Positions 1 to 36,210 of a DNA stretch of 36,210 nt are shown one piece after another. The position numbers were made by a program, and so were the translations under genes. Location of the stretch: positions 1 through 36,210 of the IMG/VR virus record IMGVR_UViG_3300036801_000145; one strand, written 5' to 3'. The notes beneath the pieces are model-generated. The model saw nothing but the letters and a program-made list of their open reading frames with translations, had not been told where the DNA came from and did not search any database. The DNA comes from a virus. Each line of letters starts with the position of its first letter. Position 1 is the first letter of the stretch.

Positions 1-1579
1 CGGACGCGGTGGCGAGGTGCGACATCACCGCGGTTGTCGAGTCGGTCACCGAACTGATGGTGGTGTTCACGGGAATTCCCGCGCCGTAGATCGAGGCGCC
101 CACATCACCGGCGGCGAAGTGTGCGGTGGCGGACGTAACCGTTGTTGAGGCCAGGGTGACGATGCCATCGGTGACGCCACGGCCGCTGGCTATCGCCAGC
201 GACCCGCTGGTGGACTGCCGGAAGCACGTCAACGTCTGCGGGTCGGCCGGAGATAATGGTGTCGTCATGCTGTTAATCATGTAGGTGCCGTTTGCCGCCA
301 CGTTCGAGCACACAATTTTGATGATGTCGCCTGGCTCAAGCGCGGGCATAGGAACCGTGGTGAGCGTGACCGTGTTCGCGGCGCCCAACGACGCGTACAG
401 GGCGGAGTAGGCGGTCGCTTGCGCTTGATCCTGGCTGGTAATCGTCGAGAACGTAAGTCGCTGAGACACCCGCCCATAAGGTCCACGAATATAGGTAGGG
501 CTGTTCGCGTCGTTGTCGTACGCCTCAGCGGAGAACGGGTTTTTGGAGCTCGTCGACTGGCCCACCACGACAATGTCGTTAAACGTCTGGTCGGACGACA
601 AATCGAACTGTGCCTCCACCACCAGCGGCACGATGGACTCGTCGAACGTAAATACGGGTTCCCCGACACTCGGGTCGGGCACCGGACGGCACACAAACAC
701 GCCAGTAGGGTCGAAAAACGCCTCGAACCCGATAGCCTGGGCGAGTTCCTGAATATCTTGCCACGGATCGCCGCCCTGTTTGGCGCCGTACACCAGTAGC
801 GGGGTGACCCGAGTGGTGGTGGACAGGTTGAACGCGGTCTGATCCGGCAACCGATCCAGCACGATCGCCGTGATGGCATCGGTGTACAGCAACCCGCCGG
901 GTACCGTGTACGGCTGCTGCCACACATTGCGTTTAATCGCATACGACAGATCGTTGACGTGGACTTTGATGACGGTGCCACCGCCGGTCTGTCCACCGCC
1001 GCGACTGATCACGGCGACGCTGCCACCGGTATTGGTGGATGACCCGGAGCCGGAACTTCCCCCCACGGCGCGGGTGGTGACATCGTCAATCATGCCCATA
1101 CAGATCGGAACAAGCTCGGCGACATCGGCGTCAGCGGAGACGTCCATCTCGAAACGGGTTACAGAGGGCGGCGAGCCGCTCGGATACAGCGACGTGCTCG
1201 GGTACAGCGACGTGCTCGGGAAGAGCGAGGGGGCCGTCGTCCGCGTCATCGTGATCTTCGCCAGCACGGTCCGAGTGGTGGTGTCGCCCTCCAGTAGGCG
1301 CGGAATCGGCTGGTTGTTGGTGGCCGTGTCCCAGCTGGCACCGTTGTTGATGGAGGTCTGGACCGTGGCCGTCGTACCTGGTGGAGTAACCACGGCCCAG
1401 CGCACCATCGAGCCGGTCACCGGATTGCCGGACAGCACAAGCGGGTCCGAAATCCAGTACCCGAGCAGCGAGTTGAAGACCTGACCCGCGACGGACGTCT
1501 CGGACGCTGGCTGGATAGCGTAGGTAACCGCCGTCGACACACTCGGGGTGATTACCGTCGCGGTATCAGTCTCAGCCAT
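1..1579 (-). CDS. Minor tail protein, 3' end outside the window
   Basis: The reading frame stays open from ATG at 1579 to the left edge, so at least 526 residues are present and the C-terminus is missing. A GGGAG Shine-Dalgarno lies 10 nt before the ATG, which begins 3 nt past the stop of the upstream gene. The N-terminal region is rich in Thr, Ser and Val, as expected of beta-structured virion proteins. It contains a short tandem repeat (S-T-S-L-[YF]-P) near residue 125 and a Gly/Ser-rich linker near residue 175. The middle reads like a baseplate or tail-hub protein (DVSADADVAE, then a stretch ending in ICSNVAANGTY). The last 60 visible residues are a third copy of the module found twice in the 13834-14565 protein (TSATAHFAAGDVGA). 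Its place at the end of the tail operon suggests a tip or appendage role; the exact function is unknown. Confidence 0.8.
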   Translation of the reverse strand, partial: MAETDTATVITPSVSTAVTYAIQPASETSVAGQVFNSLLGYWISDPLVLSGNPVTGSMVRWAVVTPPGTTATVQTSINNGASWDTATNNQPIPRLLEGDTTTRTVLAKITMTRTTAPSLFPSTSLYPSTSLYPSGSPPSVTRFEMDVSADADVAELVPICMGMIDDVTTRAVGGSSGSGSSTNTGGSVAVISRGGGQTGGGTVIKVHVNDLSYAIKRNVWQQPYTVPGGLLYTDAITAIVLDRLPDQTAFNLSTTTRVTPLLVYGAKQGGDPWQDIQELAQAIGFEAFFDPTGVFVCRPVPDPSVGEPVFTFDESIVPLVVEAQFDLSSDQTFNDIVVVGQSTSSKNPFSAEAYDNDANSPTYIRGPYGRVSQRLTFSTITSQDQAQATAYSALYASLGAANTVTLTTVPMPALEPGDIIKIVCSNVAANGTYMINSMTTPLSPADPQTLTCFRQSTSGSLAIASGRGVTDGIVTLASTTVTSATAHFAAGDVGASIYGAGIPVNTTISSVTDSTTAVMSHLATAS

Positions 1580-1581
1580 AC

Positions 1582-2370
1582 TTACGCAGCTCCCACCGTC
1601 ACCGATACATCCGGGGCATGGGCCAGGAACACATACAGACCGACGAACGCGGGCGACCCCTGACCGGCCGGAAACACCACAGACCCCGTCGAACCCGCGC
1701 TCGCGTACGTTTTCGCCACCACAACAGCGCTCGGGTTCACGTCGTACTGGAAGTAGGTATCGCCCGAGTTGGGAGTGGCAACCAGGTTCGTCCATCCGGT
1801 GGGGCAACCCATCGCCACCGGCCATTGTGGCCACTGAGTAGAGGTCGGGGCGGACACGTTGCCCAGGAAGAACACCATCGTTCCCGCGCCAGGAACCGTC
1901 ACCGAATTCACCGTCGCGGACGTGGTTGTATCGGCGATGGTGTAGCTGACCCCATTCGCACCACTACGCCAACCCGACAAGGTTCCGGCCGTGACAGTAC
2001 CCCCAGGGCTCACCCCACGGGCGGTAAGAAGCCCGAACATAAAATGCCGCCACTTAGACGGCTTCTTCCATGTAACAAACTGATCGTTGTCACCGGTCAC
2101 CAATTGGCGGTAATAGACACCATGGGTTTCCTTTCCAGCGTTCAGCGCGTAAGCGGTGGTGAACGCGGCGGGCGGGTCGCTAGTCATCACCATCTCGGTC
2201 GCGGTCACACCCACGCCGGTCTGCTGTTCCGACCCGGACCCGGACGCGAACACCAGCCGATAATCATTCGGCTGCCAGTTCGGCCCCAACGTGATCGGCA
2301 ACGGCTCCTTGTGCCCGTTGGGCGGCGTTACTACGATGCTCATATCGAAGAATTGCAGATCAGCGGCCAT
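1582..2370 (-). CDS. Tail-associated virion protein, unknown function
   Basis: 262 residues starting MAADLQFFDMSIVV. The ATG directly abuts the upstream stop codon (TAA then ATG), which suggests translational coupling, since no good Shine-Dalgarno is visible. Composition is Gly, Ser, Thr and Val rich with many short beta-like segments and aromatic residues and no membrane segment, typical of beta-sandwich appendage proteins. The N-terminal region (SIVVTPPNGHKEPLPI) resembles proteins encoded downstream of tail genes in actinophages, but I cannot name a family. It lies between a small virion protein gene and the partial tail gene, so a role in the tail tip or a decoration is inferred from position only. 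Confidence 0.7.
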   Translation of the reverse strand: MAADLQFFDMSIVVTPPNGHKEPLPITLGPNWQPNDYRLVFASGSGSEQQTGVGVTATEMVMTSDPPAAFTTAYALNAGKETHGVYYRQLVTGDNDQFVTWKKPSKWRHFMFGLLTARGVSPGGTVTAGTLSGWRSGANGVSYTIADTTTSATVNSVTVPGAGTMVFFLGNVSAPTSTQWPQWPVAMGCPTGWTNLVATPNSGDTYFQYDVNPSAVVVAKTYASAGSTGSVVFPAGQGSPAFVGLYVFLAHAPDVSVTVGAA

Positions 2371-2826
2371 TTATGTCGCCGTAGCGATCGTCGTAATGGT
2401 AGCGGTCAAGTTGCCGCCCGTGGTGGAGGCCACAAAGTCATGCTTCGTCAACAGTTGGATGGCGGAGTCTGGGCTACCCGACGAGGGCTTATAGCAGGTA
2501 AGCAACGCACCCAGCGCATTGTTGGTGGCACCGCCCGCCGAATTCCATACCTGGCTGGGAATGCTGACCGAGGTCACGTTAGTACCGGTGTTCACAGTGA
2601 TGGTGATGCCAACGCCAGTAATGGACGACCGCGTATAGTTCGTAAAGGTAGCTTCGAGGTTGCCAGCGGCGGTCAGCTGGGACAGGTACTGGTACGTGAC
2701 TAATGTGGCGTCAGCCTGTAGACCGCTTGACTGGAGAAGCACCACAATAATCGTGTCGCCACCCACCGGCAGGGCGCACTTGTCAATCCATCGCCCTTTT
2801 GCGAAATCAAAAACAACGTTACCCAT
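2371..2826 (-). CDS. Small virion or tail protein, unknown function
   Basis: 151 residues beginning MGNVVFDFAKGRWIDKC. The opening motif (MGNVVFDFAKGR) followed by ALPVGGDTIIVVLL is one I associate with a family encoded among actinophage minor tail genes, with no established function. GGAGGGG lies just before the ATG. The rest is Thr/Ser/Ala rich, probably all-beta (ITGVGITITVNTGTN), and it ends with a Thr/Ala/Ile-rich tail. The stop codon touches the start of the next gene. No signal peptide or membrane helix is visible. Confidence 0.7.
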   Translation of the reverse strand: MGNVVFDFAKGRWIDKCALPVGGDTIIVVLLQSSGLQADATLVTYQYLSQLTAAGNLEATFTNYTRSSITGVGITITVNTGTNVTSVSIPSQVWNSAGGATNNALGALLTCYKPSSGSPDSAIQLLTKHDFVASTTGGNLTATITTIATAT

Positions 2827-2862
2827 TGGCCCCTCCAGCGTGCGAACGCACAGGCGCAGTAA

Positions 2863-3336
2863 CTAGTAGGGCCAAGAAAGCCGCAGTTCTTCGAAATGAA
2901 TGAACAGGAAGACTCCGCTGTTACCATTCGCTTGCGCATACAATGTGGTACCGGGGGATATGATAAGATCGAACGGTGGCTGCCAGGCGCCACTTACCGT
3001 AGTCGTATAATACCCAGTGGTACCGTCTGTATACGTAAGTGTCGGGCCGGATCCAGTAACAACGCTCAAGACGTTAGTGATCGAAGTCCAGGTAGCACCC
3101 GATTTGGACGTAGCAGTCGCGGCGGGAGCACCTTGGCGCATAGGCAGTGGTGTGACAGCAGTACCCCCGCTGGTTCCTCCCACTAAGTATGTACTACATT
3201 GTATGGTGTTACCGGAACCCGTACCGCCATCGGCCGAATTAAAAGAGACTTGAGCAATCCGAATTTCGGACGAGACGGGAGTAACGGTTAATGAGCCACT
3301 GCTGCTCACGCCGGTATTAGCTACATACGCCGTCAT
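2863..3336 (-). CDS. Minor tail or appendage protein, paralogue 2 of a tandem pair
   Basis: 157 residues beginning MTAYVANTGVSSSG and ending FEELRLSWPY. It is clearly homologous along its full length to the next gene upstream (3355-3831). Shared blocks are the Gly-rich segment DGGTGSGN, then LVGGTSGGTAVTPLPMRQGA and ATATSK, and the terminal FEELR-SWPY. The DNA of the central block is almost identical in the two genes. AGGA lies upstream of the ATG. The protein looks all-beta with no catalytic motif. A role in a multi-copy appendage or head/tail decoration is inferred from position and composition. Confidence 0.72.
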   Translation of the reverse strand: MTAYVANTGVSSSGSLTVTPVSSEIRIAQVSFNSADGGTGSGNTIQCSTYLVGGTSGGTAVTPLPMRQGAPAATATSKSGATWTSITNVLSVVTGSGPTLTYTDGTTGYYTTTVSGAWQPPFDLIISPGTTLYAQANGNSGVFLFIHFEELRLSWPY

Positions 3337-3354
3337 ATAGTCAGTCCTGCCCGA

Positions 3355-3831
3355 TTAGTACGGCCAAGAGAACCGAAGTTCTTCGAAATAGATGAACAAG
3401 TAGACGCCACCATTGCCCCCCACCGACGTCCACAAGGTGGAGCCAGGCGAGAGGATCAGATCAAAGGTTGGTTGAAACGTGCCACTGACCGTAGTTGAAT
3501 AAAAGTTGGTGGTACCGTTGGTGTAACTAAAAGACGGACCGGAGCCAGTAACGACACCCAGCGTGGACACAATCGAAGTCCAGGTAGTGCCATATTTGGA
3601 CGTAGCGGTCGCAGCGAGGGCACCTTGGCGCATAGGCAGTGGTGTGACAGCAGTACCCCCGCTGGTTCCTCCCACTAAATGCGTACTACATTGCAGGATG
3701 TTACCGGAACCCGTACCGCCATCACTCGAAGTGAAACCGACGTGCGCAATTTTGACATCATATGAGACAGGAGTAAGTGTTAATGAACCAGCACTAGTGT
3801 TTAATCCTGTACTAACTACGTACACAGTCAC
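3355..3831 (-). CDS. Minor tail or appendage protein, paralogue 1 of a tandem pair
   Basis: 158 residues starting at a GTG, with GGGG-type Shine-Dalgarno bases about 10 nt upstream (sequence begins MTVYVVSTGLNTSAG). It is the sister copy of the 2863-3336 gene, with the same length and order of motifs (SSDGGTGSGN, LVGGTSGGTAVTPLPMRQGA, FEELRFSWPY). Differences are concentrated in the N-terminal 30 residues and in the stretch around residues 100-140. Both copies are intact, so the duplication appears functional rather than decaying. It lies immediately downstream of the DUF5047-like minor tail gene. Confidence 0.72.
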   Translation of the reverse strand: MTVYVVSTGLNTSAGSLTLTPVSYDVKIAHVGFTSSDGGTGSGNILQCSTHLVGGTSGGTAVTPLPMRQGALAATATSKYGTTWTSIVSTLGVVTGSGPSFSYTNGTTNFYSTTVSGTFQPTFDLILSPGSTLWTSVGGNGGVYLFIYFEELRFSWPY

Positions 3832-3844
3832 TGGTCAGCCCCCA

Positions 3845-4243
3845 TTACGGACCAAGCACAAGACTGCCATAAGCATCGATCTTCACTCCGTTCATGACGC
3901 CCGTCGAGGTCAGCGGCGTCCAGGTATTCGTTCCACCCGCTCCGTAAACCGCGCTACGCACCTCGACATTCCTGATACGCAGCCCCCGGTAGAGCTGTAT
4001 ACGCGTACCGAAGGGCGCCAGCAGGGAAGTCATACCCGTCGGCGTGAGAGTGCCATCACGGTCTACAACCTCAAACTGGGCCGTACGCATTTGGGCCGCC
4101 AGCCGGTCAGCGGTCACCGACCCGGCAACCACATTCGCATCTAGGTTGGCTACGACATTACCGTTCTGAATAGCGTCCGCCGACACAATAGCCGTGTGAC
4201 TTTTGAGGTATGTCGTTGTGAACGCCGACGAAACACCACGCAC
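3845..4243 (-). CDS. Minor tail protein, DUF5047-like (N-terminal part only)
   Basis: 132 residues from a GTG with AAGGAG 7 nt upstream. The pattern VSSAFTTTYLKSHTAIVSAD, then GSVTADRLAAQMRTAQFEVVDRDGTLTP, then LLAPFGTRIQLYRGLR matches the start of DUF5047-type actinophage tail proteins (SH..V, vTvDR.a..RRt, DrdG.LTP, LL.PyG.ei...RG). Those proteins are usually several hundred residues long. Here the protein stops soon after the YRG motif with a short tail (INAYGSLVLGP-like end). So it is either a naturally short, domain-sized version or one half of a protein split from a neighbour. The family assignment is from memory of the motif pattern. Confidence 0.7.
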   Translation of the reverse strand: MRGVSSAFTTTYLKSHTAIVSADAIQNGNVVANLDANVVAGSVTADRLAAQMRTAQFEVVDRDGTLTPTGMTSLLAPFGTRIQLYRGLRIRNVEVRSAVYGAGGTNTWTPLTSTGVMNGVKIDAYGSLVLGP

Positions 4244-4268
4244 GGGACCAGCTCCTTACACAGTGCCA

Positions 4269-5942
4269 TCAAAAATACGCTGGCGGGTCTACCTGAGTAA
4301 AAGTGAGCTTGCGACGCCGAAATAACGTGGTCGTCGGATCGCCCGCGATGCTGTTGTACAGCTCCTGGGTTTCCTGACCGCTGGCACCCGGACCGGTCAC
4401 CACCCACAGCTGCGTACCATCCGGCAACTGAAACAACAATGTTCCACCGGTCCGGTCCAGTTCATCCACCGGCGCCCACAGCGTCATCGGGGTATTCGGA
4501 TCACCCGCGATGAAGATGAGTTCCAGTTCGTACTCGTTCCCGTAGGTGGGGCCGGAGACGATAAACGGCAGAACCTGCGAACCGGCGCCGCCGAGCAACT
4601 GGAATGTCCCCTGCATCCGACGTTTCGTGACCTTGATACCGTCTTCGCTGCGCTTGGGGGCCGCGATCGGCAACACGGTGTTCTGCAGCGGATTCAGCGG
4701 GTTCTTGAGCCACGGCTGATTACCCGTCGGAGTCACCGACACGATGTTGGACGGGTTGCTCGACGCTTGGAGCGGGCCACCCCCGTAAGCGATCACATAG
4801 TACTGCGAAATGATATTCAGGGCCGCGACATAGTCATAACGAGTAATCGCGCTCATGCCCTGCGCCGGCACATATGTCAAACTGGGGATGGGGTTCCAGG
4901 ACTGGCCACCGTCCCTCGACGCATACACCGTGAACGACACCGTGGCCGGCGAAGCGCCACCCGGCGCGAAGGTGAGCGCGACCCGATTGTTCTGCACATC
5001 GAACGCCGCCGACGACAACACCGCGTCGGCCGGCGGACCGGACGCCGAACGCGTCCAGGTAGTTGAACCAATAGTGGACACGAACGTTCCCGGACCAGCC
5101 CACTGCGACTGGACCTGCACGTACGCGGCGTACACCCCATTCGTCAGATCGATGTTCATCGTCCACTGCAACGCCCCACCAATGACGTACCCGCCGGTGC
5201 CATCGATCGGCGTGGTAACGAACGGGGTGAAACCGGGGGCGGAGGTCTGAGCCTGGGTGTACACCGCGACCTGGTAGCTCTGCTGCGGCAGCGAATCCGC
5301 CGACGAGTACGTCCATGTGATCGTCGGCTGAGTAGTACTGACCGAGCCCGTGGGGGCGGTTACCGTAACCGACGACTGCTGCTGGTAGGTGACATCCAGG
5401 TACACCTCGGACACGTAAATGTTCGCGCCCGAGTAAATATCGCCCCGGCCCATCTCAACGAAGAAGCTCGCCAGGTTACCGCCGGTCGCGGTGGTCCACG
5501 GCTTCCCGTCCGGTCCAGTGGTGGACGTATAGTCGGTGACGGTCACCCACTGGCCCGCCACCGGATTGGTCGGAAGCGGCGAACTGAAGAAGGTCTTCGA
5601 TACCTCCAGCGCTTGTCCACCTACCAGGACCGAACCGGACGCGCACCGGAACCAGTGGTAGCACACCACCGGAGTAGGAGGCGGAACGATGGCCTGGACG
5701 GTCCGCCGCAAACCGACCGAGTACACCTGCGCCCCGGCGGGCAGCGACGGAACCGGAAACCCCAGCCGAACTACCTGCGAATCAAGCCGACAAATACCGC
5801 CCGGCAACGACACATACGTGGCGTTGGAGCCGTCCGAAACGGCCTGCCACGCGGTGGCCGCACCGACCGCCGACCACGACCCCAACTGAGGGCTGGCGCT
5901 CGGCTGGTAGGTCACGGTGGTCAGAGGCACACGCCACCCCAC
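4269..5942 (-). CDS. Minor tail protein with fibronectin/Ig-like segments
   Basis: 557 residues from a GTG at 5942. No Shine-Dalgarno is evident there, and an in-frame GTG at 5928 is an alternative start. It follows the tape measure gene directly, the usual place of the distal tail or tail-hub protein. Residues about 195-300 and 300-400 look like two beta-sandwich repeats (VTVTAPTGSVSTTQPTITW, then SSAAFDVQNNRVALTF), of the fibronectin or Ig type. The C-terminal part from about residue 430 (KRRMQGTFQLLGG, then ELELIFIAGDP) has the look of a tail-hub domain. No enzyme motif is visible. Confidence 0.75.
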   Translation of the reverse strand: MGWRVPLTTVTYQPSASPQLGSWSAVGAATAWQAVSDGSNATYVSLPGGICRLDSQVVRLGFPVPSLPAGAQVYSVGLRRTVQAIVPPPTPVVCYHWFRCASGSVLVGGQALEVSKTFFSSPLPTNPVAGQWVTVTDYTSTTGPDGKPWTTATGGNLASFFVEMGRGDIYSGANIYVSEVYLDVTYQQQSSVTVTAPTGSVSTTQPTITWTYSSADSLPQQSYQVAVYTQAQTSAPGFTPFVTTPIDGTGGYVIGGALQWTMNIDLTNGVYAAYVQVQSQWAGPGTFVSTIGSTTWTRSASGPPADAVLSSAAFDVQNNRVALTFAPGGASPATVSFTVYASRDGGQSWNPIPSLTYVPAQGMSAITRYDYVAALNIISQYYVIAYGGGPLQASSNPSNIVSVTPTGNQPWLKNPLNPLQNTVLPIAAPKRSEDGIKVTKRRMQGTFQLLGGAGSQVLPFIVSGPTYGNEYELELIFIAGDPNTPMTLWAPVDELDRTGGTLLFQLPDGTQLWVVTGPGASGQETQELYNSIAGDPTTTLFRRRKLTFTQVDPPAYF

Positions 5943-5974
5943 ACTCTATGTAGTTAGCGGTAAACCGCCGTGAA

Positions 5975-8900
5975 CTAGCCGCGTTGCGCGGGGACCAAAT
6001 CCGCCAGATTGGTCATCGACGCGTCAACCACGTTCTGCGCGATGACCCGCATCGGAGCCCCGTCCACCATCACGTTGATCGTGGCGTTCACCTCTGGTTT
6101 TATGGTTACCATGCCGGCACTGCCCGCACTAATGTTGTAGTACTCGGCACCGGAACCGGCGGGCGGCAACAACCCCAACGCCCCCAGCGCGGTCATGGCC
6201 TGTTGGGAACCCAGCTTCGGCATGGTCAGCTGGGAGAACTGGGACGACTCCAGCACACTCATCGCGCCGGTGGCTACGTTCTTCGCCCACACATACCCGA
6301 GCATCAACCCAGCATTCGACGCGATCGGTGTAACACCATTCGACGCGGCCGTAATGCCAGCACCGAACCCGCCCGCCAAAGCAGTGTTGTATGTCGTCTG
6401 CGCTGCAGCCGCGGCGTCAGCGGCGGTATTCACCGCCCCAGCACCCAACGACCGCGCCGACGACGACACGACACCCCTACTCTGTTCCATACCAAGGGCG
6501 TAACCCTGACCGGCGAACACGCCGAGCTTCATGAACTCCCGCGCCGGGGAATGCGAATCCTGGCCGTCCTCGGCGCCGCCCTTCCCGGCGTCAGCAACAC
6601 CTTTACCAGCCGCCGCCGCCTCACCCTTACCGGAACTCAAACCACCGGCGTACGAACTCGCCTGCGCGGCACCACCCGCCGCACTCGCACCCTGCGCCGC
6701 GGCCGCCATTCCCAAACTCGCCGCCGCCGCGCCCGCGCCGCCACTCAAACTCGCCGCCGTGGCCGCTCCCATACTCGCCGCTTGAGCTGCCTGCGCCGCC
6801 GCGGATCCAAAACTGGTCGCCGCCGCGCCAGCGCCAGCACCCATATCACCGATTGTGCTCGCCGCCTGCTGTGCCGTGCTTTGCGTCTGGTTGACCGCGG
6901 AATTCAGAGCGGCGTGCCCCTGCGTAGCTTGCTCTTGCTGCGTCTGCTGCTGCTGCTGCGCTTGAGCCGCCGCCTGCACGCCCGTCGTCACCGCCGCGGC
7001 GTTCTGCGACATTCGGCCCAGCCCGGTGTTCGCGGTGCCCACCGCTGAGGTTAAGTCCTGCACCTGCGGAGTTGTGCGCGCCGCGGCCTGACCGAGGTCA
7101 GGTACTCCTCGCACCCCGGAACCAGGGCCTAAACCCTGAGGCCCTTGCGGTCCCTGAGGCATCGAAGGTGGGGTCTTTGAATCCCTATTCGCCTCGACCC
7201 AATCCTTATGGGCATCCATCCACGACCGCTGTGAGTCCCACTCCTTCTTGTCCCCGAAGTACCCCTCGGTCACCCTACCCGTGACGGGATCAACCTCGGG
7301 TGTCCCGAACTCGTTGGGGTCGAAGGTGTGCCAGCCGGTCACATCAGCCAGTGGGCCATACGAAATCATGCTGCGGTCAAACTGGTGGGTTTGATTCGGC
7401 TCTCTGTCCTGAGCGAATACGTGGTGGGGGCTAATCAGCTTGTCCGGGTCCTCTTGCGGCGGTGGCGCACCTACCGGCGGTGTTCCAAACGGTGTCCCCC
7501 CGACGAAGCCGCCACCGCCGGCACTCCCGACGTCGCTGGGCCTCCCTTGGCCCATTTGCTCGGGCGGACGCAAACCAGGGCCAGCACCCATGATGATCGC
7601 GGAACCACCGGCACCCATCTGACCCAAACCGCTACCGCCGCCGCCACCGGAGGTCGTCCACCCCTTCGGTATCGTGTAGGTACCATCCGGGTTCTGCACC
7701 AACAACGGCTGCTGCCCCTTGCCGCCCCCGCCACCTTTCAGCGGCGCCAGGCCCTCGTCCTTCCGCGCCTCCTTCTGCGCCTGCTTCCAGAGGGACTGCT
7801 GCTGCGTCAAAGGCAACGGCGCGGCCTGAGGGTCCTCGTGAGGGATGAACTGGTTCCCCGGAGTGAAGCCGCCCTGCGCGCCATACGTGCCACCAGTGAT
7901 GTACTGGTCACCCGACGGGAGCTGGGTGGTGGTCAAATCGGAGTAGCCGCCACCCATCCCCGGAGTGACCTCATGCAACCGGCTGATCCCACCCGGAGTG
8001 GACTCATACGTGGAGGAGCCGCCGCCGGTGAACTGGTTCTCGTACGCTACCGAACCGCCCTCGCCCTTCCGCCCCCGGAACAGCCCCTGAGGGGTAGCAA
8101 CCGTCCCACCCGGAGCCTCCAGCACCCCCTTATCCACATCCGGGATCGGCAATGCCTTCGGACCCTTCGGAGCAGGCGGACCCGTCGGACCACCCTTCGA
8201 AGGCGGGGTCTTATCAAACGCATCCGTCGGCATCCCTTGCGCGCCGATCCCCATCGGGGTCGTCACGCCAGGGGTTTGCAACGACTCCCCGTATGAGGGA
8301 AGTGTGCTCTCCGCCACCCCCGCAAGGGCACCAGCCCCGAGTCCCGGAAGACCTGCTACCGCACCGCCCGCACCCGCATCCTGGATAACGCTCTGGACGG
8401 CGCCCCGTACATCCTTATCCGGAATCAGGCTCGTGGCGGCGTCAAGACCGAGCCCGACGGCCCCCATCTTCCCTTTGCTGGTTACCCCCAGGCCCTTCGC
8501 CACCCCCATGCCACCCAGGGCGGTCATCAATCCGGCGGTAGTGTCCTGTCCCTCGGCCTGCTGATAGTCCGTCAACGCCCCGATGCCGGCACCGGCTAGA
8601 CCGCCGCCCTTACCGCCGAGCTTGTACCCAGCAAAGGCCCCGGCACCCGCTGAGGTCAATGCTCCGGCGATCTTGTCGGAGGTGCCCGGCTTATCACCCA
8701 GCACATCCCCCAACGTATTGGCGATATCCCCGACAGCGGCGGCCAGCGGCGCACCGGCGTTCACCACGCCCGCAACCACATCGGAGATACCGGCCTGCGT
8801 GCCTGGCTGCCCGAACGCCCGGATCACATTTGCCTGGCCCGCAACCGACGCGGGCGACCCAAAACCTCTTAGTAAGGAACTACCCACTTCTCCCAGATCA

Positions 8901-10492
8901 GTCACCGCGCTAGGAAGGAGCGGCGCCAGATTATGTAGAGTCGACGTGGCTTGCTGCGACAACTCGGTCAGCGCACGCAACCCGGACGGCAAAACGTCCG
9001 CGCCCACCGTGCCGACTTCCGCACCCAGCGGGCGCAGCGCATTACCCAGCTGGTTGAACAATCGACCCATCGTTTCCGCGTTATTCCCGGATTCGACCGC
9101 CCGCTCCCCGGACTCGTAAATGCCCCTACTCAGTTGACCCATCGCCAACTTCGTCTCCAGTGCCAGCCCGGGCACATTCTTGATGGTTTCCTTCATCGCC
9201 TCCAGGCCGACCATGCCGGAAATCAGCGACGCGGCGCCGGACACCAGGCCGCCCATCAGCATCATTCCCGCGGGGCCAAACCGGCCCCCACCGAGGCCAC
9301 CGCCCTCGCCCTCGTCGCCCTTTTTACCGCCCTTACCCCAGCCCGGCGGCGGCGAATCTCCCCGCGACGCCTCCCACCGGTTCCAGTCGTCACCAGTACC
9401 ACCGAGCCAGCCGAGCCAAGGAGACTTCGGCGGTGGCGGGCCGCCGCCTGGGCCCCGAGCCTTCATACCGGAGCCCTTGTCCCGGGCTAGCTTCTCCGTC
9501 CGCGCCTGCTCGGTGGCCTCAGCCCGCGCACGCTCAGCCCCAGGGGATGGCTCGCGGGCAGGTTCCTGGAACAACCGCTCCAAGGGGTCTTCGCCCTCGT
9601 CACCACCCGCGCCGCTTCCACCATAGCCCTTGGGCGGCGGAGGTGTCTTTGGCGGCCCACCACCGCCCGTACCAGGTCGTGGAGCACCCGGCTGCTCACT
9701 CCGGGCGCCCGTCGCCCCAGCAACGGACGGGGGAGTACCACCACTCGGAACAGCCGACGCGAACCTCTCGGCGTCCGCGGTAGCCTGCCGGGCCGCGGCG
9801 CCGTACTGTTCGAGTTCGCGGGTCATCGTGGCGACCCCGCCGGAGCTGGCCTCCATTTGCCCGGCGCTATGCACGCTCGCGGCACCGAGGCGGCTCATCG
9901 CCTGCTCGTGGGCGGAAACCCGGGAAGTCGCGGCGCCGGCACGGTCCCCAACCCCGGTAAAACTACGCTCGGCCTCCGAGTTAGCGGACGTCAACGCCCT
10001 CGTGCTTTGTTCAACCGCCCGCGCCGACCGCGCATACTCATCATTACGGTCACCGGCCGCGCCGACCGCATCCGCCATACCCCGCACAGCGGTCCGGCTA
10101 CGCTCCGCCTGACGGCTGAAGTCACCCATGTCGTCGGACACGCGGCGCAGCGAACCGCTGTCCACCGTGACGGCAAGGTCGGTCTTACCCAGGGGTTCCA
10201 GGTCCCTGGTGAGGCCCTGAACCTGGTTGCGGTAGGCGCCCAGCTTCTGCTGCGCCTCATCCATGCCCTCGGAATCAACACCGAGCTTGACGGTACCGCC
10301 GGCACGTTCCCGAGCCTGACGCACACTGTCCATGCTGTCGGCGGCGTCTTGCGCCCCCCGCATGTCCACCGAAATGGCGGCGCTTTCACCATTGAGGGCG
10401 CGGATCGCGGACTTGGTCGCTTCCAGCTTCTCAACGGCGTTGGTGCAGTCCGCCGTGATTTCGACGTGCAGCTGATTAGCCGACGCGACCAT
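5975..10492 (-). CDS. Tape measure protein
   Basis: 1505 residues, the longest gene in the window and directly downstream of the tail chaperone pair, the diagnostic position of the tape measure protein. Residues 1-260 are charged and heptad-like (coiled coil). About 265-390 is Pro/Gly-rich low complexity. About 400-440 holds a hydrophobic Gly/Met-rich segment (MMLMGGLVSGAASLISGMVG). The region about 1180-1320 is extremely Ala/Gln/Gly rich. Near residue 1330 lies SPAREFMKLGVFAGQGYALG, a motif common near the end of siphoviral tape measures. The C-terminus (INVMVDGAPMRVIAQNVV) is also typical. With the usual rule of about 1.5 angstroms per residue this predicts a tail of about 220 nm. No lysozyme or peptidase motif was recognised. 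Confidence 0.95.
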   Translation of the reverse strand: MVASANQLHVEITADCTNAVEKLEATKSAIRALNGESAAISVDMRGAQDAADSMDSVRQARERAGGTVKLGVDSEGMDEAQQKLGAYRNQVQGLTRDLEPLGKTDLAVTVDSGSLRRVSDDMGDFSRQAERSRTAVRGMADAVGAAGDRNDEYARSARAVEQSTRALTSANSEAERSFTGVGDRAGAATSRVSAHEQAMSRLGAASVHSAGQMEASSGGVATMTRELEQYGAAARQATADAERFASAVPSGGTPPSVAGATGARSEQPGAPRPGTGGGGPPKTPPPPKGYGGSGAGGDEGEDPLERLFQEPAREPSPGAERARAEATEQARTEKLARDKGSGMKARGPGGGPPPPKSPWLGWLGGTGDDWNRWEASRGDSPPPGWGKGGKKGDEGEGGGLGGGRFGPAGMMLMGGLVSGAASLISGMVGLEAMKETIKNVPGLALETKLAMGQLSRGIYESGERAVESGNNAETMGRLFNQLGNALRPLGAEVGTVGADVLPSGLRALTELSQQATSTLHNLAPLLPSAVTDLGEVGSSLLRGFGSPASVAGQANVIRAFGQPGTQAGISDVVAGVVNAGAPLAAAVGDIANTLGDVLGDKPGTSDKIAGALTSAGAGAFAGYKLGGKGGGLAGAGIGALTDYQQAEGQDTTAGLMTALGGMGVAKGLGVTSKGKMGAVGLGLDAATSLIPDKDVRGAVQSVIQDAGAGGAVAGLPGLGAGALAGVAESTLPSYGESLQTPGVTTPMGIGAQGMPTDAFDKTPPSKGGPTGPPAPKGPKALPIPDVDKGVLEAPGGTVATPQGLFRGRKGEGGSVAYENQFTGGGSSTYESTPGGISRLHEVTPGMGGGYSDLTTTQLPSGDQYITGGTYGAQGGFTPGNQFIPHEDPQAAPLPLTQQQSLWKQAQKEARKDEGLAPLKGGGGGKGQQPLLVQNPDGTYTIPKGWTTSGGGGGSGLGQMGAGGSAIIMGAGPGLRPPEQMGQGRPSDVGSAGGGGFVGGTPFGTPPVGAPPPQEDPDKLISPHHVFAQDREPNQTHQFDRSMISYGPLADVTGWHTFDPNEFGTPEVDPVTGRVTEGYFGDKKEWDSQRSWMDAHKDWVEANRDSKTPPSMPQGPQGPQGLGPGSGVRGVPDLGQAAARTTPQVQDLTSAVGTANTGLGRMSQNAAAVTTGVQAAAQAQQQQQTQQEQATQGHAALNSAVNQTQSTAQQAASTIGDMGAGAGAAATSFGSAAAQAAQAASMGAATAASLSGGAGAAAASLGMAAAAQGASAAGGAAQASSYAGGLSSGKGEAAAAGKGVADAGKGGAEDGQDSHSPAREFMKLGVFAGQGYALGMEQSRGVVSSSARSLGAGAVNTAADAAAAAQTTYNTALAGGFGAGITAASNGVTPIASNAGLMLGYVWAKNVATGAMSVLESSQFSQLTMPKLGSQQAMTALGALGLLPPAGSGAEYYNISAGSAGMVTIKPEVNATINVMVDGAPMRVIAQNVVDASMTNLADLVPAQRG

Positions 10493-10506
10493 GGTTGCCC
10501 CCTACC

Positions 10507-11195
10507 TCAAACCTGCTCCAGATCGTCCAGCCGCACCCACGGCATCGAGTACTGGCGGAGCGACACCTCTTTCCCCTGTTGAGCGCCCATATGCATCGCC
10601 AGATACGAGGTATAGAAGTCAGTACGGGAACCCCCGATCGGACCCCGTAGCGCCATCCACTCCAACCACTCCAACCACTGCGACCGGCTCATCGAACGCA
10701 ACAGGGCATCCACATCCGGGAATCCCCAAGCGAACGCCAAATCCAGTGCTAGGAGTCGCTCGGGGTTGTTTCGGAGTTTCCCTCAGCGCTACCGGGACGT
10801 TCATTGTTAACGCGATTGGCGGCGGCCATCAACACACCCAAGCTGGACTTACCGATCGCCCCGAGCTGGAGCTTTGCCGCCTCAAACGAATGCCACAACC
10901 TGTTGTTGTGCGAGTCGCGGATGACATACGACAGGAACCGGAAATCCTCATCCTTAGTGTCGTAACGTCGCAGAACGCCGTCTTTGTACACCCGACCGGA
11001 CTCAAGGAATTCGGCGTAGTCAGCCGCCGTCTGCTCCCATACCAGGAAGCACGCCGGTTTTCCTGAAGTAGTGAGCCACTCCTTCAGGATTACCTTCTCG
11101 TGCCGCAGCGAAGGCGCGGGCGCCAGCATTCGAGCGTTGGTGACCAGCTCAAAATCAAGCTCGTCGCCGTCGTCGTCCTGCTTAGCCTTGACCAT
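10507..11195 (-). CDS. Tail assembly chaperone G-T fusion made by -1 frameshift
   Basis: Ribosomes that slip by -1 at GGGAAAC (10776-10782) leave the G frame after codon 140 and continue through the T frame to the stop at 10507, giving about 229 residues. The T part starts with L-R-N-N-P-E-R-L-L-A-L-D-L, the usual junction of siphoviral T extensions. It continues with AWGFPDVDALLRSMS and WLEWLEWMA, matching the tail assembly protein T family. No good start codon with a Shine-Dalgarno exists for T alone. The lambda gpG/gpGT system is the model: the G and GT forms in a fixed ratio help load the tape measure protein. The pair sits immediately upstream of the tape measure gene, as expected. Confidence 0.9.
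10749..11195 (-). CDS. Tail assembly chaperone G (unshifted product)
   Basis: 148 residues from ATG with GGAG about 4 nt upstream. The N-terminus is acidic (KQDDDGDELDFELV), and the body has the alpha-rich, charged character of small tail chaperones. It includes ILKEWLTTSGKPACFLVWEQ and a phrase about row-by-row dispatch of helices (FRFLSYVIRDSHNNRLWHS). The last nine codons after the slippery site are read only when no frameshift occurs. It follows the major tail protein and a small Cys-rich gene and precedes the tape measure gene, the conserved order in long-tailed phages. Confidence 0.88.
   Translation of the reverse strand: MVKAKQDDDGDELDFELVTNARMLAPAPSLRHEKVILKEWLTTSGKPACFLVWEQTAADYAEFLESGRVYKDGVLRRYDTKDEDFRFLSYVIRDSHNNRLWHSFEAAKLQLGAIGKSSLGVLMAAANRVNNERPGSAEGNSETTPSDS
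10776..10782 (-). promoter_or_regulatory. -1 ribosomal frameshift slippery heptamer GGGAAAC
   Basis: Read on the minus strand, the G gene contains GAG GGA AAC, so the heptamer G-GGA-AAC fits the X-XXY-YYZ rule exactly in the zero frame. Slipping one base back lets both tRNAs re-pair (GGG, AAA) and opens the T frame, which is free of stops until 10507. The zero frame ends only 27 nt downstream at 10749. GGGAAAC is one of the well-known phage tail-chaperone slip sites. Confidence 0.9.
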
Positions 11196-11207
11196 AGAAC
11201 TCCTCGT

Positions 11208-11429
11208 TTAGCATTCAAACTGTTGCCTGCATCGGCAGCGAATATGCATGGGTATCTTCGCGCAATCATTATTGACCCGGCACAGCACGCAACAATCTGG
11301 ATGCTTGATCACCTTGCACTGACAATTACGCTCGATAAACTCCGGACTGAGCATTTCCTCGACGAGGGCCTGGGTCTCCCGCGCGATAGCAACCGAAATA
11401 TTGCAGCCGCTCTCTTGCCACGACCCCAT
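11208..11429 (-). CDS. Small Cys-rich protein with MuF-like CRC tail motif
   Basis: 73 residues filling the gap between the major tail and chaperone genes, with GAGG upstream of the ATG. The C-terminal half holds eight Cys in 38 residues (CQCKVIKHPDCCVLCR, then DCAKIPMHIRCRCRQ). The C..C plus P-x-H-x-x-C-R-C pattern resembles the metal-binding tail of MuF-like head morphogenesis proteins, which end in HPxCRC. A zinc-binding function is likely but the role is unknown. It could also be a relic of a longer gene. Tight packing between two real genes supports it being translated. Confidence 0.6.
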   Translation of the reverse strand: MGSWQESGCNISVAIARETQALVEEMLSPEFIERNCQCKVIKHPDCCVLCRVNNDCAKIPMHIRCRCRQQFEC

Positions 11430-11439
11430 GACAGCCTCG

Positions 11440-12219
11440 TTACAGGTTGAGGTTCACGCCACGGGCAAAAGCGCACAACACCTGAACATCGGTCGGCGCA
11501 CCGGTCGCCGTCCAGATGGCCTGCACCTTGGTGTTGATCGTGGTTGTCGACGGCAACGTAATGCGCTGCGAACCAAGCGTGGACTGCGCGACGAACGAGA
11601 TAAGGTTTGTCCAGCTAATGCCGTCTGGACTGTGCTGAATGGTCACCGTCACCGACGGGCTGGTGCCGCCATCGAACGCCCACACATGCAGCTGCCCAAC
11701 CCCACCAGTGGTCGTGGCGCCACCGTAAAGAGTGTTGTCGTCTAACGAACCAGTTCCCGAAGCACCGAGCAGCAGATTCTGCGGCGACAACAGGATGATG
11801 CCATCGTTGTACGCACCACGAGCGTCCAGCTCAAGGCTGAAGTCGACCGCGTCCTTCAGCTTCGCCGAAATCGAGGAGTCAATGATGGACGACGGCTGCA
11901 TGGTGATCGGAGACAGCGGGTCCATGCCCTGCAACGCGAACCACGAATTAATCGGCGACTTACGCCCGAACCACTGGTTCACCCAGTAAGACAAGGCGCC
12001 TTTCTCCATCGCGGCCAGCCCCTTGATCTTCAAGGTACCGTCCTGGAGACCCGGCAGACTGTTCCGCACGCGCGTGCCGAAACCGGACCCATCGATCTTG
12101 TCAGCCTTTCGGCCATGTTCGATGTCGTTACCCTGCGCCCCGAAGAGGAACTGCTCGATGCCCCACTGCGCCTTATACGCGGGGAAAACATCAGTCACCT
12201 GGTTGAGGTCAATGGCCAT
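11440..12219 (-). CDS. Major tail protein (tail tube subunit)
   Basis: 259 residues starting MAIDLNQVTDVFPAYKA. I chose the ATG at 12219 because AAGGAG ends 8 nt before it; the GTG two codons upstream is too close to the Shine-Dalgarno. The N-terminal two thirds (GIEQFLFGAQGNDIEHG, DGTLKIKGLAAMEKGALSYW, then DFSLELDARGAYNDGIIL) has the layout of actinophage tail tube proteins. The C-terminal 90 residues look like an added beta-sandwich (VTVTIQHSPDGISWTNL), the kind of immunoglobulin-like decoration often fused to tail tubes. Position before the chaperones and tape measure supports the call. Confidence 0.85.
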   Translation of the reverse strand: MAIDLNQVTDVFPAYKAQWGIEQFLFGAQGNDIEHGRKADKIDGSGFGTRVRNSLPGLQDGTLKIKGLAAMEKGALSYWVNQWFGRKSPINSWFALQGMDPLSPITMQPSSIIDSSISAKLKDAVDFSLELDARGAYNDGIILLSPQNLLLGASGTGSLDDNTLYGGATTTGGVGQLHVWAFDGGTSPSVTVTIQHSPDGISWTNLISFVAQSTLGSQRITLPSTTTINTKVQAIWTATGAPTDVQVLCAFARGVNLNL

Positions 12220-12221
12220 GA

Positions 12222-12437
12222 TCACTTCTCCTTACGACTGGAGTCACTAGCGGTGACGGGAGTAGCCGTCTCAGCGATTAATGGGCCTTTGCCGTCGGGG
12301 CCCCCAGGATCCAGTAGGTACGGCTCCGCATCGACTGCCCCGGGATACACGTCGCCTACCTCAAACATGGTGTCTACGCCCGTTCGCGGGTCGGTCCGTC
12401 TAAACGGTCGAATCACTTCGTACTGTTTCCCTGCCAC
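12222..12437 (-). CDS. Small head-tail region protein
   Basis: 71 residues from a GTG with AAGGAAGG 7 nt upstream. The sequence (KQYEVIRPFRRTDPRTGVDT, then FEVGDVYPG) resembles short proteins found between the tail terminator and major tail genes of actinophages. The C-terminus is charged and probably disordered (SDSSRKEK). The stop codon overlaps the alternative GTG of the major tail gene, so the two genes are tightly coupled. Function unknown. Confidence 0.7.
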   Translation of the reverse strand: MAGKQYEVIRPFRRTDPRTGVDTMFEVGDVYPGAVDAEPYLLDPGGPDGKGPLIAETATPVTASDSSRKEK

Positions 12438-12515
12438 AGCACGCCTTCCTTGTCGGTGGGGAACAACAAAACAGCCCCCACGAAGGAGGACAGCGAAAAG
12501 AAAAATTGGAGCGTC

Positions 12516-12911
12516 TTACGGGGAGCAGACGGTCACGGACAACTGAACGTGGGTGTAGACGCCGCCGCCGATCGTCATCTCGGCGATCGAACCCTCGGTG
12601 ACCTGCACGTACCCATTCAACTTCACGTCGTTAAACGCCTGAATCAGCGGCGATCCAGGGGAAATCAGCTCACCCGCCTGCTCCTGGGCAGCGATTTCAT
12701 CCACCTGCCCGATGATCACTAGAATGATGAAATTCCACTGCGCCAGACGACTGGACTGGGCCTGCAAGTAACTGATCGTCCGGTGCGCGGGTTGCACGAT
12801 TACCGCGGGCGGCGTCAACGTTCGGGGCGTGTAGTAGTAGACGTTGATGTCAGGCTCGTACACCTTCGCCGCCGCGCCGAGCGCCCGACGGACATCGTTG
12901 TAGCTCACCAC
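12516..12911 (-). CDS. Tail terminator or tail completion-like protein
   Basis: 131 residues from one of two consecutive GTG codons (MVSYNDVRRALGAAAK). The start overlaps the end of the connector gene by 7 bp. The size, an N-terminal amphipathic helix followed by beta strands (INVYYYTPRTLTPPAVIVQP, then WNFIILVIIGQVDE), and position between the connector and major tail genes fit a tail terminator or head-tail joining protein. I see no diagnostic motif, so the role is inferred from order and size. Confidence 0.7.
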   Translation of the reverse strand: MVSYNDVRRALGAAAKVYEPDINVYYYTPRTLTPPAVIVQPAHRTISYLQAQSSRLAQWNFIILVIIGQVDEIAAQEQAGELISPGSPLIQAFNDVKLNGYVQVTEGSIAEMTIGGGVYTHVQLSVTVCSP

Positions 12912-13759
12912 TGCCGCCGATACGGCTGGAGGATCACGGCGCAGTCACACATTACCGTCGGCCTCGGCACATTTTGATGGGCACCAGACCCATCAACACT
13001 CACCGCGCCCATCGTCAGGCTCCATGTGTCATGTAGCCGTGAAATTAGCAACAGCATCGCCTCTTTGATGTCATCAGGAAGCGCCGTCACCCCCACCCCA
13101 GCCTGATGTGGGTACGCCAGGGGCGCGATGGTGAGCACATTCCCGCTCACCGCGGTGGGAACGGCGTACTCCAGCCATTTACCATCCTCGACGGTAAGCA
13201 AGGTCTGGCCAGCCACGATGCCCGTGGCATTCACCACGGTGACTGTTGTGGCGCCCGCCGCGACCGCCGACGCCAACGTCGTCACCGGAAAGCCATTGAT
13301 GTAGGTCCAGTCCGCCCACAACTGCTGACCAGACCGGCCCCATGACGGAAGATTCAACGCCGACTGATTCAACGCGGCCCGCGGGATCGTGATCCGCCAC
13401 GGGTCCAACACCGCATACGACAAATCAACCGCGGCCAAACTGTAAGGATCAGGCCCCACCATCACCGACGACACCGAGACAATCGGGCTGTTGCGGGTGT
13501 GGATGCGCAGCTCACCGAAATCCGACACGGTCACCCGGCCAACCTCATGGTCCACGGTCGCCGCGAGGTTCTGGCGGCACTCCCCGTTGATGAGCGCGGA
13601 AGCCCGCTGAATAATCCGACCCAGCTCCGCGTCGTTATCAGCTTGCGAGTTACCCGGCACCAATTTCCGCAACTGCGTATAAATCGGGGACCGCTTTAAC
13701 TCATCCACCGTAATATAGGGAACCAGCGTACCCATAGTGCTGACGACGCTGCTGGGCAT
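12905..13759 (-). CDS. Head-tail connector (gp6-like) with an inserted beta domain
   Basis: 284 residues from ATG at 13759; a TTG just upstream is less likely. The N-terminal part (YITVDELKRSPIYTQLRKLV, IIQRASALINGECRQNL) and the C-terminal helix pair (LPDDIKEAMLLLISRLHDTW) match the head-tail connector or neck family, in which an early helix bundle is closed by a late one. Between them, residues about 60-205 are beta-rich (VTVVNATGIVAGQTLLTVED), so this version is longer than the roughly 100-residue minimal connector. It ends with CDCAVILQPYRRQW. The position after the head genes and before the tail genes is canonical. Confidence 0.78.
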   Translation of the reverse strand: MPSSVVSTMGTLVPYITVDELKRSPIYTQLRKLVPGNSQADNDAELGRIIQRASALINGECRQNLAATVDHEVGRVTVSDFGELRIHTRNSPIVSVSSVMVGPDPYSLAAVDLSYAVLDPWRITIPRAALNQSALNLPSWGRSGQQLWADWTYINGFPVTTLASAVAAGATTVTVVNATGIVAGQTLLTVEDGKWLEYAVPTAVSGNVLTIAPLAYPHQAGVGVTALPDDIKEAMLLLISRLHDTWSLTMGAVSVDGSGAHQNVPRPTVMCDCAVILQPYRRQW

Positions 13760-13833
13760 CAAACCAACCCCCCTACAATAGCGGAACAGCGCTGGCCAGA
13801 AGCAGACGTATGCCCGGAGGATTGGAAATCGCG

Positions 13834-14565
13834 TCAGATAACGTCGGGCGTATACAGCGCGGTCGTTCGAGTAATCGTCATCGCCACGCTCGACGCGGTG
13901 GCGGTTGCCGCGCGGGAGGCCACCACCGTGGTGCCGTTAGTCACCGACGCGATGGTCGTACTGATCGGGATACCCGATCCGGAGATGTTCGCGCCCACGT
14001 CACCGGCCGCGAAGGCCGCGGTGGCCGAGGTAATCGTGGTCGAGGCGCTGGTGGTGGCACCGTCGGTGACGGTGCGCCCCATTGAACCAACCGGGACAAC
14101 CTGCCAGATGCCGTAGTTGTAGCCCAGCCAGTCGGTCGGGTTCACCGACAACACCGGGCCACTGCTGGGGGTGATCACGACGGCGACGGTGGGCACGGCG
14201 GTGGTGTACAGCGCCTGGGTAGTGGCCAGCACGCTGATGTCAGCCTGATAAGCGGTCTGGAACGCGGAAATCGCATTCGGATTTGTCCGCGTAATCGTCA
14301 GCGAGAGGCTAGACCCAGTGGCCGTCGAGGCGGCCGAGGTCACCACAGTGGTGGCGTTGGTGACCGACGCAATGGTCGTGCCGCCAGGGATGCCGGTACC
14401 GGCGATCGTGGCCCCCACATCCAGCGCCGTGAACGCGGCCGTCGCCGAGGTAACCGACGTGGAGGCGTTGGTGGTAACACCGTCGGTGACGGTACGCGCC
14501 GCCGCCGGATATTGTGTGAACGAATACCGCTTGATGTCCGGGACGGCCAGAAACTCTGTTGCCAT
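13834..14565 (-). CDS. Head decoration-like protein with two repeated beta modules
   Basis: 243 residues from ATG at 14565, preceded by AAGGAG; the open frame extends further upstream but has no ribosome site there. After about 20 residues (ATEFLAVPDIKRYSFTQYP) it carries module 1 at about 23-92 and module 2 at about 160-235. They share T-V-T-D-G, then TSATAAF, DVGA, GIP, TTIASVTN, TTVV and a final MTITRT or LTITRT. The linker between them (NAISAFQTAYQADISVLATT) looks helical. The same module appears again at the left edge of the window (protein at 1-1579). Position after the capsid genes suggests a head or neck decoration; function inferred. Confidence 0.75.
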   Translation of the reverse strand: MATEFLAVPDIKRYSFTQYPAAARTVTDGVTTNASTSVTSATAAFTALDVGATIAGTGIPGGTTIASVTNATTVVTSAASTATGSSLSLTITRTNPNAISAFQTAYQADISVLATTQALYTTAVPTVAVVITPSSGPVLSVNPTDWLGYNYGIWQVVPVGSMGRTVTDGATTSASTTITSATAAFAAGDVGANISGSGIPISTTIASVTNGTTVVASRAATATASSVAMTITRTTALYTPDVI

Positions 14566-14570
14566 GGCTA

Positions 14571-14828
14571 TTACTCCTTCTCGCAGTCTCCGCCACAGCG
14601 GCCGCAGCGGTTGAAGAACGCCTTGAATCCACACGCGGTGCAGACAAACCCACCCGGGTACGAACGAACGCCGGAGGTGTCGGCTTGTACGTACCCGACC
14701 TGCTTGAGCATGCGAACATGCACCGGGTCGGTCACCTCGATGGTCCTGCCGTCGTACTGGCGAGCACCGCGAACGGTGGGCACCTTAACCGAGATGCATC
14801 CGTCATCGGGGGAAAGTAGTCGGGGCAT
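14571..14828 (-). CDS. Small zinc-ribbon protein
   Basis: 85 residues. Its ATG overlaps the stop of the upstream gene (ATGA). The first half (CISVKVPTVRGARQYDGRTI, VTDPVHVRMLKQVGY) resembles a small virion-associated domain. The C-terminal half has C-T-A-C...C-G-R-C-G-G-D-C, a clear C-x2-C / C-x2-C zinc ribbon. Probably a DNA- or protein-binding accessory protein of the head region. The function is unknown, but the coupling and position argue that it is translated with the late genes. Confidence 0.68.
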   Translation of the reverse strand: MPRLLSPDDGCISVKVPTVRGARQYDGRTIEVTDPVHVRMLKQVGYVQADTSGVRSYPGGFVCTACGFKAFFNRCGRCGGDCEKE

Positions 14829-15028
14829 CAGAGGTCCAGCCTCTCCACGATCACGCCGTTCTCGCAGCGGTAGGTAGTGCCGTCGTCATAGCCGACACCA
14901 CTCCAGTCCTCTGGGCACTTCTTGCCGATGCGCGGGTCGTCGGGATCGGACTTGACCTCCGGCTCCGGCTCGGTCTCCTGTACCTTCCGAGGCCGACCAG
15001 GTCCGCGCCTAACTGGCGTCTCAGGCAT
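14828..15028 (-). CDS. Small AT-hook-like protein
   Basis: 66 residues from ATG at 15028, chosen because AAAGG lies 7 nt upstream; the ATG at 15049 lies inside the terminator arm and has no ribosome site. Near the N-terminus is RRGPGRPRK, the core (G-R-P) of an AT-hook, followed by an acidic linker (QETEPEPEVKSDPDD) and a C-terminal segment with two Cys (GKKCPEDWSG, TTYRCENGVI). It could contact the minor groove of packaged or replicating DNA. That is an inference from the short motif. Confidence 0.6.
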   Translation of the reverse strand: MPETPVRRGPGRPRKVQETEPEPEVKSDPDDPRIGKKCPEDWSGVGYDDGTTYRCENGVIVERLDL

Positions 15029-15051
15029 AGATGACCTTTCGATGGGCATGA

Positions 15052-15087
15052 GAAAAGGGCATCCGATGGTGTTCGGATGCCCTTTTC
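15052..15087 (-). terminator. Bidirectional-looking terminator hairpin
   Basis: A perfect 15-bp inverted repeat (15052-15066 with 15073-15087) with a 6-nt loop. It has GGGCATCCGA-type GC-rich stem bases flanked by A-runs and T-runs on both sides, so it could act on either strand. It lies just after the HNH gene and before the small head genes in the direction of late transcription. Confidence 0.8.
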
Positions 15088-15105
15088 GGTGGTTCTGTTG
15101 ACTTG

Positions 15106-15741
15106 TTATAACCTCGGTCGAGTTGACTCCGACGCCGGATACTCTAGGCCGTTAACCGCACAATACTTCTTCAGCCGGTTGATGAGCGGCGGGTGGGTTA
15201 CGCCCAGTTCGTCCGCGATCGCTCGCCAACGCATGCCTTTCGCTCGCAGCACCAGAGCATAGGCCAGCTGTGGATTGTAGAGCTTCTGGTTCGTTGTTCT
15301 ACGTCGAGCAAGATTCTCCGCTGGAGTCACAACTTCCAAGTGCCCACTAGGTGCACCTAAGGCTGCTTCCCAGCGCACGCAGGCAGGAGTAAAACACAGA
15401 TGGTCTAGCTCCATGCCATCGGGAATTGGACCAATGTTGATCTCGTACAAAGCCCGGCCCGCAAGGCGACTGCCTGGCGGGTAACCGTACTTGACGAAAC
15501 CTCCGACCGCGTAACCATTCTTACTGAGCGTGCGCTGCCAGATCCAGCACGGACCAAGGTCTGGTCGATCAACAGGCACAGGTCCCTCGATCCAGCGAGG
15601 TCCATGATCCTTCCACGCCGCGTGGCCGCGGAGGTAAGGCCGGGGCTCGCCCTTGACCCACCCATCCCGGGTTGAGGTCTTCGTGGCGATCTTGGTCTTA
15701 CCTCCGCAGCCGCAACTACACAGGCCTGATGGTTTGGTCAT
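15106..15741 (-). CDS. Free-standing HNH homing endonuclease
   Basis: 211 residues from ATG at 15741. An N-terminal Cys cluster (LCSCGCGGKTK) is followed by a domain ending in the HNH core at about residues 120-155: PDGMELDHLC, then HLEVVTPAENLARR (the D-H, the N and the terminal part of the nuclease fold). The C-terminal 60 residues include GMRWRAIADELGVTHPPLIN, a helix-turn-helix for target recognition. It lies alone between the major capsid gene and the next late gene, behind its own promoter-like box and before a terminator. This is the usual arrangement of a mobile endonuclease that has inserted into a structural operon. Confidence 0.88.
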   Translation of the reverse strand: MTKPSGLCSCGCGGKTKIATKTSTRDGWVKGEPRPYLRGHAAWKDHGPRWIEGPVPVDRPDLGPCWIWQRTLSKNGYAVGGFVKYGYPPGSRLAGRALYEINIGPIPDGMELDHLCFTPACVRWEAALGAPSGHLEVVTPAENLARRRTTNQKLYNPQLAYALVLRAKGMRWRAIADELGVTHPPLINRLKKYCAVNGLEYPASESTRPRL

Positions 15742-15743
15742 GT

Positions 15744-15765
15744 ATGGTACGGTACCATGACGTAG
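15744..15765 (-). promoter_or_regulatory. Palindromic promoter region of the HNH gene
   Basis: ATGGTAC and GTACCAT flank one base (15744-15758), a perfect 7-bp inverted repeat immediately upstream of the HNH start. On the minus strand the same bases contain TGG-TACCGT, an extended -10-like box 7 nt before the ATG. The gene may therefore be transcribed separately and leaderless, possibly under a repressor that binds the palindrome. Confidence 0.4.
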
Positions 15766-15817
15766 ACCAGAACCAGTACACGCCCTGCCAGAACACCAGC
15801 TGGCTAGGCTTCGGCGC

Positions 15818-17512
15818 CTACACCTTGGTAACACCTGTGATCGCGCCACACCAACCGGGGGCATAACAGACCGCACATCCGTACCAGTAACTCGACGTCT
15901 CGTAGGCGAACTGCGTCACGGGCCACTGGATCGCCATGTAGTCCTGGACGTTGTACACCGCGAATACATCCGAGATGTTCGAGTCCGGCATCGGCAATGT
16001 CCAAGAAATGATCGGCATGTTCCCCTGAGGCAACCATGGATGGACCGTAACCGGCACCATTTTTCCCGTGACCTCGTTCTGGAGACCGGTCACCAACGCG
16101 CCCAGGTGAGCCTCGTGCGCACCCTCAGTACCAGACCCGTCGATCAGGCTGATCTGGTAGTTCGAGGAAGCAGAGGTCTTGAGTAGATCACTGAGCTGCT
16201 TACGGTCATTTCCGTTGGCTAGAATCTCATCAGGATCTGCCTTGACACTATCGTACAAGGAAGCGAAGGCCGAGAAGAACTCCGCCCCCGGGTTGGCGAC
16301 GTTCAGCCCACCGTTGATCCCGCCCGTGGGCTGGTTGGGAATGGCGGAGATGTTCTTGACGTAGCCCGAGTTCGCACCCGTGCAGTACGTCAGGATCCCG
16401 TCGTAATCCAGCGCGGAGCCCGAGGAGTCAGAGGCAGACGGGACAGAGCCGGACGTCGGAAGCGCACCCTGCACGATAAACGCACCGCCAGAGGTGCGGC
16501 CAGCGAACCAGCTGGCGGAAAGGCCCGGGTCCGAAGCACCAGTTCCGAGGTACACCTTCATCCCAGTCGCGCCAGCCGGCAGCGTGGCGGTAACCGACAC
16601 GTAGCTGCCGGCCGCGGCAACCACGGTGGTCGCGGACGAGGAAGCAGACTCGCCCCAGACGGACTCGGCGGTCACCCGCACGTAGATGTTCGTGGTGTAG
16701 CCGGTAATTGGCGCGTAGCCAGTCGTGCCCACCACCGCGATCGGGGCGGTAACGCCAGTCGGAGCGGTCAGCGCGCCCGCGAAGCCGGAAACGGTACCTC
16801 GCCCTCCAAGGAGCATGCGCTCCTCCAGCAACATGCTGCTCCACAAGACAGAGGTCTGGGACAGCTGGCGAATATCTTGGTAGCCCTGGCCGGAGAACTG
16901 CGCAGCCCACGAAACCTGATCCGACACACCGAACTGCAGATAAGGAACGGACGCCTGGTCACCGGCGTAGCTGATCTTCGGACCACGCAGGTAGTTAATC
17001 GCACCGAACGTGGTAGTCGAGGTCTCAGTAATGCCGGGCCGCATCAGGGAAAGGCCCCCGGTACCGCTACCAGTGAACCCTGTGATTCTTTTATACTGGT
17101 GCGCCGTACCGACACCCTTACGGCGGGCGATGCGGTTACGCAGCGGGGTAGGCCGCGGCGCGAGCAGCTTAGCGGGCGCTTCAAGGTCGTAAGCCTGCAA
17201 ACCACCGGTACCACCAAGGGCACCACCACTGCCAACGAGGATGTCCTTGCCGATATCTGTACCGGCCAGCGAAGTACGCACCGACTCCAGCAGCTCGGGC
17301 GAGAGCGCCTTCTGCACGATGTCGGTGCCGAGCGACTTCTGCAGCTCGACGATCGGGTTGACCTCCGCACCCTCCAGGGTGGGCACGCCTGGGGCGGGCA
17401 GCGGATTCTCGGCGGACTTTTTCAGTCCATCCTTATACGCTTCGAAACGCTCGGTGATCTCCACCGAACTTTCGGCGTCGCCAAACATGTCAGCGACCTT
17501 GGGTACGGGCAT
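15818..17512 (-). CDS. Major capsid protein, HK97-type, with inserted Ig-like domain
   Basis: 564 residues starting MPVPKVADMFGDAESSVEIT. The N-terminal 110 residues are helical and charged, as in the delta region of HK97-fold capsids. The core continues with LRNRIARRKGVGTAHQYKRI and YLQFGVSDQVSWAAQFSGQG. Residues about 255-360 are an extra beta domain (YVRVTAESVWGESASSSATT, VSVTATLPAGATGMKVYLGT) that looks like a fibronectin or Ig-like insertion. The C-terminal part (DPDEILANGNDRKQLSDLLK and MPIISWTLPMPDSNISDVF) returns to the capsid fold. Size is above the usual 300-400 because of these additions. Position after the protease/scaffold gene is canonical. Confidence 0.9.
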   Translation of the reverse strand: MPVPKVADMFGDAESSVEITERFEAYKDGLKKSAENPLPAPGVPTLEGAEVNPIVELQKSLGTDIVQKALSPELLESVRTSLAGTDIGKDILVGSGGALGGTGGLQAYDLEAPAKLLAPRPTPLRNRIARRKGVGTAHQYKRITGFTGSGTGGLSLMRPGITETSTTTFGAINYLRGPKISYAGDQASVPYLQFGVSDQVSWAAQFSGQGYQDIRQLSQTSVLWSSMLLEERMLLGGRGTVSGFAGALTAPTGVTAPIAVVGTTGYAPITGYTTNIYVRVTAESVWGESASSSATTVVAAAGSYVSVTATLPAGATGMKVYLGTGASDPGLSASWFAGRTSGGAFIVQGALPTSGSVPSASDSSGSALDYDGILTYCTGANSGYVKNISAIPNQPTGGINGGLNVANPGAEFFSAFASLYDSVKADPDEILANGNDRKQLSDLLKTSASSNYQISLIDGSGTEGAHEAHLGALVTGLQNEVTGKMVPVTVHPWLPQGNMPIISWTLPMPDSNISDVFAVYNVQDYMAIQWPVTQFAYETSSYWYGCAVCYAPGWCGAITGVTKV

Positions 17513-17531
17513 TATCCTGTCCTCACAAGAA

Positions 17532-17555
17532 AACCCCCGGCTCGTGGCTCAGGGG
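17532..17555 (-). terminator. Weak terminator between protease and capsid genes
   Basis: On the minus strand ACCCC (17555-17551) can pair with GGGGT (17536-17532) with two internal GC pairs, followed by TTTTC. It could reduce read-through or mark a processing site, but the stem has internal mismatches. Confidence 0.35.
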
Positions 17556-17576
17556 TAGCGGATAGATCGTGGGGTG

Positions 17577-18188
17577 TTACAGGGCCTTGATTTCGGCGTC
17601 AATCTGAACGGCCTTCTGCGTATAGCCCTTGCGCAGGTCCGGGTCCTCAGCCTTGGAAGCCAGCACCTTGTAGCGCGCCGACTGCTCCAGCAGATCGGAC
17701 CTACGGGCATTAACCCGCTCGGCCTCGGTCCGGCGCAAGGCCGGACCTCCAGGAGTGGCCATCTGCTCGACCTTTACCAGCCGCTCGCCCAGTTCACTGA
17801 GCGACTTTGCGGTGATCTCTGTCGACGCCTCCACGATGTCCACGAACATCTTGCGTAGCGGTGAATCTTCCTTCTCGAAGGCGCCCGTGAACGCCTTGAT
17901 CAGGGAGTCTGGGTCGGTGACGGGATCGATGCCCGCCGCCTTGGTGGTGTTGTGTGCCGCGCCGGACATGTCAATGTCCGCGTCGGCGGACTTGTCGGTG
18001 TCAGTAACCTCGTCCGACTTCTCGGCATCGGTGTCCTCAGCCTTGTCGGTAGACGCGGTCTCGTTCAACGCCTTGGCGACGTCTCCTAGCGCCTCATCGA
18101 CAGCCTTCCCGACAGTCTCGTCGAGCTTGTCGTCATTGACGGTCACCGTCACATTGCCAGCGTTACTGGTCTCGGTCTTCTGGGTCAT
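17577..18188 (-). CDS. Possible internally started scaffold protein
   Basis: An in-frame ATG at 18188 (MTQKTETSNAGNVTV) is preceded by AGGAAGGG 9 nt upstream, a much better ribosome site than expected inside a gene. It falls exactly at the junction between the helical domain and the acidic scaffold part. Translation from here would give a 203-residue scaffold without the protease, the same design as lambda C/Nu3. This is a prediction from the site alone. Confidence 0.45.
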   Translation of the reverse strand: MTQKTETSNAGNVTVTVNDDKLDETVGKAVDEALGDVAKALNETASTDKAEDTDAEKSDEVTDTDKSADADIDMSGAAHNTTKAAGIDPVTDPDSLIKAFTGAFEKEDSPLRKMFVDIVEASTEITAKSLSELGERLVKVEQMATPGGPALRRTEAERVNARRSDLLEQSARYKVLASKAEDPDLRKGYTQKAVQIDAEIKAL

Positions 18189-19451
18189 CGTCTGTTTCCC
18201 TTCCTCGGCCATGACCTCGGAGTCCACGGCCTTGTTCGAACCGGACGACGACCAGTTGTCCGGGATCATGTCGGATGCACCGAGCGCCTTGGCCCGGCGA
18301 ATGATATAGGCACGGATCGCATCGTGGCTGGCACCGCCACGGCCAACCGCATGGATCGCGTTAAAGAGGTCTTCCTTGTCGCCGATGGGGTAGGAGGGCT
18401 GGCCGTTGGCGTTGCGGAACGCTTGGCCGCGGCCGAGCATCGAACGCAATTCCTCGGCCGAATACTTGCCCTTCGCGATGTCCACGTCCGCGGCCAGCTG
18501 TAGCGACGCGCTGTCCGGGTCGACACCATCCTGCTCAGCGCGTTCTCGGCGAGAGAAGTAACGCAGCGCATCCACCGCGGACATCAGCAGATGAATGTCG
18601 CAGTCCTGGCTGGGCATCTTGGCGAGGCCTTGCGCCTCTGAAATGATCAGCCGCGCGATGGTGGCGATAGCCTGATCGGCACCGCTGATGTCACCGGACT
18701 CATCCTGGCCGAGCCCGTCGGCGGCCTTGGTAATGCTCTCCACCAGCTCGATCGCCTTCGCGCGGTCGAACTCCGCGGCCCAACCGCAGGTAAGGTGGCC
18801 GCCCTCGCCGCAGTCGCCGCACTTCTGGCCCGGAGCTGGAGCATCGAGCCGTTCAACGTTGGTGACTTTGATGGTGTCCACCTGCGCGGCCTTAGCGAGC
18901 GCCTCCTCGTCGACCAGCAGTTCCTCGCAACGGACAAGGCCACGTTCCTCATCCAGGTCGCCAGGCGAGCCGTGCCAGCCCTCCTTCGCGGACTTGCAGA
19001 GCGTCAGGATCGCGTTCGAGTTCGCGGGCCGATCGACCAGGCTGACCTCAGTAATGGTGCCGCCCTTAATCAGGCCGTTGCGGGCGAGGTCACTCTTGAC
19101 GATCTTCGGCTTGCGGATACCGATGCTGAACCCGGTGAAGATGCCGGCCCGCGTCTTGGCGATGGCGAGCGGGTCGACGATCCGCGCGGTGATGTAGTGG
19201 CCATCCTCCGCGGCCTCGTGCTCGATCGCCTTGCCGATCGCGCTGTCAGCACGATGCTGCTCGCGGATATTCCCGCCCACACCTCGGCCCGAATCGAACC
19301 ACTGCGGCATGGCGGTCTTCAGCCACGCGGCGTCGCAGCGCTGCTCATCGAGGTCGAGGCTGTCATCGGTGGCCTTGCCATAGACAAGGAGGCTCCCATC
19401 ACCCTGTTCGGCGGTCTTGGTGATCGGCGCGAACGTCGAAGTGAGGTCCAT
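17577..19451 (-). CDS. Prohead protease fused to a scaffold domain
   Basis: 624 residues. Residues 1-165 match the HK97-family (S78) prohead protease: a short N-terminal strand, then GNIREQHRADSAIGKA (catalytic His region), GIFTGFSIGI (catalytic Ser region) and TITEVSLVDRPAN. Residues about 210-230 hold a zinc-knuckle-like C-G-D-C...H-L-T-C. About 300-410 is helical. From about 420 to the end the chain is acidic and low complexity (DKAEDTDAEKSDEVTDTDKS) and then coiled coil, as in scaffolding proteins. So protease and scaffold are one gene, with a possible internal start for scaffold alone (separate entry). It precedes the major capsid gene. Confidence 0.88.
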   Translation of the reverse strand: MDLTSTFAPITKTAEQGDGSLLVYGKATDDSLDLDEQRCDAAWLKTAMPQWFDSGRGVGGNIREQHRADSAIGKAIEHEAAEDGHYITARIVDPLAIAKTRAGIFTGFSIGIRKPKIVKSDLARNGLIKGGTITEVSLVDRPANSNAILTLCKSAKEGWHGSPGDLDEERGLVRCEELLVDEEALAKAAQVDTIKVTNVERLDAPAPGQKCGDCGEGGHLTCGWAAEFDRAKAIELVESITKAADGLGQDESGDISGADQAIATIARLIISEAQGLAKMPSQDCDIHLLMSAVDALRYFSRRERAEQDGVDPDSASLQLAADVDIAKGKYSAEELRSMLGRGQAFRNANGQPSYPIGDKEDLFNAIHAVGRGGASHDAIRAYIIRRAKALGASDMIPDNWSSSGSNKAVDSEVMAEEGKQTMTQKTETSNAGNVTVTVNDDKLDETVGKAVDEALGDVAKALNETASTDKAEDTDAEKSDEVTDTDKSADADIDMSGAAHNTTKAAGIDPVTDPDSLIKAFTGAFEKEDSPLRKMFVDIVEASTEITAKSLSELGERLVKVEQMATPGGPALRRTEAERVNARRSDLLEQSARYKVLASKAEDPDLRKGYTQKAVQIDAEIKAL

Positions 19452-19486
19452 GTCGGAGTCGTCCCCTTTTAGTCATCTTGTTCGCG

Positions 19487-20188
19487 CTAGGTGAACAGCG
19501 GGCTACCCCAGCTCTGCGCGTAGCAGCGGCACCTCGGATGCGCCGCCCCTGGATAGGTCCCGTCCGGCGGGTTGTCGGCGGTGAACAACCGCCCCTCCAA
19601 CATCGCGCAGGCAGCCTCAACACGGCTGTCGCCCTGAGTTCTCCAAGCCAGTAACGGCCCGTTCTCCTCGGTCACCTCATCGACCGCGCGCGCTGCCCGG
19701 CGACGGTTGCGCCCCGCGGCCACATGCATATCGAGGTAGCGACGTTCACGCTTCAGCGCACGGTCGTACGCGCCGTCCTCGGTCACCGCGGCGATCAATG
19801 CGGTGGTCAGCCGACGCGCGGCGGCCAACACATACGCCGCCCGCATGCCGGGCTCTTCTCCCGCCACCCGGCGCATCGCGGGCATGCCCTCGAACGGCGC
19901 GGGAGCACCGTGGCGACTGCGGCCAGTCATCGGCTTCGCCAGCACCATCGCGCCGACCGTGATCGCGGCCTCGCGCCCCACCCCGAGCGCGACCAACTCC
20001 TCGATAAGGTCGTCCGGTAGCGCGGTGGCCCCGATCGCGGTCTTGGAGGCGAACCAGTCGGTGAGCGCCTTGAGTGCCCGAGCTTCGTCACCGAGGAGGT
20101 TACGTTGATAGGCCTTGCGCAGGTCGGCGGAAACGGAAGCGGCCTTAGCCCGCGCGACGGCCATGAGCGCCCGCACGGTCGCGTCCAT
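19487..20188 (-). CDS. MuF-like minor capsid (head morphogenesis) protein
   Basis: 233 residues. The C-terminal end reads WRTQGDSRVEAACAMLEGRL, then YPGAAHPRCRCYAQS, the signature of Mu gpF-like proteins (D-x-R-V, small residue-rich segment, then HPxCRC). The N-terminal 180 residues are helical and very basic/Ala-rich (MRAAYVLAAARRLTTALIA), typical for proteins packed inside proheads near the portal. It starts 4 bp after the portal stop, so the two are co-translated. In Mu and SPP1 the family takes part in early head assembly or is injected with DNA. Confidence 0.8.
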   Translation of the reverse strand: MDATVRALMAVARAKAASVSADLRKAYQRNLLGDEARALKALTDWFASKTAIGATALPDDLIEELVALGVGREAAITVGAMVLAKPMTGRSRHGAPAPFEGMPAMRRVAGEEPGMRAAYVLAAARRLTTALIAAVTEDGAYDRALKRERRYLDMHVAAGRNRRRAARAVDEVTEENGPLLAWRTQGDSRVEAACAMLEGRLFTADNPPDGTYPGAAHPRCRCYAQSWGSPLFT

Positions 20189-20191
20189 GAA

Positions 20192-23100
20192 CTACCCCCC
20201 GTCGTACAGCTCGAACAGCGCCTTACACGCGTCGATGTCCCCGGCCGCGGCCAGCCGGTTGGCCGCGGCCGCGACCTCCGGCGAGAAGCACTTGAACGCG
20301 AAGTCGCGCCACTCGGTGTCGCGGCGCTTGGCGAACGTGAGGAACTTCTTACGCTCCGCGATACGGCCGTCGCTGGTGTCCATGATCTGGGGTTTTGCGT
20401 CGCTCGGCTTCTTCGACCCGGGCGCCGGCGGCTCCGGCCGGTAACCGGGCTGGTTCTGCGCGGCGGTGGGCAGGTTTCCAGGCATGCCGACCGGTTGCAC
20501 CTCGACATTCAAGAACGCCGGACCGGTAGGCGTGGCGAGATAGGGCTGGTTCGCCTCCGGGAACTCATACCGCGGCAGATTCAGCTGATCGCGGCCCTCA
20601 TTCAACGTTTGCAAACCGGACCCGATAAAGCCGGTGAGCAAGTTCGCCTCCCGTTCCTCGTTCTCGTCATCAAGACCGTGGAATCGGAAGGTGATCTCGG
20701 GCGGCATATGCAGGTAGTTCGTCGACACCTCGTTGACCAAGTCAATGATCCACTGCGCGGTCGGCTTGGTACCGCGACGCATCTGGCTGTCCATCTCGGC
20801 CTGCTGCATAGATTGGCCGCCCATGCCGCCCATGCCGTGGTTCGGAGTGAATCCAAGGCTGGTGGGCAGCACCTCGAACGCCGCGCAAATCAACCGCACC
20901 AAGTGCAGGTCGAAATCACTCGTGAACTTCGCCTCGTGGCTGTGCGGGTATTCGGCATTAAATCCGGCCGGCAGAAAGCGCGCACGATGCCGCTCGGCGG
21001 TGCGGCCGGACAGATCGTCGTTGAACACCGCTTCGTATTGCCGCAGCTGCTCCGGCGTCATCGTGGTGTCGACCATTACCAGCATCTCGGGCGTGACGCC
21101 CGCGGAATACTCGCTACGCAGCCAGTCAAATCTCTTCAGCCACAGATCGATGTCGGCGAGCGCCTGCTCTACGTTGCTGAATCCGTAAGGCGACCGAGTA
21201 CGTCGGTTTCGCACCTTGTAGATAAGGGTGTCGGTGTCCGCGGCCGGACCGGTGACGTTGCCGTAGATCGCCGAGGTGAACTCCGCGTCGACATGCTCCG
21301 GCGGGCTCTGGGAAAATTCTCCACGCGGAAATCCGAATAGGATTTGTTGGTAACTCGCCAATGGAGGCTGCGGAGTCGCGCCTCGGTGATCAAGCAGGGG
21401 CTTAATTGTATTCCCACACCAGGCAGGCTTACCATTGCGACGCACATAAAGTACCTCATTGGGCACGCTGACGCAGAAAACAACGCCATCATATGGAACG
21501 CGCTCAACCTGCCAAGTTCGGTACTCGCTACGCGACAACGCCACGGTGTAGCGACGACGTTTATTCACGGCCTTGATAACACGGCCGCCGGGCATGACGG
21601 TGTCTGCGGTGTCCTGGCCGCTACGGACACTCGCCGAACGGCCAATCTTCTGGGCGATCTCCTGGAGATCATCGGCCATGTGCGGGCTGACTGTGGAAAT
21701 GGTCTCAGTCACGCCATAATGACCGTCGCCGAGCATGTAGAACCGCCAGAAGATGCCAAGCTGGCGCGCCGACATTCCTTTAACGATCTCCGGCACGTAC
21801 TTCTCGTGCGCCTTGCCGAACTGAGCCAGGTAGTCGTGCAGCACCTTGCGCCCGACAATGAAGCTCTTGCCGGTGTGGCAAACCTTGCGGCCGAAGATTC
21901 GCTCCAGCAACTCCCGGAATGGGAGGAATCCCTTGGATTTCGGATCCTGTGTGATAGCGACCTGGTCGCCACCAGTGAAACAGCCCTCGGACAAGTACAT
22001 ACCCATGAACGCGGCGAAGTCATCCCCAGAACAGGCAAATGACATCGCGGTGGTGTGCCGCGCGTCGCCCGCCAGGCATCGCGTGCAACCGCACCCCCCA
22101 GGCAACTCGAAGCGATCCAAGTCCGCGGCCTCCCACCGGGAGGTCATGGGGATGCGACGACCGAGGCGCCCCTCACCAAGTTCAGACAGCTCACCCGCGG
22201 TAACGATGACCTCCCCCCGCTCCCGGTGACGGGAACCGCCCAGCGCACGCGGCAGCCCCTCAATCACCATTCGGTGATTTGGGGTGACCAACACGTCCAT
22301 TGAACGAGAGCGGAAATGGCACATCTCGCCCTTGAATGGGGCGCGGTGGTAGTAAGTGGCCTGCTGCCACTCGAACTCCTTGGTCTTCGGATTGCGAGTG
22401 GCGAACCAGTCGGTCTTGATATTGGCCTCAAAAAACTTCAACCAGCCACGTCGAGTCAGTACCTCGGTGTCGTCCGAGTAGCACGATGCATCCAACAATT
22501 CCAACGAATGAAGGTCCCCATTCATTTGCATGTGCGGGTAAACCGCGACCGCATCAAGGACTTGCTGGTCCTCCAACAGTGCTCCGAGCCACTCGCTGAA
22601 CGTCCAGTTATTGATCCGGTCGGGCTTCGTCCACCAGTCATGCAGCCGCTCGATGTCGTCGGCGTGCTTATCCTGCAGTTCCGACGTCATCGCCTGATCG
22701 GAGGTACCCCGCTGACGCGCCAGATGCCGAGCGCGCGCCGAGTTGACTCCGAAGCTCCACTCCAACCCGGTCATCGCGGCCTTGTTCACCTCGATGCAAG
22801 CCCGCATGATCGACACCTGGTCGGCCGCGTCACGCAGCACCGACCAGGGCGTCGCGCGGGTACGGGTAGTCTGCAGATTCCAGCTGACCGGGTATTCCCA
22901 GCGCCGGGGAGCTGGCCTACCGCTGGGTAGCGTCGGATCGATCGGGGCCGGGAACAACGGCTCGCCCGGCCCGAAGCTGACGTTATCGAGCGGGTCGCGG
23001 TTGAGCGCGACGGAGTTGCTCGGGCGCACCAGGCCACGCTGCTGCAGGGCCTGCAGGTAGCCGGCGGTGACCTGGTTGGTCTGGGTGCCGGGCGGCAGCG

Positions 23101-23194
23101 TGAGGGCCTTCGTGATCTCTTCCCGGACGATGTCCCGAACATCTTGCCCCGGCGACTGGGACTGAGGCAGAGGGCGACGACGGCGACGAGACAC
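20192..23194 (-). CDS. Portal protein precursor containing an intein
   Basis: 1000 residues from a GTG preceded by AGAGGGGG; without the intein (residues 238-595) the portal is 642 residues, a normal actinophage size. Portal features: NNWTFSEWLGALLEDQQVLD and YPHMQMNGDLHSLELLDAS before the intein, then TIKPLLDHRGATPQPPLASY, YGFSNVEQALADIDLWLKRF, and GVTPEMLVMVDTTMTPEQLR after it. The C-terminus contains a Gly/Met-rich loop (GMGGMGGQSM) and a disordered Pro-rich stretch. The intein splits LELLDAS from TIKPLLD, a strongly conserved portal motif. The portal forms the dodecameric DNA channel. Confidence 0.92.
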   Translation of the reverse strand: MSRRRRRPLPQSQSPGQDVRDIVREEITKALTLPPGTQTNQVTAGYLQALQQRGLVRPSNSVALNRDPLDNVSFGPGEPLFPAPIDPTLPSGRPAPRRWEYPVSWNLQTTRTRATPWSVLRDAADQVSIMRACIEVNKAAMTGLEWSFGVNSARARHLARQRGTSDQAMTSELQDKHADDIERLHDWWTKPDRINNWTFSEWLGALLEDQQVLDAVAVYPHMQMNGDLHSLELLDASCYSDDTEVLTRRGWLKFFEANIKTDWFATRNPKTKEFEWQQATYYHRAPFKGEMCHFRSRSMDVLVTPNHRMVIEGLPRALGGSRHRERGEVIVTAGELSELGEGRLGRRIPMTSRWEAADLDRFELPGGCGCTRCLAGDARHTTAMSFACSGDDFAAFMGMYLSEGCFTGGDQVAITQDPKSKGFLPFRELLERIFGRKVCHTGKSFIVGRKVLHDYLAQFGKAHEKYVPEIVKGMSARQLGIFWRFYMLGDGHYGVTETISTVSPHMADDLQEIAQKIGRSASVRSGQDTADTVMPGGRVIKAVNKRRRYTVALSRSEYRTWQVERVPYDGVVFCVSVPNEVLYVRRNGKPAWCGNTIKPLLDHRGATPQPPLASYQQILFGFPRGEFSQSPPEHVDAEFTSAIYGNVTGPAADTDTLIYKVRNRRTRSPYGFSNVEQALADIDLWLKRFDWLRSEYSAGVTPEMLVMVDTTMTPEQLRQYEAVFNDDLSGRTAERHRARFLPAGFNAEYPHSHEAKFTSDFDLHLVRLICAAFEVLPTSLGFTPNHGMGGMGGQSMQQAEMDSQMRRGTKPTAQWIIDLVNEVSTNYLHMPPEITFRFHGLDDENEEREANLLTGFIGSGLQTLNEGRDQLNLPRYEFPEANQPYLATPTGPAFLNVEVQPVGMPGNLPTAAQNQPGYRPEPPAPGSKKPSDAKPQIMDTSDGRIAERKKFLTFAKRRDTEWRDFAFKCFSPEVAAAANRLAAAGDIDACKALFELYDGG
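21410..22483 (-). other. LAGLIDADG intein in the portal gene
   Basis: 358 codons, Cys238 to Asn595 of the precursor. Block A starts CYSDDTEVLTRRGW. Block B carries VTPNHRMVIE (T-x-x-H). Two LAGLIDADG-type helices are visible: FAAFMGMYLSEGC and LGIFWRFYMLGDGHY, each with the acidic residue expected for metal binding. A Cys-rich insert (GGCGCTRCLAGD) lies between block B and the endonuclease. Block F/G is YDGVVFCVSVPNEVLYVRRN and ends W-C-G-N, with Thr as the +1 extein residue. The penultimate residue is Gly rather than the usual His, which is a known variant. All parts are in frame, so splicing and homing both look possible. Confidence 0.9.
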
Positions 23195-23217
23195 GTGGTA
23201 TACCCCCTCTTAATGGA

Positions 23218-23325
23218 CTACGGCGTGGCGGCGACCGGGACCATCCGCTCTCTGCTGTGAAACCACGGTGGCGGGATCACCACTGGTGCCCGCCCGGTTG
23301 TCGCCCTTACCCGCGGATCGGCCAC
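23218..23325 (-). CDS. Possible 35-residue protein between TerL and portal
   Basis: A GTG-started frame of 35 codons lies in the 141-bp gap. Its product (ends WFHSRERMVPVAATP) looks protein-like and its stop is 24 nt before the portal start. There is no well-spaced Shine-Dalgarno (AAGGT touches the GTG), so translation is doubtful. The rest of the gap holds only the portal ribosome site. Confidence 0.25.
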   Translation of the reverse strand: MADPRVRATTGRAPVVIPPPWFHSRERMVPVAATP

Positions 23326-23335
23326 ACCTTGGTAG

Positions 23336-25893
23336 TTACCCGGCCTCCGCCAACGGAGCACCGCAGCCCTTACAGACGGTCGAGGACTTGCGGTTCACCT
23401 GCTCGCACTTGAGGCACTCGATCGAAATCGCGTTTAGATAGATTAATGCGGAGGTACCCATACTCAACTCAGTGGCCGCCCAGACGCAGGCATCTAACCC
23501 ATCTGGGCTTTCGGTGCTGTCCTGGACGAACGAACACATCTGATCCTCTAGCTGAGGTATCGACCCGACGATATGGCCACGGCCCTGTTCCCAGAGTGCC
23601 GAAACCGGTTCCGCGCGCACCAGCTTGCCGCGCGTAGCTCGAACACTCTTATACGGCACATTCGGGTCGACGGTCCGCAGCACCGACTCGATGTAGTCAC
23701 CGCCATTGTTGACCTCGCCGATAATCCGGTCGGCGTGCCAATCCCGGAACAGGCTGACCGCCTTCGACATACAGCTGCGCGGGGTACCCTTCATGGTCGC
23801 GTCCTGAAGCACGTAAAAGTGCCCCTCGGCACTACGACCCGCCACCACGATGCCGGTGAAATCGCTCTTCTCGCCGCTGGTAGTCGCGGGGTCGATGCCG
23901 ATCACGATTCGCACGAGGCTCGGCGCCTTATCCACCCGGGTACTGTCGAGCAGGTCCCGGTTCCACAGCGCGCCCTCGACGTCCTCCAGCAGCTCGCCTT
24001 CCAGCTCCTGGCGACCCATCCGGGTGCCCTCGTAGCGGGCCCGCAGCTCCGCGAGTGCCACCTTCGAGAGGTTCTCGGCGTTGTCCCAGGTGCTGCCCCG
24101 GACCACCCGCACGCTGCCATCGGTACGGGCGAGCAGCTCACGCAGCAACTTGATCGGCCGCGGCGTCGTCGTCACCACCACCTGGGGCCGCTCCCCGATC
24201 CGCAGCGCCGGCATGAGGGACTCGCCCCACATGTCCTCGGCGTGGACCATCGACGCTAACTCGTCGCAGTTATGAACAAGCACGCCGCCCGCGTAGAACT
24301 CATGCGCGGCCTCGACCGTCAGATCATAGACGTCAAAGTCCAAGCTCGGCGCGACTTCGAGCACGACGGGCGCGAGTGCGACAGGACTTGGAACAGTAGC
24401 TCGCGGTGGTTGCCCGGGACTCGAACTGGTTACCACAGTGCTGGCAGGTATACTCGGTTGGCTCGCGACCTTCCCAGTTCTTCCGGTTCCACTCCGCGTT
24501 ACGGATACGTCGGCATTCCTCGCTGCATAACCCGAATCCGTGGTGCTTACTCTCGAACTCGGTACCGCATACCGGGCATGACTTGACAACGGGCTGCCGG
24601 TACCGACCAGGGTTGTAGCTCGGGTCTCCGGAATTGCGAGCTTTGAGTCGTGCTTTTCTGCACTCGTCTGAGCAACAGGCAGCATTGCAGGCAGAGGTAC
24701 GAAAGGACTCACCGCACTGTTTGCAGGCCACCTCGCGTGTCCGGCGCCGGGCATAGCCTCCTCGCTCGGCACGCGTCCGCGCGGCCTTCTTAGCACCGCA
24801 GGAAGGTGAACAGCACAGAACATGGGGAGCCGCGGCCCGCGGAGTGAACTCCTTGCCGCACGTCGCACATGGTCGAGCGGGAAGAGGTGGTAGCCGCTGC
24901 TCGGCGGCGTGGAGTTCCCGGTGCTCGTCTTCAGTGAGAAGTTCCAGGTTCGCCAGAGCGTTGTGACCCCGGTCGTGATCTCGGTGATGAACCTCGTGGC
25001 CCGGCGGAATCGGACCGTGCGCGGCGACCCAGACGACGAGGTGCAGCAGGTTGCCGGTGGGGTCGTAATAGTACCGAACGCGGGCGTTCCGGTAGTAACG
25101 GTGCCCGTTGAACTCGAACCAGGCTGGAGGTCCAGGGGTGGGGTCAGGGAGCATCCAACCAGCGTATCGCCTGGCTTGATTGACCTCGCCTCGGCCCACT
25201 CATCTTCGCCAAGGGCGATGCGGTGATCCGGGGTGCAGCGCAGGACACCCACGGTCGTGGTGATGGCCAGAGTGGGGCGATCTACTCCGGTACGGCGCAC
25301 GGCACTGACTCGACGCCATCCCTTGCTGGTAGCCACCCGATCACTGACGCGGACACACTCGATGGGCAGCTCGCCCCGTGTCGTGACGACAGGAGTACCC
25401 TTCGCCACGCACCACGCACCGGAAAGGTTCGCGCCTCGCAGTCGATCGGGGCGGTCAGCCGAGTAACCGTAGATGCGGCTGCCGTTCGTGAGCCGCACAG
25501 TCAGATCGCTGGCGTTGCAAGACTCCAGTTCACCGGGCAGCAACGCGCGAAGAATGCCAGACTGACCCTCGATACACACCTTGCGGCAGTCCCGCCAGGT
25601 CGGCGCGATCACCGCCCATTCAGTGTCGGGGTGAATGGCCGCCTGTTCGGCGATCCAATTCGACCCCGTTGAACTTTTCCCCAACCACGTCCTGAGAGGT
25701 AGAGATGCACGGAATGTTCGCCGTCTTTGGGAATCAGCTGCTCGGGACGCGCGATGTCGTGCCAGGGACGAGGACGGGGCGGCGAATGCCTGGCAAGCTG
25801 ACGCTGAATCTCGGCGTGTCGCGCGCGTAGCTCCGCGAGCATCTGGAGTTTCTCCAAGGGAGCTTCGACCAGCGGCGGATCGTTCTTCGGCAC
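23336..25893 (-). CDS. terL: Terminase large subunit precursor, two frames, with intein
   Basis: The start is GTG at 25893 with GGAGGAG 7 nt upstream. The first 73 codons give LVEAPLEKLQMLAELRARHA, PWHDIARPEQLIPKDG and LYLSGRGWGK, the first part of a terminase ATPase. A -1 shift at 25675-25681 is then needed to continue as SSTGSNWIAEQAA, completing the Walker A motif (GRGWGKS). Beyond this come VIAPTWRDCRKV, RLRGANLSGAW, the intein, then CDELASM (Walker B plus catalytic Glu), the coupling motif VVVTTTPRP and the nuclease domain (IVIGIDPATTSGEKSDFTGI, GEVNNGGDYIE, DGLDACVWAATEL). The end is a zinc ribbon (C-L-K-C...C-K-G-C). With shift and splicing the mature protein is about 471 residues. If no shift occurs the product is only 94 residues. 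The missing base could also be a sequencing error or a mutation. Confidence 0.85.
24269..25411 (-). other. TerL intein with out-of-frame endonuclease insert
   Basis: 381 codons in the TerL frame, from Cys (CVAKGTPVVTTRGELPIE, block A) through CTPDHRIAL (block B) and a WAEARSIKPGDTLV end of the N-terminal splicing domain. It closes with FDVYDLTVEAAHEFYAGG and V-L-V-H-N (blocks F and G), with Cys as +1 residue. It interrupts AW|CDEL, the Walker B region of TerL. The roughly 270 codons between the splicing halves give a Pro/Ser/Thr/Arg-rich nonsense-like protein in this frame. In the -1 frame they give a convincing HNH and zinc-finger protein (separate entry). The TerL frame nevertheless has no stop anywhere in this stretch. 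Confidence 0.85.
24333..25154 (-). CDS. HNH endonuclease with zinc-finger array, nested out of frame in the intein
   Basis: 273 residues from ATG at 25154 (MLPDPTPGPPAWFEFNGHRY). At about 55-95 lies the HNH domain: PIPPGHEVHHRDHDRGHNAL and NLELLTEDEHRELH (H-H, N, H). It is followed by five Cys-rich modules of the type C-x2-C-G-x2-F...C-S-x2-C, for example CATCGKEFTPRAA, CKQCGESFRTS, CPVCGTEFESK and CQHCGNQFESR. It lies wholly within the TerL intein but in the -1 frame relative to it. There is no strong Shine-Dalgarno at the ATG, so expression could use an internal start or a frameshift. Function is probably homing of the intein-containing allele. Confidence 0.8.
   Translation of the reverse strand: MLPDPTPGPPAWFEFNGHRYYRNARVRYYYDPTGNLLHLVVWVAAHGPIPPGHEVHHRDHDRGHNALANLELLTEDEHRELHAAEQRLPPLPARPCATCGKEFTPRAAAPHVLCCSPSCGAKKAARTRAERGGYARRRTREVACKQCGESFRTSACNAACCSDECRKARLKARNSGDPSYNPGRYRQPVVKSCPVCGTEFESKHHGFGLCSEECRRIRNAEWNRKNWEGREPTEYTCQHCGNQFESRATTASYCSKSCRTRARRARSRAELGL
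25675..25681 (-). promoter_or_regulatory. Candidate -1 frameshift heptamer GGGAAAA in Walker A of terL
   Basis: On the minus strand the codons are TGG GGA AAA GTT. G-GGA-AAA is a perfect X-XXY-YYZ site in the zero frame. Slipping back one base yields GGG-AAA and then AGT, so the protein keeps W-G-K and gains S, exactly the Walker A sequence. Without slipping the frame ends at 25609. A lost base in the GGGGAAAA run would look the same. Confidence 0.6.
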
Positions 25894-25896
25894 GGT

Positions 25897-25930
25897 TCAG
25901 CTCCTCCCGGGTATAGCTGTGGTATAGTTC
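25897..25930. promoter_or_regulatory. Divergent promoter region between late and middle genes
   Basis: Only 41 bp separate the terL GTG (25893, minus) from the ATG at 25935 (plus). On the plus strand TGG-TATAGT (TATAGT at 25923-25928) lies 6 nt before the ATG, an extended -10 for a leaderless transcript. The minus strand has two TATAC-type boxes (around 25911-25928) before the GGAGGAG ribosome site of terL. No good -35 was seen on either strand. Confidence 0.5.
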
Positions 25931-25934
25931 GAGC

Positions 25935-26225
25935 ATGACCATGAACAACGCGGACAAGGTCCTTGAAAACCTGCGGCGTCGTCAGGCCGCTCGCCGCGGC
26001 CAGCGACTGATCAAGTCCAACCGGCGCGACCCGGCGGCGTTCGACTACAACCGCTGGCTGCTGGTCACCGACACCTACGACAACCCGGCGCCCGGCGCCA
26101 CCGACGAAGCTGTCCGGCTCGCGTTCGCGCACGGCGAGGGGCTGACCCTCGATGAGGTCGCGGCAATACTGTCGGCGCCGCTGGACGATGGGGTTGTACC
26201 GACCGACCGCGAGCGGGCGTCATGA
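25935..26225 (+). CDS. Small hypothetical protein, leaderless start
   Basis: 96 residues (MTMNNADKVLENLRRRQAAR). The N-terminal 35 residues are strongly basic and helical, and the C-terminal half is acidic (HGEGLTLDEVAAILSAPLDD) with a small helix-turn pattern. The start lies exactly 6 nt after the -10 box TATAGT, so the mRNA probably begins at or next to the start codon; no Shine-Dalgarno is present. Its last 4 bases overlap the start of the next gene. No family was recognised. As the first gene to the right of the divergent promoter it may be expressed independently of the late operon. Confidence 0.6.
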   Translation: MTMNNADKVLENLRRRQAARRGQRLIKSNRRDPAAFDYNRWLLVTDTYDNPAPGATDEAVRLAFAHGEGLTLDEVAAILSAPLDDGVVPTDRERAS

Positions 26226-26557
26226 TCGGCTTCATCATCCGCGCATGTCTGCCGCGACGTCGCTACTACCGACGCGCGTGCGGCTACCGTCGCCGGCCGA
26301 CGCCACAGGAACCGATCGGCCTCGGCTGGACGCTCGGCCTGACGTTCGTCGTCGGCATGCTCCTCGCGGGTATAGCGCTGCACCTGCGACTCCAGCTCAC
26401 GTTAGTGATCGTCTTCAGTGCGCTGGGCGTCGCCATGCTGGGCGTCGCCATCTGGCGGTGGGTGTCGTACCGGCGAAAGCCACTGCCGGCCCCGCCGCGA
26501 CGTCCACCGCCGCCCGAACCGCCGCGGCCTCAGGCGTACTACTCGAATCGACGGTGA
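26222..26557 (+). CDS. Small membrane protein
   Basis: 111 residues, coupled to the previous gene by an ATGA overlap. After a very basic N-terminus (RRRYYRRACGYRRR) come two adjacent hydrophobic segments, GWTLGLTFVVGMLLAGIAL (about 35-53) and LVIVFSALGVAMLGVAIW (about 61-78). A Pro/Arg-rich cytoplasmic tail follows (PPRRPPPPEPPRP). This is a two-helix hairpin membrane protein with positive flanks, so both ends are probably inside. Role unknown; superinfection exclusion or a holin-like role is possible, but nothing specific supports either. Confidence 0.6.
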   Translation: MIGFIIRACLPRRRYYRRACGYRRRPTPQEPIGLGWTLGLTFVVGMLLAGIALHLRLQLTLVIVFSALGVAMLGVAIWRWVSYRRKPLPAPPRRPPPPEPPRPQAYYSNRR

Positions 26558-26574
26558 CGTGGTATGATGAGTCC

Positions 26575-27021
26575 ATGACTACTACAGACCCCAGCCCCCG
26601 TACCTGCGCGTACTGCCCACGCGAACTTCCGCCGGGAGTTCGGCGTGACGCCCGGTACTGCTCACCACAGTGTTCTCAGGCGGCGAGAAGGACGACGCAC
26701 GCCTACGAGGTGGAGGTCCCGTGCCCGGTGTGTGGCCGCGAGTTCTGGCAGCGCAAGTACCTGTACACCCCCGCGACCTGTAGTTCGAGTTGCGGTCAGC
26801 GGTACCGGAAGAGAGGGTTGCTGACCGCCCGGGAGAACGAGGTACTCGCGCTGATCAAGGACGGACTTTCGAACAAGGACATCGCGGCTCGGCTGGAGAT
26901 CAGCGTCGGAGCGGTGGCGAACGTGGTGTCGGTCGTCTACCACAAGCTCGGGGTCAAGGACCGGGCGGGAGCGGTGGAAGTGGCACGGCGTCAGACTGCC
27001 ATCCGGGGTGCTACACTGTGA
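26575..27021 (+). CDS. Zinc-finger protein with LuxR-type DNA-binding domain
   Basis: 148 residues from ATG at 26575, exactly 6 nt after an extended -10 (TGG-TATGAT, 26563-26568), so probably leaderless; the frame extends upstream but without a start signal. Two Cys modules, CAYCPRELPPGVRRDARYCS and CPVCGREFWQRK...CSSSC, cover residues about 11-80. The C-terminal part has the full LuxR/GerE helix-turn-helix: LTARENEVLALIKDGLSNKD then IAARLEISVGAVANVV. Probably a phage transcription regulator. The same Cys-module style recurs in the next gene and in the endonuclease inside the terL intein. Confidence 0.8.
   Translation: MTTTDPSPRTCAYCPRELPPGVRRDARYCSPQCSQAARRTTHAYEVEVPCPVCGREFWQRKYLYTPATCSSSCGQRYRKRGLLTARENEVLALIKDGLSNKDIAARLEISVGAVANVVSVVYHKLGVKDRAGAVEVARRQTAIRGATL
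27012..27017 (+). promoter_or_regulatory. Extended -10 box for a leaderless gene
   Basis: TGC-TACACT overlaps the 3' end of the upstream gene and ends 6 nt before the ATG at 27024. The spacing matches the other leaderless starts in this block. Confidence 0.5.
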
Positions 27022-27023
27022 GC

Positions 27024-27482
27024 ATGACACGCAGCTCGGCGCAACGCGCCCAACTCGAACAAGCTCGGACCAACGCCGCGGCCTGGCATCAGTCCCCGGA
27101 AGGACAGGCCTGGCACTCCGCGCACAGCAAGCAACTCTGGGAGAACGCCCGGTACGTCACTGTGACCTGCACGTTCTGCGACAACGAGTTCTCCGCGCCG
27201 GTCATGGCGGGCAACGCGAAGTTCTGCTCGGAGCGCTGTCGCTACCAAGTCCGTGATTCGGATCATCGTCGTGATGAGCGGGTGCCGTGCCCGGTCTGCG
27301 GCGAGCTGTTCTGGCGGAACCGCTACACGCACCGACCGGCGACATGTAGCCGTGTGTGCGGCTGGGCGAACCGGCGACCGCCGAAGCCGGTGGAGATGGA
27401 CCTCGCTCAGGCCGACCCGCCGTCGTCCGCCGCGGTGAAGCGCGGCCAGCGGCTCGCGGAGCGTCGGAGGGCTCGCCGGTAG
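27024..27482 (+). CDS. Zinc-finger protein related to HNH endonuclease DNA-binding parts
   Basis: 152 residues. The N-terminal part (AAWHQSPEGQAWHSAHSKQL) matches the spacer-like repeat often found in phage HNH proteins (W-H-x-S-x-E-G...W-H). Two Cys modules follow: TCTFCDNEFSAPV...FCSERC and CPVCGELFWRNRY...TCSRVC. The C-terminus is basic (KRGQRLAERRRARR). No HNH core is present, so this may be a DNA-binding remnant of a homing endonuclease or an independent regulator. The start is 6 nt after a TACACT box. Confidence 0.7.
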   Translation: MTRSSAQRAQLEQARTNAAAWHQSPEGQAWHSAHSKQLWENARYVTVTCTFCDNEFSAPVMAGNAKFCSERCRYQVRDSDHRRDERVPCPVCGELFWRNRYTHRPATCSRVCGWANRRPPKPVEMDLAQADPPSSAAVKRGQRLAERRRARR

Positions 27483-27483
27483 G

Positions 27484-28428
27484 GTGTACGAGGTGCCTCG
27501 TACTTGCTGGTGCGGCGTAGTGCTCCCTGAGCGCTCTGGTGCTGGCCGACCAGCCAAGTACTGCTCACCTGAGCATCGAGCGTCGACCTACCAGCCGAAG
27601 CACCCACGACGAGCCCCAAGACGTCCCCCGGTTCCGCTGCCTCCAGAACGTGCCCAGTACGAGCGCGCACTACGCGAACACCGCGCAATGCGCGAAGAAC
27701 TGACCCAAATTTATGGTAACTTGTGTGGGATCTGCAATGAAGCAGAAACCGCCCGTAGTAGTGGGCCGGACGACATCCGCGAACTGTGTATTGATTACTG
27801 CTCAACGATTGAACGAGTCCAAGGACTGCTGTGTCTGGCATGTAATCTAATGGTCGAGCACGCCAACCGTGATCCAAAACTGCTGACCGCCGCGGCTGTT
27901 TACTTGCGCTACCACCAGGAACTGAGAATCAGTACCCCGGACCCGTATGCAGCTCTCCGCGAGAGGGCCCCGATGGACTCCCAACCTGGAGTCACGGCGC
28001 GCACCCTACAACTGGTCGAATGGCGCAACGACGGAATGACCTTCAAGGAGATGGGACGACGCCTTGGCGTGACCCGGCAACGCGCTACTCAGCTCTGGGA
28101 GGCAGCCCGCGTGGCAGTTCCGTGGGTCTGCTGGTGCGGCACCGCGATCACGGCCGCGACGCGCCCCGGGAAGCCCACGCTGTTCTGCTGTCCGGGGCAC
28201 GTCCCACACGGATCCGGGTTGCTCTCGCTAACGGACTACGACGAAATGGCGGCACGGCAAGACGGTCGATGTGCGCTGTGTCTGGCGAAGGACATCGAGC
28301 ACGTCGATCACGATCATGAATCAGGACGCGTCCGCGAACTGCTCTGCGCACGGTGCAACAAGCTGCTAGGTGCCGGGAGAGACAACCCCCACGTATTTGA
28401 TCTTGCGGTGGCGTACGTGGGCAAATAG
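27484..28428 (+). CDS. Endonuclease VII-like protein with duplicated domains
   Basis: 314 residues from GTG at 27484; a GTG at 27493, 7 nt after a TAGGGT box, is an alternative start. The chain is built of two similar halves. Each has a C-W-C-G...C-S/C-P-x-H module (residues about 8-32 and 222-245) followed by an endonuclease VII-type domain. The second (about 250-314) is canonical: CALC, then VDHDHESGRVRELLCARCN and the GRDNPHVFDLAVAYVGK end. The first (about 75-150) has the same frame (CGIC, then ERVQGLLCLACN), but the D-H-D-H site reads I-D-Y-C, so it is probably inactive. Between them lies a helix-turn-helix (MTFKEMGRRLGVTRQRATQL). A Holliday-junction or branched-DNA resolvase role, as for T4 gp49, is the likely function. 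Confidence 0.82.
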   Translation: MYEVPRTCWCGVVLPERSGAGRPAKYCSPEHRASTYQPKHPRRAPRRPPVPLPPERAQYERALREHRAMREELTQIYGNLCGICNEAETARSSGPDDIRELCIDYCSTIERVQGLLCLACNLMVEHANRDPKLLTAAAVYLRYHQELRISTPDPYAALRERAPMDSQPGVTARTLQLVEWRNDGMTFKEMGRRLGVTRQRATQLWEAARVAVPWVCWCGTAITAATRPGKPTLFCCPGHVPHGSGLLSLTDYDEMAARQDGRCALCLAKDIEHVDHDHESGRVRELLCARCNKLLGAGRDNPHVFDLAVAYVGK

Positions 28429-28619
28429 CCCCCGAAAATTTTCCAAAAATTGAACGTAAACACGCCCTGAGCAGCACAAACGAGATTTTGCCAATACCCT
28501 TGCCCTGTTAAAGCTAGTGATCAACATGCAGGGGGGTGCATGTCGATCTTTACCATACCGTGACCTGACCGTGCCCATCCTGTGACCTGATCAAGCTCCC
28601 CGTGCGGTAGGCTGGGGCC
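28429..28619 (+). promoter_or_regulatory. Noncoding control region, no gene seen
   Basis: 191 bp without a convincing gene. It holds the direct repeat copy TTGAACGTAAACAC (28450-28463, also at 34770). An imperfect inverted repeat GATCAACATGCA / TGCATGTCGATC (28519-28548) carries a GGGGGG spacer. Two direct GTGACCTGAYC repeats (28560 and 28582) lie 22 bp apart, two helical turns, which suggests dimeric operator binding. It ends with TAGGCT 6 nt before an ATG at 28620. The GATCAAC half-site recurs in the palindromes downstream. Confidence 0.55.
28450..28463 (+). repeat. 14-bp direct repeat, copy 1 (TTGAACGTAAACAC)
   Basis: The same 14 bases in the same orientation occur at 34770-34783 in the other noncoding region. 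Both copies lie in intergenic DNA and border the block of early genes that includes the serine recombinase. Regulatory site or recombination site; undetermined. Confidence 0.6.
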
Positions 28620-28670
28620 ATGCCCCAAGCAGCCACCACCACCACCCCGCCGGCACCAGCTCACGCGCGA

Positions 28671-28706
28671 GTGATCAACTCCGAGTTGATCACTGAGGAC
28701 TCCTCA
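28671..28706. promoter_or_regulatory. Operator palindromes upstream of a consensus promoter
   Basis: An 11-bp perfect inverted repeat with a 1-bp centre (28671-28693; arms GTGATCAACTC / GAGTTGATCAC) is directly followed by another perfect palindrome TGAGGA-C-TCCTCA (28694-28706). A further half-site, CAGTTGATC, touches the -35 box. This arrangement is typical of a repressor or activator binding region. Confidence 0.7.
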
Positions 28707-28713
28707 GTTGATC

Positions 28714-28742
28714 TTGACATCTGCTCCGGCGTGTGGTATGAT
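28714..28742 (+). promoter_or_regulatory. Sigma-70-type consensus promoter
   Basis: TTGACA (28714-28719), a 17-bp spacer and TATGAT (28737-28742) with an extended TGG in front. The start codon ATG at 28749 follows 6 nt after the -10 box, so the transcript should be leaderless. This is the best promoter in the window and it is bordered by operators. Confidence 0.85.
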
Positions 28743-28748
28743 CATTCT

Positions 28749-28922
28749 ATGATGATCAGCCACCCCGAGACCCCCTTCTCCTCCCTCACCGTGCGCCAGC
28801 TCGAAGACCTCGGCGACGCCATCGATCAGGTCGCCCTCACCGTGCCGGGCACCGACCACCTGGCGGCCACCCTGGTCGAGCTAGAGGCCGAGATCACCCG
28901 CCGCGTGCTCGGTCAGGACTGA
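28749..28922 (+). CDS. Small hypothetical protein under an operator-controlled promoter
   Basis: 57 residues (MMISHPETPFSSLTVRQLED, then ATLVELEAEITRRVLGQD), acidic and helical. I prefer the ATG at 28749 because it lies at the predicted transcription start of the consensus promoter. The frame also opens from an ATG at 28620 behind a TAGGCT box, which would add 43 residues and put the operators inside the gene. The protein has no recognised family. As the first gene after the control region it may be an early regulator. Confidence 0.6.
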   Translation: MMISHPETPFSSLTVRQLEDLGDAIDQVALTVPGTDHLAATLVELEAEITRRVLGQD

Positions 28923-29272
28923 CCGCCTGCGTGGGCCCGGAGTGTGACCGGGCCGGCGCTGGTCGCCAGACCAAGAATTCCATGATCGGAAAGCCCCACC
29001 CGTGAGGGCCGATGTCGCTACCGATCCCCGCTACCGGGCCGCCCCGTAGGGAGCAGTCCTGTCGCTCGCCCGACTAAGGAACCACCCGCGAGTCCCCTCG
29101 ACCACGCCGGAACGCCGGCAGGGATGATCTTGAAAGAGATCGAGGTGCGCGGTGAAGGCCAGTCGGCACATAGGGCGCCAGGTCCTCGCAGGGCCGCGAA
29201 TCCGTAACCGGGATGATCACACGGCCGCGCTCACGCGCATGCCAGAATGATCACCTGAACAGCACTCCGGCG
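28923..29272 (+). other. 350-bp gap with hairpins and no confident gene
   Basis: No gene longer than 30 codons is convincing. A hairpin GGCCCGG-loop AGTGTGA-CCGGGCC (28934-28954) followed by GGTC-GCCA-GACC (28961-28972) has the same two-hairpin layout as the gene leaders further right, but without the CCCCAGCC motif. A GATCT/AGATC hairpin lies at about 29127-29142. A 27-codon frame at 29124-29207 begins MILKEIEVRGEGQ but lacks a clear ribosome site. The region could hold a structured RNA or be the remains of deleted genes. Confidence 0.4.
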
Positions 29273-29341
29273 CCCGCGCGTGACACGCGGGTAGCTGGTG
29301 GCCGCTCAGGCCAACACTGCCCCAGCCAACGAAAGAAGATC
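29273..29341 (+). promoter_or_regulatory. Two-hairpin leader plus start-associated motif, copy A
   Basis: Hairpin 1: CCCGCG, loop CGTGACA, CGCGGG (29273-29291). Hairpin 2: GGCC, loop GCTCA, GGCC (29300-29312). Then GCCCCAGCCAAC from 29319, a GAAAGAAGA purine stretch and GATC-ATG. Confidence 0.6.
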
Positions 29342-29527
29342 ATGACACTGTTCACCCGCCGCACCCGGCCGCCCGAACCCGCGATGCCCGTCACCCAACT
29401 ACCCGCATGGCTCAACCGCGAACTGCCCGCGTGGTTCGCCGCGGCCGTGCTCGCCGAAGTCGCGGAGCAGGGTGGGAACACCCAGGGCACGGCCTACAGC
29501 CGGCTCATGACCGGGACGCTGTACTGA
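29342..29527 (+). CDS. Small hypothetical protein
   Basis: 61 residues (MTLFTRRTRPPEPAMPVTQL) with a Pro-rich basic N-terminus and a short amphipathic C-terminal part (AWFAAAVLAEVAEQGGNTQG). The start is set by the leader A motif, which ends in GATCATG. The frame extends upstream to 29213 through the leader, which argues against an earlier start. Its TGA overlaps the ATG of the next gene. No family recognised. Confidence 0.6.
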   Translation: MTLFTRRTRPPEPAMPVTQLPAWLNRELPAWFAAAVLAEVAEQGGNTQGTAYSRLMTGTLY

Positions 29528-29658
29528 TGATCGAGTACACCGACGACCGGTGCCCCACGTGCGGTAGTTGGCCGCACCCGGATATGCGGTTCGAGCACGC
29601 GTTCGCGGCCGTGTTCAACGCGATATTCAACGCTCTTGAATGGGCCACGCGAGCCTGA
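29527..29658 (+). CDS. Very small protein with C-x2-C motif
   Basis: 43 residues (MIEYTDDRCPTCGSWPHPDM), coupled to the previous gene by a TGATG overlap. The C-P-T-C-G pair followed by a hydrophobic helix (FAAVFNAIFNALEWA) suggests a half zinc-ribbon or a membrane-interfacial peptide. Too short to assign; the coupling is the main support. Confidence 0.5.
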   Translation: MIEYTDDRCPTCGSWPHPDMRFEHAFAAVFNAIFNALEWATRA

Positions 29659-29670
29659 CTGAATCATCGA

Positions 29671-29737
29671 GCGGCCGGCAGGGAATGCGACCCTGCCGCG
29701 CCGCGGGTAATTCAGCCCCAGTCAAAAGGATCAACCA
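29671..29737 (+). promoter_or_regulatory. Two-hairpin leader plus start-associated motif, copy B
   Basis: Hairpin 1: outer GCGG/CCGC, inner CGGCAGGG, loop AATGCGA, CCCTGCCG (29671-29704). Hairpin 2: GGGT, loop AATTCA, GCCC with a U-G pair (29705-29718). Its 3' arm merges into CCCCAGTCAAAAGGA, ahead of ATG 29738. Confidence 0.7.
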
Positions 29738-30223
29738 ATGGCATCGATCACTTGCCGGGCCGGCGTCGCCGGCCCGCACACCCACACCACGGTTGCCGAA
29801 GTACGCAACCACTACGGCAGGGCCAGCACCGCGGCCCCTCTCTCCGAACCCGCTTGGAAGCTCAACAAGCGGCAGGCGCTCGATACCGTGCTGAACGCGC
29901 CGGCCCGGCCCGAAGTACCCGCCGGCCGATACGCGCTCCGCACAGACGACACGGTCCGGTTCTACCGGGTCGACCGACCGACAAAGGGCCAGTGGGCCCA
30001 CTACACGTTCGTCACCCGCCAGGCTGGCGATGACGAGTGGCCGGTCCGTAGCACGATCGAACGGCAGTCCCTCCTTGGCCGCATCAGCGAGGACATCGCC
30101 GCGGCAAGCAAGCTGTACGGCACCGAGATCGGAGCGTGTGGTGTCTGCGGACGCACGCTCACCGACGAGACATCGCGCGCCGCGGGAATCGGGCCGATCT
30201 GCGCGACCAAAACCGGTTGGTAG
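29738..30223 (+). CDS. DUF6011-like protein
   Basis: 161 residues. The C-terminal end (CGVCGRTLTDETSRAAGIGP then ICA) matches the DUF6011 pattern C-G-x-C-G-R-x-L-T-D-x-x-S...G-I-G-P-x-C, common in actinophage early genes. It probably binds zinc through the Cys residues. Residues 60-120 contain RYALRTDDTVRFYRVDRPTK and a second beta-rich stretch (AHYTFVTRQAGDDEWPV), which fits a small beta domain preceding the zinc motif. No enzymatic function is known to me. The start is given by leader B. Confidence 0.75.
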   Translation: MASITCRAGVAGPHTHTTVAEVRNHYGRASTAAPLSEPAWKLNKRQALDTVLNAPARPEVPAGRYALRTDDTVRFYRVDRPTKGQWAHYTFVTRQAGDDEWPVRSTIERQSLLGRISEDIAAASKLYGTEIGACGVCGRTLTDETSRAAGIGPICATKTGW

Positions 30224-30234
30224 TTCTAAGAGCA

Positions 30235-30305
30235 CAGCGGCCGGCAGGGGATGCGACCCTGCCGCGCTGCGGGCAACTTAGCCCTCCCCCAGCCAAGGAG
30301 AGATC
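30235..30305 (+). promoter_or_regulatory. Two-hairpin leader plus start-associated motif, copy C
   Basis: Hairpin 1: outer CAGCG/CGCTG, inner CGGCAGGG, loop GATGCGA, CCCTGCCG (30235-30269). Hairpin 2: GGGC, loop AACTTA, GCCC (30271-30284). Then CCCCAGCCAAGGAGAGATC and ATG 30306. Against copy B the outer stem changes on both arms and the U-G pair becomes C-G. Confidence 0.72.
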
Positions 30306-30665
30306 ATGACCGACTTCAACCTGACCACCGTGACCGAGGACGAGATCGCAGCCCTGGACACCACGGCTCTGCGCACCCTGGCCACCAAGGCGCTACGGAG
30401 CTACGACCTACGCACCACGGTCGCCTCGATCGCGCTGCGATCCGAGGTGATCGAGCACGCGGGAGCGCTGACCGTCGTGGACAAGCTAGTCCAGGTACTC
30501 AAGGCGGCGTACAAGGGACAGGATGCCCAGCTCCACCGCCAGTACGGCGGATCGGTGGAGGTGACCGTGTGGAACGAGGATGAGCAGCTCCGCGGCAGCC
30601 TGAACTACGCGCGCCGCGTGGCCGTCAAGGAAGCCGAGGCGGCCGAGGAGAACACGGAGGACTGA
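30306..30665 (+). CDS. Hypothetical helical acidic protein
   Basis: 119 residues (MTDFNLTTVTEDEIAALDTT), helical throughout and with an acidic C-terminus (EAEAAEENTED). A segment QLHRQYGGSVEVTVWNEDEQ forms the only beta-like part. No motif or family recognised. Leader C defines the start. It is one of a series of separately led genes rather than part of a tight operon. Confidence 0.65.
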   Translation: MTDFNLTTVTEDEIAALDTTALRTLATKALRSYDLRTTVASIALRSEVIEHAGALTVVDKLVQVLKAAYKGQDAQLHRQYGGSVEVTVWNEDEQLRGSLNYARRVAVKEAEAAEENTED

Positions 30666-30682
30666 TCGAGTTCGGTGCTCAG

Positions 30683-30751
30683 CGTGGCCACTAGGTCACG
30701 TTGGGCGCAGTGTCCGATCAGGACAAACCCAGCCAACGAGGAGAAACGATC
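30683..30751 (+). promoter_or_regulatory. Two-hairpin leader plus start-associated motif, copy D
   Basis: Hairpin 1: CGTGGCC, loop ACTA, GGTCACG (30683-30700, one G-U pair). Hairpin 2: TGTCC, loop GATCA, GGACA (30711-30725). Then ACCCAGCCAACGAGGAGAAA and GATC-ATG. Sequence differs almost completely from copies B and C, but the layout is the same. Confidence 0.62.
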
Positions 30752-31078
30752 ATGAGCACTACCGGCCGATCCGCGCTCCGCAACCTGATCGCCATGCAAT
30801 GGGATGGTGGCGACGCCCAAGCTTCTGTATTCAGCCCGTACTTCGGTGTCTGCACCGTACTCTACGTGGCTGGTGAATACGTGCCGGCTGAGGCTGAGTT
30901 TCAACCTAGCCCGTTCCTCAGTGACAACGGTGATCTCTCGCAAGTAAAGGACGAGTGGCCAGACGCTGAGATCGCTGAAATGTATGAGGCTGGTGAAGTC
31001 ACCGGCGACGACCTGGTCTACTGGGCCCGCGTGCTCAGCCGCGCCGCCGACCTTATCCCTGCTGACCAGCGTTACTAA
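30752..31078 (+). CDS. Hypothetical ArdA-like acidic protein
   Basis: 108 residues from ATG after leader D. The middle (SVFSPYFGVCTVLYVAGEYV) and the acidic end (VKDEWPDAEIAEMYEAGEVT) give a net negative charge. An acidic, small beta-alpha protein of this length in early phage genes can be a DNA mimic, but there is no diagnostic motif and that reading is speculative. The codon choice is less GC-rich than in the neighbours, which hints at recent acquisition. Confidence 0.6.
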   Translation: MSTTGRSALRNLIAMQWDGGDAQASVFSPYFGVCTVLYVAGEYVPAEAEFQPSPFLSDNGDLSQVKDEWPDAEIAEMYEAGEVTGDDLVYWARVLSRAADLIPADQRY

Positions 31079-31114
31079 GGGTCTGCTAAAATGAACCTGT
31101 AGTTAACCCCGTGC

Positions 31115-31211
31115 TATACTGGAGGTGAACCACGCGCCATCCGGCAGGGCTAGTCCCTGCCGGTCACGGGCGGTTCAGCCCAATACGCCCCAGCCAAGGG
31201 AGAGAACGATC
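31115..31211 (+). promoter_or_regulatory. Promoter plus two-hairpin leader, copy E
   Basis: TGC-TATACT (-10 at 31115-31120) is followed by the leader. Hairpin 1: CCGGCAGGG, loop CTAGT, CCCTGCCGG (31141-31163). Hairpin 2: GGGC, loop GGTTCA, GCCC (31168-31181). Then GCCCCAGCCAAGGGAGAGAA and GATC-ATG. About 70 bp are nearly identical to copy F. Confidence 0.75.
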
Positions 31212-31424
31212 ATGAAGTACGGGGTACAGATCAGCACAACGGTAACCGTGATAGTCGAAGTCGAAGCCGACGACGAAGACACAGCACAGGATGCGGTGCT
31301 CTACGGCAACGCACTACCACGCTACCCGGTGGCGGTCACAGCCACCGACGGATGCCCCCCGAGCACACAGGTCAGCGTTGCCAACAAGGGATGGGAAATC
31401 GACGAGTCATGGCAAGTGCCGTGA
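31212..31424 (+). CDS. Small hypothetical beta protein
   Basis: 70 residues (MKYGVQISTTVTVIVEVEAD), probably a small beta-alpha-beta domain: a strand, an acidic helix (DDEDTAQDAVLYGNAL) and another strand. The end overlaps the next gene by 16 bp in a different frame. Leader E sets the start. No family recognised. Confidence 0.65.
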   Translation: MKYGVQISTTVTVIVEVEADDEDTAQDAVLYGNALPRYPVAVTATDGCPPSTQVSVANKGWEIDESWQVP

Positions 31425-32023
31425 TTCCCACGACCGCCGACGACGCAACGCACGCGCGCTACGTGGCCAACATCATCGCCGCGTGGCTGCGTGCAACCCC
31501 GGCCCAGCTCACCAGCGGCCGGACGTGGTACCAGGTGGCAAACGGTGTGGCCACCATGGTTGCCGACGGCAACACGCGTGCCGGGGCCGGCGTCATCGCC
31601 GCGCTCTCGCCGCAGAAAGCCTGGCAGGCGAACATCAAGCTCGCCGCGGGCGCGTTCGCCTCGGGCGAGGTACGTGGGCAGGTCAAAGACGCTGTCGGCA
31701 AAGCCGAACGCATCATGCTCGGAGAAGACCCGCTCGACGTGCTACCGGACGATTCCAAGACATGGAACTTCTTTCGGTGCATCGTCGACCCGGAGGATGC
31801 CGACGCTGTGGTAATCGACCGGCACGCGCACGACATCGCGGTAGGCGAGATCTACGGCAACCGTGACCGCAGCCTATCTAACAAGCGTCGATACGCCGCG
31901 CTGGCGCACGCGTACCGGGAAGCAGCGCGGCGACTCGGCGAACTTCCGAGTGTGGTCCAGGCTGCAACGTGGGTCGCGCAAGTCGAGTCGGTAGCGCACC
32001 TGCCACACCGACCAAAACCGTAA
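31409..32023 (+). CDS. Conserved actinophage protein, possibly DUF7178-like
   Basis: 204 residues from ATG at 31409, inside the previous gene's end; an upstream frame to 31352 has no ribosome site. Key segments are GVIAALSPQKAWQANIKLAA, KAERIMLGEDPLDVLPDDSK, WNFFRCIVDP and AVVIDRHAHDIAVGEIYGN, ending with AAARRLGELPSVVQAATWVA. The layout (helix with SPQ..W..N, then DRHA near residue 140, then a Gln-Ala-Trp helix) recalls a phage family I know as DUF7178-like, similar in outline to HhH-GPD base-excision folds. The conserved D-R-H-A looks like an active or binding site. The family name is uncertain. Confidence 0.65.
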   Translation: MASAVIPTTADDATHARYVANIIAAWLRATPAQLTSGRTWYQVANGVATMVADGNTRAGAGVIAALSPQKAWQANIKLAAGAFASGEVRGQVKDAVGKAERIMLGEDPLDVLPDDSKTWNFFRCIVDPEDADAVVIDRHAHDIAVGEIYGNRDRSLSNKRRYAALAHAYREAARRLGELPSVVQAATWVAQVESVAHLPHRPKP

Positions 32024-32032
32024 TACCAGAGG

Positions 32033-32124
32033 TATACTGGAGGTGAACCACGCGCCATCCGGCAAGGCTAGTCCTTGCCGGTCACGGGCGGTTCAGCCCA
32101 ATGCCCCAGCCAAGAAGGAAGATC
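32033..32124 (+). promoter_or_regulatory. Promoter plus two-hairpin leader, copy F
   Basis: TATACT (32033-32038) and the leader repeat copy E. Hairpin 1: CCGGCAAGG, loop CTAGT, CCTTGCCGG (32059-32081). Hairpin 2: GGGC, loop GGTTCA, GCCC (32086-32099). Then GCCCCAGCCAAGAAGGAA and GATC-ATG. The G-C pair in the stem of copy E is A-T here, a clear compensatory change. Confidence 0.78.
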
Positions 32125-33201
32125 ATGACGAGTCCATTCGCGCGCATTGCCGCGGCGCGGGGTGAGGAGGTTCCTAAGCCTCGTCACCTACACGCCGTGG
32201 ACGATGAGCCCACCATTCCGGAGAGCAATGCTCGCCGGCCCACCCTGCTCGCCGATGTCATCGGTCAGCCGGAACTCACGAGTCAACTGCGTACGCATAT
32301 CAACTACGGTGTACGCCGCGGCCGCCCGCCCGGTCACGTCCTACTGGACGGTCCGTCGGGCTACGGCAAGACATCGTTCGCTCGCGCCATTCACGGCGAG
32401 CTGATCGAGCGCGGAATCACCTCGCGGCTCATTACCGTCATGCCGAACGCGATCCCGACCACGGACAAGCTGGCGGTGCAGTTCTCGCAGCTACAGGCGA
32501 ACGATGTGCTCTTCCTGGACGAGATTCACGGATTCAGGCAGTCCGTGCAGGAGGGCCTCTATACCGCCATGGAGGACGGCTACGTGGTCACATCCAGCGA
32601 CAACGGCGCGCAGGTAGTACCGCTACCGCCGTTCACGCTGGTTGCGGGTACCACCGAACCAGCCAAGATCCTCGCGCCCCTGCGTGGTCGATTCGACCTC
32701 ACCGGTCACCTGACCAGGTACGCCGAGGAGGATCTCGCACTGCTCTTGCAGTCGCACGCGTCCGAATCTGAGGTCACGCTGACCGACGATGCGGCGCTGG
32801 TGATCGCGGAAGCGAGCCGGTTCACACCCAGGACGGCAATCAAGAACCTGGGCAAGGTGCGCGCGTACGCGGAAGAGTTGGCCGACGCGGTCGCCACCTC
32901 GATCGATGAGGAAACGGCACGCGACGGCCTGGAGTACGCCGGCATCGATGCCTTCGGACTTGACGAACGGGACCGGCGTGTGCTACGCGCGCTCGCGGTG
33001 CAGTTCAAGGGTGGTCCGATCGGGTTGATCCCGCTCGCTACCGCGCTGGGCATGAGCCCAGATGAGCTGCGCAAGGACATCGAGCCTTACCTGATCGCGG
33101 CCGGGCTGGTAGAGCTACACGGCCGTGGTCGCCAAACCACCCGCAAGACCTACCAGGTGCTCGGTCTGCGCGTGCCGCCACTCATGCACGCGTGGCGGTG
33201 A
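32125..33201 (+). CDS. ruvB: RuvB-like Holliday junction branch-migration ATPase
   Basis: 358 residues. Walker A GPSGYGKT at 76-83, Walker B LFLDEIH at 129-135, sensor 1 GTTEP at 175-179, and the Arg-rich PLRGRFD at 185-191 (arginine finger). The order IGQPELTSQLRTHINYGVRR before Walker A and the C-terminal domain (FKGGPIGLIPLATALGMSP, then IEPYLIAAGLVE and a winged-helix end GRGRQTTRKTY) are typical of bacterial RuvB, which is about 340 residues. No ruvA or ruvC is present in the window; the endonuclease VII-like protein could replace RuvC. Expression is driven by leader F. Phage-encoded RuvB is uncommon. Confidence 0.9.
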   Translation: MTSPFARIAAARGEEVPKPRHLHAVDDEPTIPESNARRPTLLADVIGQPELTSQLRTHINYGVRRGRPPGHVLLDGPSGYGKTSFARAIHGELIERGITSRLITVMPNAIPTTDKLAVQFSQLQANDVLFLDEIHGFRQSVQEGLYTAMEDGYVVTSSDNGAQVVPLPPFTLVAGTTEPAKILAPLRGRFDLTGHLTRYAEEDLALLLQSHASESEVTLTDDAALVIAEASRFTPRTAIKNLGKVRAYAEELADAVATSIDEETARDGLEYAGIDAFGLDERDRRVLRALAVQFKGGPIGLIPLATALGMSPDELRKDIEPYLIAAGLVELHGRGRQTTRKTYQVLGLRVPPLMHAWR

Positions 33202-33291
33202 TCTTGCGCCGAACGGTCGCCTTCGTTCGTACACGGTGTGCCCATCATCCGGCGGGCCCGCCTCAAGTTGATCAAGAAAGAAGGAACGATC

Positions 33292-33579
33292 ATGACACGT
33301 GAACTAGACCCTGACGTGCGCTTCCTCGACCTCGACCTAGCCAGGGTCGGTGATGCGCTAGTGCGGCTAGTGCTCACCGCACGGCAACTTGGCCATAAAC
33401 ACGTAGCAGGCACCGCGCAGGACTACTGCCACCCTAGCTCGCCCGAGATGGAATTCGTGCGGGACGCGTTCCTGCGGGCCCCGGAGAAGATCGCCGGACT
33501 GTGGTTCGGCGGCACAGAGAACGCCGTCCGATTCACCTCCGTACTGCTCACCGAGACTATGTCCAGGGCGTCCGAATAG
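33292..33579 (+). CDS. Small hypothetical protein
   Basis: 95 residues from ATG after AAGAAGGAACGATC (33274-33291). The sequence (VRFLDLDLARVGDALVRLVL, then TENAVRFTSVLLTETMSRAS) is helical with one His/Cys-containing loop (HKHVAGTAQDYCHPSS). No family recognised. Upstream bases contain two possible hairpins (CGAACG/CGTTCG at 33210-33229 and a GGCGGG-CCCGCC palindrome at 33251-33262), but not the CCCCAGCC motif, so this leader is a variant. Confidence 0.6.
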   Translation: MTRELDPDVRFLDLDLARVGDALVRLVLTARQLGHKHVAGTAQDYCHPSSPEMEFVRDAFLRAPEKIAGLWFGGTENAVRFTSVLLTETMSRASE

Positions 33580-33584
33580 CGTAC

Positions 33585-33633
33585 GACCAGCGGACGATGT
33601 CGTCGAGGTCCGATGACATCGTTTCCGCTGGTC
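33585..33633 (+). terminator. Large hairpin after the 33292 gene
   Basis: GACCAGCGG (33585-33593) pairs with CCGCTGGTC (33625-33633), and CGATGTC (33595-33601) pairs with GACATCG (33615-33621). This is a 16-bp stem with small bulges and a 13-nt loop. There is no T-run, so it could be a factor-dependent terminator, an RNA-processing hairpin or a recombinase recognition site next to the recombinase gene. Confidence 0.5.
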
Positions 33634-33639
33634 AGAATG

Positions 33640-33712
33640 GGTGCCAGGTGTACGATTGACCTGTACGATGACAATGTAACAGTTAGGTACCTCAAACGGA
33701 CGGACCCCAGCC
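33640..33712 (+). promoter_or_regulatory. Recombinase upstream region with direct repeats
   Basis: TGTACGATTGAC (33649-33660) and TGTACGATGAC (33662-33672) form a near-perfect direct repeat. TTGACC and TACGAT could serve as a -35 and a -10, but the spacing is poor. CCCCAGCC ends at 33712, immediately before the ATG, so here the start-associated motif stands without a Shine-Dalgarno. Confidence 0.4.
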
Positions 33713-34288
33713 ATGACCAAGATCGGATACGCACGTTGCAGCACAGACAAGCAGGAGGTGACCGCGCAGCGTCAGCAGCTCGAAGCACTCGGCGTCGGCA
33801 CGGACCGGCTCTACCTCGATGAGGGGCGCACCGGCACGAACCGCGACCGTCCCCGCCTCGACCAGGCACTTGCCGCGGTCCGAGCGGGCGACACGTTCGT
33901 GGTCACCAAGCTGGACCGGCTCGCGCGCAGCGTGCCGGACGCGCTCGACATCCTCGGCGAGCTGGACAAGCGCGGCGTGCTGTTCGCGCTTGGTGCCAGC
34001 ACCTACGACTGGAAAGACCCGATGGCGAAGCTGTTCCTGCAGATCCTGGCGGTGATCGCCGAGTTCGAGGGCAGCCTGATCAGGCAGCGCACCCGCGAGG
34101 GGATGGCGATCGCACGTGCGAAGGGCAAGCTGAAGGGCAAGCCGCCAAAACTGACCACAGGTCAGCGCGCTGGCCTGCTCCAGATGCACGCGTCCGGGCT
34201 GCACAACATCACCGAGCTGGCCGAGATGTTCCAGGTCAGCCGCCCGACGGTGTACCGCGAGCTGGCGAAGGCTAGGCCAACACCGTGA
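33713..34288 (+). CDS. Small serine recombinase (resolvase/invertase type)
   Basis: 191 residues, the size of Tn3-type resolvases and DNA invertases rather than of large serine integrases. The N-terminal part has YARCSTDKQ with the nucleophile Ser10 and Arg8, then KLDRLARS (catalytic Arg residues at 69 and 72) and FLQILAVIAEFEGSLIRQRT, the long E-helix with its Glu-Arg motif. A C-terminal helix-turn-helix (NITELAEMFQVSRPTVYREL) completes the fold. It could resolve phage multimers, invert a segment or excise a prophage. No typical res site was proven, but two direct-repeat sites and a large hairpin lie just upstream. It ends inside the convergent terminase gene. Confidence 0.88.
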   Translation: MTKIGYARCSTDKQEVTAQRQQLEALGVGTDRLYLDEGRTGTNRDRPRLDQALAAVRAGDTFVVTKLDRLARSVPDALDILGELDKRGVLFALGASTYDWKDPMAKLFLQILAVIAEFEGSLIRQRTREGMAIARAKGKLKGKPPKLTTGQRAGLLQMHASGLHNITELAEMFQVSRPTVYRELAKARPTP

Positions 34289-34742
34289 TCCCGGCCGCCT
34301 GCGCCTGCGCTTCCATCGCCGCCATCTCCTTGGTCAGCTCCATGATCGCGTTATCGATCGTCTCGCCGCTGACCACGGAGATCTCACGGCGCTGAGGCGC
34401 GTCGGCCCCCATCAGCTTGCGGAAGGACTCGTTCCACCCGCGGATCGCGTTCCATGCCTCGGCCCGAGTACGCGGCGACACCTGAGGGTTCTCCGCGATC
34501 TTGAGTAGGTCATTGACCGCGCGGTCATATAGATCGGAGGACTGCACACGCACCGTGTGTACAGCCTCGGCGGGAATGCGGTCGCAGGCTTCTTTGAAGA
34601 TGCCGTGCACCCGCGCAACACTGAGACCCAGCTCTGCGGCAATTACCCGGAACGGAACGTTACTCGAACGACGCTCAACAACGATCGATTCACGCTCAAC
34701 GGTGGTTAGCGTCGTCGGTTTAGTACTCGCAACACCTCCCAT
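34272..34742 (-). CDS. Terminase small subunit-like protein
   Basis: 156 residues on the minus strand. N-terminal helix-turn-helix (PFRVIAAELGLSVARVHGIF), then a helical part (ALDQL-type DLYDRAVNDLLKIAENPQVS), and the conserved-looking AWNAIRGWNESFRKLMGADA followed by PQRREISVVSGETID. The HTH plus the R-x-x-L-x-G-x-D-A-P ending is what I know from small terminase-like proteins of actinophages. If correct, it is separated from terL by about 8 kb and transcribed from its own promoter. The alternative is an unrelated early regulator. It overlaps the end of the recombinase gene by 17 bp. Confidence 0.65.
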   Translation of the reverse strand: MGGVASTKPTTLTTVERESIVVERRSSNVPFRVIAAELGLSVARVHGIFKEACDRIPAEAVHTVRVQSSDLYDRAVNDLLKIAENPQVSPRTRAEAWNAIRGWNESFRKLMGADAPQRREISVVSGETIDNAIMELTKEMAAMEAQAQAAGITVLA

Positions 34743-34904
34743 TTGATAAACTCACCGCCTATGCGTTCGTTGAACGTAAACACTATTCTCAAAATAGTAC
34801 GAGTTGCACGAAGTAATGACTACGGGTACTATGGTACCTGTAACCCTCTCAGCAAGCCCTCTACCAGCACAAAGACCCCAGCCAAAAGCAGCTTGCGTAC
34901 TTGA
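34743..34904. promoter_or_regulatory. Divergent promoter region with palindromes
   Basis: Plus strand: TTGCAC (34804-34809), 17-bp spacer, TACTAT (34827-34832), a good promoter for the genes to the right. Minus strand: TACTAT (34799-34794) could serve the terminase-like gene. Palindromes: GGTACTATGGTACC (34825-34838) over the plus -10, ACTATT-5 nt-AATAGT (34782-34798), and CGTTC-3 nt-GAACG (34764-34776). The second copy of the 14-bp repeat lies at 34770-34783. The start-associated motif (CCCCAGCCAAAAG, 34876-34888) is present but no start codon follows it. Confidence 0.6.
34770..34783 (+). repeat. 14-bp direct repeat, copy 2 (TTGAACGTAAACAC)
   Basis: Identical to 28450-28463 and in the same orientation, 6.3 kb apart. 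The second copy overlaps an inverted repeat (CGTTC...GAACG). Confidence 0.6.
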
Positions 34905-35511
34905 AGCACTACTCGCCGCGTCCGGACAAAAAAGGACGAGATTATCCACCGGCGTATCCACCTAGATCAGCCCTACGCCACGGATAAGGCCACCCTGCTG
35001 CGCTCTGTCGCAGTACCACTGCGCTGCCAGACCATCTCCTGGCAAGGTGCTCGCCACCGCCTCGCCGAGAGCAATGGAGATCATCGGTTACCAGTCGGAT
35101 GTCGAGCGGGCCGAACTGCTCTACACCTCGCTGCTACTGCAGGCCACCACTCAGCTGACACGGGTCCGACCACACCGGCTCTCCGACGAATCGGTCGCCG
35201 CCTACCGTCGCTCCTGGCTGTATGGGTTCGCCACTGCGGTCTACCGGCGACTGCTCGCCGCGGAGCAGAAGGCGGAACAGTCATCCACCGCAGCTGGTGA
35301 ACAGGCGTCCGGAGTCAGCACCGCGCTGGTTCTGGTCGACCGGAAAGCCCAGGTCGAGAAGACGATGACCGAGCTGTTCCCGAACCTTCGCAAGGGTCGG
35401 GGCCGATCTCCCACCGGAACCGGGGCGGGCGCAGGCTACGCTGCGGGCCAGCGCGCTGACCTCGACGGCACCTCGGTAACCCGCAACGCCCGAGGTCAGG
35501 TAACCCAGTGA
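34905..35511 (+). pseudogene. DUF2786-like gene, frameshifted and lacking its N-terminus
   Basis: Two frames together give DUF2786-like C-terminal parts. The first frame (34905 to about 35070) reads KKDEIIHRRIHLDQPYATDK and then ATLLRSVAVPLRCQTISW. The second, shifted by +1, reads MEIIGYQSDVERAELLYTSL, LLQATTQLTRV and RRSWLYGFATAVYRRLLAAE, and ends in DRKAQVEKTM...ELFPNLRKGRGR. The N-terminal block of the family (K-x-x-A-L-L-x-K-A-E) is absent. No start codon follows the ribosome-leader motif. So the gene looks broken by at least one frameshift and a 5' loss; a sequencing slip could explain only the frameshift. The second part alone (GTG at 35047) might still be translated, 154 residues. Confidence 0.7.
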
Positions 35512-35537
35512 ACCACAACCGCAGGAGGAACACGATC

Positions 35538-35738
35538 ATGATCACAGTCCGCATTCGAGTCCCCGACACCGGCGAGCACCTGGACGATGGCACCGATCAA
35601 TGGGACGGCACTTCCCTGGATGCCCTCGAACTCTCGGCGACCGACCTGGGCTGCGAGCCCGGCACCACCTACGTACTAGAGCTTTTCGATACCGAATCCG
35701 GTCGTGCGATCGAGTCGCTCCGCACCGCCGCCCACTGA
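35538..35738 (+). CDS. Small hypothetical protein
   Basis: 66 residues from ATG after CAGGAGGAACACGATC, a strong Shine-Dalgarno; the open frame extends 10 codons upstream through the ribosome site. The sequence begins MITVRIRVPDTGEHLDDGTD and contains LGCEPGTTYVLELFDTESGR, so it is a compact, acidic beta protein. No family known. It stands in the same series as its neighbours but has a conventional leader. Confidence 0.65.
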   Translation: MITVRIRVPDTGEHLDDGTDQWDGTSLDALELSATDLGCEPGTTYVLELFDTESGRAIESLRTAAH

Positions 35739-35784
35739 CCACCCGTACCGTGCCAGTGCGCCCCAGCCAAGAAGGAGCAAGATC

Positions 35785-36162
35785 ATGAACAACATCGACC
35801 ACAACCACTACGACCTGACACCCGCCGCCACTGGCAGTGTCAGCGAACTAGAGGTCGCCTCCGTACTGGGCGGAGCCCGCACGATCCGTACGAACAAGCG
35901 GCAGGTAGCGCTGGAGGAGCTGGCCAGGGAGGTGACCAGCGACGACGTCCCCCGGGAAGCGCCCAAGAAGCTGACCGCGACGAAGATCACCGCCCGCACC
36001 ATCCGGGTCGGCGACTGGATCCGACTCCAGACCGCGGGCGGCACTGTTCATGAGTTCGAGGTCGGCAAACTGCCTCGCCGCGTGATCTACGTAGAGCCCG
36101 TCAACGCGCCCGGCGTCGTGTTCGAGCTAGCACCGCTCGACACAGTAGAACGGTTCCGTTAG
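35785..36162 (+). CDS. Hypothetical protein
   Basis: 125 residues from ATG after GCCCCAGCCAAGAAGGAGCA and GATC. The N-terminal half is helical (ELEVASVLGGARTIRTNKRQ, ALEELAREVTSDDVPREAP). The C-terminal half, TKITARTIRVGDWIRLQTAG followed by EFEVGKLPRRVIYVEPVNAP, has the pattern of a small beta-barrel. No family recognised. Translation is well supported by the start-associated motif. Confidence 0.7.
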   Translation: MNNIDHNHYDLTPAATGSVSELEVASVLGGARTIRTNKRQVALEELAREVTSDDVPREAPKKLTATKITARTIRVGDWIRLQTAGGTVHEFEVGKLPRRVIYVEPVNAPGVVFELAPLDTVERFR

Positions 36163-36182
36163 CCCAGTCCTAGTTCTACCTT

Positions 36183-36210
36183 GCCCCAGCCCAGCACTAC
36201 GGGTACCATG
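36183..36210 (+). promoter_or_regulatory. Start-associated motif of the next gene, cut by the window end
   Basis: GCCCCAGCC (36183-36191) is followed by ACTACGGGTACC and an ATG at 36208-36210, the last three bases of the window. The string ACTACGGGTAC also precedes the -10 box at 34827. The coding part of the gene lies outside. Confidence 0.5.

Follow-up and report, generated by a model that had tools for sequence, protein, structure and literature searches.

A multi-copy leader RNA with crossing helices in an actinophage-like virus, and its possible role in the slot of type II hammerheads

The right end of IMG/VR virus record IMGVR_UViG_3300036801_000145, analysed here as one window of 36,210 bases, carries small genes on the + strand, including a DUF7178 gene, a RuvB-like ATPase gene and a resolvase gene. 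Six leaders in this region (copies A to F; Table 1) raise the question of whether they share a selected RNA structure and, if so, what it may do. A preliminary description had listed the six as hairpin 1, hairpin 2 and a start motif, and this held for every copy. The order in all six is hairpin 1, hairpin 2, CCCAGCCAA (CCCAGTCAA in copy B), a purine-rich ribosome-binding site and ATG, and the loop of hairpin 2 always ends in TCA or TTA. With at most one mismatch, CCCAGCCAA occurs 21 times in the window (9.6 expected; no shuffle reached 21), and its six exact copies that precede ATCATG all lie on the + strand. When folds were compared with 200 dinucleotide shuffles each, copies B, C, D and F beat all 200 and E beat 199; copy A was the weakest of the six, with 8 of 200 shuffles as good.

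Table 1 Coordinates of the leaders and neighbouring features in the window.
Feature	Position	Strand	Details
DUF7178 gene	31409..32023	+	orthologue used as bait for finding relatives
RuvB-like AAA+ ATPase gene	32125..33201	+	3' of copy F; RuvB_N E=6e-30
Copy A	29254..29313	+	hairpin 1 29267-29298; hairpin 2 29299-29313, loop GCTCA
Copy A, P1	29254-29258 with 29306-29310	+	CCTGA with TCAGG; CTGA/TCAG core plus one outer C-G pair only
Copy B	29659..29718	+	hairpin 1 29671-29704 (loop AATGCGA); hairpin 2 29705-29718 (GGGT/GCCC, loop AATTCA)
Copy B, P1	29659-29664 with 29710-29715	+	CTGAAT with ATTCAG
Copy C	30226..30284	+	hairpin 1 30237-30270 (loop GATGCGA); hairpin 2 30271-30284 (GGGC/GCCC, loop AACTTA)
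Copy C, P1	30226-30230 with 30277-30281	+	CTAAG with CTTAG
Copy D	30662..30725	+	hairpin 1 30675-30708; hairpin 2 30711-30725 (TGTCC/GGACA, loop GATCA)
Copy D, P1	30662-30668 with 30715-30721	+	CTGATCG with CGATCAG
Copy E	31126..31181	+	hairpin 1 31141-31163; hairpin 2 31168-31181
Copy E, P1	31126-31131 with 31172-31177	+	TGAACC with GGTTCA
Copy F	32044..32099	+	hairpin 1 32059-32081; hairpin 2 32086-32099
Copy F, P1	32044-32049 with 32090-32095	+	TGAACC with GGTTCA
-10-like box 5' of copy E	31115..31120	+	TATACT, 5 nt before the P1 5' strand
-10-like box 5' of copy F	32033..32038	+	TATACT, 5 nt before the P1 5' strand
Tail motif of copy A	29321..29329	+	CCCAGCCAA; precedes ribosome-binding site and ATG (29342)
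Tail motif of other copies	29717, 30288, 30728, 31189, 32105	+	CCCAGTCAA at 29717 (copy B)
CCCAGCCAA without two-hairpin element	35762..35770	+	before gene at 35785

The preliminary description inferred a selected RNA structure from covariation within the six copies. The structure was upheld, the covariation only in part: a single truly compensatory pair was found there. That pair is the claimed one-base change on each arm between E and F, which was confirmed in otherwise near-identical DNA. The claim of a compensatory outer stem between B and C failed: the 5' outer arm GCGGC is common to both, and the real difference is a G-C pair that becomes G-U in C, altered on one side only. The claimed U-G versus C-G difference in hairpin 2 of B and C is present, but one-sided, and hairpin 2 covariation among the six window copies was set aside because the changes are one-sided. 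A selected structure is nonetheless supported, with the strong evidence coming from relatives and not from the six copies.

Relatives were gathered by a pattern scan and through the DUF7178 protein. The element was found on at least nine other actinophage-like contigs, with both sides of the loop pairing described below (P1) changing together. Matches to the descriptor on the gene strand amounted to at least seven copies in contigs L020/L040, L021/L041 and L010/L024/L045, at least three in L047, L079, L106 and L151, and two in L146 and L148. Contig L148 resembles L151. The descriptor is loose and gave a few chance matches on control strands; a first loose pseudoknot descriptor was dropped because control strands gave as many matches. 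By inspection, the pattern matches in L009, L015-L019, L032 and L035-L039 were attributed to chance.

The motif was absent from relatives reached via the RuvB-like ATPase (L007 and L008), Blast of the leaders against cultured phages returned nothing credible, and the stretches of the cultured phages Dagobah, KellEzio, Sheen and VanLee held no convincing copies. A scan of genome contigs detected the DUF7178 gene in Streptomyces and in one Streptosporangiaceae contig, with no convincing element. In 396 genomes sampled from the phylum to which that Streptosporangiaceae genome belongs, a pattern scan returned scattered, chance-like matches. No host was identified from these two scans.

For hairpin 1, nine paralogues from contig L024 were aligned gap-free by sequence alone. 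Four of the ten pairs had changed on both sides, a number reached by none of 500 shuffles, and slid structures gave 0. Three hairpin 1 pairs had changed on both sides among five copies of L021, and one such pair was found among B, C and two relatives. We infer from these sequences, without a formal R-scape test, that the leaders are very likely a selected RNA structure.

The earlier picture of two independent hairpins was incomplete: three helices with crossing pairs make up the conserved unit, and the third helix, formed by the hairpin 2 loop and a segment 5' of hairpin 1, had been overlooked. Comparison of the leaders revealed this helix (hereafter, P1), in which (C)TGAnnn 5' of hairpin 1 is paired with nnnTCA(G) in the loop of hairpin 2. 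Copy A pairs as CCTGA/TCAGG, B as TGAAT/ATTCA, C as TAAG/CTTA, D as TGATC/GATCA, and E and F both as TGAACC/GGTTCA. Copies A and D, previously said to keep the layout with almost unrelated bases, both still keep the CTGA...TCAG core. The other two helices are hairpin 1, which is variable and GC-rich (6-15 bp), and hairpin 2, with a loop of 5-6 nt. In some copies the hairpin 2 loop pairs with the upstream segment at four positions only.

P1 and hairpin 2 were each tested in candidates chosen without the helix in question, so each is supported independently. When candidates were picked by their two hairpins and a downstream start codon, with P1 ignored, the loop was complementary to its own upstream segment in 35 of 67 gene-strand candidates, whereas loop swaps gave 11.9 on average and at most 23 (5000 permutations). 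Restricting the set to one candidate per distinct loop gave 14 versus 4.4 by permutation (max 11), and the minus strand gave 3 versus 2.2 expected. When candidates were picked by P1 and hairpin 1 only, hairpin 2 (at least four pairs) was present in 44 of 98 versus 11.5 expected from arm swaps (max 22); the counts were 17 versus 3.8 (max 11) for distinct arms only and 5 versus 4.2 on the opposite strand. The permutations ignore relatedness between copies, a problem that the one-per-loop and distinct-arm versions lessen but do not remove. The three-helix structure is thereby well supported and very likely, though inferred from sequence comparison only.

Since P1 crosses hairpin 2, the element is either a pair of alternating states or a pseudoknot whose first loop contains hairpin 1. 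The calculated energies of P1 plus hairpin 1 and of hairpin 1 plus hairpin 2 are about 1 kcal/mol apart in B, E and F and 2-4 kcal/mol apart in A, C and D, favouring P1 in D and hairpin 2 in A and C. These values fit both possibilities and cannot tell them apart, and no fold has been measured.

Could the repeats instead act as DNA? TGAnnn...nnnTCA is an inverted repeat, and its position before starts is like that of the ESAS repeats of cluster K mycobacteriophages, for which a DNA-binding protein is the preferred reading (PMC3203893). SAS/ESAS are likewise multi-copy, contain inverted repeats, lie before the starts of non-structural genes (PMC3203893, PMC12699233) and, as in the window leaders, place a short fixed motif beside the start. 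According to their authors, the 17 bp ESAS inverted repeats do not support RNA pairing (PMC3203893, PMC12699233), whereas pairing in our element is kept through compensatory changes. The SAS sequence is also absent from the leaders: a search for the 13 bp GGGATAGGAGCCC with at most three mismatches gave 15 matches in the window versus 12 expected, none in a leader. Against inverted repeats bound by a DNA-binding protein, the arms change jointly, hairpin 1 complementarity is kept with different bases in paralogues, and the signal is confined to the gene strand; we consider this explanation very unlikely.

The position of P1 relative to the upstream gene, also overlooked by the preliminary description, is a further regularity. 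In most of 41 listed copies the TGA of P1 coincides exactly with the stop of an upstream open frame, 45 codons or longer; in copy D, for example, TGA 30663-30665 ends the gene at 30306-30665. The upstream stop codon lies 4 nt earlier than this in copy B and 6 nt earlier in copy C. C precedes this TGA in 31 of 44 copies with hairpin 2, versus 61 of 121 TGA stops in general, and its conservation is only weakly supported because C is also common before TGA stops generally. In copies E and F and in the relatives L021-8685 and L020-8678, a TATACT or TACAAT box ends 5-6 nt before P1. With such spacing, transcription would start at P1. These -10-like boxes were found to lack a good -35 box, so promoters at these places are unproven. 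Transcription starting 3' of the hairpins, which had been named as a refuting result, was not seen by sequence, and start sites are unmapped; the -10-like boxes of E and F, 5' of the whole structure, run counter to a downstream start. The ribosome-binding site is outside all helices, with hairpin 2 ending shortly 5' of it. With P1 at the upstream stop codon or at a -10-like box, the element therefore spans from the stop codon (or a likely 5' end) to the ribosome-binding site.

One rival reading, considered unlikely, is a translation switch, in which a ribosome at the stop codon would melt P1 and let hairpin 2 form, or the reverse, and so couple the next gene's translation to that of the upstream gene or insulate it. 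In its favour are the presence of the stop codon within P1 in most copies and the similar energies of the two helix pairs in B, E and F. Against it, the ribosome-binding site is outside every helix, and E, F and L021-8685 follow -10-like boxes, not a stop codon, yet have the strongest P1. It is also possible, though unlikely, that the element is an operator for a putative RNA-binding protein, encoded by phage or host, that would control translation or stability of an early-gene regulon. Many copies per genome ahead of unrelated small genes, and the short fixed core of (C)TGA and TCA(G) within an otherwise variable structure, fit an operator, but beyond that core P1 and both hairpins differ freely, even between copies in one genome.

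To place the element among known RNAs, the window was searched with Rfam. The type II hammerhead (RF02276) did not reach its gathering threshold in the window, nor was anything found at E up to 5 in 28900-36210, while the positive control, the cultured Streptomyces phage Issmi, gave 10 matches. Other Rfam families (pistol, twister, riboswitches, etc.) had no match in the window at the gathering threshold, and contigs L010, L020, L021, L047, L079, L106, L146, L148 and L151 gave tRNAs only, or nothing. No site with a GC-rich hairpin and U tract, as for an intrinsic terminator or attenuator, was detected in 28900-33000. RNase III processing hairpins are known to divide the transcript between phage T7 early genes. 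They resemble the element as intergenic structures in an early operon and differ as single hairpins that lack a crossing helix tied to the stop codon; there are no data on cleavage of the element. We recognised no earlier description in the literature searched, which did not cover most subscription papers. The RNA family is likely new, and as a kind it would be a multi-copy cis-acting phage RNA, like the hammerheads and SAS/ESAS.

The closest parallel in position is offered by the hammerheads of sister phages. A 7.8 kb stretch of Issmi contains ten Rfam type II hammerheads, most of which start 1-45 nt past an annotated stop codon and end 11-25 nt short of a start. Nine lie in contig L044, whose DUF7178 protein shows 70% identity in the best segment. 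By regular expression, most other DUF7178 loci contain hammerhead-like sites, nearly all of them on the gene strand. The two structures occupy the same place at the DUF7178 gene: in Issmi (gene start 3247) it is preceded by a hammerhead at 3152-3236, 10 nt upstream, whereas in L010, L020 and L021 it is preceded by the pseudoknot element and not by a hammerhead. No Rfam hammerhead was detected in the window, L010, L020, L021, L047, L079, L106, L146, L148 or L151.

Type II hammerheads, known from intergenic positions in phages and prophages (PMC3088659), share with the element the slot between the upstream stop codon and the ribosome-binding site, two tandem hairpins, a crossing loop interaction and about ten copies per early region. 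Their Rfam consensus ends in AGCCaAAg, resembling the CAGCCAA of the window at the matching place. In hammerheads this tail has the stem I loop as its pairing partner (PMC3088659); no such partner was seen for the CAGCCAA tail of the window leaders. The loop of the second hairpin marks a difference, pairing upstream with the stop-codon segment in the element and downstream with the tail in the hammerhead. The element also lacks the GAAA and CUGANGA core, with no conserved catalytic nucleotides seen; CTGANGA has 19 sites in the window, none of them after hairpin 2 in any of the six leaders.

The shared position and the crossing helices, which occur in several small ribozymes, would both fit a new small self-cleaving ribozyme in the hammerhead's slot. 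However, no conserved unpaired core was seen, neither length nor sequence is constant in the linkers between the three helices, CUGANGA is found in 0 of 6 leaders and there is no Rfam ribozyme match. Self-cleavage, which could only be inferred by analogy, is unlikely because of the missing conserved core. The same doubt applies to the bolder reading of a new self-cleaving or self-processing phage RNA that took over the hammerhead slot independently; we regard it as improbable, its cleavage being inferred. If it were true, a stop-codon-anchored pseudoknot would split polycistronic phage mRNA into single-gene units.

The reading we put forward as the most economical, with as much doubt as confidence, is that the leaders are an unreported actinophage RNA family acting in cis as a boundary element and replacing type II hammerheads. 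The boundary function is inferred from position and by analogy: it rests on the location of the element and on hammerhead replacement, without transcript data on RNA ends or fold. A boundary element may seal mRNA ends, block exonucleases or guide a host nuclease. Neighbouring messages would be kept apart, and each small gene would be expressed from its own stable unit. In the slot where sister phages carry hammerheads, the element would do by structure the job that hammerheads do by cutting.

The roles proposed for rows of phage hammerheads include cutting transcripts into single-gene units, and the question is unsettled. Phages that share the DUF7178 gene and carry either hammerheads in most gaps or an unrelated pseudoknot there represent a natural swap experiment; as both structures occupy the same gaps, the job common to both is probably what the slot is for. 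Because the element is anchored at the upstream stop codon, a link between the end of translation and mRNA boundaries can be tested directly, and the element may represent a means, not recognised before, by which a virus delimits its messages.

In the Streptomyces phage Issmi locus, ten type II hammerhead ribozymes lie within 7.8 kb and precede the majority of genes; none is annotated in the record.

Two related actinophage-like contigs (L020 and L021) have a box resembling TATGAT or TAAGAT and, downstream of it, only one hairpin, GGGCCTGACCAGCCC, with CCCAGCC and then ATG after that. These sites appear to be a one-hairpin variant located 3' of a promoter. Within the window, CCCAGCC also immediately adjoins the ATG (33713) of the resolvase gene, and CCCAGCCAA occurs with no obvious gene or hairpins alongside.

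Positions of the hammerheads, hairpins, motifs and repeats
Feature	Sequence	Position
Type II hammerheads	NC_054667.1 (L014)	42844-50643
GGGCCTGACCAGCCC	L020	11851-11899
GGGCCTGACCAGCCC	L021	11900-11922
CCCAGCC and resolvase ATG	window	33706-33715
CCCAGCCAA	window	34877-34885
CTCCGAACGGAG	L079	~6574-7835
TGATCA/GATGATC-type repeats	window	28660-29260 (e.g., ~28675, 29124, 29212, 29247)

In a third such contig (L079), CTCCGAACGGAG lies downstream of several copies of the element; this sequence could allow the ribosome-binding site (GGAG) to pair with CTCC. The long stretch upstream of copy A, the first in the window, contains several TGATCA/GATGATC-type repeats, which are possibly operators.
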